Below, piece after piece: positions 1 to 64,000 of a DNA stretch of 64,000 nucleotides. Source of the stretch: Neolewinella litorea (GTDB taxonomy: Bacteria; Bacteroidota; Bacteroidia; Chitinophagales; Saprospiraceae); NCBI RefSeq assembly GCF_004803465.1, contig NZ_SRSF01000003.1, forward strand, positions 372,001 through 436,000. Direction: 5' to 3'. The position numbers were made by a program, and so were the translations under genes. The notes below the pieces were generated by a model. That model saw only the letters and a program-made list of their open reading frames with translations, did no database searches and was not told the DNA's origin. The first letter of the stretch is position 1. Every line of letters starts with the position of its first letter.

Positions 1-428
1 CCGAGAATATATCCGAAGGCTTCGGCGCGGACTACACCCAGGACAGCAGCTCGGTAAGTCAGTTGGAGCTGCTCAACGAGCAGGTGCTGCGCAAACGCGA
101 TCAGGTCCAGGACCTGCAGAATGCCATGCTGCGCATCAAGAATAAAGTATATGGCGTCTGCTCGGTAACGGGCAAATTGATCGACCGCAAACGACTGGAA
201 GCGGTACCCACCACCACGAAGAGCCTGGAAGGAATGCGCCTGCAGGCCAGCGGCGTCATGGATGTCACCGCCCAGGACCTCGCCCGCCGCGCCAATGAGC
301 GCAAGGATGGACCCAACAAGATTATTTCCAAGATCAAGAAGCCGCCACCGCCCAAGGCCAAGCCCGTGGTAAAGAAGAAAAGCCGCCGCCGTAAAGCCCA
401 GGAGGAGGACGAGGACGACCTGATCTGA
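1..428 (+). CDS. DksA/TraR-like protein, 5' end outside window
   Basis: The frame is open from the first base of the window (codons from base 3), so the true start lies upstream; the TTG at 63 is internal. The visible part resembles the Bacteroidota TraR/DksA-type family: a helical segment followed by the block YGVCSVTGKLIDRKRL and a valine-proline element. In these proteins the C4 zinc finger is degenerate, and here only one cysteine of the expected set is present. The last 40 or so residues are a lysine/proline-rich and then acidic tail (KKPPPPKAKP, later EEDEDD), longer than usual for the family. A role in transcription or RNA polymerase binding is inferred from the family. The carbonic anhydrase-like gene follows after 4 bp, so the two are probably co-transcribed. 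Confidence 0.8.
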   Translation, partial: ENISEGFGADYTQDSSSVSQLELLNEQVLRKRDQVQDLQNAMLRIKNKVYGVCSVTGKLIDRKRLEAVPTTTKSLEGMRLQASGVMDVTAQDLARRANERKDGPNKIISKIKKPPPPKAKPVVKKKSRRRKAQEEDEDDLI

Positions 429-432
429 TTTC

Positions 433-948
433 ATGGCACTTATCCTATCCGTCAGGGGGCATACGCCCGTTATCGGGCCCGATTGTTTTCTCGCCGAGAA
501 CGCAACCGTCGTGGGTGAGGTCACCATGGGGCGGCATTGCAGCGTCTGGTTCACCGCCGTCATTCGTGGAGATGTGAACCGAATTACCCTCGGCGACCGC
601 GTCAATGTCCAGGACGGGGCCTGTATTCACTGCACTTACGAACGCGCCGCTACGACCATCGGAAACGACGTGAGTATTGGCCACCGGGCCATCGTGCACG
701 GCTGCACTTTGCACGACAGCGTCCTGGTGGGAATGGGAGCGATTGTCATGGACGGCGCGGTGGTGGAAAGCAACGTCATCATCGGGGCGGGTGCCGTAGT
801 GCCCGCAGGAATGCGTTGCGAGGCCAATTCCATCTACGCCGGGGTGCCGGCCCGCAAGATCAAGGACCTCGATCCCGCCCAGCGCGAGGACACCATCACC
901 CGCATTGCGGGGGCGTACCTGAAGTACGCCGGATGGTTCAAGGAATAG
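433..948 (+). CDS. gamma carbonic anhydrase-family protein (left-handed beta-helix)
   Basis: The 171-residue protein has hexapeptide repeats throughout and the arrangement of gamma-class carbonic anhydrase homologues (YrdA/PaaY type). Metal-binding histidines are expected in the CIHC block and in GHRAIVHGC, both present. The region RGDVNRITLGDRVNVQDGA is the typical N-terminal signature. Length is normal for the family. The protein is cytosolic and probably trimeric; many family members have no proven carbonic anhydrase activity, so the substrate is left open. It starts 4 bp after the DksA-like gene and its 3' end overlaps the convergent phosphopantetheinyl transferase by 11 bp. Confidence 0.9.
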   Translation: MALILSVRGHTPVIGPDCFLAENATVVGEVTMGRHCSVWFTAVIRGDVNRITLGDRVNVQDGACIHCTYERAATTIGNDVSIGHRAIVHGCTLHDSVLVGMGAIVMDGAVVESNVIIGAGAVVPAGMRCEANSIYAGVPARKIKDLDPAQREDTITRIAGAYLKYAGWFKE

Positions 949-1588
949 CCCGCTCTACCGCGCCGACGAGAACGAAGTTGTCGTAGATCCGGTACCGCAG
1001 GTCGAAATCCTTGCTGAGGTCATCGGTCGTCAGCCGTCCCCGGGCGATGCCCTGGTCGGGATCGTATTCGCCGAGGTCCACGTAGAGATTTTCCCGGAAA
1101 TCCAGTTGTCGAAGGCCATACGCTTTGTACAGGGCTTCCTTGGCTGACCAAATGAGATGCAACTGGTGCAACTCGTGGGGTTGCCGAAGCATCGCCGCTT
1201 CATCCGGCCGGACGAACCGGCGGGCCAGGCGGTGGATGCGGGGGACCAGGCGCTGTACATCAATTCCGCACAGCCGAGGATGGGCGATGGCCGCCGAAAA
1301 GCCGACGGTATGGCTGATGGAAACGAAAAATTGTGAATCTTGCAGATGTGGTTTCCCGGAATCGTCTTTTACAAGTTCGCCGCGCTGGTCCCTTCCGCTC
1401 ATCTCGTGCAAGAGGAGGCGGGCCGCCAGATATTCGCGCCGGCGTTCCTGGCCCTTGATCGAATCAAGTTGCTCGGTTTCGCGCTCGAAAAGGGTGAGGC
1501 GTGCGCGCAGTTGGGGCTCTTCTTCGGCAATGTGCCAGAGGCCCCATTCACCGGGCGGATCGATGGGTTCGTGAAAAAGGAGGGGCAA
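938..1588 (-). CDS. 4'-phosphopantetheinyl transferase superfamily protein
   Basis: This 216-residue protein carries the two signatures of Sfp/AcpS-type enzymes: CGIDVQRL, with the Mg-binding aspartate, and WSAKEALYKAYG, the W-x-x-K-E-x-x-x-K motif. Such enzymes transfer phosphopantetheine from CoA to a serine of acyl or peptidyl carrier proteins. The start is a TTG: an in-frame TGA stands two codons upstream and the N-terminus (MPLLFHEPIDP) matches the usual extent of homologues. A 53-residue membrane protein gene lies 10 bp upstream on the same strand, so the pair is likely one transcript. It is closer to the Sfp type than to the short AcpS type. Confidence 0.85.
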   Translation of the reverse strand: MPLLFHEPIDPPGEWGLWHIAEEEPQLRARLTLFERETEQLDSIKGQERRREYLAARLLLHEMSGRDQRGELVKDDSGKPHLQDSQFFVSISHTVGFSAAIAHPRLCGIDVQRLVPRIHRLARRFVRPDEAAMLRQPHELHQLHLIWSAKEALYKAYGLRQLDFRENLYVDLGEYDPDQGIARGRLTTDDLSKDFDLRYRIYDNFVLVGAVERAIP

Positions 1589-1598
1589 AGGTCAGGCT

Positions 1599-1760
1599 CT
1601 AGAGACGCACGGCGTTGATCCGGGTATCGATGAAGTACATGACGCAAATTACTACGAGACCGACGAATACCAACCCGGCCACCACCTGCAGGGAGGTAGC
1701 AAGCTGTGGCAGGATAAAGCCGATACTCCAGCAAAGCATAACTAGAAAGAGGTACTTCAT
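1599..1760 (-). CDS. small two-helix membrane protein (53 aa)
   Basis: This short frame starts at an ATG (complement of 1758-1760) and ends with TAG. The product begins MKYLFLVMLCWSIGFILPQL and continues with a second hydrophobic stretch (VVAGLVFVGLVVICVMYFI) and the basic tail DTRINAVRL, so two transmembrane helices with short termini are predicted. It sits 10 bp upstream of the phosphopantetheinyl transferase start in the same direction. I do not recognise a family. Its plausible start, hydrophobic pattern and tight spacing support a real gene; conservation has not been tested. Confidence 0.55.
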   Translation of the reverse strand: MKYLFLVMLCWSIGFILPQLATSLQVVAGLVFVGLVVICVMYFIDTRINAVRL

Positions 1761-1804
1761 ATGTTTTTAAAACTCTGACTTCTAATCAATTGTTCGTCGA
1801 CCCC

Positions 1805-2695
1805 ATGTTGTACCGCCAAAGCCAGCGTTCCGGTCATCGCGCCGCCATCTACGACCTCGAGCCCGCCGCCGACGGATTCTATTCCGCCGCCGCCGACGGA
1901 TTCCTGGTGCATTGGCACCGCGACGATGTCGACTTCGGCCGGGTGGTAGCTACCGTGGAGAACGGCAAGTTCCTTTCCCTTACCTCCACCGCGGAAGGAT
2001 TGGTCGCCGGCGCCCTCGACGGCGGTGTACACTGGCTATACCCCAACGATCCAGAACGCAATCGGCACGTGGCCCATCACGGTAGGGGCACTTTCAGCCT
2101 GCTCACGGTCGGCGACAAGGTGTATAGCGGCGGCGGAGACGGCGTGCTTACCCGCTGGAACGTTCCCCAGGCTCGTACGGAAGAAAGCCTTCCCCTGGCT
2201 CCCCACTCCCTGCGTCGCCTGGCCTACGATCCCGTCAACGACCGGCTGGCGGTGGGGGCCAGTGACGGTAAGGTGTACCTCCTGACCCGCTCCGCGCTCT
2301 CGTTGCTTGATACGGCACCCGCGCACGCGCCCTCCGTATTCGCGTTGGCCTTCTCGCCCGATGGGAAAACCCTGTACTCAGGTGGCCGCGATGCCGGACT
2401 GTGCCGCTGGGACGTAAGCGAAGGAACTCTCGAAATGAAAGAAAAGGTTACCGCCCACCTGATGACCGTCAACGACCTGGCCGTGCACCCCTCAGGGGCT
2501 TACCTCGCCACCGCAAGCCGGGATAGAACGGTCAAGTTGTGGCGCGCCGATAACCTTAAACTGCTGAAGGTCATTGAAGTGGTCCGCGACCGGGGTCACG
2601 TCAATTCAGTCAATACCCTCCTCTGGCTGGACGACAAAACCCTGCTCACCGCCGGAGACGATCGACGGGTGCTGGAGTGGAAAGTGGAAGTGTAG
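1805..2695 (+). CDS. WD40 repeat protein
   Basis: About 296 residues form a WD40 beta-propeller. Clear blades contain GHRAAIYDLEPAADGFYSAA near the start, VFALAFSPDGKTLYSGGRD in the middle, and MTVNDLAVHPSGAYLATASRDRTVKLWRA near the end, the last being a textbook WD repeat. No signal peptide is seen, so it is probably cytosolic. Function is not predictable from the fold beyond protein-protein interaction. The ATG at 1805 is chosen because the first blade begins directly after it; the frame is open to a TTG at 1790, which would add five residues. The gene is divergent from the small membrane protein. Confidence 0.8.
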   Translation: MLYRQSQRSGHRAAIYDLEPAADGFYSAAADGFLVHWHRDDVDFGRVVATVENGKFLSLTSTAEGLVAGALDGGVHWLYPNDPERNRHVAHHGRGTFSLLTVGDKVYSGGGDGVLTRWNVPQARTEESLPLAPHSLRRLAYDPVNDRLAVGASDGKVYLLTRSALSLLDTAPAHAPSVFALAFSPDGKTLYSGGRDAGLCRWDVSEGTLEMKEKVTAHLMTVNDLAVHPSGAYLATASRDRTVKLWRADNLKLLKVIEVVRDRGHVNSVNTLLWLDDKTLLTAGDDRRVLEWKVEV

Positions 2696-2750
2696 GCGTT
2701 TGGTTCCCTAGCCTTTTAGGCCCTACTATTAGACTACAAGACTAAAGAAC

Positions 2751-5642
2751 TCACACATACTCCTCAATTGGCGGACAGGTACAAACGAAGTTCCGGTCAC
2801 CGTAGCCATCGTCAACCCGGGCAACGCTGGGCCAGAACTTGAAGCCCTGTTGCAGGTAAGGCAGGGGGTAGGCGGCCTGGGCGCGGCTGTAGGCGTGCAC
2901 CCATTCGTCGGCGGTAAGTTCGGCCACGGTGTGGGGGGCGTTGGCGAGCACGTTGTCCTGGGGATCGGCCTCCCCGCGGGCGACGGCGTCGGCCTCCTCC
3001 CGGATCGAGAGCAGGGCGTCGCAGAAACGGTCTAGTTCGTCCTTGCTCTCACTTTCGGTGGGCTCGATCATCACGGTGCCGGCCACGGGCCAGCTCAGGG
3101 TAGGGGCGTGAAAGCCGTAGTCGATGAGGCGCTTGGCCAGGTCGCCGGCGCTCATGACGCTCTTGAAGGGGCGCAGGTCAAGAATGAGTTCGTGCGCGGC
3201 CCGTCCGTTTTCTCCGGTGAAGAGAACGTCGTAGTGCTTCTCCACCCGTGCCTTGATGTAGTTGGCGTTGAGGATGGCATAAACGCTGGCCTGCCGCAAT
3301 CCTTCCGCACCGAGCATTTTGATGTAGGCGTAGCTGATGAGCAGGATGCTCGCACTGCCCCAGGGAGCCGCCGAGACGGCCGAGGTAGCCCGCTGCCCGC
3401 CGGTGTCCTGCAGGGGATGACCGGGCAGGAAGGGCGCCAGCTTTTCGTTGCAGCAGATCGGACCCATGCCCGGGCCACCGCCGCCGTGCGGGATGGCGAA
3501 GGTCTTGTGGAGGTTCAGGTGGCAGACGTCGGCACCGATGCGGCCCGGACTGGTGAGACCCACCTGGGCGTTCATGTTAGCGCCGTCCATGTAGACGAGC
3601 CCGCCGTGCTGGTGGATCAGCTCACACATCTCGACCACGCCGGTTTCGAAGACGCCGTAGGTGCTGGGGTAGGTGATCATCAGGGCGGCCAGGCGGTCGC
3701 TGTGTTTTTCCGCCTTGGCGCGGAGGTCCTCGATGTCGACGTTTCCGGCCTCGTCGCTCTTCACGACGACCACCTGCATACCGGCCATTACGGCGCTGGC
3801 GGGGTTGGTGCCGTGGGCACTTTCGGGGATCAGGGCAACGTTCCGACCGCTATCGCCCCGGTGCTGGTGGTAGGCGCGGATGACCATCAATCCGGCGTAT
3901 TCGCCACTGGCTCCGCTGTTGGGCTGCAGGCTGCAGGCCGTGAAACCGGTGATCTCGGCCAGGTCGTGCTCCAGTTCTCGGAACAATTCCTTGTACCCTT
4001 GAGCCTGTTCGATGGGGGCAAAGGGGTGGATGTCGGCGAATTCGGGCCAGCTTACCGGTATCAACTCCGTAGCGGCGTTCAGTTTCATGGTGCAGGATCC
4101 GAGGGGGATCATGCTGTGCATCAGGCTGAGATCCTTGTTCTCCAGGCGCTTCAGGTAGCGCATCATCTCGGTCTCCGTGCGGTAGCTGCGGAAGTTCGGG
4201 TGCGTCAGAAACTCGCTCGTGCGGCGGAGCGCGGGTGCAATGCGGGCTTCCACGCCTTCCACGCCCCCATCCTCGGTCAGGGCGGAACCTTTGTAGTTCA
4301 GGGGGGCGTCGAAGATGCGGCAGATGACCTGCAGGTCCGTAGTGGCTACCGTTTCGTCGAAACTGATCCGGATGCCGCCTTCGGTGGGGTAGTAGAAGTT
4401 GTAGCCATTGGTCTCGGCGCGCTGGCGGATCTGGGCTGCTTTCTCGGGGGCTACGTCGAGGTGGATGGTGTCGAAGTAGGAGTCATTGGCCAGGGCGTAG
4501 CCGGCACCCTCGAGGGCGTTTGCCAGCAAGACCGTAAAGTGGTGGGTACGCTTGGCGATGGCGGTCAGTCCTTCAGCACCGTGGTAGCAGGCGTACATGG
4601 CGGCCATGTTGGCCAGCAGGGCCTGGGCGGTGCAGATGTTGGAAGTGGCTTTCTCCCGGCGGATGTGCTGTTCACGCGTCTGCAGGGCCATACGCAGGGC
4701 CACATTGCCGTGGCGGTCCTGACTCACGCCGATGATGCGGCCCGGAATCTGGCGCTTGAAGGTATCGAGCGTGGCGAAATAGGCGGCGTGCGGTCCGCCA
4801 AAGCCCATGGGAACGCCGAAACGCTGCGTGTTGCCGACTACGGCGTCGGCCCCCCATTCACCCGGAGGGGTCAGCAGGGTGAGCGACAGCAAGTCGGCCG
4901 CTACGGTTACCGTAATGCTTTTGTTACGCGCCTGTTCCACGACTTCGCGGTAATCCTCAATGCGGCCATCGGCGCCGGGGTACTGCAGCAGCATGCCGAA
5001 GACCGTTTCCTCGTTCAGTTCGAATTCGGCGACGGGGCTGACCCGGATTTCGATATCGAGGGGCTCGGCCCGGGTGCGGAGTACGGCTAGGGTCTGGGGG
5101 AGTACCTGGTCGGAAACCAGGAAGACGTTGGCGGGATTGTCCTTGGCGCGCTTGTTGCGGTGCCCGTAGAACATGGTCATGGCCTCGGCGGCGGCGGTGC
5201 CCTCGTCGAGCAGACTGGCATTGGCCACCGGCATGCCGGTGAGGTCACTCACCATCGTTTGGAAGTTCAGCAGGGATTCCAGACGGCCCTGGGCGATTTC
5301 TGCCTGGTAGGGCGTGTACTGGGTATACCAACCGGGATTACAGAACAGGTTGCGCAGGATTACGCTGGGGGTGATCGTACCGTAATATCCCATACCGACA
5401 AAGCTGCGGAACACGCGGTTGCGCCCGGCAATCCCCTTGAGGTGCTGCAGGTAGTAGTATTCGCTGATGGCGGAGGATACCTTGAGCGGCTCCCGGTCGC
5501 GGATGTTCTCGGGTACCGTCTGGTCGATGAGCTCCTCCAGCGAGCCTACCCCGATCGTCTCGAGCATGGCTTGGGTCTCCTCGGCGGAGGGCCCGATGTG
5601 GCGGTTGCGGAACTGGTCGTAGCGGGGGGTAAGGGCTTGCAT
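2751..5642 (-). CDS. gcvP: glycine dehydrogenase (decarboxylating), P protein
   Basis: The 963-residue product is a full-length single-chain glycine cleavage P protein. It decarboxylates glycine with PLP and passes the methylamine group to the lipoyl arm of GcvH. The N-terminal half ([18 protein letters not shown], then [12 protein letters not shown]) and the C-terminal half are both intact. The PLP lysine is expected in [16 protein letters not shown] (about K713). It stands as a single gene with its own promoter element; no gcvT or gcvH is in the window. I saw no glycine riboswitch fold in its short leader of roughly 20 nt. Confidence 0.97.
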
Positions 5643-5664
5643 CTGGTGGCTTCGATTTGGGGTT

Positions 5665-5673
5665 GCAAAGGTA
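5665..5673 (-). promoter_or_regulatory. -7 promoter element for gcvP
   Basis: On the minus strand the sequence reads TACCTTTGC, an exact match to the Bacteroidota -7 consensus TAnnTTTG, 23 bp upstream of the gcvP start. No clear -33 TTG is visible at the usual distance. Confidence 0.6.
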
Positions 5674-6050
5674 ATCGATGAGGCCGGGAGTTGGTTGCGG
5701 ATCTTGGTGCGGCGCCGTAACCCTTTTTGTACACTGGCGGGCGTAAGCGCATCGCCCGGAGGCGGTCTTTGCCACCGCGTCGAAGTTGGGAGTAGATGCA
5801 GCAGGGTATGTGGCCTGTTTGATAGTTCCCCTGAATTACTGGTCGCTTCTTCTGGCGGTAGGTGTCACCCGGCACTTGACTATTACGAACACGAGACAGT
5901 ACGCCGCCGCACGGCTGATCGCACGCGGAGCCGTTTTTCCAAGTCACCTACGGTAATAGTGGACACACGATAGCCGGTCCATTGCGTGTGGCAATTGGGA
6001 CTAAAAATTATTTAAGTGCCAGGGATAAAGTTGAGAAGGGCGCTAGGAAG
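5674..6050. other. intergenic region without recognised gene
   Basis: About 380 bp between gcvP and the DEAD-box helicase stop codon. Reading both strands I find no credible coding frame, RNA gene or clear U-tracted terminator. A short imperfect inverted repeat around 5980-6000 (CCATTGC and GCAATTGG arms) is the only structure noted. Confidence 0.4.
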
Positions 6051-7445
6051 CTAGTCGCGCTTCGGCCGACGACGGCCAAACTTCTTTGGGCGGTCGCCAC
6101 CGCCGCCACCGGTGTTGCTGCTGCCCGAGGCGTCGGGGCTGCCTCCCGCACGGTCACCGGAGCTTTTCCGGGGGCCACTGCGCCCGCGTCCGCGGCCACG
6201 GCCGCCACCTCCTCCTTTTTTGGATCCGCGACCGCCCTTTTCGCGGTCGTCCCGACCCTGGGTAGGTTCGGCGTCGGCCAGTTCGTCGGGCAGGGGTACG
6301 CGGCGCACTTCCTTTTCAACCAGTTCCTCGATGCGCTTGAAGCGCTGCCGGTCCTCTTTGCTGATCAGGGTAATGGCTTCCCCTTCGGCCGAGGCGCGGG
6401 CCGTACGTCCGATGCGGTGTACGTAGTCCTCGGCGTCGCCGGGCACGTCGAAATTGATGACCAGGTCGATCCCGTCGATGTGGATGCCGCGGCTCAGTAC
6501 GTCGGTGGCGATAACGATGGGGATTTTGCCGGAGCGGAAGTCGCCGAGGCGGTCTTCGCGTTCCTGCTGCTCGAGGTCGGAGGAGACGCTCTCGGCTTTG
6601 TGGCCCTTGCGCTGCAGGCGCCGGGTGAGGTCGCGGACGGTCTTCTTACGGCCGCAGAAGATGAGGATGCGCTCCAGGTCCTTCTTGTCCTTGAGGATGT
6701 GCTCGATCAGGCTGATCTTGGCCCAGTCGGCCACGTCGAAGGCCTTCTGGTCGATCTTTTCGGCTGGCTTGGATATGGCGATGCTGATCTCAACGGGATT
6801 CTTGAGGATTTCGCGGGAGAACTTGCGGATCTTGCCCGGCATGGTAGCCGAGTAGAAGAGGATCTGCAGCTTCTCCTTGGGCAGCATGTCGATGATCTTG
6901 ATCATGTCGTTGACGAAGCCCATATCGAGCATCCGGTCGGCTTCGTCGAGCACAAGGTGGCGAACCCCGCTCAGGTCGGCGTAGCCGAGGTCCAAGTGGG
7001 CGATGAGGCGGCCGGGCGTAGCCACCACCAGGGGGGCACCGGTCTTCAGGGCGTTCTTTTCCCGCTCCATGCTGTGGCCGTCGCGGCCACCATAGATGGC
7101 GATGGAAGAGGCCGGCGTATAAAAGCTGAAGCCTTCCAACTGCCGGTCGACCTGCATGGCCAACTCGCGGGTGGGTTCCAGGATGATGGTATTCACCTTG
7201 GAGACGGGCTCACGGGTCAGCTTGTCGAGAATCGGGAGCAGGAATGCCGCGGTTTTACCGGTTCCGGTCTGGGCTACGGCCAGCACGTCACGGCCTTCCA
7301 GCGAGGGGGGAATGGCCTTGGCCTGGATGGGGGTACACTTCTCGAATCCCATGTCGTCCAGGGCATCGAGTAATTCGTCGACGAGGTTAAGTTCGTCAAA
7401 GTAGACCACCTCCTCTTCTGGGGTCTGGTCGGGGATGTTATTCAT
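6051..7445 (-). CDS. DEAD-box ATP-dependent RNA helicase
   Basis: The 464-residue protein has the complete DEAD-box core: Q motif (FEKCTPIQAKAI), Walker A AQTGTGKT, motif II DEAD (VLDEADRMLDMGF), SAT (FYSATMP) and motif VI HRIGRTARA. The last 75 or so residues are a low-complexity glycine/arginine/lysine-rich tail (GRGRGRGRSGPRK and following), typical of RNA-binding tails in RhlE-like Bacteroidota helicases. It acts in the cytosol in RNA unwinding, ribosome assembly or RNA decay; which process cannot be decided here. A -7 element lies about 55 bp upstream, so it is probably transcribed alone. Confidence 0.95.
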   Translation of the reverse strand: MNNIPDQTPEEEVVYFDELNLVDELLDALDDMGFEKCTPIQAKAIPPSLEGRDVLAVAQTGTGKTAAFLLPILDKLTREPVSKVNTIILEPTRELAMQVDRQLEGFSFYTPASSIAIYGGRDGHSMEREKNALKTGAPLVVATPGRLIAHLDLGYADLSGVRHLVLDEADRMLDMGFVNDMIKIIDMLPKEKLQILFYSATMPGKIRKFSREILKNPVEISIAISKPAEKIDQKAFDVADWAKISLIEHILKDKKDLERILIFCGRKKTVRDLTRRLQRKGHKAESVSSDLEQQEREDRLGDFRSGKIPIVIATDVLSRGIHIDGIDLVINFDVPGDAEDYVHRIGRTARASAEGEAITLISKEDRQRFKRIEELVEKEVRRVPLPDELADAEPTQGRDDREKGGRGSKKGGGGGRGRGRGRSGPRKSSGDRAGGSPDASGSSNTGGGGGDRPKKFGRRRPKRD

Positions 7446-7500
7446 TGGGGCTTGTCTGAGCGCAAGCCAATGGTCTCCGGCCTACGCGATGGGTAAGGGC

Positions 7501-7509
7501 GCAAAGGTA
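7501..7509 (-). promoter_or_regulatory. -7 promoter element for DEAD-box helicase
   Basis: TACCTTTGC on the minus strand, an exact Bacteroidota -7 match, 55 bp upstream of the helicase ATG and preceded by an AT-rich stretch. Confidence 0.55.
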
Positions 7510-7526
7510 ATGATTAAATATCGTAG

Positions 7527-7553
7527 CGCCCCCGGCAGAGAATTCCGGGGGCG
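7527..7553 (-). terminator. hairpin after serine acetyltransferase gene
   Basis: A 9-bp perfect stem (CGCCCCCGG/CCGGGGGCG) with a 9-nt loop lies 24 bp after the cysE stop codon. The sequence following it on the minus strand is AT-rich but has no real T run, so it is a weak intrinsic terminator candidate. Confidence 0.4.
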
Positions 7554-7576
7554 GGGTGCCGGGGTCACGGCTACCG

Positions 7577-8368
7577 CTAGTCGATGCGGGGTTCGCGGTA
7601 ATAGATCCGGCTGTCCGCGGGTACGCTCTTCACGATCCAGGTATTGCCGCCGATGATGCTGTTGGCGCCGATCACCGTATCGCCGCCCAGGATGGTGGCG
7701 CCGGCGTAGATGACCACCCCATTCTCGATCGTAGGGTGTCGCTTGGTCCGCGCCATTTCCTTCTGTACGCTGAGCGCCCCGAGCGTAACGCCCTGGTACA
7801 TCTTGACGTCGTTGCCGATGATGACGGTCTCGCCGATGACGATCCCGGTCCCGTGGTCGATGCAGAAGCGGCGCCCGATCTGGGCACCGGGGTGGATTTC
7901 GATGCCCGTCTTGCCGTGAGCGATTTCCGAAAGCATCCGCCCGAGCAGGCCCACACCCAGTTGATGAACGGCGTGGGCGATCCGGTAGACCGCCAGGGTA
8001 TAGAAGCCGGGATATGTCGTGATAACCTCCACGCGACTTACCGCCGCCGGGTCCCCGGCCAAGATGGCTTCGGCGTCCTCGATAAGCGCCGCCCGAATAC
8101 CGGGAAGCTGCTGTTCAAAGGCGCTTCGCACGGCGTCGGGACCATCGGGCAGTTCCCCACTCATGGCGTCTAGGATGCTGAAGAACTTCAGGTCATTGGT
8201 CAGGTAGTGGAGCCGGAAAGATTGTTCCGTGGCGAAGCGCAGCGTGCTGAGTTCGGGAAAAAGGAACTGCAGCAAGCCGTCGAGCCAGTCTTCGATGAGC
8301 CGGGGGGAGGGTAGCTTGGTTACGTGCTGATGTTCCCGGTACAGCTGTTGCAGAAAGGCTTCATCCAT
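7577..8368 (-). CDS. cysE: serine O-acetyltransferase
   Basis: The 263-residue protein has an N-terminal helical region and a C-terminal left-handed beta-helix containing GIEIHPGAQIGRRFCIDHGTG, the diagnostic segment of serine acetyltransferases; the histidine of DHGTG is the expected catalytic base region. It makes O-acetylserine from serine and acetyl-CoA, the first step to cysteine. The longer N-terminal part resembles the EpsC-type branch. No cysteine synthase gene is adjacent. A TATCTTTA element stands 5 bp before the ATG, which would make the mRNA nearly leaderless. Confidence 0.93.
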   Translation of the reverse strand: MDEAFLQQLYREHQHVTKLPSPRLIEDWLDGLLQFLFPELSTLRFATEQSFRLHYLTNDLKFFSILDAMSGELPDGPDAVRSAFEQQLPGIRAALIEDAEAILAGDPAAVSRVEVITTYPGFYTLAVYRIAHAVHQLGVGLLGRMLSEIAHGKTGIEIHPGAQIGRRFCIDHGTGIVIGETVIIGNDVKMYQGVTLGALSVQKEMARTKRHPTIENGVVIYAGATILGGDTVIGANSIIGGNTWIVKSVPADSRIYYREPRID

Positions 8369-8372
8369 GCGC

Positions 8373-8380
8373 TAAAGATA
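8373..8380 (-). promoter_or_regulatory. probable -7 element for serine acetyltransferase
   Basis: TATCTTTA on the minus strand matches TAnnTTTG at all but the last base and lies just upstream of the ATG, downstream of the terminator hairpin at 8399-8430. Confidence 0.35.
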
Positions 8381-8398
8381 AGCCTGCCCCGTGGCTGC

Positions 8399-8430
8399 AA
8401 AAGAAAAAGGGCCGGCTATCGGCCGGCCCT
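8399..8430 (-). terminator. intrinsic terminator of the ECF sigma transcript
   Basis: A perfect 8-bp GC stem (GGGCCGGC/GCCGGCCC, 5-nt loop) is followed on the minus strand by TTTTTCTTTT. This is a strong rho-independent terminator placed between the ECF sigma gene with its 3' repeats and the serine acetyltransferase promoter. Confidence 0.75.
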
Positions 8431-8586
8431 CTGAAGGTCAATGGTGATAATAATGCTTCACCAGGTTGGATAATGTAAAACTACTTGGAATGTAACTACC
8501 GGTTAATTGGAAAGAGGAATTTGTCAAGTGGTACTCTACTCCGGAAGTACAAGTTATAAATAGTGTCTAGGTGTAAAAAAAGAGTC

Positions 8587-8719
8587 GTTCAATGTGTTTG
8601 CGGAAAGAGGAATAAAGAGGTCTGTTCAATGTGTCGGAAAAACTAAAAAGATGTTGTTCAAAAGTGTCTGTTAAACTGTCGTTCAAAGTGTCTCAAAAAA
8701 CAAGTCTGTTCAAAGTGTC
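8587..8719. repeat. five spaced copies of GTTCAAWGTGTC
   Basis: Units begin at 8587, 8624, 8656, 8681 and 8708, reading on the plus strand GTTCAATGTGTT, GTTCAATGTGTC, GTTCAAAAGTGTC, GTTCAAAGTGTC and GTTCAAAGTGTC. They are separated by A-rich spacers, with unit-to-unit distances of 37, 32, 25 and 27 bp. A partial match (TAGTGTCTAG) occurs near 8571. The region is strikingly AT-rich against its surroundings. It lies immediately after the ECF sigma stop codon and upstream of a strong terminator, so it is in that gene's 3' untranslated region on the minus strand. Confidence 0.75.
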
Positions 8720-8741
8720 TAATTCTGGTTGGGGCTGAGGC

Positions 8742-9245
8742 CTAGCTGCGGTTGCCGATCATGCCCTTCATCTTTTGGCGGGCGAGGAAGATTCGGCTCT
8801 TTACGGTTCCGATGGGGATATTGAGATGGGCGGCGATTTCCTTGTACTCGTAGCCGCGGTAGAACATCAGGAAGGGGACGCTGTAGATTTCACCGATGGT
8901 GCTCATCATACGATTCAGTTCCTTGAGGCGCATGTCGTGCTCACCCTGATTGGGGATGGCGCTGGTGCTTTCGAGGGCGAAAGTGAAGGTTTCAATGGGC
9001 TGGTTCACGTGCTTGCGGCTTTTTTCCTTGCGGTAGCGATTGATGTAGGTGTTGCGCATGATGGTCGATACCCAGCTCTTGAAATTGGTTCCCATGGTGA
9101 ATTTATCGCGGTGGCGGTAGGCACGCATGCTGGTTTCCTGCATGAGGTCCTGTGCGTCTTGGTGGTTGCGGGTCAGGCGCAGGGCAAAAGAGAAAAGTAG
9201 ATTTTCCAGTTTGTTGATCTCCTGCGTGAATTCTTGGTTAGTCAT
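8742..9245 (-). CDS. ECF-type RNA polymerase sigma factor
   Basis: The 167-residue product has sigma region 2 (LLFSFALRLTRNHQDAQDLMQETSMRAYRHRDKF, in pieces) and sigma region 4 (RGYEYKEIAAHLNIPIGTVKSRIFLARQKMKG). The frame is open 55 codons further upstream, but the ATG at 9245 gives the normal N-terminus (MTNQEFTQEINKLENLLFSF). No anti-sigma factor gene is adjacent, so it may be controlled transcriptionally. A sigma-54-like site lies about 65-80 bp upstream. The targets are unknown. Confidence 0.9.
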   Translation of the reverse strand: MTNQEFTQEINKLENLLFSFALRLTRNHQDAQDLMQETSMRAYRHRDKFTMGTNFKSWVSTIMRNTYINRYRKEKSRKHVNQPIETFTFALESTSAIPNQGEHDMRLKELNRMMSTIGEIYSVPFLMFYRGYEYKEIAAHLNIPIGTVKSRIFLARQKMKGMIGNRS

Positions 9246-9308
9246 GTTGTTGATAGCTACTGTTATTAATGGGTGGCGGCGGGTGCCGCACTTACTCGCC
9301 TCAGTAGT

Positions 9309-9324
9309 ATCAAACGCCGTGCCA
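9309..9324 (-). promoter_or_regulatory. sigma-54-like -24/-12 site upstream of ECF sigma gene
   Basis: On the minus strand TGGCACGGCGTTTGAT matches the sigma-54 consensus TGGCACG-N4-TTGCW with correct spacing and one deviation, GA instead of the usually important GC at -12. It would place transcription start about 50 nt before the ATG. A sigma-54 activator gene is present at the end of this window, so the organism is expected to have sigma-54. Confidence 0.4.
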
Positions 9325-9439
9325 AAAATGTAATAAACTGATTTACAGTTGATTACGAAAACAAGCAACGGGAGGTGATGGACTAAATGTAACCTGGTGA
9401 CTAAATACAATCATTCTATCCGGTCTGGCGGATACAATC

Positions 9440-9907
9440 CTATCGCAGGCGCACACCATCGGCCAAAAACTGCAGTTCCCGACGGGGCTCGGTGATGGCC
9501 ATTACCTCTTCATCAGACCGTCCGGCGTCTTCGGCCAGGTGCCGCAATTCATCAACGGGGACGGTTTCATAGTAGGCGATGCCCTGCATGATCACCTCCT
9601 CGCCGCTAATGTCCTTGGGTACGAAGAAACCGTAATCGCGGAACCGGACCATCATGTCGGTATCCGGGCCGGCTTTGACCGTCATCCAGCACCCTTTAGC
9701 CTGACAGACTTCGTGAACGGTGCCGCGGAGGGTCATCCGGACCGTGTCTTCCAATTGTGCGGTCGTGTACGTGCCTAAAACAGATTCGGCCGACAGGGGA
9801 CTGTCGGCCGAAAAGGTGGCACCGTAATATTCCCCGGCCGAATCGGTAGTACGGGGGTTGCAGCCCAGCACGAGGGCGGCGAGGAAGGGAAGCAGGAGGT
9901 ACCGCAT
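9440..9907 (-). CDS. DUF4920 lipoprotein
   Basis: This 155-residue protein begins with a lipoprotein signal (MRYLLLPFLAALVLGC, cysteine at 16) and carries the DUF4920 core: GTVHEVCQAKGCWMTVKAG followed by MMVRFRDYGFFVPKDISGEEV. The two cysteines of CQAKGC are conserved in the family and could bind metal; the function is not established. It should sit in the outer or inner membrane facing the periplasm. It follows the SPOR-like gene by 13 bp in the same direction, suggesting co-transcription. Confidence 0.85.
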   Translation of the reverse strand: MRYLLLPFLAALVLGCNPRTTDSAGEYYGATFSADSPLSAESVLGTYTTAQLEDTVRMTLRGTVHEVCQAKGCWMTVKAGPDTDMMVRFRDYGFFVPKDISGEEVIMQGIAYYETVPVDELRHLAEDAGRSDEEVMAITEPRRELQFLADGVRLR

Positions 9908-9920
9908 TGTATAAGGTTGG

Positions 9921-10316
9921 TTACTGGTAAGCTACCAGATCGGTGATGTAGCTGCCACCGTAGCCGGCCTTTTCGAGTTCGGTCTGGAGGGCCACGGCAT
10001 CTTCGCGGTTGACGAAGCTCTGGCGGCTCTCCACTACCCATACCTGCTCACAGGGGCGGTAGCGGGCTACCAGGGTGGGGTGAAAGGGGTACTCGGCCGG
10101 ATCGGTGTAGCGCAGGATGGCTACCTGCACTTTGTATTCCTTGGTGGGGGTGGTGGCAAATTTTGGCAGGGAGGGTGCCGCTTCTCCGCCGGGTACGCCG
10201 GACTTACCGTAGGTATCGGGAGCTTCTTCACAGTAGGACGGCTTGGGCTGAGCGGCATCCTGGGCAAAGGTGGTATGGGCGGCAAACAGCAGGAGAAGGA
10301 GAGTCAGGTAACGCAT
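9921..10316 (-). CDS. secreted SPOR-like domain protein
   Basis: The 131-residue product has a cleavable signal peptide (MRYLTLLLLLFAAHTTFAQ) and a C-terminal part (EYKVQVAILRYTDPAEYPF, then WVVESRQSFVNREDAVALQTELEKAGYGGSYI) with the pattern of a SPOR/peptidoglycan-binding fold. A linker of about 40 residues contains two possible disulfide cysteines, one in the linker and one in YRPCEQ. Such domains bind denuded peptidoglycan in other bacteria; this role is inferred. It lies directly upstream of the DUF4920 lipoprotein gene. Confidence 0.65.
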   Translation of the reverse strand: MRYLTLLLLLFAAHTTFAQDAAQPKPSYCEEAPDTYGKSGVPGGEAAPSLPKFATTPTKEYKVQVAILRYTDPAEYPFHPTLVARYRPCEQVWVVESRQSFVNREDAVALQTELEKAGYGGSYITDLVAYQ

Positions 10317-10410
10317 AGGGTAGTCGTATAAATCGGTGGAAAGTGGATCGGTAATGTGAAAGAGAATAATGATAAGGTAAGGGCAAAAGTTCGGTTCGTG
10401 AAAATCATCC

Positions 10411-12378
10411 TCACCGCAATTCGATCCGGATATCCACCTTCCGGTTCATTTTTCGATCTCGCTGGCCGGGGAGTTCGCCCTTTCCTTCTACCTGGATCTT
10501 AGCCTCCGGTATGCCCCGGTTGCGCAACAGAGCCGCTACCGTCTCGGCGCGCCGCCGGCTGAGCGTAAGGTTGTACTCGCTGGTGCCCGTTTCGTCCGTG
10601 TAGCCGCTGATGGTGACCATCTGCACCCGGTCCGGATCAAGGTGATCGAGGAAGCGGTGGAGGACTTCACGCTGATCATCCTCCAAAGCGTAGGATTCAA
10701 AGGCGAACAGCAATTGCACTTCTTGGGCGGCAGGCGCGGGTTCGGGGGCTGCGGGTTTCGGTGGTTCAGCTGCCGGGACCGCGGCACGAATTTCCGGTTT
10801 GGCCAGCCGGAGATCAATGCGATAGGGCTGGCGGTTGTCCCAGCTGGGAATGGGAAAGCTATGCTGGTAGGGCAGGTAGTTGCTGTGGTCCACTTCCAGC
10901 GGCAAGCCCCGGTCGGGGGGCGCACAGATGAAGAACCGTCCGGCGTAGTTGGTGCGGAATACATCGCCACCGGTGACGAGGACTTCCTGTTCGGTAATGG
11001 GAACGCCGGTCAGACTGTCGGTCACATAGCCCGAAACGTAGGTCACTTCCCGGCCCGTAAGTTCTTCGTTCAGGGTAAAACGGTAGATGTCCAGCCCTCC
11101 CTTCCCGCCCGGGCGGTCGCTGGCAAAGTAGCCGGTACGGCCCTCGGCCGAGAGGTGGAAGCCCAGCTCACGGGCCGGACTGTTGATGGGTGGTCCGAGG
11201 TTGATGGCTGGCGCCCAGCGCTCCGAGCGGGGATCCCATCGACTGAAGTATATATCCTGGTCGCCCAGCCCCGAGTGACCCATGCTGGAGAAGTAGAGAG
11301 TCTCTCCGTCGTTGCTCAGGAAAGGGGCCTCTTCGTCCTCCGGGGTATTCACGCCAGCCCCGAGGTTGACGGGCTCCGACCAGCTTCCGTCGTCCAGGCG
11401 GGTGCTGCTGTACAGGTCGCTGCCGCCGATGCCACCGGGGCGGGTACTGGCGAACAACAACTGCCGGCCGTCGCAGCTGATGGCGGCCTGGCTGTCCCAG
11501 GTAGAGGAGTTCAGGTAATCGGGGAGTTTAACAATCTGCTCGATGCGGCCGTCGATAAGCACGCCACTGTGAATGTCGCAACTCCCACCGGACTCAACCT
11601 CATGACACAAGGTGAAGAAGATGGTCTCCCCGTCGCGGACCAAAGAGCACATGCCTTCGGGCTGCTGGGTATTGAAGTTGCCAAAGCGCTCCGTGGAATA
11701 ATCGCCGTCCTGCCGCCGGCGTTTCCCGCGGATCAGGTCTTCGTCGCCGTCACTGCCCTGGCGGGTGAAAAGCACCCCGGTCAGGTCGTTGGTGAAGAAG
11801 GGAAAGTAGTCGTTGAAGCGGGTGTTGATTTCGTCACCAAGTCGGGAAAGGTCGGTAGCGTTGACGTAATTGAGGCTGTCCGAAAGGATCTGCGCGGCCA
11901 GGATGCGCTGCCCGAGGGTTGCTTCCAGGATGTTGGCTTCGGTCCCCGCCTCCTGTTCCCCGTTGAGTCCGAAGGTGCCCGGCGGGCTGTTCTGCAATTG
12001 CTGGAAGCGGGCAAAATAGTCCAGTGCCCGGCGGGGTTCCCCGGCCCGCAGGTAAAGGTCGCCGACGTGGTAATACAGCAAGCGTGAGAAACTGGAATCC
12101 AACCTGATTACCTCGAGGTAAGCCTCCAGTGCTTCGGCGTAGTTGTCGTTGAGGTCGCAGGCCACTCCGAGAAGGCGCCGGGCGGGAAGAAAAGCCGGGT
12201 CGCGGCTAACGGCCTGGCGCAGTGACTTTTCGGCGCGTTTCGGGTGGCCGTCGAGCAATTGCTGGACCCCCTGGTCAAAAGCCGCAACGGCGCGTTCCCG
12301 TGCCGCGGCTTCCTGGGCGAAAACTCCTCCGTTCACGAACAAGAGGAGCAGGATCGGCATTAGATGAGCGGTCCGCAT
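10411..12378 (-). CDS. OmpA-family protein with TPR and PD40 propeller
   Basis: The 655-residue envelope protein has a signal peptide (ending VFAQ), tetratricopeptide-like helices in residues about 25-130, a WD40-like PD40 propeller (GKRRRQDGDY, later LLFASTRPGGIGGSDLYSS and YFASDRPGGKGGLDIYRF) and a small Ig/carboxypeptidase-regulatory-like unit near 440. The C-terminal OmpA domain (about 545-655) includes TISGYTDETGTSEYNLTLSRRRAETV. Proteins of this build are abundant in Bacteroidota and resemble the PorE-type peptidoglycan-linked component of T9SS. That specific role is not shown here. A hairpin precedes the start codon by about 40 bp. Confidence 0.88.
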   Translation of the reverse strand: MRTAHLMPILLLLFVNGGVFAQEAAARERAVAAFDQGVQQLLDGHPKRAEKSLRQAVSRDPAFLPARRLLGVACDLNDNYAEALEAYLEVIRLDSSFSRLLYYHVGDLYLRAGEPRRALDYFARFQQLQNSPPGTFGLNGEQEAGTEANILEATLGQRILAAQILSDSLNYVNATDLSRLGDEINTRFNDYFPFFTNDLTGVLFTRQGSDGDEDLIRGKRRRQDGDYSTERFGNFNTQQPEGMCSLVRDGETIFFTLCHEVESGGSCDIHSGVLIDGRIEQIVKLPDYLNSSTWDSQAAISCDGRQLLFASTRPGGIGGSDLYSSTRLDDGSWSEPVNLGAGVNTPEDEEAPFLSNDGETLYFSSMGHSGLGDQDIYFSRWDPRSERWAPAINLGPPINSPARELGFHLSAEGRTGYFASDRPGGKGGLDIYRFTLNEELTGREVTYVSGYVTDSLTGVPITEQEVLVTGGDVFRTNYAGRFFICAPPDRGLPLEVDHSNYLPYQHSFPIPSWDNRQPYRIDLRLAKPEIRAAVPAAEPPKPAAPEPAPAAQEVQLLFAFESYALEDDQREVLHRFLDHLDPDRVQMVTISGYTDETGTSEYNLTLSRRRAETVAALLRNRGIPEAKIQVEGKGELPGQRDRKMNRKVDIRIELR

Positions 12379-12416
12379 CGTGTAAAGCGCTATACGATAC
12401 GTTTACAAAAAGCTTG

Positions 12417-12438
12417 GGCTCCGTCGTAAGACGGAGCC
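12417..12438 (-). promoter_or_regulatory. perfect hairpin in 5' region of the OmpA-family gene
   Basis: A 9-bp perfect stem (GGCTCCGTC/GACGGAGCC) with a 4-nt loop lies 38 bp upstream of the ATG. On the minus strand it is followed by CAAGCTTTTTG, so it resembles a weak terminator or a 5'-end stabilising hairpin. Confidence 0.4.
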
Positions 12439-12500
12439 GCAAGTACAATGAGTGCATTAGTAAACTATCGACGCTAATGTAGATACTTTTTGCCACATTC

Positions 12501-12543
12501 ACCCCGCCCGTCCGCCCCGCGGACGAGTGGGGTGTTTCGTTTT
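12501..12543 (+). terminator. terminator-like hairpin before the 12572 gene
   Basis: Nested stems ACCCC/GGGGT and GTCCG/CGGAC with a mismatched middle are followed on the plus strand by TGTTTCGTTTT. It lies upstream of the lipoprotein gene in a divergent region, so either a short plus-strand RNA ends here or it belongs to the gene's control region. Confidence 0.35.
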
Positions 12544-12571
12544 CCGGCACCGCCACCTTAGATTCCGACCC

Positions 12572-13483
12572 ATGAGAATTGCACTTTTCCTGCTCCTAGG
12601 CCTGGGCTGCCTGACCTGCAACAGCCCGCGCGGTACCGACGACCCGGCACCCGCGTCCGCACCCTCGGTTTTTTCGGGTGAATTGAACGACTATTGGTAC
12701 CAGGGCGAAGCCGAGCTCAACGTCTACGATCTCCAGCAGGCCCGCTACGGCGAAATCCGGCAGGGACAGGCCGTCCTGATCCAGGTTACGGAACCCTTCC
12801 TCGCCGGTGCGCAGGTGAAAGACGAGGGCAACGGAACGGACGGTGGCGCCTCGACCACGGTACTGAAGACCAACCTGATCCGCCGCTTTGTAACCGGCAT
12901 TTACGATTACTCCCTGATGACTTCAGTGTTTACGCCAACCGAAGGTCAGGCCTACCCCCGTACCCTGAAGGTGACCACGAGTTCGCAGGACTGGTGCGGG
13001 CAGAGCTATACCCAGCTCAACCACAGCGGCGGGGAAGCCTGGCGCATGGAACTGCGCAGCTACTTCGAGCGGGAGGGCGATCAGACCGAGCAATTGGAAG
13101 CCGACTTTCTGGAGGACGAGATCTTCAACCGCATCCGGATCGGCGGTACGTTGCCCGAGGGCACCTTCTCCGTTATCCCGGCCACCGGCTATCTGCTCAT
13201 GACCCACCAGCCTTACGTGGCGAGCCCAGCGCGGGCCTCGACCGTGAACCTGGGTGACAGCCTGCGAACGTACAGCCTAGCCTACGCCGATCTGAACCGT
13301 ACCCTGGAAGTGACCTACGACGCGGCACCGCCCCATACCATCCGCAGCTGGCAGGAAACCTACCCGAGTCGCGATACGATGCTGACCACTACGGCGACCC
13401 TACGCAGCCAGAAAACCGAACCCTACTGGTCGCAAAATGCCAACGCCAACCTGCCCTTGCGGGGCGAGTTGGGCCTGCAGTAG
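12572..13483 (+). CDS. lipoprotein of the Bacteroidota family mislabelled 'septum formation inhibitor Maf'
   Basis: The 303-residue protein starts with a lipobox (LLLGLGCLTC), then has the family block DYWYQGEAELNVYDLQQARYGEIRQGQAVLIQVTEPF. Homologues with this block are often annotated 'septum formation inhibitor Maf' in Bacteroidota, but no Maf nucleotide-pyrophosphatase domain is present, so that label should not be used. The real function is unknown. The ATG at 12572 is chosen over the frame opening at 12527 because the signal sequence begins there. It is followed after 47 bp by the PAP2 gene in the same direction. Confidence 0.7.
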   Translation: MRIALFLLLGLGCLTCNSPRGTDDPAPASAPSVFSGELNDYWYQGEAELNVYDLQQARYGEIRQGQAVLIQVTEPFLAGAQVKDEGNGTDGGASTTVLKTNLIRRFVTGIYDYSLMTSVFTPTEGQAYPRTLKVTTSSQDWCGQSYTQLNHSGGEAWRMELRSYFEREGDQTEQLEADFLEDEIFNRIRIGGTLPEGTFSVIPATGYLLMTHQPYVASPARASTVNLGDSLRTYSLAYADLNRTLEVTYDAAPPHTIRSWQETYPSRDTMLTTTATLRSQKTEPYWSQNANANLPLRGELGLQ

Positions 13484-13530
13484 CACAAAGTGCGGCTTCC
13501 TCCGTTTTCCTCCTCACAAGGTCACCATGT

Positions 13531-14277
13531 ATGTATAGGGTAATTACACAACTGTTCCTGGCGCTGGCCCTCCTCGTCGGTCAGGTGTTGCCGGGACAGG
13601 GTCTGCAACCGTATAATCCAGGCAACGCCACCAATGCCGCCCTACTGGGGCTGGGGGGTACATTAACCACGACGTCGATCATGCTCGACCGGCGGGTGGT
13701 GGGGCTGACGGAAGAGGACATCTCCGTACTTGAGATCAACAAGATTCCCGGCATCGATATGTACTCGACGCGCAACCTGTCGCTGGTGGCCGACGAGGCT
13801 ACCGACAAGTTGCTGCTGGCCAGCTTTGCCAGCCCGTTCTTCCTGCTGCTTGACCGGCCGGGGCGGGAAAACTTCGACGAGATGGCGCTCATCGTTTTCG
13901 AGGGGGCCATGATCAACTCCGGGCTCATCAACCTGACAAAAGTGCTGGTGCGCCGCCCGCGCCCCTACAACTATAACCTCGACGCACCGCTGGACACCAA
14001 GCTCACGAAATCGAGCCGGTATTCCTTTTTCAGCGGCCACAGCGCCACTACGGCCTACTTCAGCATCACTACCGCGAAACTGTACAACGACCTTTACCCC
14101 GAAAGCAAGGCCAAACCCTACGTCTGGCTGGGGGCGGCGCTGTTGCCGGCGGCCGTGAGTTACGGCCGGATGCGCGCGGGGCGCCATTTTTTCACCGACG
14201 TGCTGGTGGGCTCGGCGGTTGGCACCATAATTGCACTCGTCGTACCGACCCTGCACAAGTCAGGGGCCGAAAATTAG
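13531..14277 (+). CDS. PAP2-family phosphatase
   Basis: This 248-residue membrane protein carries the three phosphatase motifs: KVLVRRPRPY, SFFSGHSAT and GRMRAGRHFFTDVLVG, including the catalytic histidines of SGH and RH. An N-terminal signal (to about residue 22) is followed by a periplasmic stretch and several hydrophobic helices. It probably dephosphorylates lipid phosphates such as undecaprenyl or phosphatidyl substrates on the outer face of the inner membrane. The gene sits 8 bp before the CbpA-like gene. Confidence 0.88.
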   Translation: MYRVITQLFLALALLVGQVLPGQGLQPYNPGNATNAALLGLGGTLTTTSIMLDRRVVGLTEEDISVLEINKIPGIDMYSTRNLSLVADEATDKLLLASFASPFFLLLDRPGRENFDEMALIVFEGAMINSGLINLTKVLVRRPRPYNYNLDAPLDTKLTKSSRYSFFSGHSATTAYFSITTAKLYNDLYPESKAKPYVWLGAALLPAAVSYGRMRAGRHFFTDVLVGSAVGTIIALVVPTLHKSGAEN

Positions 14278-14285
14278 TTCCGATC

Positions 14286-15230
14286 ATGGCACAATTTATC
14301 GACTACTACCAGACGCTCGGCGTGGACAAATCGGCCGACGAAAAGCAGCTCAAGAAGGCCTACCGGAAGCTGGCCCGAAAATACCACCCCGACGTAGCCC
14401 CCAATGATCCGGCCGCGGAACAACAGTTCAAGGCCGTGAACGAGGCCTACGCCGTACTTTCCGACCCCGAAAAGCGCGCGAAATACGACAAGTACGGTAA
14501 GGACTGGGAGCACGCCGAGGCATTCGAGCAGGCCCGGCAGCAGCAACGCGGGGCCGGCGGCGGTTTCGGCGGCGGCGGCGGTAACCCCTTCGGAGGGCAG
14601 TATACCTACACCGCGGGGGGTGAGGGGGCCGACTTCTCCGACTTTTTCCGTGATATGTTCGGCGGGGCGGAAGGCTTCCAAACGGCCGGCGGCGGCTTCG
14701 GTCGTCAGAGCCGGGCTTTCCGGGGCCGCGACATTGAAGCCGAGTTGCGGGTGCAGCTCAACGATATTTTGCAGGACAACAAGCAGGTGCTGACCGTCAA
14801 CGGCAAGCAACTGCGCGTCACCATTCCGGCGGGGGTCGAAGAGGGACAAACCCTGCGCCTGCGCGGGCAGGGCAGCCCGGGTGCCGGCGGCGGACCGGCG
14901 GGCGACCTGTACATCACCTTCCGCGTGGAGGTGCCGGCGGAATACCGGCGCGAGGGCGCCGACCTTTACAAAACAGTAGACGTCGACCTTTACACGATGC
15001 TGCTGGGCGGCAAGATCACCGTGGATACCCCCACCGGAGCGGTGTCCGTCCCGGTAGGGGAGACCACCGCCAACGGAGCTCGGGTCCGACTGAAGGGAAA
15101 GGGGCTACCCCGGTACAAGGGAAGCGGTCACGGCGACCTCTACCTCGACCTGAACGTGCGCCTCCCCGCCTCCCTTTCGGCCCAGGAAAAGGAAGCCTTC
15201 ACCCGCCTGGCCGGCTGGTCGGCGAATTGA
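14286..15230 (+). CDS. cbpA: CbpA-type DnaJ-domain co-chaperone
   Basis: The 314-residue protein has an N-terminal J domain with the HPD motif (KYHPDVAPN), a glycine/phenylalanine-rich linker and a C-terminal substrate-binding region (VRLKGKGLPRYKGSGHGDLYLDL). It lacks the zinc-finger CxxCxGxG repeats of DnaJ, which places it in the CbpA/DjlA-like class. It would stimulate DnaK ATPase. The next gene, 12 bp downstream, encodes its modulator CbpM, which supports the assignment. Confidence 0.93.
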   Translation: MAQFIDYYQTLGVDKSADEKQLKKAYRKLARKYHPDVAPNDPAAEQQFKAVNEAYAVLSDPEKRAKYDKYGKDWEHAEAFEQARQQQRGAGGGFGGGGGNPFGGQYTYTAGGEGADFSDFFRDMFGGAEGFQTAGGGFGRQSRAFRGRDIEAELRVQLNDILQDNKQVLTVNGKQLRVTIPAGVEEGQTLRLRGQGSPGAGGGPAGDLYITFRVEVPAEYRREGADLYKTVDVDLYTMLLGGKITVDTPTGAVSVPVGETTANGARVRLKGKGLPRYKGSGHGDLYLDLNVRLPASLSAQEKEAFTRLAGWSAN

Positions 15231-15242
15231 AAATGAACGACT

Positions 15243-15533
15243 ATGAAACCCGGAGTAGCCTACATCACCGTTCAGCAATTCTGCACCTTTCACCGTTGTG
15301 AAACGGTCATTATCGAGGAGTTCATCGACCACGGCATCTTCGAACCGCAACGCCAGAAGGAGATCGTACTCATCCCCGAGCACCAGGTCCCCCGCATCGA
15401 GCGGGCCCTGCGGCTGCGCAACGAACTCGGTGTCAACTCACCCGGTATCGACATCATCCTGCGGCTGCTGGACCGCCTCGAGCAAAGCCGACGGCAGCAG
15501 GTGGAAGACTGGGGCGATTTTGAGGCGTTCTGA
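15243..15533 (+). CDS. cbpM: CbpM-like modulator of CbpA
   Basis: This 96-residue protein is of the size and pattern of CbpM: an N-terminal MerR-like recognition helix region (YITVQQFCTFHRCETVIIEEFIDHGIF) and a C-terminal helix (INSPG-like LRLLDRLEQ). In known cases it binds the J domain of CbpA and inhibits its stimulation of DnaK. The operon position directly behind cbpA is the strongest support. Confidence 0.85.
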   Translation: MKPGVAYITVQQFCTFHRCETVIIEEFIDHGIFEPQRQKEIVLIPEHQVPRIERALRLRNELGVNSPGIDIILRLLDRLEQSRRQQVEDWGDFEAF

Positions 15534-15550
15534 AGAGGAGGTTAACGGAA

Positions 15551-16387
15551 TCAGAAAAAACCAATCCGCCAGGGCTTAAACCGCGTGCGGATCAGACTGA
15601 GGTGCGGACCCCGCAATTCGGGCCGCAGAAAAAGAAGCCCGAAGTGGTACACATCCACCGAGGCCGTCACCCGCGGGTGCTGCCTGAGCTCCGCCCACGC
15701 CCTTTCCATCCCCGGCGACCAGTGTATGTCGGCCACCACGATAATGCTTTCGTCGGTGGCCGTGTCCAGCAGGCGTTGGACGTAGTCCAGGGTGGGCCCG
15801 TAGCGGTGATCGCCGTCGAGAAAGGCCAACACCCTCGCCGGTTCCGTGGGGAGGTCCCGCGACAGCCAATCCGTAAAAGTAGCGGTGAAGGACCGTACTT
15901 CGGCCGTAGCCGCCGCCCGTGTAAAGGTCGTTCGGGCCAGGGCCGCCACCTCACCGTTCCCCTCAACGGTCAGCAGGGGAGTGCGGGTGTCCGCCAGGTG
16001 CAGGTACAGCGTGGATATTCCGGCGTTGGTACCCAGTTCAACTATCCGTTCGGGCCGCAGCCATAGCGTCAGTCGGAACAGAAAGCGGCCGCAGCGGTCG
16101 TCGATGGCGTTCGTGCTGACCAGGCTGGCGGCGGTACGCTGCCGGGCGGTGGTGGTCCGGCTCGGAGCCCCCAGTTGCATAAGGCCTACGGTCTGCCGTT
16201 GCTGCCGCCAGTATGCGCGGATCTCGGCGATTCGTGAGAAAGCGTAGTAGACGCGGTCGTCGCGGTAAACCTCCCGGACGAAGCCGGTCAGAAATGGAGA
16301 GTGCACGTCGTAGCGGGTGCTGGCGCCCAGGTACCAGCGCAGGGCGGAGGTGAGCCGAAAGAACCAGTACCGGAGACGATCGCCCAT
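15551..16387 (-). CDS. class I SAM-dependent O-methyltransferase-like protein
   Basis: About 278 residues. The SAM-binding motif is RIVELGTNAGISTLYLHLA, followed by an acidic segment (AFLDGDHRYGPTLDYV) and the segment VVADIHWSPGMERAW, as in O-methyltransferase folds of the class I type. The substrate is unknown. The frame is open 57 codons further, but the ATG at 16387 (MGDRLRYWFFRLTSALRWYL) gives the family's N-terminus, with a YDVHSPFL block seen in Bacteroidota homologues. It is convergent with cbpM and divergent from the Gre factor. Confidence 0.75.
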   Translation of the reverse strand: MGDRLRYWFFRLTSALRWYLGASTRYDVHSPFLTGFVREVYRDDRVYYAFSRIAEIRAYWRQQRQTVGLMQLGAPSRTTTARQRTAASLVSTNAIDDRCGRFLFRLTLWLRPERIVELGTNAGISTLYLHLADTRTPLLTVEGNGEVAALARTTFTRAAATAEVRSFTATFTDWLSRDLPTEPARVLAFLDGDHRYGPTLDYVQRLLDTATDESIIVVADIHWSPGMERAWAELRQHPRVTASVDVYHFGLLFLRPELRGPHLSLIRTRFKPWRIGFF

Positions 16388-16472
16388 GGGGTGCAATGAT
16401 AGGATAAATTGCCGCGCTCGCCGGAGGGGAACCTGGAGCAGCGGGAAATCGTTAGAACGGAAAGTATACACT

Positions 16473-16973
16473 ATGTCCCGCGGCTTCGTCAAGGAATCAG
16501 ACCAGGAAGAATTACCCATCATCCCGCCCCGTTCGCCCCTCCCGGCGGGTGAGACCAATTACGTCACGCCCGAAGGCCTACGCGCCCTGGAAGCCGAGCG
16601 CGACCAACTCGAAGCCGAAAAACAGGACCTGCCCGGCGACAATGAAGACGAGCGCCGCCGCGCCGCGACCGTCATCGACGGCAAGCTCAATCTACTCAAC
16701 CAGCGCATCGCCTCCGCCCGGGTGCTCCGCCCCGCCGACCAGCCGCAGGATGAAGTCCGCTTCGGAGCCCACGTCAAGCTGCGGCAGCAACCCGGCAACC
16801 GGGTCCAGGAGTTCCAGATCGTCGGAGTCGACGAGGCCAACGTCAAAGAGAAAAAGATCAGCTTTACCGCCCCCATCGCGCGGGCCATCACCGGCTTGCG
16901 GGCGGGTGAGACCGCCGACTTTCACCTCGGCAACGAGACCCGCAAATTGCAGGTATTGGAAATCCGGTACTGA
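16473..16973 (+). CDS. GreA/GreB-family transcription elongation factor
   Basis: The 166-residue protein has an N-terminal coiled-coil finger (LRALEAERDQLEAEKQDLPG) and a C-terminal FKBP-like Gre domain (VRFGAHVKLRQQ, later SFTAPIARAITGLRAGETADF). It probably rescues backtracked RNA polymerase by stimulating cleavage of the transcript. The spacing of the two domains fits GreB-like family members. A frame open from 16317 exists, but the ATG at 16473 gives a standard start (MSRGFVKESDQEELPIIPPR). Confidence 0.85.
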   Translation: MSRGFVKESDQEELPIIPPRSPLPAGETNYVTPEGLRALEAERDQLEAEKQDLPGDNEDERRRAATVIDGKLNLLNQRIASARVLRPADQPQDEVRFGAHVKLRQQPGNRVQEFQIVGVDEANVKEKKISFTAPIARAITGLRAGETADFHLGNETRKLQVLEIRY

Positions 16974-17100
16974 ACCAGAACAGTCATCTGGGCGGGTACG
17001 CGGGTGCCCGACTTACCAACCCGTAGCCAGATTCCGTGGTTGCTACCCTCGGTGCAGCGTGTCAATCTGGTGCCACGCCCCGGCTGTATAGAGAACCCGG

Positions 17101-17123
17101 CCCGGCACCTGCGGCCACGCCCC
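17101..17123 (+). repeat. promoter-proximal CCGGCACC repeat, copy 1
   Basis: CCGGCACCTGCGG followed at once by a TATATTGC element, 27-49 bp upstream of the DUF885 start, in sense orientation. Confidence 0.5.
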
Positions 17124-17149
17124 TATATTGCGCGCCCTAACGGATCGCC

Positions 17150-18925
17150 ATGAAACAGTTTTTGCCCCTTTTGTTTTTGCTACTCTTGCTTGCCTGCACG
17201 GAAGATGCGCCGGTCCCCGCGGCCGACGAGACCACGCAGGCCCAGTTTAATGACCTGCTGGAAAGTTACCAGGAAGCGCGCCTGCAACTCAACCCCCTGG
17301 AGGCCACCTACCTCGGCGACGATCGCTACAACGATCGCCTGCCCAATACGCTTTCGCAGCAGTACCGGTCGGAAGCCCGCGGCTTCTACCAGGATTATTT
17401 GGCCCGACTCCGGACCATCAACCGCAAAAACCTGGACCCCACCGCCCAGGTAAGCTACGACGTGCTGGAGTGGGAGCTCAATATGGCATTGCAGGGCGCC
17501 GATTTCGCCACCGAGTTGTTGCCGCTGGACCAGTTCAGCGGTCCGCACCTGACCATCGGGCAACTTGCGAGCGGCCAAAGTGCCCAGCCCTTCACCAGCG
17601 TGGAAGACTACGACAACTGGCTGGCGCGGGTGGAAGACTTTGCGGTAATGATGGATACCGCCCGGATCAACCTGGAGCGCGGTGCCGCACGGGGTTATCT
17701 GCTACCGCGGGCCCTGGCCCTGAAACTGCTGCCGCAACTCGAAACACTGTCCGCCGAACCGCTGGAAGATCACTTGTTCTACAGCCCCGCCAAAATGATA
17801 CCCGACAGTTTTTCCACCGAAGCGCGCGAACGACTGCAGGGGGCCTTTAGAGGCATGGTGGGCCAGCGCATCATTCCGCTTTTCGCTGACCTGACGCAGT
17901 ACGTCCGGGAAGAATATCTGCCCCTGACCCGGGAAACGAGCGGTATTGACGAAATCCCGAACGGCAAGGCCTACTACAACTACCTCATCAAGCTGTACAC
18001 CACCACGGATATGTCGGCCGACGAGATCCACGAGATCGGGCTGCGCGAGGTAGCCCGACTGCGCCAGGAAATGGAAAAGGTGAAGCAGCAGGTTGGTTTC
18101 GAGGGTGACCTGCAGGCGTTCTTCGACCACGTACGCACCAAGCCGGAGCTTATGCCCTTTGATGATCCCCAGCAGGTAATTGACAATTTCAACGCGATCT
18201 ACGATCGAATGAAGCCCCAGCTCAGCCGGCTCTTCAATAAGGTGCCAAAGACGGAATTCGAGGTGCGCCGCACCGAGGCTTTCCGGGAAGCGAGTGCCTC
18301 GGCGGAGTACAATCCGGGCAGCAAGGACGGCAGTCGGCCCGGTATCTTTTACGTGCCGATCCCCGACGTGGAGCAGTACAACGTCTTCAGCGACGAAGAC
18401 CTGTTCCTCCACGAGGCCATCCCGGGGCACCATTACCAGGTCAGCCTGACCCTGGAGAACGAGGACCTGCCGGATTTCCGGCGCAACCTCTGGTACAGTG
18501 CCTACGGAGAGGGCTGGGCCCTGTACTCCGAAAGCCTGGGTAAAGAACTGGGACTGTACGAAGATCCCTACCAGTACTTCGGCATGCTGAGCGCCGAAAT
18601 GCACCGCGCCATCCGCCTGGTCGTCGATACCGGCATCCACAGCAAGGGGTGGAGCCGGGAACGCGCCATCCAGTACAGCCTGGAGAACGAGGCCGAAAGC
18701 GAGGCGAGCATCGTGGCGGAGATCGAACGCTACATGGCGATCCCCGGCCAGGCCCTTAGTTACAAGGTGGGGCAGCTGAAGATACTGGAACTCCGTGCTC
18801 GCGCCGAGGAAGCCCTGGGCAACGATTTCGAGATCAAAGCCTTCCACGACCTGATGCTCGAAGGCGGCTGCCTGCCCTTGAACGTGCTGGAACGGAAAGT
18901 CGACGAGTGGATCGCCGCGGCTTAA
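17150..18925 (+). CDS. DUF885 lipoprotein (putative zinc peptidase)
   Basis: The 591-residue protein has a lipobox (FLLLLLACTED) and the DUF885 signature LFLHEAIPGHHYQ, an HExxxxGH-type metal site, with a further region YSAYGEGWALYSESLG supplying the expected glutamate. DUF885 proteins are predicted metallo-carboxypeptidases; activity is not proven. Being a lipoprotein it should face the periplasm or cell surface. It ends 6 bp before the stop of the convergent giant BNR-repeat gene. Confidence 0.85.
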   Translation: MKQFLPLLFLLLLLACTEDAPVPAADETTQAQFNDLLESYQEARLQLNPLEATYLGDDRYNDRLPNTLSQQYRSEARGFYQDYLARLRTINRKNLDPTAQVSYDVLEWELNMALQGADFATELLPLDQFSGPHLTIGQLASGQSAQPFTSVEDYDNWLARVEDFAVMMDTARINLERGAARGYLLPRALALKLLPQLETLSAEPLEDHLFYSPAKMIPDSFSTEARERLQGAFRGMVGQRIIPLFADLTQYVREEYLPLTRETSGIDEIPNGKAYYNYLIKLYTTTDMSADEIHEIGLREVARLRQEMEKVKQQVGFEGDLQAFFDHVRTKPELMPFDDPQQVIDNFNAIYDRMKPQLSRLFNKVPKTEFEVRRTEAFREASASAEYNPGSKDGSRPGIFYVPIPDVEQYNVFSDEDLFLHEAIPGHHYQVSLTLENEDLPDFRRNLWYSAYGEGWALYSESLGKELGLYEDPYQYFGMLSAEMHRAIRLVVDTGIHSKGWSRERAIQYSLENEAESEASIVAEIERYMAIPGQALSYKVGQLKILELRARAEEALGNDFEIKAFHDLMLEGGCLPLNVLERKVDEWIAAA

Positions 18926-18931
18926 TTGCGG

Positions 18932-21900
18932 TTATCGCTTCGTGGTTTCCCCGGCGTCCGGTACGATGAGTGCGGGCAGATTGAGTTCCCGATAGGTAGC
19001 GTTGAAGTCGGCTACGTCTTCGGCTATGATACGGTCGAGTACCTGCCGGTAGCGCTGCCAGTCGGCCGTGAGTTGCTCCAGGCGTCGCTCGGCCCCTTCG
19101 GTTACTATGGGTACTGCTCCGTCCACCCGGCTTTTCAGGTTCATGAGCTCGGCGTTGAGCCGGTTGGGGAAGTTGATGACGTCCTGGAAGGTCTTCTGAT
19201 CCGGTTGGATGAGGTTGTTTTCCCAATCGGTGATGCGGCGTACGATGTCCTCGCCCTTGGTCACCAGGTCCTCGGCACCCGAAACCTCCCGCAAGCGTTC
19301 GTTGAGTCCCTTGACCTGCTCGCGTACCCGCCGCATCCGGTTGACCGACCGGTGGATGTCGCGTACGGCATCCTCGGTGGCCGTCAGCAGTTTTTGCTGG
19401 GCCGCGTACTGAGCGGGGGTAGCCTCGATATTGGGGTCGGGCAGAAGTTGGGCGGTGGTGCTGACGGTGTCACTACCCGAAGCGAGGCGCAGGGTATAGG
19501 TACCCGGGCCCGCAAGGCTGCCGCGGTAGTCGCCGAGCACGAAGATGCCATCCACGGCGGGCAGGGTGGCGCGGCGCAGGTCCCAGTTGAAGCGGTTCAG
19601 GCCGGCTTTAGCGGGCAGGGCGGTGGCGGGGGGCGGCCCGCCGGGCCAGTTTTTGGCTTTTTCCGGTTGGTTACCGTAACTGCGGATCACCTCGCCGGCG
19701 TCGTTGAGCACGTCAAGGGTCAGTCGGGTACTGTCGGTAACTTCCGGCAGGTAGTAATCGAAAATGATGCCATTGGCCGGGTTTTGCCCGGCATCGTCCG
19801 GTGCCTCCGAAGGCGTGGAGAAATTGTAGCGATAGGTGGGTTTGGGCTGTACGATGGCCAGATCGGCGGGTAGGGTGCCGCTGGTTTCCTGCAGGGCACT
19901 GAGGTCGTCCAAAATCCAGAACGCGCGGCCGGAGGTAGCCACGATGAGGTCGTTGTCCTGGGTGGTCAGGTCAAGGATGGGCGCGTCCGGCAGGTTGAAA
20001 CGGGGTTTCTCCCAGCTGGCGCCGCCGTCGAAGGACAAGTATAGTCCGCGCTCCGTACCGGCGTACAGCAAGTTAGGCCGTTTGGGGTCTTCGCGGATCA
20101 CCCGCACGAACTCCTCCGCCCCGAACCCGCGGTCGATTCGCCGCCAGTTGGCACCGTAGTCGGTGGTCTTGTAGGCTTCAGGGGTGAAGTCGTCAAATTT
20201 GTAGTTGGTAACCGCCAGGTAGGCCGTGGCGGGGTCGTGCGGCGATACTTCGATGGCATTGACGAGTTTTTCCCCGAGGTTCGGCGGGGTGATTTCCTGC
20301 CAGTTGGCGCCCTCGTTGCGCGTAAGCCACACCCGACCGTCGTCGGTGCCAACCCACAGTTCCCCGGCGCGGTGGGGGCTGGCCACCAGGTAGCTGATGG
20401 TGCCGTAGATCTCGCCGCCCGCGCCTTCGTTCGTGAAGGGGCCGCCGCCGTCCACCAGCTTGCTGGTGTCGTTACGGGTGAGGTCCGGACTGATCTCGGT
20501 CCAGCTACGGCCAAGGTCGGTTGACTTCAGCACGTGGTTGCCGGCGTGGTAAAAGACGCTCGGATCCTGCGGTTGGGCCACAATGGGAGCGTTCCAGTTG
20601 AAGCGGTACTGCATTTCACCGGGGGGCGTGGCCAGGCCGGCCACGGGGTAGGCCATGACGTCCACCTCGGTGCCGGTCTTGTTGTCGTAGACGGAGATGT
20701 TGCCCTGGTAACTGCCGCCCATGACGTAGCGGGGGTTCTCGGGGTCGAAAGCCAGGAAGGCGCTCTCGCCGCCGGCCGTGGGGTGCCAGTCGGCTTCGTC
20801 GATGCTTCCGCCCCGACTGCGACTGGCGATGTCGACGGCGGAGTTGTCCTGCTGTCCGCCGTAAATGCGGTAGGGTACTTGCCGGTCGGTGATGACGCGG
20901 TAGAACTGGGCGGTGGCCTGGTTATTCTGGGTGCTCCAGCTTTTGCCGCCGTTGAAGGTTACGGTGGCACCCCCGTCGTTGCCGAGGATCATGTTGTCGG
21001 GGTTTTCCGGGTTGATCCACAGGTCATGCTGGTCGCCGTGCCCCACGGGGATGGTCGAGAAGGAGGCACCGCCGTCGATCGACCGGAGTACCGGGGCGTT
21101 GAGGACGTATACCTCATTGGCGTCGGCGGGGGCGGCGAAAATCTCGATGTAGTACCAGGCCCGGGCTACGGTGACGCGGTCGCTGCTGGTCTGCTTCCAG
21201 TTCTTGCCGCCGTCGTCGCTGCGGTACACGCCTCCCTTATCGCCCTCGGCTTCCAGATTGGCGTAGACGCGGTCGGGATTGGCGGGACTCACCGAGACGG
21301 CCACCTTGCCGAGGGTGTCCGGCAGGCCTTCGGTGAGGCGCTGCCAGGTGGTGCCGCCGTCGGTGGACTTGAAGAGTCCACTGCCCGGCCCGCCGCTGCG
21401 GACGGTCCAGGGGTAACGGCGGTGGTCCCACATACCGGCGTAGAGGATGCGCGGGTTGCTGGGGTCCATGCTCAGGTCGGCGGCACCGGTCGTGGCGTCA
21501 ACGTAGAATACCCGTTCCCACCGCTGCCCGCCGTCGGTACTGCGGTAGATGCCGCGGTCTTCGCTGTCGCCGTGTACCGCGCCCTGAACCGCTACGTAGA
21601 CGTGGTCGGGATTGCGAGGGTGGACCAAGATTTCGGAGATGTGGCGACTGTTCTCCAGGCCGATGTGCTGCCAGGTGGCTCCGGCGTCGGTGGAGCGGTA
21701 GACGCCGTCGCCGGCCGAGGTCATGACGCCCCGCACGGCGTGCTCGCCGGTGCCTGCATATATGACGTTCGGGTCGTTGGGCGCCACGGTGAGGGCACCG
21801 ATGGATCCGGTGTTGAGTTGCCCGTCGGAGATGTTTCGCCAGCTCATCCCGCCGTCGTCGGTGCGGTAGATGCCGCCGCCCACCCCGCCGAAGTAGTAGC

Positions 21901-22084
21901 GCAGGGGGTGGCCGGGTACGCCGGTGACGGCATTGCTCCTTCCGCCCCGAAAGGGACCGATGTTGCGGAAGGTCAGGCTTTCATAGCGATCGCTGCGGGT
22001 AGTATCGGCGGCGCCCTGCGACGCCAGTTGGCTGGTGAACAGGGGTAGGATCAGGCAGGTGATCAGCGAGACGAGCTTATTCAT
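18932..22084 (-). CDS. secreted sortilin/BNR-repeat beta-propeller protein
   Basis: The 1050-residue product has a signal peptide (MNKLVSLITCLILPLFTSQL) and many BNR/Asp-box blades such as VGGGIYRTDDGGMSWRNIS, GVYRSTDAGATWQHIG and GIYRSTDGGQRWERV, giving two stacked propellers of the VPS10/sortilin-like type. It ends with about 300 residues of mixed Ig-like and helical sequence. Related proteins are often called 'glycosyl hydrolase', but catalytic residues cannot be assigned. The frame is open to 22372; the ATG at 22084 is chosen because the signal peptide starts there. No C-terminal T9SS domain is obvious. Confidence 0.82.
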   Translation of the reverse strand: MNKLVSLITCLILPLFTSQLASQGAADTTRSDRYESLTFRNIGPFRGGRSNAVTGVPGHPLRYYFGGVGGGIYRTDDGGMSWRNISDGQLNTGSIGALTVAPNDPNVIYAGTGEHAVRGVMTSAGDGVYRSTDAGATWQHIGLENSRHISEILVHPRNPDHVYVAVQGAVHGDSEDRGIYRSTDGGQRWERVFYVDATTGAADLSMDPSNPRILYAGMWDHRRYPWTVRSGGPGSGLFKSTDGGTTWQRLTEGLPDTLGKVAVSVSPANPDRVYANLEAEGDKGGVYRSDDGGKNWKQTSSDRVTVARAWYYIEIFAAPADANEVYVLNAPVLRSIDGGASFSTIPVGHGDQHDLWINPENPDNMILGNDGGATVTFNGGKSWSTQNNQATAQFYRVITDRQVPYRIYGGQQDNSAVDIASRSRGGSIDEADWHPTAGGESAFLAFDPENPRYVMGGSYQGNISVYDNKTGTEVDVMAYPVAGLATPPGEMQYRFNWNAPIVAQPQDPSVFYHAGNHVLKSTDLGRSWTEISPDLTRNDTSKLVDGGGPFTNEGAGGEIYGTISYLVASPHRAGELWVGTDDGRVWLTRNEGANWQEITPPNLGEKLVNAIEVSPHDPATAYLAVTNYKFDDFTPEAYKTTDYGANWRRIDRGFGAEEFVRVIREDPKRPNLLYAGTERGLYLSFDGGASWEKPRFNLPDAPILDLTTQDNDLIVATSGRAFWILDDLSALQETSGTLPADLAIVQPKPTYRYNFSTPSEAPDDAGQNPANGIIFDYYLPEVTDSTRLTLDVLNDAGEVIRSYGNQPEKAKNWPGGPPPATALPAKAGLNRFNWDLRRATLPAVDGIFVLGDYRGSLAGPGTYTLRLASGSDTVSTTAQLLPDPNIEATPAQYAAQQKLLTATEDAVRDIHRSVNRMRRVREQVKGLNERLREVSGAEDLVTKGEDIVRRITDWENNLIQPDQKTFQDVINFPNRLNAELMNLKSRVDGAVPIVTEGAERRLEQLTADWQRYRQVLDRIIAEDVADFNATYRELNLPALIVPDAGETTKR

Positions 22085-22115
22085 ACTTGTAATTTGGAAC
22101 CAATATACCCCACCC

Positions 22116-22138
22116 GGGGCGGCGGCGCGCGGGTGCCG
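22116..22138 (-). repeat. promoter-proximal CCGGCACC-type repeat, copy 2
   Basis: On the minus strand CGGCACCCGCGCGCCGCC, followed by TATATTGG at 22107-22100, upstream of the BNR-repeat gene start at 22084 in sense orientation. Confidence 0.5.
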
Positions 22139-22167
22139 AAGATTTCCCGTAATGCCGGGAAATGAGG

Positions 22168-22698
22168 TTACCGGTTTTCCGCCTTGAACCAGGCATTGAG
22201 TTCCCGGTAATCGAGGTGGCCTCCGGTGGCTTTCAGGTACTCGTGGATCTGCACGGCTTTCTTGGCGCGGGATTCGGGGCGCTTCAGCTTGTCGATCAAC
22301 AGGAGAAGGCCACGCTGCTTGCCGGGCGTAAGGGTGTGAAATACTTCGCGCGCCTCGGGGTCGATTTCCCAAAGTTCAGCGGCTTCCGGCGGCAGGGGCG
22401 TGCCGTAGTCGCTGTTGTCCGGCGACAGCTCGATCGTCACGAGCTCTCCCTCTTCGAGTTGAAACTGCTTGCGTACCTCCTTGCTGATCAGCAGGATGTA
22501 ACCGCCGTGCCCGTCGGACATCAGTCCGCGGTAGATCACCCCGCCCCCGTTGATCCGGCACACCACGCGGTTGGCATTGTGGGGGCGGTTGCGGATATCG
22601 GTTACGGCCTCGGCGGGGATCTTCAGGATATTAAAGTACACGGCTCCGTAGTCCGTCCCGTCGTCGGCGGTGGTGAGGGGGAGGGTGAGGGTTGGCAT
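22168..22698 (-). CDS. DUF1905/YdeI-OmdA family protein
   Basis: The 176-residue protein combines a DUF1905-like N-terminal part (YFNILKIPAEAVTDIRNRP, then GGYILLISKEVRKQFQLEEGELVTIEL) with a C-terminal YdeI/OmpD-associated helical domain (LTPGKQRGLLLLIDKLKRPESRAKKAVQIHEYL). Proteins of this type are cytosolic and have been linked to stress or bacteriocin protection in annotations; the mechanism is unknown. The ATG at 22698 is preferred over the frame opening at 22758 because the domain starts right after it. It is divergent from the DUF6155 gene. Confidence 0.8.
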   Translation of the reverse strand: MPTLTLPLTTADDGTDYGAVYFNILKIPAEAVTDIRNRPHNANRVVCRINGGGVIYRGLMSDGHGGYILLISKEVRKQFQLEEGELVTIELSPDNSDYGTPLPPEAAELWEIDPEAREVFHTLTPGKQRGLLLLIDKLKRPESRAKKAVQIHEYLKATGGHLDYRELNAWFKAENR

Positions 22699-22808
22699 GG
22701 TGGGAAGATAGTTGCCGGTCCGCGATTTAGTGGTCGGACGACTAAGTGGTCCGATCACTGAACGGCGGACCAGATGTTACCTTCGCCGGGGAAAGCCAGC
22801 GTTTTGGT

Positions 22809-23318
22809 ATGAAAAGAGACTTCAACAAATACCTGGATCACCTCAACGAGGAGGAACTGCGCGAGGAGCTTGAGCGCCTTTACGGGCGGTTCCCGGTACT
22901 GCGGGAGTACTACCAGATGGAGCTTACCGACCCGAAAAAAGTCGTCGACAAGTACAAGAAGGAGTTACGTAAATCCTTCTTTCCCTCCCGCGGGCGGGGC
23001 AAGCGCGGCCGGTCCGTGTCGCGCAAGATCATCAAGAAATTTTCGGAGGTGTCCATCCATCCCAAAGACCTGGTGGAGTTGTACTTCTACCGCGCCGAAC
23101 TGATGGCGGAGTACATCGGCGCCCAGCGGATCGACAGCGAAGCCTACCACGACAGTACCGTCAAGGCCTTCGAGGAAGCCTGTGAACTGGCCGACCGCGA
23201 GGTGCTCCTGGACTACTTCGCCGGGGGAGCCCGCCTGCTCACGGAAATGTTTGAGCAGCAACGGCGCGATCGTCGCTACAGTTTTTACCCTACCTACCAC
23301 CGGTACTGGCAAGCCTGA
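22809..23318 (+). CDS. DUF6155 family protein
   Basis: This 169-residue protein matches the DUF6155 layout: MKRDFNKYLDHLNEEELREELERLYGRF at the start, then a basic block (FFPSRGRGKRGRSVSRKIIKKFSE) and the segment PKDLVELYFYRAELMAEYIG. It is soluble and highly charged; function unknown. A TACCTTCG element at 22778-22785 may be its promoter. The 3' end overlaps the convergent AraC gene by 29 bp. Confidence 0.75.
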   Translation: MKRDFNKYLDHLNEEELREELERLYGRFPVLREYYQMELTDPKKVVDKYKKELRKSFFPSRGRGKRGRSVSRKIIKKFSEVSIHPKDLVELYFYRAELMAEYIGAQRIDSEAYHDSTVKAFEEACELADREVLLDYFAGGARLLTEMFEQQRRDRRYSFYPTYHRYWQA

Positions 23319-24222
23319 GTTCTGCTTGGTAGGCGCCTGGACTGCGGCCGAATTGCTCGCCGAAAAGCCGGGTGAAGTACGGGACGCTGTTGAAGCCGCA
23401 CCGCAGCGCCACGTCCCGGATGCTGCGGGTGGGGTCCTGCAGCAAGCTTGCGGCGAGTTGCAGGCGCTCGTTGTTGATGAATTCCACGGGTGAGCAGTCC
23501 AGCTCATTACGGAAGGCCCGGTAGAATGCCGATTCGCTCATGCACGCCAGGCGACTCAGGTGCGCTACCGTCAGTTTGTCGTCGAGGTGGTTGCGGACGT
23601 AGGTTATGACCTCGCCGAGCGGACCGGTAGTGGAGGCGTGGGGGGGCCGAAATCCCTCCGGACGCAGGTGACGGTGTTTGGATTCGGACTGCAGGATGCG
23701 GATGAGGAGTTCCCGGAGGTGCATCTGCACGAAAAGGTCCTTGGAGGGGTGGTCCTCTGCACAGAGAAACACCAGTCGCTGGAGCAATTGGGTAATGGCC
23801 GGCTGCTGGCTGAAGTGAAAATTGTAATCGGTGGCCGACCACTCCGAGCCGTCGGCGCGGGGGCGTCGCTCGTTCATGAGTTGCAGCACGTGTGCTACTT
23901 CCGTTTCATCGATGGCCAGGGCCAGGCACTTGGTGGGTTGCCGGTCGGTGGCGTCGGGAAAGTCGATCACCATCCGCTCTTCAGCGGGCAGCAGTACCGA
24001 CTCCCCGGGCAGGAAGGCAAAGCCCGGCTGGTCGCGCAGGTGCATGATCTTGCGTCCGCGGATCATACTGGCCAGCACCGGCTGGTCGAAACGCAACTCG
24101 ACAGCCGAAGCTACTTCGTGGGTTTCGAAGAGGTTCAGCTCCAGGGCATCCATGGTGTAGGTGGTACGGTTCTCCACCAGGGTCTGCAGGGAAGAGGAGC
24201 GAAGGTGGTCGGTATACAACAT
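23290..24222 (-). CDS. AraC-family transcriptional regulator
   Basis: The 310-residue protein has an N-terminal cupin-like ligand domain (AraC_N type, about residues 15-180: ASMIRGRKIMHLRDQPGFAFLPGESVLLPA) and two C-terminal helix-turn-helix motifs (LTVAHLSRLACMSESAFYRAFRNELDCSPVEFI and IRDVALRCGFNSVPYFTRLFGEQFGRSP). It is transcribed divergently from the aldehyde dehydrogenase-DUF779 pair, a conserved arrangement in other bacteria, so it most likely controls that pair. The inducer is probably an aldehyde or alcohol, which is inference. Confidence 0.9.
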   Translation of the reverse strand: MLYTDHLRSSSLQTLVENRTTYTMDALELNLFETHEVASAVELRFDQPVLASMIRGRKIMHLRDQPGFAFLPGESVLLPAEERMVIDFPDATDRQPTKCLALAIDETEVAHVLQLMNERRPRADGSEWSATDYNFHFSQQPAITQLLQRLVFLCAEDHPSKDLFVQMHLRELLIRILQSESKHRHLRPEGFRPPHASTTGPLGEVITYVRNHLDDKLTVAHLSRLACMSESAFYRAFRNELDCSPVEFINNERLQLAASLLQDPTRSIRDVALRCGFNSVPYFTRLFGEQFGRSPGAYQAELRLASTGGR

Positions 24223-24406
24223 GGCAGATAAACATACGGAATATCAATATTGGATAAATGGTTGTGGCCTTATTATATTAGGCATTCGTGGCCGGTGGTG
24301 AAAGAATAGTAGCATTCTGTAAGGGTATTGCAGGATTGTGCAAGTTTCGGCAACCGGTCAACACTACTTTGGAACAACCAAGGCAGCCCTGCCGCCCCCG
24401 CCCTTG

Positions 24407-24429
24407 CCCGGCACCCGCGCGCCGCCGCC
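24407..24429 (+). repeat. promoter-proximal CCGGCACC repeat, copy 3
   Basis: CCCGGCACCCGCGCGCCGCC lies 31-53 bp upstream of the aldehyde dehydrogenase start in sense orientation, followed by an AT-rich stretch. Confidence 0.55.
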
Positions 24430-24459
24430 ATTTTACCAATCTTTAACCTACCCTCGATC

Positions 24460-25983
<1,524 letters not shown>

Positions 25984-26064
25984 GCCCCGATTTGCCGCAA
26001 CCATCCGATTCTGGCCGGCCGGTATCCGTACCGCGCCGGCCAATTTTTTAAAAGCAAGACCACC

Positions 26065-26445
26065 ATGCCCCAAGTAGATATCACCGACAAGGCGCGGGAA
26101 GTCATCGACACCCTCCGCGAAAAGCACGGCCCCCTCATGTTCCACCAGAGTGGAGGTTGCTGCGACGGCTCATCCCCGATGTGCTTTCCGGAAGGCGAGC
26201 TGTTTATCGACGACAACGACATACTGCTGGGGGAGGTCCACGGCTGTCCCTTCTACATGTCCAGGTTCCAGTACGAGTATTGGAAGCACACGCACCTGAC
26301 CCTCGACGTGACCGAAGGCCGGGGTGCCAGCTTCTCGGCGGAGATACCCCTGGGATTACGGTTCGTGATCGACTCACGTTTAATGTCGGAGGCCGACAAC
26401 CACGGAGAAGACCCGAAGTCTACCACTTCCGCTGGGTCAGAATAA
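26065..26445 (+). CDS. DUF779 domain protein
   Basis: The 126-residue protein has the DUF779 core: GPLMFHQSGGCCDGSSPMCFPEGEL, DDNDILLGEVHGCPFYMS and a C-terminal SAEIPLGLRFVIDSRL. Several cysteines (CC, C, C) could bind a metal. The family is nearly always next to aldehyde dehydrogenase genes such as the one upstream, and is thought to assist it, though the mechanism is unknown. The C-terminal 15 residues or so are extra and polar. Confidence 0.9.
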   Translation: MPQVDITDKAREVIDTLREKHGPLMFHQSGGCCDGSSPMCFPEGELFIDDNDILLGEVHGCPFYMSRFQYEYWKHTHLTLDVTEGRGASFSAEIPLGLRFVIDSRLMSEADNHGEDPKSTTSAGSE

Positions 26446-26490
26446 TCCTCTGGCAAAACATGAGGCGATCAGCCAGTATGCCGCCAGCAA

Positions 26491-26967
26491 TTACCGGACC
26501 TCCAGCATTTCTACGCGCGAGCCGCGCACCCAGGCGTGGCGCTGCGGAGCGTAGGGCATACCGAGGTAATCGGCCGTCAGCCGAAAGGGTTCGTAGAAGC
26601 CGCCGTTGACCTGGGCTTCACCGGAGCAGGAAAGCACCCCCAGTTCCTTGCCCCGCAGCCGGGTGCCGAGGTCGCGGTGGTAGGTAAGCAGGTCGGTGAA
26701 GCGGTCCAGGAATTGCTTCATGGGGCCACTCATGCTGTACCAGTAGACGGGGCTAGCCAGAATGAGCCGGTCGTAGATCACCACCCTTTTGATCAGGGAG
26801 ATGAATTCGTCGTTAACGGGGTAGTCGTTGCCGTAATCGAAGGGGGCCACGCGGTGGTCGAGCAGGTCGATGATCTTTCCGCCGATTTCTTCTTTCAGGG
26901 CGCGGGCAGCTACGGCGGTGTTGCCGTCGCCCCGGGCGCTCCCGAGAATGATGAGGGTTTTTGACAT
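26491..26967 (-). CDS. flavodoxin-like NAD(P)H-dependent FMN reductase
   Basis: The 158-residue protein has the FMN-binding P-loop ILGSARGDGNTA and the flavodoxin-fold segment LILASPVYWYSMSGPMKQFLDRF typical of NADPH-dependent FMN reductase-like flavodoxins. Length is normal. It starts one base after the ileS stop codon on the same strand, so it is translated from the ileS transcript and would fall under any ileS attenuator. The electron acceptor is unknown. Confidence 0.85.
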   Translation of the reverse strand: MSKTLIILGSARGDGNTAVAARALKEEIGGKIIDLLDHRVAPFDYGNDYPVNDEFISLIKRVVIYDRLILASPVYWYSMSGPMKQFLDRFTDLLTYHRDLGTRLRGKELGVLSCSGEAQVNGGFYEPFRLTADYLGMPYAPQRHAWVRGSRVEMLEVR

Positions 26968-26968
26968 A

Positions 26969-29900
26969 TCAGCGGTGAGCAGAGGCTACGGCGTTAATTG
27001 CCACCCGGGCGGTATGGTCGCCGGGCAGGTCCATGTCGCCGGCATCGACCGTGTCCACCAAGTGGAGGGTGTCGGCCAGGGTTTCTTCGGTAATGTAATC
27101 GCGGTGGGCTTCGACGGCCTCCCGGACGGCCTCCGGTCCGCTCAGGCGGATGTCGATGCGGTCGGTAACCTCCAGTCCGGAATCCTTGCGGAGGTTCTGG
27201 ATGCGGCTCACCAGCTCACGGGCCAGTCCTTCGCGGGCCAGCTCCGGGGTAACGTTGACGTCGAGGGCCACGGTCAGTTCGCCATCGGTGGCCACTTTCC
27301 AGCCTGGAATGTCTTCCGTGATGATGTCTACCTCGTCGGTAGAAATGCTCACCGTTTCGCCATTGAGATTAAGCGGGTAGCTACCGTGGTTTTCCAACTC
27401 ACTGATCTGGTCGGCCGAAAGGGCACCGATGGCGGCGGCGGCGGCCTTCATCTGCTTACCGAGTCGTTTGCCAAGTACCTTGAAGTTGGGTTTGATGGTC
27501 TTCTTCAGGAAGCCATCGTCGGTGAGGAATTCCATCTCCTTGATGTTGGTTTCGGCCTGGATGATGTGGGCCACCTCCTGCACCCGCCGTCGGAACTCTT
27601 CGTCGAGGGCAGGAATAAGAATCTTCTGCAGGGGCTGCCGGACGCGCAGTTTCTCCCGCTTGCGCAGGCTAAGTACCAGTGAGGAGATTCGTTGCGCGTA
27701 GGCCATGCGGCGCTCCAGGTCCTCATCGATGACCGAGGTGTCGGCCGGTTCGAGGGTGGTGAGGTGCACTGACCCCTCCGGGCGGGAACCATTGGTGGCG
27801 GCATCGGAGCCGGCCTGGAGGTTGCGGTAGAGCCAGTCGGAGAAAAAGGGCGCTACGGGCGACATCAGCTGGGCGATCTGCTTGAGGCAGGTGTAGAGCG
27901 TCTGGTAGGCGGCGCGCTTGTCGGCGGTCATTTCGCCGCGCCAGAACCGCCGGCGGCTTTGGCGGACGTACCAGTTGCTCAGTTCGTCGTTGACGAATCC
28001 CTCGATGGCCCGACAGGCGGGCGTGGCGTCGTAGGCGGCCAGGTGGCCGTTGACCTCCCGCGTCAGGCTGTTCAGGCGGCTGAGTACCCAGCGGTCGATC
28101 TCGGCCAGTTCCGCACGATCAACGGGTGCATCCGCGGCGGGGTCGTAGCCGTCGATGTTGGCGTAGAGGGCAAAGAAGCCGTAGGTGTTGAAGAGGGTGC
28201 CGAAGAACCGACGCTGGACTTCCCGGATGCCTTCCAGGTCAAATTTCAGGTTGTCCCAGGGGGCACTGTTGCTGATCATATACCAACGGGTGGCGTCGGC
28301 CCCGTAAGTATCGATGGTGAGGAAGGGGTCGACGGCGTTGCCGAGGCGTTTGGACATCTTCTTGCCCTCCTTGTCCAGCACCAGACCATTCGAGACCACG
28401 TTCTTGAACGCCACCGAATCGAAGACCATGGTGGCGATGGCGTGCAGCGTATAGAACCACCCGCGGGTCTGGTCCACCCCCTCGGCGATGAAGTCGGCGG
28501 GGAAGGACCGCTTGAACACCTCCTCGTTCTCAAAGGGGTAGTGAAACTGTGCGTAGGGCATGCTGCCAGAATCGAACCACACGTCGATCAGGTCGAGTTC
28601 GCGCCGCAGTTCCTTGCCGTTTTTCCACAGCACTACTTCGTCGATGTAGGGGCGGTGGAGGTCCTGCGGTACTTCCTGGTCGAGACCGAGTTCGCGGTTG
28701 GCCAGGGCCACCTGCTCCTCCAGTTCGGAAATGGAGCCGATAAATACCTCTTCCGCGCCGTCCTCGCTGCGCCAGATGGGCAGGGGGATGCCCCAATAGC
28801 GGCTGCGGCTCAGGTTCCAGTCCTGCAGGTTTTCTAGCCACTTGCCAAACCGGCCTTCCCCGGTACTGGCGGGTTGCCAGTTGATGGTCCGGTTCAGTTC
28901 CTGCATCCGTTCCTTCACGGCGCTGGCCTTGATGAACCAGCTGTCGAGGGGGTAATAAAGGACGGGCTTGTCAGTGCGCCAGCAATGTGGGTAGCTGTGG
29001 TTGTACTTGGCTACGTTGAAGGCCAGACCGCGCTTCTTGAGGTGAACGGCAATGTCGACGTTCACGTCCACGTAATCCTCCTCGTCCTTGTAGTTTTTCA
29101 CGTAACGACCGGCGAAGGGGCCCGCATCCTCCGTGAACTTGCCCGTCTTATCTACCAGCGTAAGCGAGCCGATGCCGTTGGCCTTGCCCACCTGCATATC
29201 GTCGGCGCCGAAGCTGGGGGCCGTATGCACGATGCCCGTACCCGCTTCGGTGGTTACGAAATCACCGGGGATGACGCGGAAGGCGTCGCCGTCGGTGGGC
29301 ACGGCCCCGGGCAGCAGCTGCTCGTACCGCAGACCAACCAGTTCGTGCCCCTTGAAGGGCGCGCTCTTTTCTTCTACGGTCGGTTGGTTGTTTCCGCCGA
29401 ACCACTCGTCGACCAGGGCTTCGGCCAGTACGACCTCGATGGGCTCCCGGGTGTACGGGTTTACGGTTCTGACCCGGACATAATCGATGTCGGGACCCAC
29501 GGCCAGGGCGGTATTGCTGGGCAGCGTCCAGGGGGTGGTCGTCCAGGCGATGAGGTAGAGGGGGGCGTCAGAGCTTACCACTTCCTTGCCGCTGCCGGCT
29601 ACGACCTTGAACATGGCCACCACGGTGGTGTCCGTAACGTCCTGGTAGGCTCCCGGCATATTGAGCTCGTGGGAGCTCAGTCCGGTGCCCGCGGCGGGGC
29701 TGTAGGGCTGGATGGTGTAGCCTTTGTAGATGAGCCCCTTGTCGTAGATCTGCTTGAGGAGCCACCACACCGACTCCATGTATTCCCGCTCGTAGGTGAT
29801 GTAGGGGTTGTCGAGGTCCACCCAGTAGCCCATCCTGCGGGTGATGTCATCCCAGCGGTCCTTATAGCGCATGACCGTTTCCCGGCAGGCCTGGTTGTAG

Positions 29901-30241
29901 TCGTCGACGCTGATCTTGGTGCCGATGTGATCCTTGGTGATGCCGAGTTCCGATTCCACCTTCAGTTCGATCGGTAGACCGTGGGTATCCCAGCCCCCCT
30001 TCCGCTCCACGCGCTTGCCCTGCAGGGTCTGATACCGGCAGAAGACGTCCTTGATGGTGCGGGCCATCACGTGGTGGATACCCGGCTGCCCGTTGGCGCT
30101 GGGCGGGCCTTCGTAGAAGACGAAGGTGTTGTCGGTGGGTCGCTCCTCGATACTGCGCCGGAAAATATCGTGTTCCTCCCAGAAGGCTAGGATGGCTTTG
30201 TCGATGGCGGGCAGGTCGAGATTTTTATACTCCTGGTACAT
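26969..30241 (-). CDS. ileS: isoleucyl-tRNA synthetase
   Basis: The 1090-residue enzyme charges tRNA-Ile. The HIGH motif appears as GIHH (residues about 54-57, in PSANGQPGIHHVMA) and the KMSKR motif at about 628-632 (KEGKKMSKRLGN). The CP1 editing domain includes AWTTTPWTLPSN. The length and the C-terminal DUF5915-like extension fit the longer IleS type of Bacteroidota. Upstream is a leader with promoter, small isoleucine-containing frame and terminator hairpin (see separate entries), suggesting regulation by charged tRNA-Ile. A flavodoxin-like gene follows directly. Confidence 0.97.
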   Translation of the reverse strand: MYQEYKNLDLPAIDKAILAFWEEHDIFRRSIEERPTDNTFVFYEGPPSANGQPGIHHVMARTIKDVFCRYQTLQGKRVERKGGWDTHGLPIELKVESELGITKDHIGTKISVDDYNQACRETVMRYKDRWDDITRRMGYWVDLDNPYITYEREYMESVWWLLKQIYDKGLIYKGYTIQPYSPAAGTGLSSHELNMPGAYQDVTDTTVVAMFKVVAGSGKEVVSSDAPLYLIAWTTTPWTLPSNTALAVGPDIDYVRVRTVNPYTREPIEVVLAEALVDEWFGGNNQPTVEEKSAPFKGHELVGLRYEQLLPGAVPTDGDAFRVIPGDFVTTEAGTGIVHTAPSFGADDMQVGKANGIGSLTLVDKTGKFTEDAGPFAGRYVKNYKDEEDYVDVNVDIAVHLKKRGLAFNVAKYNHSYPHCWRTDKPVLYYPLDSWFIKASAVKERMQELNRTINWQPASTGEGRFGKWLENLQDWNLSRSRYWGIPLPIWRSEDGAEEVFIGSISELEEQVALANRELGLDQEVPQDLHRPYIDEVVLWKNGKELRRELDLIDVWFDSGSMPYAQFHYPFENEEVFKRSFPADFIAEGVDQTRGWFYTLHAIATMVFDSVAFKNVVSNGLVLDKEGKKMSKRLGNAVDPFLTIDTYGADATRWYMISNSAPWDNLKFDLEGIREVQRRFFGTLFNTYGFFALYANIDGYDPAADAPVDRAELAEIDRWVLSRLNSLTREVNGHLAAYDATPACRAIEGFVNDELSNWYVRQSRRRFWRGEMTADKRAAYQTLYTCLKQIAQLMSPVAPFFSDWLYRNLQAGSDAATNGSRPEGSVHLTTLEPADTSVIDEDLERRMAYAQRISSLVLSLRKREKLRVRQPLQKILIPALDEEFRRRVQEVAHIIQAETNIKEMEFLTDDGFLKKTIKPNFKVLGKRLGKQMKAAAAAIGALSADQISELENHGSYPLNLNGETVSISTDEVDIITEDIPGWKVATDGELTVALDVNVTPELAREGLARELVSRIQNLRKDSGLEVTDRIDIRLSGPEAVREAVEAHRDYITEETLADTLHLVDTVDAGDMDLPGDHTARVAINAVASAHR

Positions 30242-30260
30242 AGGGAGGGAAGATTGCGGG

Positions 30261-30305
30261 GCAAAAATAGAAAAGCTCCGATGGTGGCGGTCCGTCGGAG
30301 CTTTT
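30261..30305 (-). terminator. attenuator-type terminator in ileS leader
   Basis: On the minus strand AAAAGCTCCGA (30305-30295) and TCGGAGCTTTT (30281-30271) form a perfect 11-bp stem with a 13-nt loop, followed by CTATTTTTG. It lies between the small leader frame and the ileS start, 30 bp before the ATG. It can only matter for ileS transcription, so it is read as an attenuator rather than an end-of-gene terminator. A competing pairing is described in the findings. Confidence 0.75.
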
Positions 30306-30329
30306 GGTACGTCAGTGACGACGGTATTC

Positions 30330-30386
30330 CTACGGACAGCCGGGGCCGTCGATCAGTATACCACCGATAATGCTGCGTACAAACAT
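30330..30386 (-). CDS. putative ileS leader peptide (18 aa)
   Basis: The minus-strand frame ATG to TAG encodes MFVRSIIGGILIDGPGCP, with four isoleucines (ATT, ATC, ATA, ATC) in 18 residues, including a tandem pair. The ATG is 5 nt beyond the TACCTTTGC promoter element, so the mRNA would start at or almost at this codon (leaderless). Position, isoleucine content and the downstream terminator suggest a control peptide; no ribosome-binding site is needed for a leaderless start. It could also be chance, and no expression evidence is available. Confidence 0.5.
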   Translation of the reverse strand: MFVRSIIGGILIDGPGCP

Positions 30387-30390
30387 GGTT

Positions 30391-30399
30391 GCAAAGGTA
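30391..30399 (-). promoter_or_regulatory. -7 promoter element for ileS leader
   Basis: TACCTTTGC on the minus strand, an exact Bacteroidota -7 match, 150 bp upstream of ileS. The long distance, compared with other genes in this window, is what reveals the leader. Confidence 0.6.
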
Positions 30400-30469
30400 A
30401 CGAATTGACACCGGCCCCGGTTGCCCCCGCCAGGGGATGCAGATTATTGTGAGATAGGTGGAAAAAAAC

Positions 30470-30500
30470 TTGTCCGTTTCCTTGGTAGTGATTAAATTTA
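30470..30500 (+). promoter_or_regulatory. possible promoter of a plus-strand small RNA
   Basis: A TTG at 30470 is followed after 20 bp by TAAATTTA (30493-30500), one base off the TAnnTTTG -7 consensus with near-canonical spacing, in an AT-rich patch. Confidence 0.3.
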
Positions 30501-30504
30501 TTTT

Positions 30505-30613
30505 ACCTTAACGGTAGTGAAAGGCGGTAGATTATCCTGCTGTCTTTCCAGAGAATTAGTTTTCATTTGGTTTTTTGGGGTTATTGGGAGGCAACTTGTT
30601 GCCTCTTTTTTTT
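30505..30613 (+). ncRNA. candidate small RNA between ileS and Pif1-like helicase
   Basis: About 110 bp lie between a possible plus-strand promoter (30470-30500) and a strong plus-strand terminator (30588-30613). No coding frame on the plus strand is convincing. Nothing else on the plus strand explains the terminator, because both flanking genes are on the minus strand. The start is estimated from the -7 element. No known RNA family is recognised. Confidence 0.3.
30588..30613 (+). terminator. strong intrinsic terminator, plus strand
   Basis: An 8-bp perfect stem GAGGCAAC/GTTGCCTC is followed by eight T residues. On the minus strand no T run follows, so it acts for plus-strand transcription, where no protein gene lies upstream. 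Confidence 0.65.
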
Positions 30614-30626
30614 GGCCCGAACCAAT

Positions 30627-33074
30627 CTATCCCGGCCCCGCCACCTTCCCGGCGTCGCGGGCCGCCCGGGCAATCCGGATCTCTCCGTAGTCGAAGGCCT
30701 GCTCAAAGTGATCGTACACCTCCCGCATGGGTTGATCCTCCGGAGCCCCCGCCAGGTAGGTCACCAGCTGCTCCAGACGGTCTTCCGACACGACGGCCGC
30801 CGCAGGCAGCTCTCCCTCCTCGATCCAGTAGGCCAGGTGGCCGTAGATGGTGCCTTCCGACAACTTGCGGACGGCCGCAATTTCCGTGACCGATTTTCCT
30901 TCCCGGAACAGCCGCAGGGTCGTGTCCCGCGTGTGTTCTTTCGGCCCTGCCGGAAGCGGAGCCGCACCGCGGTCCGCCCCTTCCGGCAACTGGCTAACGT
31001 ACCTTTCCACGATCTCCAGGATTTCGTCGCCGTAGGATTCCAGCGACAGCGGTCCGAAGCCGGGAACGGCCAGCAAGGCACGCTTGTCGGCCGGCAGGAA
31101 ATTACTGATCCCGAGCAGCACGGTATTGTGCAGTACCCTGTAGGGGGGCAGGTCAGCGGACTGGGCAGTAGCGGACCGCCACGCGGCTAGTTGGCTGTAC
31201 AGATCCGGGTGCGCCGTCTCGGTGATCGCCGGTGCCGCCGGCCGCCGGGTCTTTTGCTGCTTCTCGAAGTCGAGGGTGGCATCCGCCTTGGCGCGTAGGT
31301 AGCTTTCCGCCCGGAATCCATCCCGCGCTACCCCGAAGGCACGCAGCTTGACGGAGAGCTCGAGACCGGCCTCTTTAAGCCGGTCGGAAATGGCATCGTA
31401 CACCTTCTGGTTGTCGGACATGAAGGAAAGCTGGCCTAGTTCGGCGTAGACGGATTCCAGGTGCGGAAGCAGGTATTCGCCTGCCTTGCGGAGGCGTTTG
31501 GCGAGCTCCTCATTGTCTGCGGGTAGTTCCTCCGCCTGTGCGTAGTTCTCCAGCTGGGCACTGAAGGTGCGGCACAACTGGGCCACTTCCCTTTCCAGTT
31601 GGGTACGCAGGGCGCGCAGTTGTGTCAGCCCTTCCCCCTGGATGGACCGCTCGTGCTCGAAGAGCCCCCGCTCCAGTTGGGCCAGCCGCTGGTCCATGCC
31701 CGTGAAGTCGAAGAGCTCGCGCAGGCAATTCAGTTGGTAACGGCGCCGGTCTTCCCGTAAATCCGCTTCGGTGGGGGCCTGCTCTTCGGCCCTGGTGGAG
31801 TAATCCTTCACCACGCGGTCGGTCTTCACGCTGTGGTCGCCGATCCGGCTGCGCAACACGATTCCCTCGAAGGTTTTGCACCGACTCAGTGCCACATAGA
31901 CCTGTCCGTGGGCGAAGGCGTCCGCCGCGTCGATGATCACGCGCTCGAAGGTGAGTCCCTGGCTCTTGTGGATGGTGATGGCCCAGGCCAGCCGCAGGGG
32001 GTGCTGCGTGTAGGTGCCGATCACCTCGTCGTTTACCTCCTTGGTTTTGGTGTTGAGCTCGTACTTGCGGTTTTCCCAATCCACCGGCAATACGGTGATC
32101 GCCTCCTCGTCGTCCGGACACTGCACGGTAATGCGATCACCCTCGATGGCGGTGATGCGGCCGATCTTGCCGTTGAAGTAGCGGTGTTCGACGGTGTCGT
32201 TCTTGTTGAACATCACCTGGGCACCCACCCGAAAATGCAGGGTGGGGTCGTTGGGATACATCGAAGCCGGGAAGTTGCCCGATACTTCCGCTTCAAAGGT
32301 GTGGAGGGGCCAGGGCAGGGTGCCCAGCTGGCGATCGTTGATGGCGTTGGCCGTACGGTTGTGCGACGTTAGCGTGATGTAATCGTCGCCGGAAGCGGGG
32401 GCGAAGTCGGGGCCCCGGTAGCGGGAATTCAGTTGCGCCAGGGTCTCCTGGTCGAGGCGGTCGTGGCGTACCCGGTTCAACAGTTCGATGAAGACGGCGT
32501 CCGACTGCCGGTATATGTGCTTCAACTGGATGGTGACCACCCCCGCCCGACGCAGTTCGACGCTGCCGAAAAAGTAGGGCGTTTCGTAGTCAGTTCGCAT
32601 CTGGTTCCATTCCTCGTCGCGCACTACGGGGGGCAGTTGGTGCAGGTCGCCGATCATAAGCAACTGCACACCACCGAAGGGGCGGGAGTCGGCCCGGTAC
32701 TTCCGCAGTACCGCGCTCAGGGCATCCAGCACGTCCGCCCGCACCATACTGATCTCATCGATCACCAGCAGGTCCAGGCTCCGCAGCACATCAGCTTTTT
32801 TGCGGTTCAGGCGGTGGGTTCGCATTTCGGCCTCGATGCGGGCCGGCGTGAGCACCCCGAAAGGCAACTGAAACTGGCTGTGGATCGTGACGCCCCGGGC
32901 GTTGATGGCCGCTACGCCCGTAGGGGCTACCACGACCTTGCGCTTCGGCACCGAATCGCGTATGCCGTGCAGGAAAGTGGTCTTTCCCGTTCCGGCCTTG
33001 CCGGTGAGGAAAATGTGGCGGTCGGTTTGGCTGACGTACTGGTGGGCGAGTTCCAGCTCCGGATTGGTAGACAT
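30627..33074 (-). CDS. Pif1-like DNA helicase with HRDC and HTH modules
   Basis: The 815-residue protein has an N-terminal superfamily 1 Pif1/RRM3-type helicase core: Walker A LTGKAGTGKTTFL (about 23-35), Walker B LLVIDEISMV, GDLHQLPPV, and motif VI region QVYVALSRCKTFEG. A coiled region follows, then an HRDC-like domain (LLGISNFLPADKRALLAVPGFGPLSLESYGDEIL) and a C-terminal RecQ-type helix-turn-helix (TLRLFREGKSVTEIAAVRKLSEGTIYGHLAYWIEEGEL). Pif1 helicases unwind DNA, including G-quadruplexes and replication barriers; the accessory modules suggest DNA-end or structure binding. The ATG at 33074 is chosen over the frame opening at 33257 because it starts MSTNPELELAHQYVSQT. A palindrome lies 52 bp upstream. 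Confidence 0.88.
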   Translation of the reverse strand: MSTNPELELAHQYVSQTDRHIFLTGKAGTGKTTFLHGIRDSVPKRKVVVAPTGVAAINARGVTIHSQFQLPFGVLTPARIEAEMRTHRLNRKKADVLRSLDLLVIDEISMVRADVLDALSAVLRKYRADSRPFGGVQLLMIGDLHQLPPVVRDEEWNQMRTDYETPYFFGSVELRRAGVVTIQLKHIYRQSDAVFIELLNRVRHDRLDQETLAQLNSRYRGPDFAPASGDDYITLTSHNRTANAINDRQLGTLPWPLHTFEAEVSGNFPASMYPNDPTLHFRVGAQVMFNKNDTVEHRYFNGKIGRITAIEGDRITVQCPDDEEAITVLPVDWENRKYELNTKTKEVNDEVIGTYTQHPLRLAWAITIHKSQGLTFERVIIDAADAFAHGQVYVALSRCKTFEGIVLRSRIGDHSVKTDRVVKDYSTRAEEQAPTEADLREDRRRYQLNCLRELFDFTGMDQRLAQLERGLFEHERSIQGEGLTQLRALRTQLEREVAQLCRTFSAQLENYAQAEELPADNEELAKRLRKAGEYLLPHLESVYAELGQLSFMSDNQKVYDAISDRLKEAGLELSVKLRAFGVARDGFRAESYLRAKADATLDFEKQQKTRRPAAPAITETAHPDLYSQLAAWRSATAQSADLPPYRVLHNTVLLGISNFLPADKRALLAVPGFGPLSLESYGDEILEIVERYVSQLPEGADRGAAPLPAGPKEHTRDTTLRLFREGKSVTEIAAVRKLSEGTIYGHLAYWIEEGELPAAAVVSEDRLEQLVTYLAGAPEDQPMREVYDHFEQAFDYGEIRIARAARDAGKVAGPG

Positions 33075-33125
33075 GGTTGAGGTAGGTTTGGCCCGCAAGT
33101 AAGGGCGGCGGAGCGCAGGTGCAGC

Positions 33126-33165
33126 GTCTATAAACGTATATACTCGAATATATACGTTTATAGAC
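33126..33165. promoter_or_regulatory. near-perfect 40-bp palindrome before the Pif1-like helicase gene
   Basis: GTCTATAAACGTATATA (33126-33142) and its exact inverted copy (33149-33165) flank CTCGAA, whose central TCGA is also palindromic, so only one pair of positions mismatches. It is AT-rich in a GC-rich neighbourhood and lies 52-91 bp before the helicase ATG. Each arm contains TACGTTTA, similar to a -7 element, so an operator overlapping a promoter is possible. Confidence 0.6.
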
Positions 33166-33267
33166 GGATAACTAGTTGCAAGATGCTGTAAATCAGCTAC
33201 TTGTATTTTGCGCTGGAACCCGCAATTTACGATATTAGGGCGCGCCTGCATGGCCACCCTTCCGAAT

Positions 33268-33747
33268 TTAATGGTCCGACGCCGTCGTTTCAGGCTCGTA
33301 GGTGAGGGGCACGCGAACCGAGTTGGCGATGTAGCACTTTGCGCCTACTTCCTGGTGCAGTCGGTTGGCCAGGTCGATCTTGGCGGAATCCGCGATGCGC
33401 ACGCGCGGGCGCAGGGTCACCTGGGTGAATCGCCCCGGCCCTTCGTCCGTCTCCAGCATGGTACCCTCGGCGCGGTCTTCGTAGTCGAGCACCACCACGC
33501 CGTTCACCGAGGCCAAGTGGAGGTACCACAGCATATGGCAGGAAGAAAGACTGGATACGAACATCTCCTCGGGGTTGTAGCGCCGCTTGTCGCCCCGAAA
33601 GTTGGGGTCGCTGGACCCCTGGATCTCGGTAGCTTTCCCCGGGGCCAGGATCAGGTGGTCGCGGGAGTAGGCGCGGTAGTCCAGCGTGCCGCTGCCGCGG
33701 TTGCCGGTCCAGCGGGTGTTGATCGAATAGCGGTGCAGTTTACTCAC
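33268..33747 (-). CDS. OsmC-family protein
   Basis: About 159 residues with the OsmC/Ohr-type fold pattern: SSDPNFRGDKRRYNPEEMFVSSLSSCHMLWYLHLAS, where the cysteine of SSC is one redox residue and a second is AKCYIANS. Such proteins reduce organic hydroperoxides or act on small thiols; this subgroup is not the Ohr type by sequence appearance. The GTG at 33747 is chosen (VSKLHRYSINTRWTGN) because homologues start at MSK-like; an ATG 9 codons upstream at 33774 and frame to 33900 also exist. Divergent from rsgA. Confidence 0.8.
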   Translation of the reverse strand: MSKLHRYSINTRWTGNRGSGTLDYRAYSRDHLILAPGKATEIQGSSDPNFRGDKRRYNPEEMFVSSLSSCHMLWYLHLASVNGVVVLDYEDRAEGTMLETDEGPGRFTQVTLRPRVRIADSAKIDLANRLHQEVGAKCYIANSVRVPLTYEPETTASDH

Positions 33748-33900
33748 GGAAGGAAATTGAAGGGGTGGACACATACCGCGAGGGGGGCGCGGAGCACCTA
33801 AGATAACGCCTGCGCGGCAAGCTGGGCGTCCAGCATGTCGCGGCTCCGAATTTGTGGCGGCAGGCAACTTTCCATTCTTTTCGCGACTTTTATCCTTCAC

Positions 33901-34875
33901 ATGATCGCAGGCACCGTCACCAAATCTACCGGCAGCTGGTACAACGTACGGCTAGACGCTCCGACCCCGGAAGGGGACCGCGAGTTGCGCTGCCGCGTGG
34001 CCGGCAAATTCCGCCTGGATGAGCTGAACCTGACCAACCCCATCGCCGTCGGCGACCGGGTACGCGTAGAAGTGGAAACCAATAACGACGAAGAGACGGG
34101 GGCCATCCGGGAGATCGACGATCGCCGCAACTACGTCGTCCGTCAGAGTCCCCGCCGCAAGCACGACCTGCACCTGATCGCCAGCAACGTCGACCAGGCC
34201 GTACTCATCACCACGATCATCGATCCCGGCGTGAAATTGGGGTTCATCGATCGCTTCCTGCTCATGACGGAGCCCTTCGGTATACCGACCATTATCGTGG
34301 TCAACAAGGCCGACATTTACGAAGCGGAAGATATGGAAACCTACGAGGTCATTCGCGACCTCTACACCGACATCGGCTACACGGTCGAACTGGTAAGTGC
34401 TACCACCGGACAGGGAATCGCCGAGCTGCGCGAGCGAATGGAGGGAAAGCGGAACCTGCTCAGCGGGCAAAGTGGGGTAGGGAAGTCCACCCTGGTCAAT
34501 GCCATCGAACCCGGACTGGACCTGCGCACCGGCGAACTCTCGGACTATACCGGCAAGGGGCAGCATACGACCACCTTCGCCGAATTGTTCCAGCTCAGCT
34601 TCGGCGGCGAACTGATTGACACCCCCGGCATCAAGACCCTGGGCTTTAATTACTTGAAACCCCAGGACGTGGCCCACAACTTCCGTGAAATCTTCGCCAC
34701 CAGCGAGGATTGCCGCTTTGGCGGGTCCTGCCTGCACCGCACCGAACCCGGTTGCGCGGTCAAGGAATCGGTGGAAGAGGGTGACGACCGCGTGACCGAG
34801 CTGCGGTACTATTCCTACCTCCAGATCCTGGAAGAAGTGGAAAGCCAGAACTACTGGGAAAGGCGCAAGGTATAA
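33901..34875 (+). CDS. rsgA: ribosome small subunit-dependent GTPase A
   Basis: The 324-residue protein is the circularly permuted GTPase RsgA/YjeQ, involved in late 30S maturation. It has an N-terminal OB fold (MIAGTVTKSTGSWYNVRLD), the G1 motif GQSGVGKSTLVN, G4 VVNKAD located before G1 as expected for the permutation, G3 DTPGIKTLGF, and the C-terminal zinc-binding segment CRFGGSCLHRTEPGC. The ATG at 33901 is chosen because the OB fold begins there. Its stop overlaps the methyltransferase start (TAATG). Confidence 0.97.
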   Translation: MIAGTVTKSTGSWYNVRLDAPTPEGDRELRCRVAGKFRLDELNLTNPIAVGDRVRVEVETNNDEETGAIREIDDRRNYVVRQSPRRKHDLHLIASNVDQAVLITTIIDPGVKLGFIDRFLLMTEPFGIPTIIVVNKADIYEAEDMETYEVIRDLYTDIGYTVELVSATTGQGIAELRERMEGKRNLLSGQSGVGKSTLVNAIEPGLDLRTGELSDYTGKGQHTTTFAELFQLSFGGELIDTPGIKTLGFNYLKPQDVAHNFREIFATSEDCRFGGSCLHRTEPGCAVKESVEEGDDRVTELRYYSYLQILEEVESQNYWERRKV

Positions 34876-35798
34876 TGGCGAAGTGGTGGATGAAGGCCGT
34901 GGTCCAGAAGGCAATCTCCTTTCTGCCGCAGCGCGAACGCGTTAATTTCTGGTTCCAACGCTACGTCACCCGCGGCGTCGACCTCACCGACGAGCACTTC
35001 GGTTACAAGCTGGACGCCGCCCGCGACCACCTGGCCTACTACCGAAAGTACGGTGCCGCACCGCCCGCACAAGCTACGGCCCTCGAACTCGGCACCGGCT
35101 GGTACCCCATCGTGCCTACCCTGCTTTTCCTGGCGGGTTTCTCCCGCATCGTGTCCCTCGACATCCGCAACTGGCTCAGCCGCGACCGCCAACACCTGGC
35201 CCTGACCCGCATCCTGGATTACCACGATCGCGGCCTGCTGGCCGACTACCTGGAAAGGGTGGAGCCCGGGCGACTGGCGGTGCTGCGGCAGATTGTCGCT
35301 TCACCCGACCGGCTGACGGTCGCCGAGGTCAACGACCGCCTGCACCTGGAAGCCCGCATCATGGACGCTACGCGGCTGGACTTTCCGGACGACAGCTTTG
35401 ACCTCATTTGCTCCAACAACACCTTCGAACACATTTACCCCGACGTGTTGCGCAACATCCTGCGCGAGTTCAGGCGGGTGGTGAAGCCCGACGGCGTGAT
35501 GAGCCACTTTATCGACCTCTCGGACCACTTCGCCCACCTCGACCCCGACATTACCATCTACAACTTTTTACAGTTCAGCCGCGAGAACTGGGCGCTGGTC
35601 GACAACGACATACAGCCCCAGAACCGCCTGCGGTGGCCGGACTACCGGCGGATGTACGCCGAGCTGGACATTCCCGTCCGCGAAGAAGCGGTGCGCCCCG
35701 GCGACCTCAGTGCCCTGGCGACCGTCAACGTTCACCCCGATATCGGAAACTACTCCCCCGAGCAACTCGCCATCAGTCACGGCTACCTCGTCAGCTGA
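34875..35798 (+). CDS. class I SAM-dependent methyltransferase
   Basis: The 307-residue product has a SAM-binding motif (ALELGTGWYPIVPTLLFLAGF), then DFPDDSFDLICSNNTFEHIYPDVLRNILREFRRVVKPDGVMSHFI, the typical motif block of methyltransferase family 11/25. Substrate unknown; its position before a glycosyltransferase-like gene suggests a surface or polysaccharide substrate, which is inference. Start codon overlaps the rsgA stop by one base, so translation is coupled. Confidence 0.82.
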   Translation: MAKWWMKAVVQKAISFLPQRERVNFWFQRYVTRGVDLTDEHFGYKLDAARDHLAYYRKYGAAPPAQATALELGTGWYPIVPTLLFLAGFSRIVSLDIRNWLSRDRQHLALTRILDYHDRGLLADYLERVEPGRLAVLRQIVASPDRLTVAEVNDRLHLEARIMDATRLDFPDDSFDLICSNNTFEHIYPDVLRNILREFRRVVKPDGVMSHFIDLSDHFAHLDPDITIYNFLQFSRENWALVDNDIQPQNRLRWPDYRRMYAELDIPVREEAVRPGDLSALATVNVHPDIGNYSPEQLAISHGYLVS

Positions 35799-35847
35799 AC
35801 AGCTTCGCAACCTTCCGGGGCACCCGGGCCGGTGCTACCTTTACGCC

Positions 35848-37347
35848 ATGCGTCTGCCCAAACGACCCGCGGTACTGGCCGGCTTTTTACTCAGTCTTCT
35901 GGTGAGTATCGGCCTGCACTGGACCATCTTCCCGCTCGAGATCCAGGGCCGGCACAACTGGCGCCAATCGCAGACGATGTGGAACGTGCGCAATTTCCTG
36001 CACTACGACAACGACATCCTGAATGCCCGCGTCAGCCACTTCAACGGGTCCCACGATAACCTCCTCCGCTATGAATTCCCCGTCATGCAGTGGAGCATGG
36101 CCCAGGTCCAGCGCCTCACCGGCGAAAGTGTACTGGTGGCGCGCACCACGGTCTGGCTCATTGGCGTATTCGGACTGGTCGGATTTTACCTGCTGCTACG
36201 GACCATGGCCTTTTCCGCCGGCCTTTCCCTGGTCGGCACCGTATTCCTGCAGTTCTGTCCCCTCTTCTATTTCTATACCCTCAACGTGCTTCCTGATTTG
36301 CTGGCCCTCTCGGCGGGCATCTGGTACCTCTACCTGACCTTTGCCTGGTTCCGAGACCGGCGGTGGCCGCAACTCCTCGGAGGGCTTGCGTTTCTTCTGC
36401 TGGCAACCCTGGCCAAGTTGCCCTACGCCATGTTCGGCATCATCGGCGTCATGTACACCCTCGGTAACCTCTGGCGGGCGGGTCGCTTCCAGCCGCGGGT
36501 CATTGGCCTTGCCGCCCTGCATCTGTTGTTTCTCCTGCCGGCCATGCTCTGGTACCGCTGGGTAATGCCCGGCTGGGGGAGCAACCCGGTCCTCTACGGC
36601 ATCTTCGGCAGCGCGAACAGCCGGGCGGAAAACCTTAAGATCCTGGACCATTTCCTGGAGCAGTACATCCCCTACGACCTGCTTTCCCCCCCGGTCTGGG
36701 GCCTGCTCTTGCTCGGTATCTTTCTGCCGGCTACCCGGAGCGGTGGCGTGCCCTTCCTGCGGTACGTTTGGGGGCTCTGCGGGGTCACCCTGCTTTACGT
36801 GGCCCTGCAGTGGAACACCATTACCGTGGTACACGACTATTATCTGCTACCGCTATTACCCTGGCTGTACATTTTCATCACGGCCGGCGCGGCTCGTATC
36901 TGGCGGTGGACCGCGGGTGCCGGTTTTCGCCCCCTGGGTGCCGGGCTGATCGGGCTGGCGGTGCTGGCGTCCCCCTACTACGCGCATCAACTCAGGCAAC
37001 CGTTGTGGGAGGCACCCACCGGCGCGTACTATAATGTGATGAAGGATGCCTACCGCTACCAGGAGGCCCTGCAGGAGGCGGTGGACGACGATGAGATCGT
37101 GATTGCCATTAACGACATTTCGGCCCATATTTTCACCTGGTTGATCCGTAAACGGGGTTACGTCTTCCACAGCAACGGACTGCAGCCGGAGTGGATCGAC
37201 GACCTGCACGAGAACCACGGCGTGAACTACCTCTATTCGAATTCCCGCAAATTCGACCAGGACTCCGCCGTGCAAACCCGCTTTGATTCCCTGCTGCTGA
37301 AAGCCGGAGACATTCACGTGTACCGGATCGCGGATCTCGAGGACTAG
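35848..37347 (+). CDS. polytopic glycosyltransferase family 39-like membrane protein
   Basis: The 499-residue protein has about 10-12 transmembrane helices. An N-terminal signature GRHNWRQSQTMW is typical of the ArnT/PMT-like Bacteroidota glycosyltransferase group, with a loop of D/N-rich residues after it. Enzymes of this fold transfer sugar from a lipid phosphate carrier to a surface substrate. The ATG at 35848 is chosen because helices begin directly after it (MRLPKRPAVLAGFLLSLL). A TACCTTTA element at 35836 could be a promoter, but co-transcription with the methyltransferase (50 bp gap) is also likely. Confidence 0.75.
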   Translation: MRLPKRPAVLAGFLLSLLVSIGLHWTIFPLEIQGRHNWRQSQTMWNVRNFLHYDNDILNARVSHFNGSHDNLLRYEFPVMQWSMAQVQRLTGESVLVARTTVWLIGVFGLVGFYLLLRTMAFSAGLSLVGTVFLQFCPLFYFYTLNVLPDLLALSAGIWYLYLTFAWFRDRRWPQLLGGLAFLLLATLAKLPYAMFGIIGVMYTLGNLWRAGRFQPRVIGLAALHLLFLLPAMLWYRWVMPGWGSNPVLYGIFGSANSRAENLKILDHFLEQYIPYDLLSPPVWGLLLLGIFLPATRSGGVPFLRYVWGLCGVTLLYVALQWNTITVVHDYYLLPLLPWLYIFITAGAARIWRWTAGAGFRPLGAGLIGLAVLASPYYAHQLRQPLWEAPTGAYYNVMKDAYRYQEALQEAVDDDEIVIAINDISAHIFTWLIRKRGYVFHSNGLQPEWIDDLHENHGVNYLYSNSRKFDQDSAVQTRFDSLLLKAGDIHVYRIADLED

Positions 37348-39296
37348 AGATCCATCTCCATCGTTTTTCCGACCGTGCGGACCACGAACCAGAGCAGGAT
37401 AAGGCCCGCAGCCATCAGCGACAGGCAGACGAACCAACCGCCGCCAAGCAGGGTAGATAGGAAACCGCAGGCCAGGGCCACCGAGCCGACGGTGAGGGCG
37501 TAGGGCAATTGCGTGCGCACGTGATCGATGTGGTTGCAGTCCGAAGCCAAGCTCGAAAGGATGGTGGTATCCGAGATCGGCGAGCAGTGGTCACCAAGTA
37601 CGCTGGCCGCCAGTACGGTACTGATGACGTTGTAGAACAGGCCCGCCGCAGCCGGTTCGTCCCAGCCGGAAATCATGGCGACCGTCCACGTCAGCGGAAT
37701 GGCGATCGGGTAAAGAATAGCCATGGTACTCCAGCTGGATCCCGTGGAGAAGCTGATCAGGGCCGCCAGCACGAAAATGACCGGCTGCAGGAAGTAGGGA
37801 TTGAGGGCATCACCCAACAGTTCGACCAGGAAAGTGGCCGTGTGCAATTCCTCCGTGGTCAGGGCCAGGGCCCACGCCAGGGTAAGAATCATCACCGCCG
37901 AGAACATCGACTTGAAGCCGGAAGTAAGGGAGCCCACGGTCTGCTCCACGCTCATGATCTTCTGCCCGATAGTGAGCGCCATGGCGACCAGCACGCCGCT
38001 CATGCTGGCCCAGAGCAATGCCACATAGCTGTCGGCCGCGCCGATGATCAGGCCCAGCTTTACGAAGAAATTGCCATCCAGGGAGGCCCATACCGCGCCC
38101 CAGTCGCTCGTTCCCGGTGGGTTCTCCATGCCCTGGTGGAGGCTGGTCAGGCCCGTGTCCACCAGGCCGATGATCGTCATTACTACCACGGTCAGCACCG
38201 GGATGGCCGCGTTGCGGGCCCGCAGCGGCGCGCCGCGGACGGGCTCGAGATCCTCCTGTTCGCTGCCGGCGTCTTCCTCCGTGCTGGTGGCCTTTACCAC
38301 GCCGGTGGTGCGTGCGCGCGTTTCGGCGGTGAGCATGGGGCCGAAGTCCCGGCGCTGGTAGATGAGGTACAGGATAAAGGCGAGCGTGAGCACCGGGTAG
38401 TAGCTGTACTTCAGCGATTCAATGAATACCGCATACGGCGTGCTGTCGGCGAAGTGTTCCACCTGCGCGATGCCGTCGCCGATGTAGCCCAACTCCGCTC
38501 CGATCCAGGTAGTAATGAAGGCCACCGAGGCGACCGGGGCGGCGGTCGAGTCGACGATGTAAGCCAGCTTTTCGCGGCTGATGCGGAACTTGTCGGTCAC
38601 CGAGCGCATCGTATTGCCCACGATGAGGGTGTTGGCGTAGTCGTCGAAGAAGATGGCCACCCCCAGGAGCCACGTCACGAACTGCCCGCGGCGCGGATTG
38701 GTAGCGTACTTCGACATGCGGTGCACCACCCCGGCCATACCGCCGTTGCGGCTGATGATGGCGACCATGCCGCCGATCATGAGGCTGAACACGACCACCG
38801 AAAGGTGACCGCTGTCGTTCAGCGAGTCGATCAGGTAGGTATCGACGACCGCGAGCAGCGCCTTGATGATGCCCAGGAAAAACTCGAAACGGAGCCCACC
38901 GGCGATGAAGGCCCCCACCCAGATGCCCGCGAACAGCGAGATGATCACTTCCTTGAAGATGAGCGCCATCCCGATGGCGATCAGCGGGGGCAGGATCGAC
39001 AGCCACAGCGGAATGCGCCGCAGCTGATCGGGACCCTCCTGTGCGCTCAGGTGGTAGAGTTCCGTCTGATCACCCGAGTGGAGGAGCTGAATCCCCGGTT
39101 CTACGGTCAGCAACAGACCGTCGCCGGCGGGAGTAGCCGACACCGCTTCGCCGTTCACCGTGAATACGGCACCCGCGTCCGCGCCCTGAACGAAAAGGCT
39201 GCCTTCCCGGGTACTTACGCGATACTGGGCGTCAAGGCCCGAAATGGTAAAACAGCACAACAGGAGTAAGGCAACAAGGCGGTTCGGGGCGGGCAT
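37344..39296 (-). CDS. NhaC-type Na+/H+ antiporter with N-terminal periplasmic extension
   Basis: The 650-residue protein contains the NhaC antiporter body, about 11-13 helices with ISRNGGMAGVVHRMSKYAT, FFDDYANTLIVGN and the C-terminal STGSSWSTMAILYPIAIPLTW and VLGDHCSPISDTTILSS blocks characteristic of NhaC. Unusual is the N-terminal 95 residues: a signal peptide (MPAPNRLVALLLLCCFTISG) followed by a soluble domain before the first membrane helix. The antiporter exchanges Na+ for H+, or related organic ions in some relatives. The ATG at 39296 gives the signal peptide; the frame is open further. Convergent with the glycosyltransferase by 4 bp. Confidence 0.88.
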   Translation of the reverse strand: MPAPNRLVALLLLCCFTISGLDAQYRVSTREGSLFVQGADAGAVFTVNGEAVSATPAGDGLLLTVEPGIQLLHSGDQTELYHLSAQEGPDQLRRIPLWLSILPPLIAIGMALIFKEVIISLFAGIWVGAFIAGGLRFEFFLGIIKALLAVVDTYLIDSLNDSGHLSVVVFSLMIGGMVAIISRNGGMAGVVHRMSKYATNPRRGQFVTWLLGVAIFFDDYANTLIVGNTMRSVTDKFRISREKLAYIVDSTAAPVASVAFITTWIGAELGYIGDGIAQVEHFADSTPYAVFIESLKYSYYPVLTLAFILYLIYQRRDFGPMLTAETRARTTGVVKATSTEEDAGSEQEDLEPVRGAPLRARNAAIPVLTVVVMTIIGLVDTGLTSLHQGMENPPGTSDWGAVWASLDGNFFVKLGLIIGAADSYVALLWASMSGVLVAMALTIGQKIMSVEQTVGSLTSGFKSMFSAVMILTLAWALALTTEELHTATFLVELLGDALNPYFLQPVIFVLAALISFSTGSSWSTMAILYPIAIPLTWTVAMISGWDEPAAAGLFYNVISTVLAASVLGDHCSPISDTTILSSLASDCNHIDHVRTQLPYALTVGSVALACGFLSTLLGGGWFVCLSLMAAGLILLWFVVRTVGKTMEMDL

Positions 39297-39414
39297 ACGG
39301 GGGTCTTGACGCGCCAATATACGCCGAGCGCCCCCTACCTCCGAAATCGGCCCCCGGGCCGCCGCCGGACAAACATTACCCGACCGCCGGCGTACCTTGG
39401 CTAACGCACTGCCC

Positions 39415-41649
39415 ATGATCCGACCCCTGCTTTTTGCCGCCCTGCTTATCGGCTGCCTGCCGCTCACGGCCCAGTTTAGCCTGGAACCCGCCCAACCGGT
39501 CGTCTCCCGCGCCGACGGAACCCCGCTGCCGCTGGCCTGGCTGGGCGGCCTGAACGCCCCGCAGTGGATGACCACCGACCTGGACGGCGATGGCGTAGCT
39601 GATCTCTACCTCTTCGACCGGGCGGGCGACGCGCAGATCGCCCTGCGGGGCACCGGAGCCGGCCAGTACCGGCCCGCCCCGGAGCTGACCGGCGGCTTTC
39701 CCACCGACCTGAACGCCTGGGTCATTCTGCGCGACTACGACGGCGACGGCAACGACGACCTCTTCACGTATTCCGCCGCCTTCGGCGGATTGCGGATCTA
39801 CCGCGGCCGGCGCTCCGCGGAAGGCCTGCTTACGTTCGACAACGCCCCAACCTATTCGGGTCTGCGCTACCCCTTCGGGAACGGAACGGTACCCATCTTC
39901 GTCACTTCCATTGATTATCCGGCAGTTGACGACCTGGACGGCGACGGCGACCTAGATATCCTGACCTTCAGCGTAGCGGGGGGCTACGTGGAGTACTTCC
40001 GCAACCAGAGCGTGGAGCGGGGATTCGGGCGGGATACGCTCCTCTTTACCCTGGAGGACGAATGCTGGGGCGGCTTCTTCGAAAGTGGCCTTACCTCAGC
40101 CCTGGACCTGGCCGCCCGCCCGGGCGAGTGCGCCCGCAGTCAGCTGCCCGGTATGCCGGTGGAGCCGCGCCACTCCGGTTCCACCATCCTTACGCTCGAC
40201 TACGACGGCGACGGGCTCAAGGACATTATGCTCGGCGACATCTCCTTCGAATACCTCGTGCTCGGGCGAAACACGGGTACCCCCGAGGAGGCCTTCATCA
40301 GCAGCCAGGATCCGACCTGGAACTCCGACGGGACGGTGGCGAATATCCCCTTCTTCCCGGCCGCCTACCACCTGGATATCGATCAGGACGGGGTGCGCGA
40401 CATCGTGGCCAGCCCGAGCCAGACGCTCAACGCCGAGGACGTCAATGTGGGCTGGTACTACCGTAACCGCGGCACCGACGCGGCCCCCGACTTCGCCTTT
40501 CAGGACAGCCAGTTGCTGGTCAGGGAAAGCCTGGATTTCGGCAGCGGGAGTCGGCCCGCCATATTCGACTACGACGCCGACGGGCGACCGGACCTGGTGG
40601 TCGGAAACACCGAGAATTACAGCTCCGACGGGCGCATCAACAGCCGCCTGCGGCTGATCCGCAACGTGACGCCCCCGGGCGGATCACCGGCGTTCATCCT
40701 GGCCGACGACGATTACCTGGGACTTAGCCGCTTTCAATCGACGACTTCCGCCTTTACTCCGGTCTTCGGCGACCTCGACGGCGACGGCGACGCGGACGCG
40801 ATCATCGGCGAGCGCAGCGGACAACTCATTTACCTGGAAAATACGGCCGGTGCCGGACGGCCAGCGGCCTTTGCCGAGCCGGTATTTGGATACATGGAAC
40901 TTGACGCCGGACAAGTGGCCGTGCCGGACATAGTTGACCTTGACCGCGACGGCCGGTCCGATCTGGTGGTGGGCGGCTACGACGGGCGCATCCGCTTTTA
41001 CCGCAACGTCGGTACGCCCACCAACCCCTTTTTTGATCCCGATACCGGTGCCCCCGGTAATGCCCTGCAATTGGGAGGCGTAAATACAAACCGCCCCGGC
41101 TTCTCTACCGGTTATCCCAGTCCGCTCGTGCTAACCTACCCGGACCGCTTCCTGCTCGTGACGGGCAACCGGGCCGGCACCCTGGAGGCGTACAGTTTTA
41201 CCGATTATACGCTTCCGTTCACACCCTTGAACGACACCGTGGCCGGATTGGACGTGGGCAGCTTTTCGGTGCCGGCGGCGGGCGACCTGGATGCCGACGG
41301 GTCTTTGGAGTTCATCCTCGGCAACGAGCGGGGCGGCCTTACTTACTACCGCTCCGACCTGCCGGCGGAGGCCCCCACGACCGGACTATTTACGCCGTTG
41401 GAACCCACTTTCACCTTCCGTGCTTTTCCTAATCCGGCTTCGGGTACGGTCCGGCTTGCGGATTTGCCGGGGGCGCGGGTGCAAAACTTGCTGGTACTGA
41501 CCGCGACCGGCCGGATCGTGCTCCATGAGCGGATCGACGGGCGGCGCGAGCATCGCATGGACCTGACAGACTTGCCACCGGGGATTTACGCAGTCAGGCT
41601 GGAAACGGCGGGGGAAGTGGGCATAATTCGACTGGTGCTGACCTATTGA
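39415..41649 (+). CDS. FG-GAP/VCBS repeat surface protein with T9SS sorting domain
   Basis: The 744-residue protein has a signal peptide (MIRPLLFAALLIGCLPLTAQ) and several FG-GAP-type repeats with calcium-binding motifs such as DLDGDGVADLYLFD, DYDGDGNDDLFTY, DLDGDGDLDILTFS and DYDADGRPDLVVGN. The C-terminus is a type IX sorting domain (about 670-744: FPNPASGTVRLADLPGARVQNLLVL and LPPGIYAVRLETAGE). It should be exported by T9SS and attached to, or released from, the surface. The ATG at 39415 is chosen because the signal starts there. Confidence 0.88.
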   Translation: MIRPLLFAALLIGCLPLTAQFSLEPAQPVVSRADGTPLPLAWLGGLNAPQWMTTDLDGDGVADLYLFDRAGDAQIALRGTGAGQYRPAPELTGGFPTDLNAWVILRDYDGDGNDDLFTYSAAFGGLRIYRGRRSAEGLLTFDNAPTYSGLRYPFGNGTVPIFVTSIDYPAVDDLDGDGDLDILTFSVAGGYVEYFRNQSVERGFGRDTLLFTLEDECWGGFFESGLTSALDLAARPGECARSQLPGMPVEPRHSGSTILTLDYDGDGLKDIMLGDISFEYLVLGRNTGTPEEAFISSQDPTWNSDGTVANIPFFPAAYHLDIDQDGVRDIVASPSQTLNAEDVNVGWYYRNRGTDAAPDFAFQDSQLLVRESLDFGSGSRPAIFDYDADGRPDLVVGNTENYSSDGRINSRLRLIRNVTPPGGSPAFILADDDYLGLSRFQSTTSAFTPVFGDLDGDGDADAIIGERSGQLIYLENTAGAGRPAAFAEPVFGYMELDAGQVAVPDIVDLDRDGRSDLVVGGYDGRIRFYRNVGTPTNPFFDPDTGAPGNALQLGGVNTNRPGFSTGYPSPLVLTYPDRFLLVTGNRAGTLEAYSFTDYTLPFTPLNDTVAGLDVGSFSVPAAGDLDADGSLEFILGNERGGLTYYRSDLPAEAPTTGLFTPLEPTFTFRAFPNPASGTVRLADLPGARVQNLLVLTATGRIVLHERIDGRREHRMDLTDLPPGIYAVRLETAGEVGIIRLVLTY

Positions 41650-41720
41650 GCCGGTAGTCGGGCGAACCTCCGCAGGCCGATTGCACTTGATGTTGCAGAC
41701 CAGTACCCCTCAAGCGGACC

Positions 41721-42212
41721 ATGCACCAACCAGACCATCCCATCCTTACCGAAGCCCAACGCAGCGTACCCCAATTGCAGTGGGTGGATACCTTCAGCCG
41801 CGTACTTGACACCAAATTTCGCATTCCCGGAACGGGGGTGCGTTTCGGGCTCGACTTCATCCTGGGGCTGGTACCCGGGGCGGGCGATATCCTTTCGCTG
41901 GGCATGTCGGGTACGCTCGTCGCTACCATGGCGCGTCACGGTGCCAGTCCGCGACTGGTAGCCCGTATGCTCGTCAACGTGGTGCTGGATGCTTTCGTCG
42001 GCTCCGTGCCGGTACTCGGCAACATCTTCGACCTCTTCTATAAAGCCAATTACCGAAATGCGGAGTTGATGCGGGAGTACTACGAGGAGGGCCGCCACCG
42101 GGGCAGCGTGTGGCCGGTGGTGCTGGCGGTGATCGTGTCGATCCTGATTTTGATGATCCTTTTGGTGTGGGTAACCTTTAAGATCTTCGAATTTATCTTC
42201 TCGCTGTTCTGA
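41721..42212 (+). CDS. DUF4112 membrane protein
   Basis: This 163-residue protein has the DUF4112 core: LDTKFRIPGTGVRFGLDFILGLVPGAGDILSLGMSG, then a segment LLARM-like LVARMLVNVVLDAFVGSVPVLGNIFDLFYKANYRNAELM. A hydrophobic C-terminal helix (VWPVVLAVIVSILILMILLVWV) is also present. It is probably an inner-membrane protein of unknown function. The 3' end overlaps the convergent cmk gene by 20 bp. Confidence 0.85.
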   Translation: MHQPDHPILTEAQRSVPQLQWVDTFSRVLDTKFRIPGTGVRFGLDFILGLVPGAGDILSLGMSGTLVATMARHGASPRLVARMLVNVVLDAFVGSVPVLGNIFDLFYKANYRNAELMREYYEEGRHRGSVWPVVLAVIVSILILMILLVWVTFKIFEFIFSLF

Positions 42213-42885
42213 GTTGCTGCACGAGTTCCTCGCCGCGTTCTACCAATTCTTCGAGGCCGAGGTGGGTATTGTCTAGCAAAACCGCGTCGTCGGCCATGCG
42301 CAACGGGCTGTCGGCACGGTGGCTGTCGATGTAGTCGCGTTCTTCCAGGTTGGCGGCTACTTCCTCGCGCTGCACTTCCTGCCCGTCCGCCAGCAACTCA
42401 CTTAGGCGGCGATCGATGCGGGTTTCCAAATCGGCGGTGACGAACAGCTTGAGGTCGGCGTCGGGGAATACCACGGTTCCAATGTCGCGTCCGTCGAGAA
42501 TCACCCCGCCATCGGCACCCATGCGGCGCTGTTGCTCGACCATCGCGCGGCGCACTTTGGACAGGGCGGCTACCTGGGAAACCATTTTGCTGACCGATAA
42601 GCCGCGGATCTGGTGCTCCACGTCTTCACCGTTCAACAGCACGTGATTGTCTTCCGGCCGGAAGGCGATGGTAATTTGCCGGAGGGCTTCCGTCACCGCC
42701 GCGTCGTCTTCCAGGTTGACCTCATCGCGCTGGAGGTGCAGGGTCACGGCGCGGTACATGGCACCGGTATCGATGTAGCTGTATCCGAGCCGGCGGGCGA
42801 GGGCGCGGGCCAGGGTGGATTTACCACAGGCGCTATAGCCGTCGATGGCGATGGTAAGGGGGGAAGAGTGGGCCACGGCAGGCAA
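42193..42885 (-). CDS. cmk: cytidylate kinase
   Basis: The 230-residue product is a standard CMP/dCMP kinase: P-loop GYSACGKSTLA, the segment RLGYSYIDTGAMYRAVTL, and the CMP-binding stretch GVILDGRDIGTVVFPDADLKLFVTAD. It phosphorylates CMP or dCMP with ATP. Length is normal. A strong 17-bp hairpin lies 40 bp upstream of the start, between it and the DUF2795 gene; both genes face the same way. Confidence 0.95.
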   Translation of the reverse strand: MPAVAHSSPLTIAIDGYSACGKSTLARALARRLGYSYIDTGAMYRAVTLHLQRDEVNLEDDAAVTEALRQITIAFRPEDNHVLLNGEDVEHQIRGLSVSKMVSQVAALSKVRRAMVEQQRRMGADGGVILDGRDIGTVVFPDADLKLFVTADLETRIDRRLSELLADGQEVQREEVAANLEERDYIDSHRADSPLRMADDAVLLDNTHLGLEELVERGEELVQQLRTARR

Positions 42886-42924
42886 ATTTTAAACGTAACG
42901 GGCGATTGGGCGGGGCTATAATAC

Positions 42925-42961
42925 ACACGACGCCGGTAACCCTAGGTTGCCGGCGTCGTGT
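42925..42961. repeat. 17-bp inverted repeat with 3-nt loop
   Basis: ACACGACGCCGG/CCGGCGTCGTGT plus AACC/GGTT with one T-G pair forms a 17-bp stem around CTA, between the DUF2795 stop and the cmk start on the minus strand. No T run follows on either strand, so it is not a classic intrinsic terminator; a processing or stability hairpin is possible. Confidence 0.55.
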
Positions 42962-43012
42962 CGGTTGGAATCTGGAGCTTGGGCACCCACGCAGGGGCGG
43001 GCGGGCAGAGTC

Positions 43013-43234
43013 CTAGTATTCGTCCTCGTTAAAGAGAAAGTCGTCCTTCCGGGGGTAGTCGGGCCAGATGTCGTCGATGGCTTCGTAGCTCTCGCCCTCA
43101 TCTTCCATCGCCTGCAGGTTTTCGATCACTTCGAGGGGGCTGCCGGAGCGAATGGCGTAGTCGATGAGTTCATCGCGGGTGGCGGGCCAGGGGGCATCTT
43201 CCAGGTGTGAGGCGAGTTCGAGGGTCCAATACAT
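43013..43234 (-). CDS. DUF2795 domain protein
   Basis: The 73-residue acidic protein (MYWTLELASHLEDAPWPATRDELIDYAIRSGSPLEVIENLQ and a DEDEY-like tail) matches the DUF2795 family of small soluble proteins of unknown function. It has its own -7 element (TACATTTGC) 67 bp upstream. Downstream lie the hairpin and cmk. Confidence 0.8.
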   Translation of the reverse strand: MYWTLELASHLEDAPWPATRDELIDYAIRSGSPLEVIENLQAMEDEGESYEAIDDIWPDYPRKDDFLFNEDEY

Positions 43235-43300
43235 AACTGACTGTTGTTTAAGTACCTAAAAAAGCCTTCAGGTCGCGATTTGTTTCCGCAGATTCGGGCG

Positions 43301-43309
43301 GCAAATGTA
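43301..43309 (-). promoter_or_regulatory. -7 promoter element for DUF2795 gene
   Basis: TACATTTGC on the minus strand, an exact TAnnTTTG match upstream of the 43234 start. Confidence 0.5.
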
Positions 43310-43370
43310 GTTATTCGCGGAAACTATGCATCGCTTGCCGGAAATTAGTCAATCCGGGCCTGATTGTCAG

Positions 43371-44576
43371 TTACTTAGCCTGGTTGTAGGTGCCGATGAC
43401 GGTGAAGCTTTTATCCTCGTAGCCCGGGGGCACCACACCGATCCGGCTGCTGTTGCGGGGGCCGGTGGGGTCGATGAAGATGTAGCGCTGGCCCTTGTAG
43501 TTGAAGGAGTCGCCGGGCATGTCACTGCCGACGGCTACTGTCAGGTGGTCGTCGTAGGCGATCACGGCCATGGGCAGGTCCAGCAAATCGCGCACCAGGG
43601 CGAAGAAGAGGGCCGAGCGGTCCTCGCAGTCGCTGTAGCTGTAGCCGAAGACCTCCTCTGGTACCATGGGCTTGGAACGGCCGAAGTACTCGTTGTCCTC
43701 CTTGTAAGCGAAGGCCGAACGGGTGAAGCTGGCCAGCAGTTCGAGTTGCTGCTGGGTGTCCATATGCTGCATGTAGCGCTCCAGTTGGGGCAGCAGGCTG
43801 CGGGAAAGGGTGGGGGAGAGTGGCGTGTCGAGGTAGCAGTACTCGTGGATGAAGGGGTAGTCGGTCATGATGTCGACCATGGTCTTGTCGAAGGTGACCT
43901 TGAGGTGCTGCGTGATGCCGTGAAAGTTGAACGACAGGGCTTTTTCCACCGGCTGTTCGGCCAGGGCGGGCCAGCTGGGCAATTGGAAGCCGAACGACTT
44001 GCCCCGGGGGTTGGGGTGATCGTTGAAGATGAACAGCCGCTGGCGCCCCTTGCAGTCGCCGTCCACGCAACTCAGGTTGGCGTAGGCCCGACCGTCGGCT
44101 TCGATGATGGGCACCTCAAAGAGGTCCTCGGTGGTGTAGACGTTGATGAATACCCGGTCGCCGCGAAAGGTCAGGCGGGCATCAAAGCCGGAGTCGATCA
44201 GCAATTTGTAGAGCGTGATCTCCTGGGCGCGGGGCGATTGCCCCTGGTAGATGGTGTTGAGGGTGGTACGCGCCAGCTTGAAAAACAGATAATCGTTGAG
44301 CTGGAACTGACCCTTGGCGGCCAACAGGTGGTTCAGGAGTACCTGGGTGGGGCGCCGTTCCAGTTGGTTGTAGGTCGCGCGAATCGAGGCGTTGGAGAGC
44401 GATGCGGGTTCCCGTACCACCATGGCGGGGTCGTAGGTGACGGCCACGGGTTGGGCGTAGAAGGGAAGGGAGAAACGCTGGTAGTTGGCTGGGTTGCCAA
44501 GGTTGGTAAGGTTCGTATTCGCAAAGGCCAGCAGGCAGAGCACGAGAGCCGTCAGCCGCGCGAGGACAATTTTCAT
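43371..44576 (-). CDS. secreted transglutaminase-like protein
   Basis: The 401-residue protein has an N-terminal signal (MKIVLARLTALVLCLLAFAN) and a C-terminal domain with the papain/transglutaminase triad: cysteine in FGYSYSDCEDRSALFFALV, histidine in YDDHLTVAVG and aspartate in RYIFIDPTGPRN. Bacteroidota members of this group are exported; their substrate is unknown. The start at 44576 gives the signal peptide. The gene is monocistronic, between the DUF2795 and ABC-F genes. Confidence 0.8.
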   Translation of the reverse strand: MKIVLARLTALVLCLLAFANTNLTNLGNPANYQRFSLPFYAQPVAVTYDPAMVVREPASLSNASIRATYNQLERRPTQVLLNHLLAAKGQFQLNDYLFFKLARTTLNTIYQGQSPRAQEITLYKLLIDSGFDARLTFRGDRVFINVYTTEDLFEVPIIEADGRAYANLSCVDGDCKGRQRLFIFNDHPNPRGKSFGFQLPSWPALAEQPVEKALSFNFHGITQHLKVTFDKTMVDIMTDYPFIHEYCYLDTPLSPTLSRSLLPQLERYMQHMDTQQQLELLASFTRSAFAYKEDNEYFGRSKPMVPEEVFGYSYSDCEDRSALFFALVRDLLDLPMAVIAYDDHLTVAVGSDMPGDSFNYKGQRYIFIDPTGPRNSSRIGVVPPGYEDKSFTVIGTYNQAK

Positions 44577-44786
44577 GGAGGTTACTTTCAAGATCCGGGG
44601 TAGCAAGGGAGGTATATGAACACTGATCAAGCCAGATACGTAATATACGTTTGGCGCCTCCGAAAAGTATAGCTCCTTACGGGGAATTAGGAATTATTTA
44701 AGGGTAAATTTCACAATGGCAGAATTAATGTCGGGTGCCCGGCGGTTCTCGCATAGCCGGCCGACTTTTATTCTACCGCCCTTTTC

Positions 44787-46700
44787 CTACTCTCCCAGCT
44801 GAAAACTGGCCGTTTCCCAGGCCTCCATTACCTCGTCCAACTGCTCCTGCTTACGCTTCAACTCGGCGGTGGTTTTTTCCACGCGGCCGGTGTCCTCGTA
44901 GAATGTGGGGTCGGCCATTTTCAGGTGGATCTTCTCGATTTCCTGCTCCAGCCGCTCGATCTTCCGCTCGGCGGTGCCGACCTCCTTCTGCAACCTCCGC
45001 CGCTCGTCGTTGTCCAGGGGCGTGCGGGGCGCGGGTGCCGCGTCGGGGGTACCGTTCTTGGGCTTCTCCAGTTCGACGCTGCGCATATCTGTCAGCTGCC
45101 GTTTTTCCAGGAAGGTGTTGACGTCGCCGAGGTGCTCGTAGAGTTGGTGATCGCGGAATTCTACCGTACGGTCCGTAAGTCCGGCCAGGAACTCGCGGTC
45201 GTGGCTCACTACGAGCAGGGTGCCGTCGTATTCCATAAGGGCGGATTTGAGCATGTCCTTGCTGGCCATGTCCAGGTGGTTCGTGGGTTCGTCCAGTACC
45301 AGCAGATTGAAGGGGCGCAACAACATGCAGGCCAGGGCCAATCGCGCGCGCTCACCGCCGGAAAGGACCATCACCTTTTTGTCCTGGTCTTCCCCGGAAA
45401 AGAGGAAGGCACCGAGCACGCTGCGCAGCCGGGTGCGCATTTCGGGCGGACTGGCCTCCTCCATCGTTTCCAGCAGGGTCTTGTTACCGTCCAGGGCGTC
45501 GCTCTGGTTCTGGGCGTAGTACCCGACGCTCACGTTGTGGCCCAGCTCTACCTCTCCGGCGGTGGCGGGGATCTTGCCGATGAGGATTTTCGCCAGGGTG
45601 GTCTTACCCTGTCCGTTCTGCCCGACAAAGGCTACGCGGTCACCGCGGTCGACCTTCAGGTCCACGCCCCGCAGAACGTTCAGTTTGCCGTAGGTCTTGG
45701 TGATCCCGCGGGCCAGTAGCGTGATGGCGCCGGAGCGGGGGGCGGGCGGGAACCGCAGGTTCATCACCGCCGTATTGGTCTCGTCGAGTTCGATGCGCTC
45801 GATCTTGTCGAGCTGCTTCTGCATCGACTGGGCCATCTTGGTCTTGGTGGCCTTGGCCATGAAGCGGCTGATGGTGCGCTCCTTGTCGGCAATCACCTTC
45901 TGCTGGTTGAGGTAGGCTGCCTCCGCCTTCTCGCGCCGCTCGGCCTGCAGTTCCACGTACTTGCTGTAGCCGGCTTTGTAGTCGTACACCTTGCCGAGCT
46001 CGATCTCGAGGGTGCGGTTGGTAACGTTGTCGAGGAACTGCCGGTCGTGACTGATGGTGATCACCGCCCCGGAGTAGGAGCTGAGCCAGTTTTCCAGCCA
46101 GATGATGGACTCGATGTCCAGGTGGTTCGTCGGTTCGTCCAGCAGAAGGTAGTCGGGGCGCTGTAGCAACATTTTGGCCAGTTCGATGCGCATCTGCCAG
46201 CCGCCGGAGAATTCGGTGGTCTGCCGCGCGAAGTCCTTCTGCTGAAACCCGAGCCCCTTCAGTACCCGCTCGGCTTCGGCCTCCATGGTGATGCCGCCCA
46301 CCAGGGCGAAGCGCTCGGTAAGGTGGGTGAACTCCTCCAGCATGGAGGCGTAGGAATCGGAAGTGTAATCGGTGCGCACCTCCATTTCCCGGTTGAGTTC
46401 TTCGAGCCGATCTTCCATCTCCTGGATGTGGGCGAAGGCCGTCAGGGTTTCTTCCATGACGGTGTGACCGCTGGGCAGGTCCATCTCCTGGTGCAGAAAA
46501 CCCAGGGTGGAGCCGCTCTCGCGATGCACCTTGCCTTCGTCGGGACTGACGTCGCCGGCGATGATCTTCAGCATGGTGGACTTGCCGGCGCCGTTACGGC
46601 CTACCAGACCGACCTTGTCGCGGGTTCCGATCGTGAAGGTTACGCGGTCGAAAAGGATACGGTCACCGTACTGTTGGTAGATACCTGTGGCGGAAAGCAT
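44787..46700 (-). CDS. ABC-F family ATPase
   Basis: The 637-residue soluble protein has two ABC domains with Walker A GRNGAGKST and GQNGQGKTT, signature motifs (FSGGWQMRIELAKML, LSGGERARLALACML) and Walker B LLLDEPTNHLD and LVLDEPTNHLD. The linker between them (KTKMAQSMQKQLDKIERIEL) is the ribosome-facing arm. The C-terminal coiled coil (EVGTAERKIERLEQEIEKI) completes the Uup/EttA-like type. ABC-F proteins act on stalled ribosomes; there is no sign it is a resistance determinant. A -7 element lies 100 bp upstream. Confidence 0.95.
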   Translation of the reverse strand: MLSATGIYQQYGDRILFDRVTFTIGTRDKVGLVGRNGAGKSTMLKIIAGDVSPDEGKVHRESGSTLGFLHQEMDLPSGHTVMEETLTAFAHIQEMEDRLEELNREMEVRTDYTSDSYASMLEEFTHLTERFALVGGITMEAEAERVLKGLGFQQKDFARQTTEFSGGWQMRIELAKMLLQRPDYLLLDEPTNHLDIESIIWLENWLSSYSGAVITISHDRQFLDNVTNRTLEIELGKVYDYKAGYSKYVELQAERREKAEAAYLNQQKVIADKERTISRFMAKATKTKMAQSMQKQLDKIERIELDETNTAVMNLRFPPAPRSGAITLLARGITKTYGKLNVLRGVDLKVDRGDRVAFVGQNGQGKTTLAKILIGKIPATAGEVELGHNVSVGYYAQNQSDALDGNKTLLETMEEASPPEMRTRLRSVLGAFLFSGEDQDKKVMVLSGGERARLALACMLLRPFNLLVLDEPTNHLDMASKDMLKSALMEYDGTLLVVSHDREFLAGLTDRTVEFRDHQLYEHLGDVNTFLEKRQLTDMRSVELEKPKNGTPDAAPAPRTPLDNDERRRLQKEVGTAERKIERLEQEIEKIHLKMADPTFYEDTGRVEKTTAELKRKQEQLDEVMEAWETASFQLGE

Positions 46701-46800
46701 AGGGGAATAAATTGAAAACGGCTGCGGAAACGAGCGGGCGGGGTTGTGGGCCGGGAAGCACTACGGCCTCGTCAAAAGCCGAAGCGCCACCTTAGCGGCC

Positions 46801-46809
46801 GCAAAGGTA
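46801..46809 (-). promoter_or_regulatory. -7 promoter element for ABC-F gene
   Basis: TACCTTTGC on the minus strand, an exact match, about 100 bp upstream of the ABC-F start. Confidence 0.55.
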
Positions 46810-46875
46810 CGAATTGCTGATTTGGCTGGCTAAGCTCCTCAAGCGCAGGAAATAATGATGAGGGGCCGGGGGTGC

Positions 46876-47523
46876 CTACACGATAAAATTATCGTTGCGC
46901 AGAATCTCGCGCAGTTCCAGGTTGTCGCGACCGGCGCGCTGCCGGAAAGCTTCGGGCTGGCTGCGGTAGGGCTCCTGGAGGACGTAGGTGCGCTGGCTCT
47001 GCTTGCCGTAACCGGCGGAGAGATACAGGGTATCGATTACCCCCTCCTTCGCGAAGTAATCCATTTCCCGCCGGATCATTCGCAGGGGTAGACCGGTGGC
47101 CATGATCAGATCCTGGTCGCGCGGCCGGTATCCATAACGCTCGAACAGCAGCAGCAAATCCTCCACCGTCAGAAACGGCATGGGGGAAAGCGTGGGCCTA
47201 TCGTCCTCCTCCCCCAGGGGATGGCGAAGCGTGTAATGACTGACCAGCCGTTTGTTGTACCCCTGGTCGAGTATCCCAGCCATGGACAGGCGCATCAAGC
47301 GGGAGCGCGCCTCGCCCTTGGTGAGCTGGGTCGTCTTGGAAAGCCGGTCGGGGGTCAGGAAGCCGTCGGGTTCCCGCGACAGCCGCAGGAGTAAATCCCG
47401 GTCGCTGATCTTGGATGGATGTTCCGAACTGCTACGCCGTCGCCACACCAGGTAAATGACCAGGGCCAGGATCACCAGGGCCAAGAACGCCAGCAACAGG
47501 ATCAGAAAAACGGTTTTGGTCAT
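46876..47523 (-). CDS. membrane-anchored protein with winged-helix-like segments
   Basis: The 215-residue protein begins with one hydrophobic helix (MTKTVFLILLLAFLALVILALVIYLVW) and then a basic stretch. Two copies of a helix-turn-helix-like pattern follow: PDGFLTPDRLSKTTQLTKGEARSRLMRLSMAGIL and the region YRPRDQDLIMATGLPLRMIRREMDYFAKEGVI. I do not recognise a family. An anchored regulator or scaffold is possible but speculative. The ATG at 47523 is the first in a suitable place; the frame is open to 47733. The thioesterase gene lies 74 bp upstream on the same strand. Confidence 0.55.
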   Translation of the reverse strand: MTKTVFLILLLAFLALVILALVIYLVWRRRSSSEHPSKISDRDLLLRLSREPDGFLTPDRLSKTTQLTKGEARSRLMRLSMAGILDQGYNKRLVSHYTLRHPLGEEDDRPTLSPMPFLTVEDLLLLFERYGYRPRDQDLIMATGLPLRMIRREMDYFAKEGVIDTLYLSAGYGKQSQRTYVLQEPYRSQPEAFRQRAGRDNLELREILRNDNFIV

Positions 47524-47597
47524 AATTTCACCTATCCAGAGGAGTAAACATACCAAAAACCCGGCGCAGGGACCGCCACGGGCGGGATCGGAATAGC

Positions 47598-48458
47598 TTA
47601 GTCCTTTTTCTCCCGCAGCAGTCCTTCCTGCACAACGCTCGCTACCAGGTGGCCTGCAGCATCGAAGATGTTGCCGCGTGTAAACCCGCGGGCGCCGCTG
47701 GCGCTGGGGCTGTCCATGCTGTACAGCAACCACTCATCGGCGCGGAAGGGGCGGTGAAACCACATAGCGTGGTCGAGACTGGCCATCTGCAGGTTGCGGT
47801 AGTCGGTCGCGCGCCCGTGGGGGAGGAGCGCCGTGGTGAGCAGATTGTAATCACTGGCGTAGGCCAGCACGAGGGCTTGCAGGCGGCGGTCATCGGGCAT
47901 GGTGCCCCGGGTGCGCAGCCAGACGTTGCGGGTGGGAGCGTACTTCTCGCGGTCGAAGGGATTGTGGAATTCCACGGGTCGGAATTCCAGTGGCCGCTCG
48001 ATGCTGAGCATCTTGCGGATGTTGCCGGGTAGCTGGTCGCCGAACTGCTTGGCCATTCCTTCGTAGCTGACCAGTTCTTCCGCCGGGAGCACGTCCGGCA
48101 TCGGGATCTGGTGGTCGAATCCCTGCTGATCCAGCTGAAAGCTTGCCGTCAGGTGGAAGATGGCCTGTCCGTTCTGAATCGCCTTCACCGCCCGGGTAGT
48201 AAAACTGCCACCGTCGCGGATACGGTCGACTTCAAAGACGATCGGAATGTCGAGGTCACCCGGCAGCACGAAGTAACCGTGCAGGCTGTGCACGTAGCGG
48301 TCTTCGGGCACCGTCTGCACGGCGGCGGCCAGCGACTGGGCCAGTACCTGCCCGCCGAATACCCGGGCACTGCCTACGGTGCGGCTTTCCCCGCGGAAGA
48401 GATTCACTTCCAGTCGTTCGAGATTGAGCAGGCTGAGCAGTTCGGTGATTTGTTTCAT
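47598..48458 (-). CDS. tesB: acyl-CoA thioesterase II
   Basis: The 286-residue product is a double hot-dog thioesterase: N-terminal half with RVFGGQVLAQSLAAAVQTV and HSLHGYFVLPGDLDIPIVFEV, C-terminal half with ASLDHAMWFHRPFRADEWLLYSMDSPSASGARGFTRGNIF. It hydrolyses medium- to long-chain acyl-CoA. Length and motifs are typical of TesB. It is divergent from the thiolase gene, about 160 bp apart, so both fatty-acid-linked genes may share a control region. Confidence 0.92.
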   Translation of the reverse strand: MKQITELLSLLNLERLEVNLFRGESRTVGSARVFGGQVLAQSLAAAVQTVPEDRYVHSLHGYFVLPGDLDIPIVFEVDRIRDGGSFTTRAVKAIQNGQAIFHLTASFQLDQQGFDHQIPMPDVLPAEELVSYEGMAKQFGDQLPGNIRKMLSIERPLEFRPVEFHNPFDREKYAPTRNVWLRTRGTMPDDRRLQALVLAYASDYNLLTTALLPHGRATDYRNLQMASLDHAMWFHRPFRADEWLLYSMDSPSASGARGFTRGNIFDAAGHLVASVVQEGLLREKKD

Positions 48459-48524
48459 GCCGCAAACCTAGTGCGCAGCGCTCAATTGCCCTGCCGGACC
48501 GACACCGCCCGCAGGCGTACCCGC

Positions 48525-48547
48525 CCCGGCACCCGCGCCCCGCCGCC
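48525..48547 (+). repeat. promoter-proximal CCGGCACC repeat, copy 4
   Basis: CCCGGCACCCGCGCCCCGCC, sense orientation, about 70-90 bp upstream of the thiolase start; a TATCTTTA element follows at 48592. Confidence 0.5.
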
Positions 48548-48616
48548 ACGGCCGAAACCTTTTGTGGCTACCAGACTGTTGACAGGACAACTATCTTTAC
48601 GGAAAATTAATCGATC

Positions 48617-49810
48617 ATGCCCCAACACCACCACCCCCCCGTCTACATCGTCTCCGCAGTCCGCACGCCCATCGGTTCTTTCGGCGGCGTGCTTGCCTCC
48701 CTTTCCGCTACCCAACTCGGAAGCGCGGCGATCAAGGGAGCCCTCGAACGTGCCGGCGTTCCGGCCGACCGTGTCCAGGAAGTCTTTATGGGTAACGTGG
48801 TGAGCGCCAATCTCGGACAGGCCCCCGCCCGCCAGGCCGCCCTCGGCGCCGGTATCCCCAATACCGTCCCCTGTACCACGGTGAACAAGGTCTGCAGCAG
48901 CGGCATGAAGAGCGTAATGTTCGGCGCCCAGACCATTATGCTCGGGCACCACGACGTGGTCGTTGCCGGCGGCATGGAAAGCATGTCCAACATCCCTTAC
49001 TACGTGGCCGACGCCCGCTGGGGTGCCAAATTCGGCGACCGCAAGCTCATCGACGGACTGACCAAGGACGGCCTGACCGACGCCTACGACCAGAACGCCA
49101 TGGGTACCTGCGCCGACGCCACCGCCAAGAAATACGGCTTCAGCCGCGAGGAGCAGGACGAGTACGCCACCAACTCCTACAAGCGCAGCGCCGAGGCCAC
49201 CAGCAACGGAACCTTCAAACGCGAGATCGTGCCCGTCAATGTGCCCCAGCGCCGGGGCGACGACCTGATCATCGACGAAGACGAGGAGTACAAAAAGGTG
49301 AAGTTCGAGAAGATGGCCAGCCTGCGCCCCGCCTTCTCCAAGGACGGCACCGTAACAGCCGCCAACGCCAGCACGATTAACGACGGGGCCGCGGCCCTGG
49401 TGCTGGTGAGCCAGCGGGTAGTCGATGAACTCGGCCTGAAGCCGCTGGCCAAGATCGTCTCCTTCGCCGATGCCGCCCACGAACCCCAGTGGTTCACCAC
49501 CGCCCCGACCAAAGCCGCCCCCCTGGCCGTCGAACGGGCCGGACTGAAACTGGAGGACATGGACTTCCTGGAGGTCAATGAGGCCTTCTCCGTAGTGCCC
49601 ATGGCCTTCGCCAAGGAGCTCGGACTGAAGGGCGATAACATGAACGTAACCGGCGGCGGCGTGTCCCTCGGTCACCCGCTAGGTACTTCCGGTGCCCGTA
49701 TCCTCGTAACGCTGATCAACGTGCTCCACTCCCGGGAGGGTAAGTACGGACTGGCTACCCTCTGCAACGGGGGAGGTGGTGCTTCCGCGGTGGTGGTGGA
49801 GGCTGTTTAG
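48617..49810 (+). CDS. acetyl-CoA C-acetyltransferase (thiolase)
   Basis: The 397-residue enzyme has the thiolase nucleophilic cysteine in TTVNKVCSSGMKS, the histidine of GGGVSLGHPLGTSGARIL and the second cysteine of LATLCNGGGGASAV. It condenses two acetyl-CoA to acetoacetyl-CoA or acts in the reverse direction in beta-oxidation. Length is normal. A TATCTTTA element is 17 bp upstream of the start. The adjacent thioesterase points to fatty-acid or acyl-CoA metabolism. Confidence 0.95.
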   Translation: MPQHHHPPVYIVSAVRTPIGSFGGVLASLSATQLGSAAIKGALERAGVPADRVQEVFMGNVVSANLGQAPARQAALGAGIPNTVPCTTVNKVCSSGMKSVMFGAQTIMLGHHDVVVAGGMESMSNIPYYVADARWGAKFGDRKLIDGLTKDGLTDAYDQNAMGTCADATAKKYGFSREEQDEYATNSYKRSAEATSNGTFKREIVPVNVPQRRGDDLIIDEDEEYKKVKFEKMASLRPAFSKDGTVTAANASTINDGAAALVLVSQRVVDELGLKPLAKIVSFADAAHEPQWFTTAPTKAAPLAVERAGLKLEDMDFLEVNEAFSVVPMAFAKELGLKGDNMNVTGGGVSLGHPLGTSGARILVTLINVLHSREGKYGLATLCNGGGGASAVVVEAV

Positions 49811-49820
49811 GGGTCGGTTA

Positions 49821-49863
49821 CCACAGAGGACGCTGAGGGCTTCACAGAGGGCTCACGGAGAAA
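49821..49863. repeat. left CTCTGTG-type repeat block
   Basis: On the plus strand CCACAGAGG, TTCACAGAGG and CTCACGGAG repeat units occur; on the minus strand they read as CCTCTGTG repeats. They lie upstream of the GxxExxY pseudogene, in inverse orientation to the block at 50305. Confidence 0.6.
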
Positions 49864-49938
49864 TTTTGTAAAACAATTCGTTTTAATTAACGGTTGGCTT
49901 TACATTGGTTCCCCACTTAGAGACCACTTAGGATATCC

Positions 49939-50304
49939 TTGAATGAACTGACTTACGCGGTGCGCGGTGCGAGGTTCAGGGTACACACTGCGCTCGGGCC
50001 GGGTTTGCTTAAGTCTACTTAGGAACGGTGCCTGGCCATAGAGCTCAGACACGCCGGACTTGCTTTCCGGCGGCAGTGCATGCTCCCCCTCACCTACCGG
50101 GATAAGATTATCGAAAATGCCTACTGGGTTGATTTTCTCGTAGAGGGCAACCTGATCGTTGAGGTTAAATCCGTCTCTGCGCTGACACCCATTGACACCG
50201 CTTAGTTGCTGACATATTTAAAACTGGGCGACCTCCGGCTCGGACTACTGATGAATTTCAACGTTGCCCACCTACGCGACGGAATCAAACGCCTGATCCG
50301 CTAA
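49939..50304 (+). pseudogene. decayed GxxExxY-family gene
   Basis: A continuous reading frame starting at a TTG (LNELTYAVRGARFRVHTALGPGLL) aligns along its length with GxxExxY proteins: VHTALGPGLLKS, ELRHAGLAFRRQ, DFLVEGNLIVEVKSVSALTPID and LLTYLKLGDLRLGLLMNFNV, up to the TAA at 50302-50304. It carries two in-frame stops, TAG at 50020-50022 and TAG at 50203-50205. The name-giving motif is destroyed (E to K, Y to stop). Flanking CTCTGTG repeats on both sides are of the kind found beside such genes. No frameshift is needed to follow the homology. Confidence 0.8.
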
Positions 50305-50441
50305 CCTCTGCGCAACCTCCATGAAAGGCTCTGTTCCCTCTGTGGTGAACGCAAACTCTGTCGTGAACGAAGCCTCTGTGCAACCTCTGTGAATCCCTCC
50401 CTTACCTCGGTGGTGAACTAAGCTAAGTGGTGACCGCAACC
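50305..50441. repeat. right CTCTGTG-type repeat block
   Basis: Imperfect units CTCTGCGCAACC, CCCTCTGTGGTGAAC, ACTCTGTCGTGAAC, CCTCTGTGCAACCTCTGTGAA and CCTCGGTGGTGAAC follow the pseudogene stop. Together with the inverse block at 49821 they bracket the GxxExxY relic. Confidence 0.65.
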
Positions 50442-50451
50442 TCGATAAACC

Positions 50452-51045
50452 CTACCCCTCGGCGGCCGGCAATTCATCCAGAACAGCGGGGTCGTACCGG
50501 AAGCTGTTTTCCGGCACCAGTCCCTGTACGCCGTCGAAGTAGCGGTAGATAAAATCGAAGTCGGCCCGTACGTCGTCGGTAGGGTAGAAGGGTTCGGAGA
50601 ATTCGATGACGCGGTTTCCGAAGTCGAATTTGGCGAAGACCAGGGGCACCCCGGCCTCCTTGGCGATCCAGTAGAAGCCGGTCTTGAAGCGGTCGACCTT
50701 CTTGCGGGTGCCCTCCATGGCGATGCAGAGGTAAAATTCATCCCGCTCCCGGAAGATCTTGGCCACGGCCTGGGTAAAATTGGTGCGTTTCTCCCGTACC
50801 ACGGGCACCCCGCCCATCCACTGCATGGCCGCACCCATGGGGCCTTTGAAGAGGTCGGACTTGGCGACGAATTGAATGTACTTACCCACCACGGCCCGGG
50901 AGTACAGTCCGTAGGGGAAGTCGCGGTTGCTGGTGTGCGGACCCGTAGGCACCACGCATTTTTTCGGCCAGTTGCCGTTATTATGGTCGATTACGCGCAT
51001 CCGGTTGAGGCGCAGCATAAGAAGGGCCAGCCAGGCGGGCATCAT
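50452..51045 (-). CDS. lysophospholipid acyltransferase-like protein
   Basis: The 197-residue protein resembles 1-acyl-glycerol-3-phosphate acyltransferases of the PlsC superfamily: GPHTSNRDFPYG corresponds to the H-x4-D motif (HTSNRD), and CIAMEGTRKKVDRFKTGFYWIAKEAGVP corresponds to the EGTR motif. There is no long N-terminal membrane helix, as in short soluble relatives. It would acylate a glycerol-phosphate or similar lipid. It starts 12 bp after the asparaginase-like stop, so both are likely in one operon. Confidence 0.85.
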   Translation of the reverse strand: MMPAWLALLMLRLNRMRVIDHNNGNWPKKCVVPTGPHTSNRDFPYGLYSRAVVGKYIQFVAKSDLFKGPMGAAMQWMGGVPVVREKRTNFTQAVAKIFRERDEFYLCIAMEGTRKKVDRFKTGFYWIAKEAGVPLVFAKFDFGNRVIEFSEPFYPTDDVRADFDFIYRYFDGVQGLVPENSFRYDPAVLDELPAAEG

Positions 51046-51057
51046 AGCGGATGGGGG

Positions 51058-51546
51058 TTAAACAGCTTCAAAAAAACCCGTTGCGCGGTTCTTTCGTACG
51101 CCGTCCCAGGTGAAGTACCGACCGTTCATGACGATGTACACCCCCGCGGAAAGCGACTGTACGAAGGCCAGCGCACTGCCCAAGTTAAAGAATCCATCGG
51201 AAGAACTCCCAAAAGCATAAGGGATCATGGCCCCCGTGATTACGATGGTCTTGCCGCGGATGTCGGCCTTGGCCAGGTGCTCGGCCGTTTCGGTCATGGT
51301 ATCGGTACCGTGGGTGATCAGGATCTGGTCGGTATCCGTCGATCGGCAGTTGTGGGCGATGTTCTCGCGGTCCTGGGGCGTGATGTCGAGGCTGTCAACC
51401 ATCATCAGCGTGCGGATGCTGACGTCAAGGGTGGACCGGCCGACCTCCAGCATTTTGGGCAAACTGCTGTCGCGGAAAAAGAGGCGTCCGGTCACGAAGT
51501 CGTATTCCTTGTCGAAGGTTCCGCCGGTTACGAAGATCTGGATCAA
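51058..51546 (-). CDS. half-length asparaginase-domain protein
   Basis: About 162 residues correspond to the N-terminal domain of type I/II asparaginase: FVTGGTFDKEYDF (first threonine motif) and LITHGTDTMTETAEHLA (HGTDT). The C-terminal domain of ordinary asparaginases (about 330 residues total) is absent; this half-size form is a recurring Bacteroidota family. The TTG at 51546 is chosen because homologues start MIQIFVTGG; the frame can also open at the TTG at 51591, only a few bases behind the promoter. Whether it hydrolyses asparagine is unknown. Confidence 0.82.
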   Translation of the reverse strand: MIQIFVTGGTFDKEYDFVTGRLFFRDSSLPKMLEVGRSTLDVSIRTLMMVDSLDITPQDRENIAHNCRSTDTDQILITHGTDTMTETAEHLAKADIRGKTIVITGAMIPYAFGSSSDGFFNLGSALAFVQSLSAGVYIVMNGRYFTWDGVRKNRATGFFEAV

Positions 51547-51595
51547 GGGCTGTAAATTGGGTTGCTGCAGGCGGCCTGGCGAGTTATACAATGGC

Positions 51596-51604
51596 GCAAA
51601 GGTA
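51596..51604 (-). promoter_or_regulatory. -7 promoter element for asparaginase-like operon
   Basis: TACCTTTGC on the minus strand, an exact match, just upstream of the asparaginase-like gene; transcription should begin near 51591, supporting the downstream TTG start. Confidence 0.55.
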
Positions 51605-51672
51605 GAACAGACGGTCCAAACCCGATCACCAACCTGACAACAGCCTGCGCATCCGAAAGCCCGTGCGGCGTG

Positions 51673-52950
51673 CTAGGTCTTCCGCTCCTTCTTCTTGGCT
51701 GCGGGGAATAGGATGTTGTTGAGGATCAGGCGGTATCCCGGACTGTTGGGGTGCAGGCTCAGGTCGGTTTCCGGGTCGTTGACCAGATGGCGGTAGTCGG
51801 CCGGATCGTGGCCGCCGTAAAAAGTGAAGAAACCTTCGCCGAACTGCCCGTGCAGGTAGCGGGCTTCGCTGGCGGGCTTGTTCTCCCCGAGGACCAGTAC
51901 GCTGCTTTTGAGGTGCGCATTGGTGAAGGCGGTGGTCTGCCCCATGAAGCCCTTGACCGTTCGGACGTGATTCTGGGTGAGCATCGTGGGTACGGGATCC
52001 CACTTGGCACTGAAGTCGAAGAGGGTGAAGTAGTCCTGCTCCTGGGTCACGGGGCGGGGGTTGTGGTCGATGTTGCTGAATTCGTATTCCAGTGGGTTGC
52101 GCTCCAGCTGGAAGTTCTCGAAGGCGAAGGTCTTGCTGAAATCGAGTTTCGACTGGGCCTCGGGGTCGATCGGGTCACCGTCGTAGTAGGGTGCGCAGAT
52201 ATCCACGCCGTCGGCCGCCAGGGCGATATCGTAGCTGTCGGTAGCCGAGCACATGGCAAACATGAAGCCGCCGCCACCTACGTACTCACGCACTTTTTTG
52301 ACGACGCCCAACTTCAGCTGACTCACCTTCTGGTAACCGTTCTGGGCGGCCAGCTCTTCCTGGTAGGCCACCTGGCGACGGTACCACGGCGCGGTGTGGT
52401 AGCTGCGGTAGAAGCGACCAAACTGGCCGGTAAAGTCCTCGTGGTGGAGGTGCAGCCAATCATACTGGGCCAGCTCGTCATTCAGTACCTCGGTGTCGTA
52501 AACCGTCTCGTAGGGGATCTCCGCGTAGGTGAGCACCATGGTCACGGCGTCGTCCCAGGGCTGGACCTCAGTGCCCTCCCGGAAGTTGTAGTCGGGGGTA
52601 TAGACGGCGATCTTCGGTGCTTTCTCCAGCTTCATCGCATCCATGTTCCGCTCGGGGTCGGCGATCTCCTCCAGGATACCATTGAAGCGGGCGTCGGGGA
52701 TGACCTCGTACTTGACCCCCCGCGTAAGGCACTCCCGTTCGAAGGCCCGGCTGTGCTGGAAGGCGAAACTTCCACCCCGGTAATTGAGTAGCCACCAGGC
52801 TTCGATGTTGTTGTTCAGTACCCAGTAGGTGATTCCGTAAGCCTTCAGGTGGTCGGTCTGGGAGTCGTCCATCGGGATAAGGATGGTCGAGGCGCGGGCC
52901 GCGGTGGTCAACACCAACAGCAGGAACAGGAGAGTTAGTTTACGGGCCAT
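51673..52950 (-). CDS. secreted 'asparagine synthetase B'-labelled protein
   Basis: The 425-residue protein has a signal peptide (MARKLTLLFLLLVLTTAARA) and the characteristic family blocks ILIPMDDSQTDHLKAYGITYWVL, WLHLHHEDFTGQFGRF, GGGGFMFAMCSATDSYDIALAADGVDIC and FSAKWDPVPTMLTQNHV. The family is often annotated asparagine synthetase B in Bacteroidota, but it lacks the Ntn glutaminase and AsnB synthetase domains, so the label is misleading. The FxMCSATDS element resembles a glutamine-amidotransferase-like turn; the role is unknown. Next to it is the half-asparaginase. Confidence 0.75.
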   Translation of the reverse strand: MARKLTLLFLLLVLTTAARASTILIPMDDSQTDHLKAYGITYWVLNNNIEAWWLLNYRGGSFAFQHSRAFERECLTRGVKYEVIPDARFNGILEEIADPERNMDAMKLEKAPKIAVYTPDYNFREGTEVQPWDDAVTMVLTYAEIPYETVYDTEVLNDELAQYDWLHLHHEDFTGQFGRFYRSYHTAPWYRRQVAYQEELAAQNGYQKVSQLKLGVVKKVREYVGGGGFMFAMCSATDSYDIALAADGVDICAPYYDGDPIDPEAQSKLDFSKTFAFENFQLERNPLEYEFSNIDHNPRPVTQEQDYFTLFDFSAKWDPVPTMLTQNHVRTVKGFMGQTTAFTNAHLKSSVLVLGENKPASEARYLHGQFGEGFFTFYGGHDPADYRHLVNDPETDLSLHPNSPGYRLILNNILFPAAKKKERKT

Positions 52951-53106
52951 AGCGGAAGCTTTCGTTTCTCTAACGATTCAAGGCCGCAATTAGGTGTAAA
53001 ATTTTGGCAAAGGGCACCGGTACGTCGTGCGGCAGAAGCGCTGACGGCAGATTGGGGTTTGACCGGACTCTTCGAGAAAAGCGCAGAACAGTCATTATCG
53101 GCCCGG

Positions 53107-53151
53107 TAAAAACAGGCCGTCCCGCCCGATCATTGATCGGGCGGGACGGCC
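53107..53151 (-). terminator. strong intrinsic terminator after the glycoside hydrolase gene
   Basis: A perfect 18-bp inverted repeat (53115-53132 and 53134-53151) around a single T is followed on the minus strand by TGTTTTTACC. It lies 24 bp after the stop codon. Confidence 0.8.
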
Positions 53152-53174
53152 GAAAGTTGGGAAGCAAGGGACGG

Positions 53175-55967
53175 CTAGCGTCGGATGAACGACGCGGTGG
53201 TACTATGGGTACCCTCGACCACACGCAGCCGGTACATTCCGGCGGGCAGCGATCGGAGGGCCAGCTTAGCGGTGAGGAACTCCCCGTCCTTTTGCAGGAC
53301 CCGATGCCTCACCCGGCGCCCGTTCAGGTCGAATACAGTGAGGTCAACCGCGCCGGAGTACCCACTGGTCAGCTCCAGGGTGAGGTGGTTTACCGCCGGG
53401 TTGGGATAGAGCGAAACGGTGGCTTCGGTCAGGGGAGCCATAGTAAGAGTCTCCTGGGTGGACGCTGCGGCCATGGTGCTCTGCGCGCTCGCGGCAGCAC
53501 AGTCGGCATCGTCGGGGCCGAAGCCGTCGGGTGCCGTGTTCGTGCGCGTCAGGACCAGTTTATCGACACCCGTCCCGGGTTCGCGGTTCGCCACGCGGAT
53601 GGTATGCGCACCGGCATCCAGTTGGAGGGTGCGTGCCACACCGTCGTGATTAACCCTGCGCCACTCAAAGCCGTTCGTGAGCAGTTGGTCGCCGTTGGTC
53701 TCTCGCCAGAACTTCATCCAGGGCTGGTCGTCCACCTTGACCCAGACGCTGTTGCGGGAGGGGTCCGGGGCATCGACCCGCATGAACAGGTGGTAGGCTC
53801 CGGCTTCGGAAGTTGCGAGATTGTAACGCAGTTCCTGACTGGTGTTGGTCGTTGTAGGCACCTCCATATTTCGGTCCCCGGTGAAGACCATGTACGATCC
53901 ACCCGCCGCGGCGGAGGAAGACTGCCGGTTCCAATCGCCGCTGTCGTCGGCGCATTCGGCTTCGGCCGCTCCGTTCGAGGTGCCCGGATTACTGCTGCCC
54001 GTGCTTTCGGTGGTACCACAGTTTTCGGCGTCCGCACCGAGTCCGCCGGGCAGGGCACCTTCCAGCGTGAGGTACAGTTTGTCGAGTTGGGTATTGGGTT
54101 CCCGGAAGGCAAAGTCGATGGTGTTCTCACCCGCGCGCAGGGAAAGTCCGATGGGCAACTGGTTCCAGCGATAGCCCCTGCCGTGAAGGATCCGGCTGTA
54201 CCACTTGTACCATGACCCGCCGTTGACGCGGACGTAGTAGGAATCCTCGAGATTCGAAGGGGCATTGATGCGGGCAAAGAGCTTGTAGTTGCCGGCGGTA
54301 GCGTTCGAAATGGAGAAACGAACGCGGTTGGCGTCCAGGTCGGCGGGTGCCTCGGACATGGACCGTTCGTTTGGCCCAACGACGTACTTGCCTTCGGAGG
54401 CGTCCGGGGAAGTCTTGGTACTCCAGCGGCTGCCCACCGTACCGCATTCCGCCTCCAGCCAAAAATCAGAGCTTGCGGTGTTGCTCGAGGTAGGCGTGCC
54501 TGCATTGAACCGGAGTACCGTCAGGGAGGTAGGTGGCAGGGTGAGCGTCAGTTGGTCGCCCTGCACGGCTGCGTCCGGCGCGTCGGTCAGTTCCACGATC
54601 GAGCTGGCGGGGTGGTCGCCCGTGAAAATGGTCCGCTCCGCGGAGGAGGCACTGGCGAAGCCTTCCACCCGCAGGTCGGTGGTTGTCGCCACTTTGTCCT
54701 TATTGAGGAGGAATACGGTCAGTTGGTCGCGCGACCGGTTCGCCGTAGCGAAGGTGCGTACGACGCCGTCGGAGGTCGTGGCAACCATGTCGTCGAGCAG
54801 TTCTTCGGTCATCAAGGCGATCATCTTGCCGCTGGCGTTTAGCTCATTGGTAGCGGTGAAGAGGTCGTATGGGTGAGAATTGCCCGTATCCGGCCGGATC
54901 CAACGGGAGTTCCAGAACTGGGTAAAGCGCACGCGGGAATCCTGGATCATCTGCATCAGGATATCGAAGTTGGCCAGCGCCTGCCCCAGGTTATTGCCGG
55001 CGTCCCACTCCGAACTCAGCTGATAGCCCGTAGCGGAGGTCTCGGTCATGACGATGAACAACTTGTCGCGCACGGCGGCATCCGGGACGGCATCGATGGC
55101 CTGCTGCGCGACGTTCACGATACTGTTGGGATTCAGCTGGTTAGATATGTACTGGTCGTAGGAGGTGAAGCCGTACGCCGGGTAGGTATGCACGTCGAGG
55201 AAGTCTACTTCAGCGGCGCATTCCTTCAGCGCCAGGTCGAAGTCGCTGAAGGTAGCCCCGTTGATCCCGATCAGGATGCTGGGGTCGACGGCCTTCATCG
55301 CGCGGGCAAATTCCGCGGCGTCCCGCCCGTAGGTGCTGAAACCGGGGTGGCGTCCGGCGTAAGTCGTACCGTTCCAGGTTTCGTTGCCGAGTTCCCAGTA
55401 CTTCACGTTGTATCCCTTGGTCACGTTGGCGTAGCGTACCCAGGCCACGGCCATTTCCAGGGCTTGTTCGCGGGTCAGGGAAGTGCCGCCGTTGTTGGCC
55501 GGCAGGTACATTCCGTCGAAGGCCACCACCACGACAGGCTCTGCGCCGGTGGCCCGGCAATCGGCCATGAACTGGTCAAAATTGTAGTTGTTGTTGGCCC
55601 ATTTCCCGGCGGAAAGGTCCCAGAAGTCAGGGTCGTTAGACGGCCAGTCCCGCTCGCTCTGCCGCAGCAGGTACGAAGTGGAAGGGTCGTTGTAGGGCGG
55701 GGCCGCCCAGGCGTAGATATCCGATTTCTCGCCGCCCGGAAAACGCAGGTAGCGCACGCCGGTACGGTTGATCGCGGCGGCCAGCGGTTCGGCATCGGCG
55801 GGTCGGTTACCCTGCGCATCGGTCAGGGTATTCAGGTTGAGTCCCAGCGGGAGGTCGGTCACATCGTTGAGCACGGCGTCGGTGCGTACGGTGACGGCCG
55901 CCTGTCCATTCAGTTGCAGGGACAGGACGGTAAGGAGCAGGGTGCTCCAGAACAAGTTGTAATTCAT
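53175..55967 (-). CDS. secreted glycoside hydrolase with two CBM-like domains and T9SS domain
   Basis: The 930-residue protein has a signal peptide (residues 1-22) and a clan-A-like catalytic domain (about 25-490). The acid/base is probably E196 in WELGNETWNG and the nucleophile probably E309 in FIVMTETSATGY, as in GH39/GH51-like enzymes. Two related carbohydrate-binding-type domains follow (about 502-655 and 668-825), each with a buried tryptophan-rich face (SWYKWYSRILHGRGYRWNQL; QPWMKFWRETNGDQ). The T9SS C-terminal domain is at about 850-930 (VSLYPNPAVNHLTLEL). It should be a secreted polysaccharide-degrading enzyme; the substrate is unknown. No susCD pair is adjacent. Confidence 0.85.
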   Translation of the reverse strand: MNYNLFWSTLLLTVLSLQLNGQAAVTVRTDAVLNDVTDLPLGLNLNTLTDAQGNRPADAEPLAAAINRTGVRYLRFPGGEKSDIYAWAAPPYNDPSTSYLLRQSERDWPSNDPDFWDLSAGKWANNNYNFDQFMADCRATGAEPVVVVAFDGMYLPANNGGTSLTREQALEMAVAWVRYANVTKGYNVKYWELGNETWNGTTYAGRHPGFSTYGRDAAEFARAMKAVDPSILIGINGATFSDFDLALKECAAEVDFLDVHTYPAYGFTSYDQYISNQLNPNSIVNVAQQAIDAVPDAAVRDKLFIVMTETSATGYQLSSEWDAGNNLGQALANFDILMQMIQDSRVRFTQFWNSRWIRPDTGNSHPYDLFTATNELNASGKMIALMTEELLDDMVATTSDGVVRTFATANRSRDQLTVFLLNKDKVATTTDLRVEGFASASSAERTIFTGDHPASSIVELTDAPDAAVQGDQLTLTLPPTSLTVLRFNAGTPTSSNTASSDFWLEAECGTVGSRWSTKTSPDASEGKYVVGPNERSMSEAPADLDANRVRFSISNATAGNYKLFARINAPSNLEDSYYVRVNGGSWYKWYSRILHGRGYRWNQLPIGLSLRAGENTIDFAFREPNTQLDKLYLTLEGALPGGLGADAENCGTTESTGSSNPGTSNGAAEAECADDSGDWNRQSSSAAAGGSYMVFTGDRNMEVPTTTNTSQELRYNLATSEAGAYHLFMRVDAPDPSRNSVWVKVDDQPWMKFWRETNGDQLLTNGFEWRRVNHDGVARTLQLDAGAHTIRVANREPGTGVDKLVLTRTNTAPDGFGPDDADCAAASAQSTMAAASTQETLTMAPLTEATVSLYPNPAVNHLTLELTSGYSGAVDLTVFDLNGRRVRHRVLQKDGEFLTAKLALRSLPAGMYRLRVVEGTHSTTASFIRR

Positions 55968-56101
55968 GAGAAACGCATTAATGGCTAGAGGGGCTCAGCT
56001 CAAAGAATGCGCGAAGATACTTGTGTTAACGCACAATACCAACTCGGGCGGCGGCGCGCAGGTTCGATGGGTGCCTGAAAGCCAGGCTTTTAGGTGGCGG
56101 G

Positions 56102-56123
56102 CCCGGCACCCGCGACCGCGCCC
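56102..56123 (+). repeat. promoter-proximal CCGGCACC repeat, copy 5
   Basis: CCCGGCACCCGCGACCGCGC lies about 50-70 bp upstream of dcd, sense orientation, before the TACCTTTGG element. Confidence 0.5.
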
Positions 56124-56159
56124 GATCCTTGCAACGGTGCGCTCCTGCCGGCCCTTACT

Positions 56160-56168
56160 TACCTTTGG
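56160..56168 (+). promoter_or_regulatory. -7 promoter element for dcd
   Basis: TACCTTTGG ends 4 bp before the dcd ATG, an exact TAnnTTTG match; a leaderless transcript is likely. Confidence 0.5.
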
Positions 56169-56172
56169 GCGC

Positions 56173-56709
56173 ATGATTTGGAGCGATAAAAAAATATTGG
56201 CCGCGATGGACCGCGGGGAAATCGTGATCCGCCCCTTCGACCGGGCCAATTTGGGAACCAACAGCTACGACGTCCACCTGGGCAAGCACCTGGCCCGCTA
56301 CAAGGACCACATTCTGGATGCTCGCAAACACAACGCCATCGAGGAGATGGAAATCGGCGAGGAAGGCTACGTACTGCACCCCAATACCCTCTACCTGGGG
56401 GTGACGCTGGAGTACACCGAAACCCACAGCAGTGTCCCCTTCCTGGAAGGCAAAAGCAGTGTGGGCCGCCTCGGTATCGACATCCACGCTACGGCCGGTA
56501 AGGGCGACGTGGGTTTCTGCAACCACTGGACCCTGGAAATTTCCTGCACCCACCCCGTACGTGTCTACGCCGGTATGCCCATCGGACAGCTCATCTACTT
56601 TGCCGTGGAGGGCGACATCGAGAATTACTACAATAAGAAACCGAACGCCAAGTACAATACCGTCAGCGACCGCCCCATGGAGTCGATGATGTGGAAGAAC
56701 GAATTCTAG
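56173..56709 (+). CDS. dcd: dCTP deaminase
   Basis: The 178-residue protein is a trimeric dCTP deaminase/dUTPase-fold enzyme: ARNLGTNSYDVHLG-type segment (FDRANLGTNSYDVHLGKHL), PFLEGKSSVGRLGIDIHATAGKGDVGF and the C-terminal YAGMPIGQLIYFAVEG. It turns dCTP to dUTP, or to dUMP in bifunctional members. The ATG at 56173 is used because the family starts MIWSDKKIL there. prmC follows after 21 bp on the same strand. Confidence 0.93.
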   Translation: MIWSDKKILAAMDRGEIVIRPFDRANLGTNSYDVHLGKHLARYKDHILDARKHNAIEEMEIGEEGYVLHPNTLYLGVTLEYTETHSSVPFLEGKSSVGRLGIDIHATAGKGDVGFCNHWTLEISCTHPVRVYAGMPIGQLIYFAVEGDIENYYNKKPNAKYNTVSDRPMESMMWKNEF

Positions 56710-56730
56710 CCCCGAATACCGAGTCCTGCC

Positions 56731-57588
56731 TTGAGAACCGACGACCTCACCAAGCACATCGCCCGTGAACTGCGCCCCCTGCTGGGCCGCGGCGAATCCG
56801 CCTCCGTAACCCGGCTGGTAATGGAGGATATCTTCGGGTACCGATCCGGCAACCGGCCCCGCAAACTGACCCAGGAGGAGCAAATCCTGGCCTGGACCAC
56901 CATCAACCGGCTTAAGGCCGGCGAACCGGTGCAGTATGTCACCGGGATTGCGGATTTTTTTGGTCTGCAACTCAAGGTCACCCCCGACGTCCTGATCCCC
57001 CGACCGGAAACCGAGGAACTGGTGGAGTGGATCCTCGAGGACCATCCACCCGGTACGGTTCACTCCGTAATCGACCTCGGCACCGGCTCGGGCTGCATCC
57101 CCCTGGCACTGCAAGTCCGGCGGCCGAGCTGGAACTGCCGCGGCGTCGACCTGAGCGAGGCCGCCCTGGAGATCGCCCGCGAGAACGCCCGAAAACTAGG
57201 GGTGTCCGTGACCTTCCACCACGGCGACGTGCTGGAGGAGAGTATGTCACAGGGCCGCTACGACGTCGTGGTTTCCAACCCGCCCTATATCCCGCCTTCG
57301 GAGCGGTCCAGGATGGACGCCTCCACTCTGGAGCATGAGCCCGAACTCGCACTTTTCGTACCCGAGGAAAATCCGCTCCTGTTCTACCGGCGGCTGGCCG
57401 AGCTGGGCCACGTAGGACTCAAACCCGGTGGTCGGCTCTACTGCGAAACCAATGAGTTCAACAGTGAAGAAGTAATGAAGCTTTTCCGGGAGGCTGGATA
57501 CGCTGATGTGGTCCGCCGCAAGGACCTGCAGAAAAAGTGGCGCATGGTCCGCGTCACCCTCCCCGAATCGGACCTGGACTCGGCCTAG
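56731..57588 (+). CDS. prmC: release factor glutamine methyltransferase
   Basis: The 285-residue enzyme methylates the glutamine of the GGQ motif in peptide chain release factors. It has the SAM motif VIDLGTGSGCIPLAL, the acidic motif GVDLSEAALEIAREN and the substrate motif VVSNPPYIPPSERS, all as in PrmC/HemK. It starts with TTG (MRTDDLTK). It lies behind dcd and ends overlapping the convergent SWIM gene by 4 bp. Confidence 0.95.
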   Translation: MRTDDLTKHIARELRPLLGRGESASVTRLVMEDIFGYRSGNRPRKLTQEEQILAWTTINRLKAGEPVQYVTGIADFFGLQLKVTPDVLIPRPETEELVEWILEDHPPGTVHSVIDLGTGSGCIPLALQVRRPSWNCRGVDLSEAALEIARENARKLGVSVTFHHGDVLEESMSQGRYDVVVSNPPYIPPSERSRMDASTLEHEPELALFVPEENPLLFYRRLAELGHVGLKPGGRLYCETNEFNSEEVMKLFREAGYADVVRRKDLQKKWRMVRVTLPESDLDSA

Positions 57589-58853
57589 GCTTCGGCGAGT
57601 CCGAGCTGGGTAAGCAGGCTTAGGGGCCTCAGTTGGTACCCATCAAATTCCGCGAAGAGGGATAGCGGCCCGCCCCCGCTCACCGCCAGCAAACGGTAGA
57701 AACCGGTGTGGTCGGCGCTTACGGGGAGTGCCCTCCCCTGAGCGTCCACCAACTTCATCCGCTCGCCTTCCTTGACGGGGCGCACGTCGTCCAGGTAGAC
57801 CGGATAATAAAGCAGCCAGGGATTCACGCCGAGGGCGCGGCGGTAATTGGCGAGCATGTCCTGAAAGGAGGGGTAGCCCTTCAGTCCGTCGTAGGGGCGT
57901 CCCCCCGGCCGCGGCTCGGGGAACACCGCCCGCTGCGGATAGCTGCCCGGGTAGTAGTGTACGCCACCGGCGAAGGAGGCCGACAGGGGCCACGACTGTT
58001 CGAACGGAAAGTCCCCGAAGGCATAGTCGAGCAGGAGCGCGTAGCGGCGACTCCGTTCGCCCCGCAGCCACACGCGACGGTAGCGCAGCCGATCCTCGGT
58101 GCCGGACACGGATCCCAGCACCAGCCAGTGGTCCTCCTTTGCGGGCAGGCCCAGCAGTTCGTCCTTCTTTGTGGTGATGCCCGCCAACTGGTAGAGTTCT
58201 TCTCGCCGGTCGGGGGGGAACTCGTCGCGGATGCGCCAGGCACGGACGAAGAGGTACAGGTCGCCCAACGTGCGGGCAATCTCCCCTTCGGTACCCTCCG
58301 CGCCGAGGCCGGCCAGCCGGCGTACCCGTCCGGCCAGGCCGGGCAGTTTGGCGTCCGTGAGGCGGGTAGCCATGGACAACCAACTCTCTTCCCCCTGGCC
58401 CTGGGTATCGGCAATGCCCCGGCGGGCCACGTCGAGGAGGCGCAGTTCCAGTTCGTCCACTCCGGAAGTCATTAGCTCCAGGCGGGCGGAAAGCCGGTCT
58501 TCGGCCTGCTCCGTATCCTTGATGGTTTTTGGGGCGCGACCGGACTGGTGCTGCACGGAACGTACCCAGTCGGGGGGCTGACCTACCGTGAAGCGGTCGG
58601 GGTTGTTTTTGAGGAGCAGTACGAGGGCCAGGTTGTGGGCGCAGGGCCGGGCCCGCGCGCGGCAGCTACAACTGAACTTGCCCCGCACCACCTGCACGGC
58701 CGAAGTGATGGGGCGCTTGCCACCGACGTCGAATTCGCCCCAGATCCATTCACCGTCGCCACCCAGCAGTCGCCACCTGCGGCTGTAGAACAGCCGGCGT
58801 CCGGCCTCGAGCGTTTTGGCGTCGGGGGCAAGCTGGATCAGGTGGTCGATCAT
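57585..58853 (-). CDS. SWIM zinc-finger protein
   Basis: The 422-residue protein has a SWIM zinc finger near residue 75 (FSCSCRARARPCAHNLALVLLL, with the C-x-C-x(n)-C-x-H pattern). The remainder is not recognised, apart from a tryptophan- and arginine-rich middle part. SWIM domains bind nucleic acid or proteins in many contexts. Its product is probably cytosolic. It overlaps prmC at the 3' ends by 4 bp. Confidence 0.75.
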   Translation of the reverse strand: MIDHLIQLAPDAKTLEAGRRLFYSRRWRLLGGDGEWIWGEFDVGGKRPITSAVQVVRGKFSCSCRARARPCAHNLALVLLLKNNPDRFTVGQPPDWVRSVQHQSGRAPKTIKDTEQAEDRLSARLELMTSGVDELELRLLDVARRGIADTQGQGEESWLSMATRLTDAKLPGLAGRVRRLAGLGAEGTEGEIARTLGDLYLFVRAWRIRDEFPPDRREELYQLAGITTKKDELLGLPAKEDHWLVLGSVSGTEDRLRYRRVWLRGERSRRYALLLDYAFGDFPFEQSWPLSASFAGGVHYYPGSYPQRAVFPEPRPGGRPYDGLKGYPSFQDMLANYRRALGVNPWLLYYPVYLDDVRPVKEGERMKLVDAQGRALPVSADHTGFYRLLAVSGGGPLSLFAEFDGYQLRPLSLLTQLGLAEA

Positions 58854-58882
58854 GAACGGCCAAGATAGCGGCCCGTCGGCAC

Positions 58883-58919
58883 AAAAGGCATCCCCCCACC
58901 GCCGGGCGGCGGGGGATGC
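58883..58919 (-). terminator. probable terminator of aceK transcript
   Basis: A 9-bp perfect stem GCATCCCCC/GGGGGATGC with a further inner 3-bp stem is followed on the minus strand by CTTTTGTG. It lies between the aceK stop (59084) and the SWIM gene start. Confidence 0.5.
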
Positions 58920-59083
58920 GATACGAAATATTGCATCAGAACAATCAAAGGAGTGGATGCGGAGTACACGGCAGGGGCAAATCGGAGTATCGGACCCACC
59001 GTGTTTGCTCTCTATGCGCTGGTTAAAGCCGGTGTTACGGCAAAAGCCCGTTTATCCGGCTTTCGAAGGCGCCGTGTAAGGTG

Positions 59084-60820
59084 CTACTGCAGAAACCGGC
59101 AGCCGGTGCGGTACGGGAACACATCCATGATCTCGCCCGCCAGCAGTCGTCGCTTCAGGTCGTTCCAGAAGTTGGCGTCGAAGATCTCACCGTGCTGCTG
59201 CCGCAGGTAGGTCAGGTGGGGACCGGCCCGCAGCAGGAACCCGGGAAACTCCTCGGGAAAGATGTCGCGCGGCCCCACGTAGTACCAGGGCTGGCTGGAC
59301 ATCTCATCCTCCGGCGTTCGTGGCTCGGGGATGTGGCGGAAGTTGCAGTCGGTAACCAGTTCGATCTCGTCGTAATCGTAGAAAACCACCCGGTTGACGC
59401 GGGTGACGCCGAAGTTCTTGAGCAGCAGGTCGCCGGGAAAGATATTGGCGGCGGCCAACTGCTTGATGGCCCGGCCGTAGTCACGCAGGGCCTTCTGGGC
59501 CATGGCCTCGTCGGCCGTCTGCAGGTAGAGGTTCAAGGGCGTCATTTTCTTTTCCACGTAGACGTGGGAAAGCATCACGCAGTCCTGCGTGACTGTCACC
59601 CGGGACGTGGCGGTCGACCGCAGTTCCTCGAGGCATTCGGCGCTGAAGCGGTCCAGCGGCAGTTCCAGTTTCTCGAACAGGTAGCTGTCGGCCATTCGGC
59701 CCACGCGGTCGTGGCGCTTGACCAGGTCGTACTTTTCCTTGACGGTTTCGGCGGTCACCTGCTTGGGCGGCGCAAAGGTGTCTCGGATGACTTTAAATAC
59801 CATATTAAGCTGCGGCATTGTAAAGACGTACATCACCATCCCGGCGATCCCCGGGGCACTGACGAAGCGCTCCGTCGGGTCCGACTCCGTGTGCCGGATA
59901 TGGCGCAGCAGCTCGCGGTAGAAAACGGTCTTGCCGTGCTTCTCGAATCCGATTGCGTTGTACAATTCGCTGATCTGCTTGCTGGGCATGAAGGTGGCCA
60001 GGAAGTCCACCATATCACTGGGCACGCTGATGTCGGCGAGAAAATAAGAGCGGTGATAACTGAAGATGGACACCACCTGATCCGATTCCAGCAGTAGAGC
60101 GTCAACCAGAATGCCGCGTCCGTCGGGGTGCAGCAGCGGAAGGATAAACGGGTGTACGCGATCATGGTCCAGCAGTCGGCCCACGATGTAGGCTACCTTG
60201 TTGCGGTAGAATACCGACTGGAGTATTTCCAAGCGCTGCGACCGGCTAGCGGGGTGCGCGCCCCAGCGCTCGGCCACCAGTAGTACGTCGCGCTCGCGGT
60301 CCTCCCAGGCTACCTCAAAAGGAAAGAAATCCAGGACCTCACGGACGATATCGGTCAGCGGGCGCCGGCCGATCGTGAAGTCATAACTGATGGAGGAAAG
60401 ACCCTGATGCTCTCGGTAACTGCCCGTCCGCAGCACGAACATGACCCGGCGGTCGGCCCCGATCCCGTAGGTGTAGCGATACACGGAATTAAAGAACGTT
60501 TCGGCGATGTTGCGGGTGTTGAAGTGGGCAATTTCCTCGGCAAAGGCGTCGCGGACCTTCCCCCAGAACCGCGCGTCGCCGGCGATGCCCTCCATCAGTT
60601 CGTTCAGTTGCTCGGTAGTGCGCGCCACCTCCTCGCGGTACAGCGTGATTCGGCTGCGGGCGTCGGCCTGCGTCCCGTGCCAGTCGCGGGCCTCAAACCG
60701 CAGGCGTGCCCGCTTGGTGATCAGCTTGAAACGGTAGTAGTAGTCCATGTACCCCATCAGGATCCGGTGGGCCACCTCGTAGTGCAGCAGGGCGGGGAAC
60801 GCGGGTGCGGGGCGCTTCAT
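59084..60820 (-). CDS. aceK: isocitrate dehydrogenase kinase/phosphatase
   Basis: The 578-residue protein is full length for AceK, the enzyme that reversibly phosphorylates isocitrate dehydrogenase and so switches flux between TCA cycle and glyoxylate shunt. Recognised are the N-terminal regulatory part (ALLHYEVAHRILMGYMDYYYRF), the ATP-binding region (APGIAGMVMYVFTMPQLNMVFKVIRDTFAPPK) and the catalytic segment (AAANIFPGDLLLKNFGVTRVNRVVFYDYDEIELVTDCNFRHIPEP). The DYDEIE block contains the metal-binding aspartate. AceK is mainly known from Proteobacteria. No glyoxylate shunt gene is in the window. It is last in a tight run of minus-strand genes. Confidence 0.93.
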   Translation of the reverse strand: MKRPAPAFPALLHYEVAHRILMGYMDYYYRFKLITKRARLRFEARDWHGTQADARSRITLYREEVARTTEQLNELMEGIAGDARFWGKVRDAFAEEIAHFNTRNIAETFFNSVYRYTYGIGADRRVMFVLRTGSYREHQGLSSISYDFTIGRRPLTDIVREVLDFFPFEVAWEDRERDVLLVAERWGAHPASRSQRLEILQSVFYRNKVAYIVGRLLDHDRVHPFILPLLHPDGRGILVDALLLESDQVVSIFSYHRSYFLADISVPSDMVDFLATFMPSKQISELYNAIGFEKHGKTVFYRELLRHIRHTESDPTERFVSAPGIAGMVMYVFTMPQLNMVFKVIRDTFAPPKQVTAETVKEKYDLVKRHDRVGRMADSYLFEKLELPLDRFSAECLEELRSTATSRVTVTQDCVMLSHVYVEKKMTPLNLYLQTADEAMAQKALRDYGRAIKQLAAANIFPGDLLLKNFGVTRVNRVVFYDYDEIELVTDCNFRHIPEPRTPEDEMSSQPWYYVGPRDIFPEEFPGFLLRAGPHLTYLRQQHGEIFDANFWNDLKRRLLAGEIMDVFPYRTGCRFLQ

Positions 60821-60843
60821 AGTCAGCTAAGGTAGGTGGCGGT

Positions 60844-61689
60844 TCACGATTGGTCGGGGGCTTTCAGTTCTTCTTCCGCTACGTGTTGCTTCATGAGGGC
60901 CAGGTTGTCGGCGTGGTACTTTCGCATGATGCCGGGAAAACGGTAGCGGGTGAACAGCCGGTCCAGGTCGAAAGTCCGGTCGTGGCGCACCGCCGCTTCG
61001 AGTTCATCCAGGTATTCGCGGGATTCCCGGACGCGCTCCAGCATCTCCGAGGGCAAGGTAGCATGATCCCCGTGTCCGCTGACCAGTACCCTGATTTCAT
61101 GATCGCGGATGATCCCCTCCAAGCGGTCGAGCGTGGCCCGGTAAGCCGATACGGAGTGGTAGACGTAGGGGAACTCGATGTTACTCAGGTAGTCGCCCAC
61201 GATGAGAATTCCCCGTTGCCGGTTCAGGGCGATGATACCGTCCGGGTTGTGCCCCGGCGCCCGAAAGAAGAGGTACTCTTCTGAGCCCAGCAACCGGCTC
61301 ACACCATTTCCCGCCAGGGAAGTATCGATCCGTGGGTACCGGACTGGATAGCCACGGGTGATGTAATATGCATCGTCGAAGTCCAGTATTTGCCTGATCG
61401 GTTCGTCCGGGTCCGCAATCCCGACGAAAGCTTCGGAAGCCAGGGTATGCCAATCCTCGAACCGTCCGAACCCGATGATGTGATCGTAATCCGAATGCGT
61501 GAACAAGAGGTAGCATGTGCGACCTCTCCGCAATTCCTCTACCCGCGCATGCAGGACCTCAATCTCCTGCGGCAGCCAGGTCGGGTCGACCAGCAGCAGG
61601 TGATCCTTTCCGATGATCAGCGTGCTCACCGTCCGAAAGAGTGCACTCTCGTAGAGTTGTAGGTCGGGGCGATCGAATTGAACGGGCAT
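60844..61689 (-). CDS. MBL-fold metallo-hydrolase
   Basis: The 281-residue protein has the metallo-beta-lactamase fold: LLVDPTWLPQEIEVL, the metal motif LFTHSDYDHIIGFG (H-x-D-x-D-H with serine in place of the first x), APGHNPDGI, ILIVGDYLSN and LVSGHGDHA. It should bind two metal ions and hydrolyse an unknown substrate. It begins 18 bp downstream of the transporter and ends 23 bp before aceK, so all are likely co-transcribed. Confidence 0.85.
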   Translation of the reverse strand: MPVQFDRPDLQLYESALFRTVSTLIIGKDHLLLVDPTWLPQEIEVLHARVEELRRGRTCYLLFTHSDYDHIIGFGRFEDWHTLASEAFVGIADPDEPIRQILDFDDAYYITRGYPVRYPRIDTSLAGNGVSRLLGSEEYLFFRAPGHNPDGIIALNRQRGILIVGDYLSNIEFPYVYHSVSAYRATLDRLEGIIRDHEIRVLVSGHGDHATLPSEMLERVRESREYLDELEAAVRHDRTFDLDRLFTRYRFPGIMRKYHADNLALMKQHVAEEELKAPDQS

Positions 61690-61707
61690 GGGTGGGGCGT
61701 TGCTTGA

Positions 61708-63051
61708 TCAGGGACGGGGTGGGGGAGGGACCACTTCGCTTTCGGGTAGTGGATAGTACGTGAAAACCTGGTAGCCGTACCAGCCCACGACTACGAAGCA
61801 CAGCAGGGGCAGAAAAAAACTAAAATTGATTTCCGGGACGCCCAGCAGGCGTAGGTCGGTGTACCCGCTGCCCCCCAGATCCAGCAGCAGGCCCTGCAGG
61901 GTGGGCATCAGTGCCCCGCCCACGATGGCCATAACCAGAAAGGCCGCCCCAAATTTCGCGTCTTCCCCTTGCCCTTCCAGGGCAATCCCGTAGATCGTCG
62001 GGAACATGATTGACATGAAAAAACTGATCCCCACCAACGCATACAGCCCAGCCATACCCACCAGGAAGATGGTCAAAAGCGTCATGGCCGTCGCGCCGAT
62101 CGCGAAGCCCAACAGCAATTTGCCGCCGGGGAGGAACCGCAGGAGGTAAGTGCCTACCCACCGTCCGATCAGGAAGACAACCAGGGCGGAAATGCCATAC
62201 GGTACCGCGTCGGCGTTGGAAATGCCGATCGATTCGGCGTACTGGTAGATGTAGGTCCAGCACATAATCTGCGCGCCCACGTAAAAGGCCTGCGCCACCA
62301 CCGCCCAGCGGTAACGGGGCTGAACCCAAAGGCGGCGGACGGCGGCCCGGATTTCAAGGCGGCCGTAAGTGGTTTCCTTTTCGGGCATGTTCAGGACGAG
62401 AAAAAGAACCAGCATGACCAGCACCATGGCCCCAAGCAGCAGGTACGGATCGCGGATGACCTCCAGGTCGGCGGTTCGGATGGCCGCCTTCCGCGCCGGG
62501 TCCAGGGCGGCGTAGGCGTGTACCCCCATTTCATCGGCGCGCAGCCGGGAAAGGATGAATTCCTTGGCGACGATCAGTCCGCCCAACGCGCCCACCGGGT
62601 TGAAGGCCTGGGCCAGGTTCAGTCGGCGCGTGGCCGTTTCTGCCGGTCCCAGCGACATGATGTACGGACTGGCGGTGGTTTCCAGAAAGGCCAGTCCGAA
62701 GGTGAGCACGTACAGGGCCAGGAGGAAGAAGGGGTAACTCTCCCACGACGCAGCCGGGTAAAATAGCAAAGCCCCGCCAGCGTACAGGGCCAGTCCCAGG
62801 ATAATACTCTTCTTGTAGGAATACCGCTTGGCGAAGATGGCCGCCGGCAGGGCCATCGTGAAGTAGCCAAAGTAAAAGGCGAACTGCACCCAGCTGGCCT
62901 GAAAGTTGTCTAGCTCCAGCACCTTCTTGAAGGCCGACACCATTGGGTTGGTGATGTCGTTGGCGAAACCCCACAGGGCAAACAGGGAGGTTACCAGAAT
63001 GAAGGGGGGAAGCAGCGAACGGGAAACCAGCGGGGGCAACGAGTGGGGCAT
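61708..63051 (-). CDS. sugar MFS transporter (FucP family)
   Basis: The 447-residue protein has 12 predicted membrane helices, starting with LLPPFILVTSLFALWGFANDITNPMVSAFKKVLELDNFQASWVQ, the signature of the FucP-like fucose/glucose/galactose:H+ symporters, and TLGFAF-like ETTASPYIMSLGP. It should import a sugar with protons through the inner membrane; the sugar cannot be predicted. The sigma-54 activator gene is 40 bp upstream, the MBL gene 18 bp downstream. Confidence 0.88.
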   Translation of the reverse strand: MPHSLPPLVSRSLLPPFILVTSLFALWGFANDITNPMVSAFKKVLELDNFQASWVQFAFYFGYFTMALPAAIFAKRYSYKKSIILGLALYAGGALLFYPAASWESYPFFLLALYVLTFGLAFLETTASPYIMSLGPAETATRRLNLAQAFNPVGALGGLIVAKEFILSRLRADEMGVHAYAALDPARKAAIRTADLEVIRDPYLLLGAMVLVMLVLFLVLNMPEKETTYGRLEIRAAVRRLWVQPRYRWAVVAQAFYVGAQIMCWTYIYQYAESIGISNADAVPYGISALVVFLIGRWVGTYLLRFLPGGKLLLGFAIGATAMTLLTIFLVGMAGLYALVGISFFMSIMFPTIYGIALEGQGEDAKFGAAFLVMAIVGGALMPTLQGLLLDLGGSGYTDLRLLGVPEINFSFFLPLLCFVVVGWYGYQVFTYYPLPESEVVPPPPRP

Positions 63052-63091
63052 GAAGCAACGGGATCAGGGAAGCCGCCCAAAAGATAGGACC

Positions 63092-64000
63092 TTAACCCGT
63101 GAACTTGTTGCGGTCAATCCCGAGCTTGTTCATCTTGGACATGAGGGTCCGGCCGTTCAGGTCCAGAAGTTCCGCGGCACCGCCGGGGCCGGTCACCTTG
63201 CCCTTGGTGCGTTTGAGGGCCTCTATGATGTACTGCTTCTGCATCGTTTCGAAGGGAACGATCTTGTCGCTGCGGAACGACAGGTTCTCGTCGTTGCGGT
63301 CATTGCGACGCAGCGCGCGCAGGCTGGCCGAGAGGTTCAGGGTAGAGGATTGCGAAGTGATGACCGCGCGTTCCACGAGGTTAATCAGTTCCCTCACGTT
63401 GCCCGGGAATTCGTACTTCACCAGCACGTCCAGGTCCTTGGGGTTGATGTGGGTGATGTTGCGGCCCATCCGGTCCGAGTACACCTTGGCGAAGTGCTTG
63501 ACCAGTACGGGGATGTCCTCCGTGCGTTCCCGCAGCGGCGGGTTGTGGATCGGGAAGACATTGAGTCGGTAGAAAAGGTCTTCCCGGAAGGTGCCCTGGG
63601 AAATCATATCCTCCAGGTCCCGGTTCGTGGCGGCCACCACGCGTACGTCCACGTGGATTGAACTGGTTGACCCAATACGCTGAATTTCCCCTTCCTGCAA
63701 TACGCGCAGCAGTTTAGCCTGCATGTCCAGGGGGAGTTCGCCAATCTCATCCAGGAAGATGGTTCCGCCGTCGGCCAGTTCGAATTTCCCCTTTTTCTGG
63801 GCGAATGCCCCGGTAAAGGCCCCGCGCTCGTGGCCGAAGAGTTCGCTCTCGATCAGGTTTTCGGGCAGGGCGGCGCAGTTAACGCTCACCAGGGGCTTGC
63901 GTCCGCGGTTGCTGAATTTATGGATGGACTGCGCCAGCAGTTCCTTGCCGGTACCGGTTTCCCCGGTTACGAGCACGGTGGCGTCCGTATCGGCAACCTG
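63092..64000 (-). CDS. sigma-54-dependent response regulator/activator, 5' part outside window
   Basis: The frame is open to the last base of the window and the start codon lies beyond it; the GTG at 63976 is internal. The visible 302 residues hold most of the AAA+ domain: Walker A GETGTGKE, the sigma-54 contact loop GAFTGA ([22 protein letters not shown]), Walker [14 protein letters not shown], and later the conserved [12 protein letters not shown]-like block. A Fis-type helix-turn-helix ([28 protein letters not shown]) closes the protein. Any receiver or sensor domain would be upstream, outside the window. It may control the downstream transporter operon or other sigma-54 promoters. Confidence 0.9.

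Follow-up and report, generated by a model that had tools for sequence, protein, structure and literature searches.

A probable ribosome-mediated attenuator ahead of the isoleucyl-tRNA synthetase gene in Neolewinella and other Saprospiraceae

Does the short region ahead of ileS in Neolewinella litorea adjust the gene to the supply of isoleucine? The window (the whole stretch of DNA analysed, 64,000 nucleotides of contig NZ_SRSF01000003.1) carries a small Ile-rich reading frame and an intrinsic terminator directly upstream of ileS, and the arrangement is very probably a ribosome-mediated transcription attenuator that raises ileS expression when charged Ile-tRNA runs short. A re-reading of the sequence finds the parts named in an earlier, sequence-only reading where that reading had put them: the promoter box, the 18-codon frame with four Ile codons, the 11-bp hairpin, and a competing pairing at 11 of 13 positions, GGCTGTCCGTAGG (30341-30329) with CCGACGGACCGCC (30298-30286), checked by hand. 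The features, with the evidence for each, are as follows.

30391..30399, minus strand: candidate promoter P1, TACCTTTGC, a consensus match to the Bacteroidota -7 box (TAnnTTTG), with 5 nt between its G and the leader ATG; transcription is predicted to start 1 nt ahead of the AUG
30330..30386, minus strand: leader peptide frame, ATG to TAG, MFVRSIIGGILIDGPGCP and stop, 18 codons with four Ile (ATT ATC ATA ATC)
30358..30366, minus strand: guard helix, 5' strand, CGGTGGTAT, within the run of Ile codons (folding; native against swapped partners)
30319..30327, minus strand: guard helix, 3' strand, ATACCGTCG, immediately 3' of the leader stop (folding; native against swapped partners)
30329..30341, minus strand: antiterminator, 5' half, GGCTGTCCGTAGG, over the last leader codons and the stop (folding; family covariation and swap test)
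30286..30298, minus strand: antiterminator, 3' half, CCGACGGACCGCC, over the left arm and loop of the terminator (folding; family covariation and swap test)
30271..30305, minus strand: intrinsic terminator, AAAAGCTCCGA(13 nt)TCGGAGCTTTT, followed by a T tract; the stem is a perfect 11 bp, 30305-30295 with 30281-30271 (folding; covariation of the homologous hairpin)
30261..30269, minus strand: P2, TATTTTTGC, a second -7-like box inside the T tract and putative basal ileS promoter, 20 nt before the ileS ATG
26969..30241, minus strand: ileS, isoleucyl-tRNA synthetase, full-length at 1090 aa, ATG at 30241 (Pfam PF00133, PF08264, PF19302), 84% identical to that of a same-genus relative (G006)

The attenuators of Escherichia coli pheST, trp, his and ilv combine a short frame of cognate codons, a protector hairpin, and an antiterminator and terminator that exclude each other; in pheST the target is itself a synthetase gene. 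The Neolewinella locus appears to share this plan, with a short frame rich in Ile codons, an intrinsic terminator between leader and gene, a candidate competing antiterminator and, as far as predicted pairing tells, a protector hairpin in the guard helix. The residue that would be sensed is the one that the downstream gene uses. The locus differs from the E. coli cases in its target, ileS, in its phylum, in an antiterminator 5' half that overlaps the leader stop itself, in a leader mRNA predicted to be nearly leaderless, and in a promoter-like box fused to the T tract. In the proposed mechanism, P1 would give rise to a leader mRNA beginning at the leader AUG or 1 nt before it. With ample Ile-tRNA, a ribosome at the leader stop would cover the antiterminator 5' half, the terminator would form, and transcription would end before ileS. 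Under a shortage of charged Ile-tRNA, the ribosome would stall in the Ile codons and leave that 5' half free to pair with the left arm and loop of the terminator before the right arm exists, and ileS would be transcribed. Should the leader not be translated, the guard helix would hold the 5' half, the terminator would form and the switch would stay off. P2, just past the terminator, may supply basal ileS transcription.

The window alone carries this reading only part of the way. The fold of 30390-30242 has z = -2.95 against dinucleotide shuffles, and at least four Ile in 17 codons has P = 0.006 given how often Ile occurs in 30 of the window's long frames, an enrichment that at this P value is only suggestive by itself. 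The real case for the putative attenuator is comparative.

A fixed detector called frames that start with ATG, run for 8-45 codons, hold four or more Ile, end at most 75 nt before an intrinsic terminator and lie at most 400 nt from ileS. Twenty of 21 same-genus genomes were matched with ileS and 19 gave usable regions, the leader of the twentieth (G114) being cut by a contig end; 100 Saprospiraceae genomes searched with ileS gave 89 usable upstream regions, 11 genomes giving none. Leader and terminator precede ileS in 16 of the 19 genus regions and 37 of the 89 family regions (two counted in both). The same combination occurs in 3 of 890 shuffles and in 1 of 99 regions presumed to lie outside the family. 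Of these 99, 29 belong to other families of the class and 70 are named records picked by their titles, some of which say no more than Bacteroidota or Bacteroidetes; the sole match among them (L180) has a 36-codon frame and looks like chance. Ten records were Saprospiraceae or Haliscomenobacteraceae by title or by assignment, and two of them, L153 (Neolewinella aquimaris DSM 105137) and L155, are positive. The detector has its faults: it misses the element in L013, L050, L074 and L105, the frames it calls in L085 and L024 are wrong or too long, and its positives L017, L027, L060 and L066 are weak. The leader appears dispensable, since 48 to 52 of the 89 family regions are without a detectable one.

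A covariance model (R1), trained on 28 family sequences with the genus left out, recovers the four loci that the detector missed together with L098, a locus with an eroded Ile leader. At E<=1e-5, R1 matches 104 of 298 family genomes, which represent 52 of 112 genera. The 104 include 27 training genomes but neither the window's genome nor any other listed member of the genus, and for a minority of them the position relative to ileS is confirmed. A scan of the order at the same threshold returns 19 genomes, all in Saprospiraceae. ileS starts within 1.5 kb in 16 of these 19 loci; in L138 it lies further downstream with other genes intervening, and L133 and L140 reach contig ends. The window's own copy alone is not significant with this family-built model, at 23.3 bits (E 0.083 in 64 kb) and tied with a chance match at 8398-8522. 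In the order scan, the ileS sites of four genus relatives (G100, G102, G106, G111) reach 40 to 45 bits, but ten other listed genus genomes give nothing at E<=0.01, and what matches in the window's genome is a bare terminator elsewhere. The window's presumed membership is based on the genus alignment (A1, in which the 5' end of L046 was trimmed) and on position rather than on R1.

A tree was built from 49 partial ileS sequences, 31 of them scored as having the attenuator. The attenuator requires 10 changes on it, compared with 15.0 for shuffles (3 of 500 needed no more), so presence is clustered, with repeated losses or gains. The tree is rough, since three named outside records (L163, L164, L167) fall inside the family, the first two on long branches. 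Two sister genus genomes illustrate decay, G105 (L038) with a degenerate leader of three Ile and G117 (L039) with its leader lost; both retain the box at the terminator end.

Where the leader is kept, most of the variation in its Ile codons falls on the third base. Across the Ile columns conserved in 16 genus leaders, 600 pairs show 30 differences at the first codon position, 69 at the second and 167 at the third; in 30 of the 35 non-genus family leaders (without L017, L024, L027, L066 and L085) the figures are 238, 422 and 1,050 for 2,422 pairs. Codon choice in leaders was compared with that in long frames by Fisher tests. The genus leaders use ATT 48, ATC 9 and ATA 16 times at these columns, against ATT 118, ATC 566 and ATA 31 in the 30 long frames of the window, where ATA makes up 4% of Ile codons; ileS has no ATA among 58 Ile codons. 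All 16 genus leaders retain one ATA (AUA) codon.

Both competing helices covary. In an alignment of 28 of the 35 non-genus positives (L005, L017, L024, L027, L060, L066 and L085 dropped), the terminator is paired in 98.5% of cells, with 45 two-sided changes against 9.1 in shuffles, and the antiterminator in 87.5%, with 18 against 5.4; for each, the covariation score is equalled in 0 of 500 shuffles. Counted by pair, the antiterminator signal is thinner, four pairs showing a two-sided change against 2.4 in shuffles, a number reached by 49 of 500. Sliding the antiterminator out of register drops pairing to 26-40%. In the same 28 sequences, native antiterminator partners form a duplex of -11.4 kcal/mol on average against -8.2 for swapped ones, a value that 0 of 10,000 permutations reached with foreign partners, and a sequence's own partner beats the median partner in 22 of 28. 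The guard helix pairs the Ile codons, frequently by way of an AGC Ser codon lying among them, with sequence just 3' of the leader stop. It averages -8.7 kcal/mol native against -7.1 swapped (0 of 10,000 as low), the own partner being better in 18 of 28; it would explain the frequent Ser codon inside the Ile run. Within the genus, the swap test is weaker for the guard helix (413 of 10,000). It is uninformative for the antiterminator (6,896 of 10,000), and covariation is absent there, because the core hardly varies. The sequence-only reading had proposed Ile-responsive attenuation and had named kept Ile codons and covarying terminator and antiterminator stems in relatives as its check; that comparison was run and came out in its favour, and codon conservation, covariation, swap test and relatives together argue for attenuation. 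The guard helix is an amendment, having been missed in that reading.

Folding of the separate states agrees with the proposed switch up to a point. With ribosome reach assumed to be 12 nt ahead of the decoding site, and the window leader folded to the end of the terminator loop, a stalled ribosome leaves the antiterminator as the predicted structure (-22.5 kcal/mol at Ile6 or Ile10, -15.6 at Ile12), a ribosome at the stop removes it, and an absent ribosome gives the guard helix in its place; the terminator hairpin alone reaches -17.5 kcal/mol. In the 51 positives, at least six pairs join upstream sequence to the terminator left arm or loop in all 51 when the ribosome is stalled and in 13 when it is at the stop, a count made without a shuffle control. 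Switching between stalled and stopped ribosomes, as first proposed, is predicted for the leader folded only to the terminator loop, but the whole window leader, with the right terminator arm included, has the terminator in its minimum-energy fold in every state, the stalled one too. The antiterminator would therefore have to form first and persist while polymerase passes. Such an order of events is the classical attenuation model.

How transcription reaches ileS depends on the promoter boxes, which are matches to the TAnnTTTG consensus; no clear -33 element was seen for P1 or P2. The gap from the G of the box to the leader ATG is 4 nt in 11 genus leaders and 5 nt in four, the window included (15 of 16 in all). 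In Flavobacterium psychrophilum, the -7 box lies at -12 to -5, according to the portions of PMC9723704 compared. Given that position and these gaps, transcription is predicted to start at the A of the ATG or 1 nt before it, and the genus leader mRNA should be nearly leaderless. This appears to be mainly a genus trait: among the 35 non-genus family positives, the gap is 5-7 nt in three, 16-25 nt in 12 and 41 nt in one, and 19 have no box within 60 nt.

The stretch at 30269-30261 had been described as a T tract; it is one, but TATTTTTGC also matches the -7 box. A second -7-like box starts -6 to +17 nt from the terminator end in 31 of 51 attenuators, against 1 of 21 other terminators after cleaning by eye (Fisher p = 6e-6 for the cleaned set) and 8 of 34 before; the 13 set aside, seven of the eight positives among them, are hairpins of ileS attenuators, some of them on the other strand. 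No box stands between terminator and ileS in 17 of the 51, and regions without an attenuator have a box within 100 nt of ileS in 39 of 49. With such a box directly after the terminator, ileS here is probably not reliant on antitermination alone. Short repeats of the AGGTTGCA type lie between terminator and ileS in L043 and L047, in the place without a P2 box.

The second box also makes room for a different account, in which P1 and the terminator would bound an independent small gene whose Ile-rich peptide, or RNA, acts in trans, and ileS is transcribed from P2 only. The 31 boxes after terminators fit it, as does G117, which lost the leader and kept the P2 box, and trans-acting leader peptides are known, peTrpL of Sinorhizobium meliloti being described in the part of PMC7298713 compared. 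This account is nonetheless unlikely: it leaves a competing antiterminator that is conserved and covarying, and Ile codons that fit the downstream gene. Moreover, seven of 19 genus members (L042-L045, L047, L049, L050) keep the attenuator with no box before ileS, one has a box with no attenuator, and none of the 19 lacks both.

An extension of the attenuator reading specific to Neolewinella is more doubtful than the attenuator itself and is offered tentatively. It takes the locus as a two-promoter switch on a leaderless mRNA, in which stalling at rare Ile codons (AUA) would open read-through from P1, the T tract would be the -7 box of a basal ileS promoter, and cassette copies in some relatives would put defence-like genes under Ile-tRNA control. 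Terminator, promoter and attenuator would then share bases, because the T tract doubles as the P2 -7 box. A box in the terminator tail would amount to a compact basal and emergency supply for an essential gene, and the predicted leaderless leader makes testable how translation independent of a Shine-Dalgarno sequence starts early enough for attenuation. If true, a cassette duplicated around or preceding Fic, Uma2, DUF433/DUF5615 and Abi_C genes would place these, too, under such control.

That the hairpin is a plain terminator insulating ileS from upstream transcription, with frame and complementarity incidental, is disfavoured and very improbable. The terminator is the most conserved part of the element, and strong terminators alone reach R1 E values of about 3e-4 and weaker in unrelated places; against this stand the conserved Ile leader with its mostly third-base variation, the covarying antiterminator, and the near absence of the combination outside the family. 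Candidates rejected as terminators are several. R1 gives nine matches at E<=10 in the window's own genome, of which the three stronger ones inspected (L115, L117, L118) are bare terminators. Outside the family, 18 genomes of the order match at E<=0.01 (best 3.1e-4), and the five inspected (L145, L146, L148, L149, L152) are plain terminators, as is one in-family match (L144). A scan of the class gives 2 of 395 genomes at E<=1e-4, both outside the family, one an ilvE-ilvD leader and one a bare terminator.

An untranslated T-box, or another leader that binds a ligand or tRNA, is disfavoured and barely credible: the ileS leader is short for a T-box and has a conserved reading frame, Rfam matches at gathering score are absent from the window and comprise only a tRNA in eight related loci, and a permissive Rfam scan of 29900-30700 returned six matches far below cut-offs, none of them a T-box. 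In its favour, ileS is a known T-box target in Actinobacteria, where, in the parts of PMC1262725 compared, peptide attenuators precede leuS and trpS and the ileS T-boxes are thought to act on translation. The actinobacterial cases share with the one proposed here the attenuation of tRNA synthetase genes and an ileS under leader RNA control, and differ in that ileS there has a T-box (PMC1262725, same parts).

For the leader-peptide attenuator, no counterpart before ileS was recognised in the open-licence literature, in Saprospiraceae or elsewhere, in line with the earlier remark that none is known to have been described in Bacteroidota. The S. meliloti trpL attenuator RNA, rnTrpL, starts with the AUG of the leader frame, according to the text of PMC7298713 compared, a likeness to the start predicted here; it differs in sensing Trp, in its target trpE(G) and in belonging to the Alphaproteobacteria, and a second promoter at the terminator goes unmentioned in that text. 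In the same phylum, leader peptide attenuation has been suggested for amino acid biosynthesis operons of F. psychrophilum, and some of its tRNA synthetase mRNAs have structured 5' UTRs; ileS and Saprospiraceae are not named in the main-text portions compared (PMC9723704). If the attenuator reading is true, ileS joins the genes under leader-peptide attenuation, with a strong comparative case (52 of 112 sampled genera matching R1) from a phylum in which little is mapped of how amino acid genes are controlled at the RNA level.

Related leaders occur before other genes. R1, built on ileS loci, also finds in a genome of another Bacteroidia family (G625) the leader MNRFLNIIISIVIISSPPS (followed by its stop) with a terminator, preceding the branched-chain biosynthesis genes ilvE-ilvD rather than ileS. 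The ilvE-ilvD genes there are preceded by two leader frames in a row, MNTRILNIISIIVVVIIISQG and MNRFLNIIISIVIISSPPS, both of which have a terminator of their own (L277 / L282). A similar Ile-rich leader is seen by eye before ilvE in L283 (G921); L284 is without one. In the window's own genome, valS, leuS and two ilvD/edd-type genes have no Ile, Leu or Val leader with a terminator. Upstream of an ilvD-type gene (L268, G000:C1), a hairpin ATAGCCGC..GCGGCTAT sits just before the start, and no Ile/Leu/Val leader was found with it.

Four loci of the attenuator (L275 in G306, L279 in G056, L280 in G754, L281 in G003) have genes between it and ileS. Direct repeats of about 227 bp (97%) containing the attenuator flank a Fic gene in G056. 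Repeats in G306 (84%) flank Uma2, with a DUF433/DUF5615 pair and then ileS following, and those in G754 (96%) flank a lipoprotein-like frame on the opposite strand. In G003, a gene with an Abi_C domain stands between attenuator and ileS.
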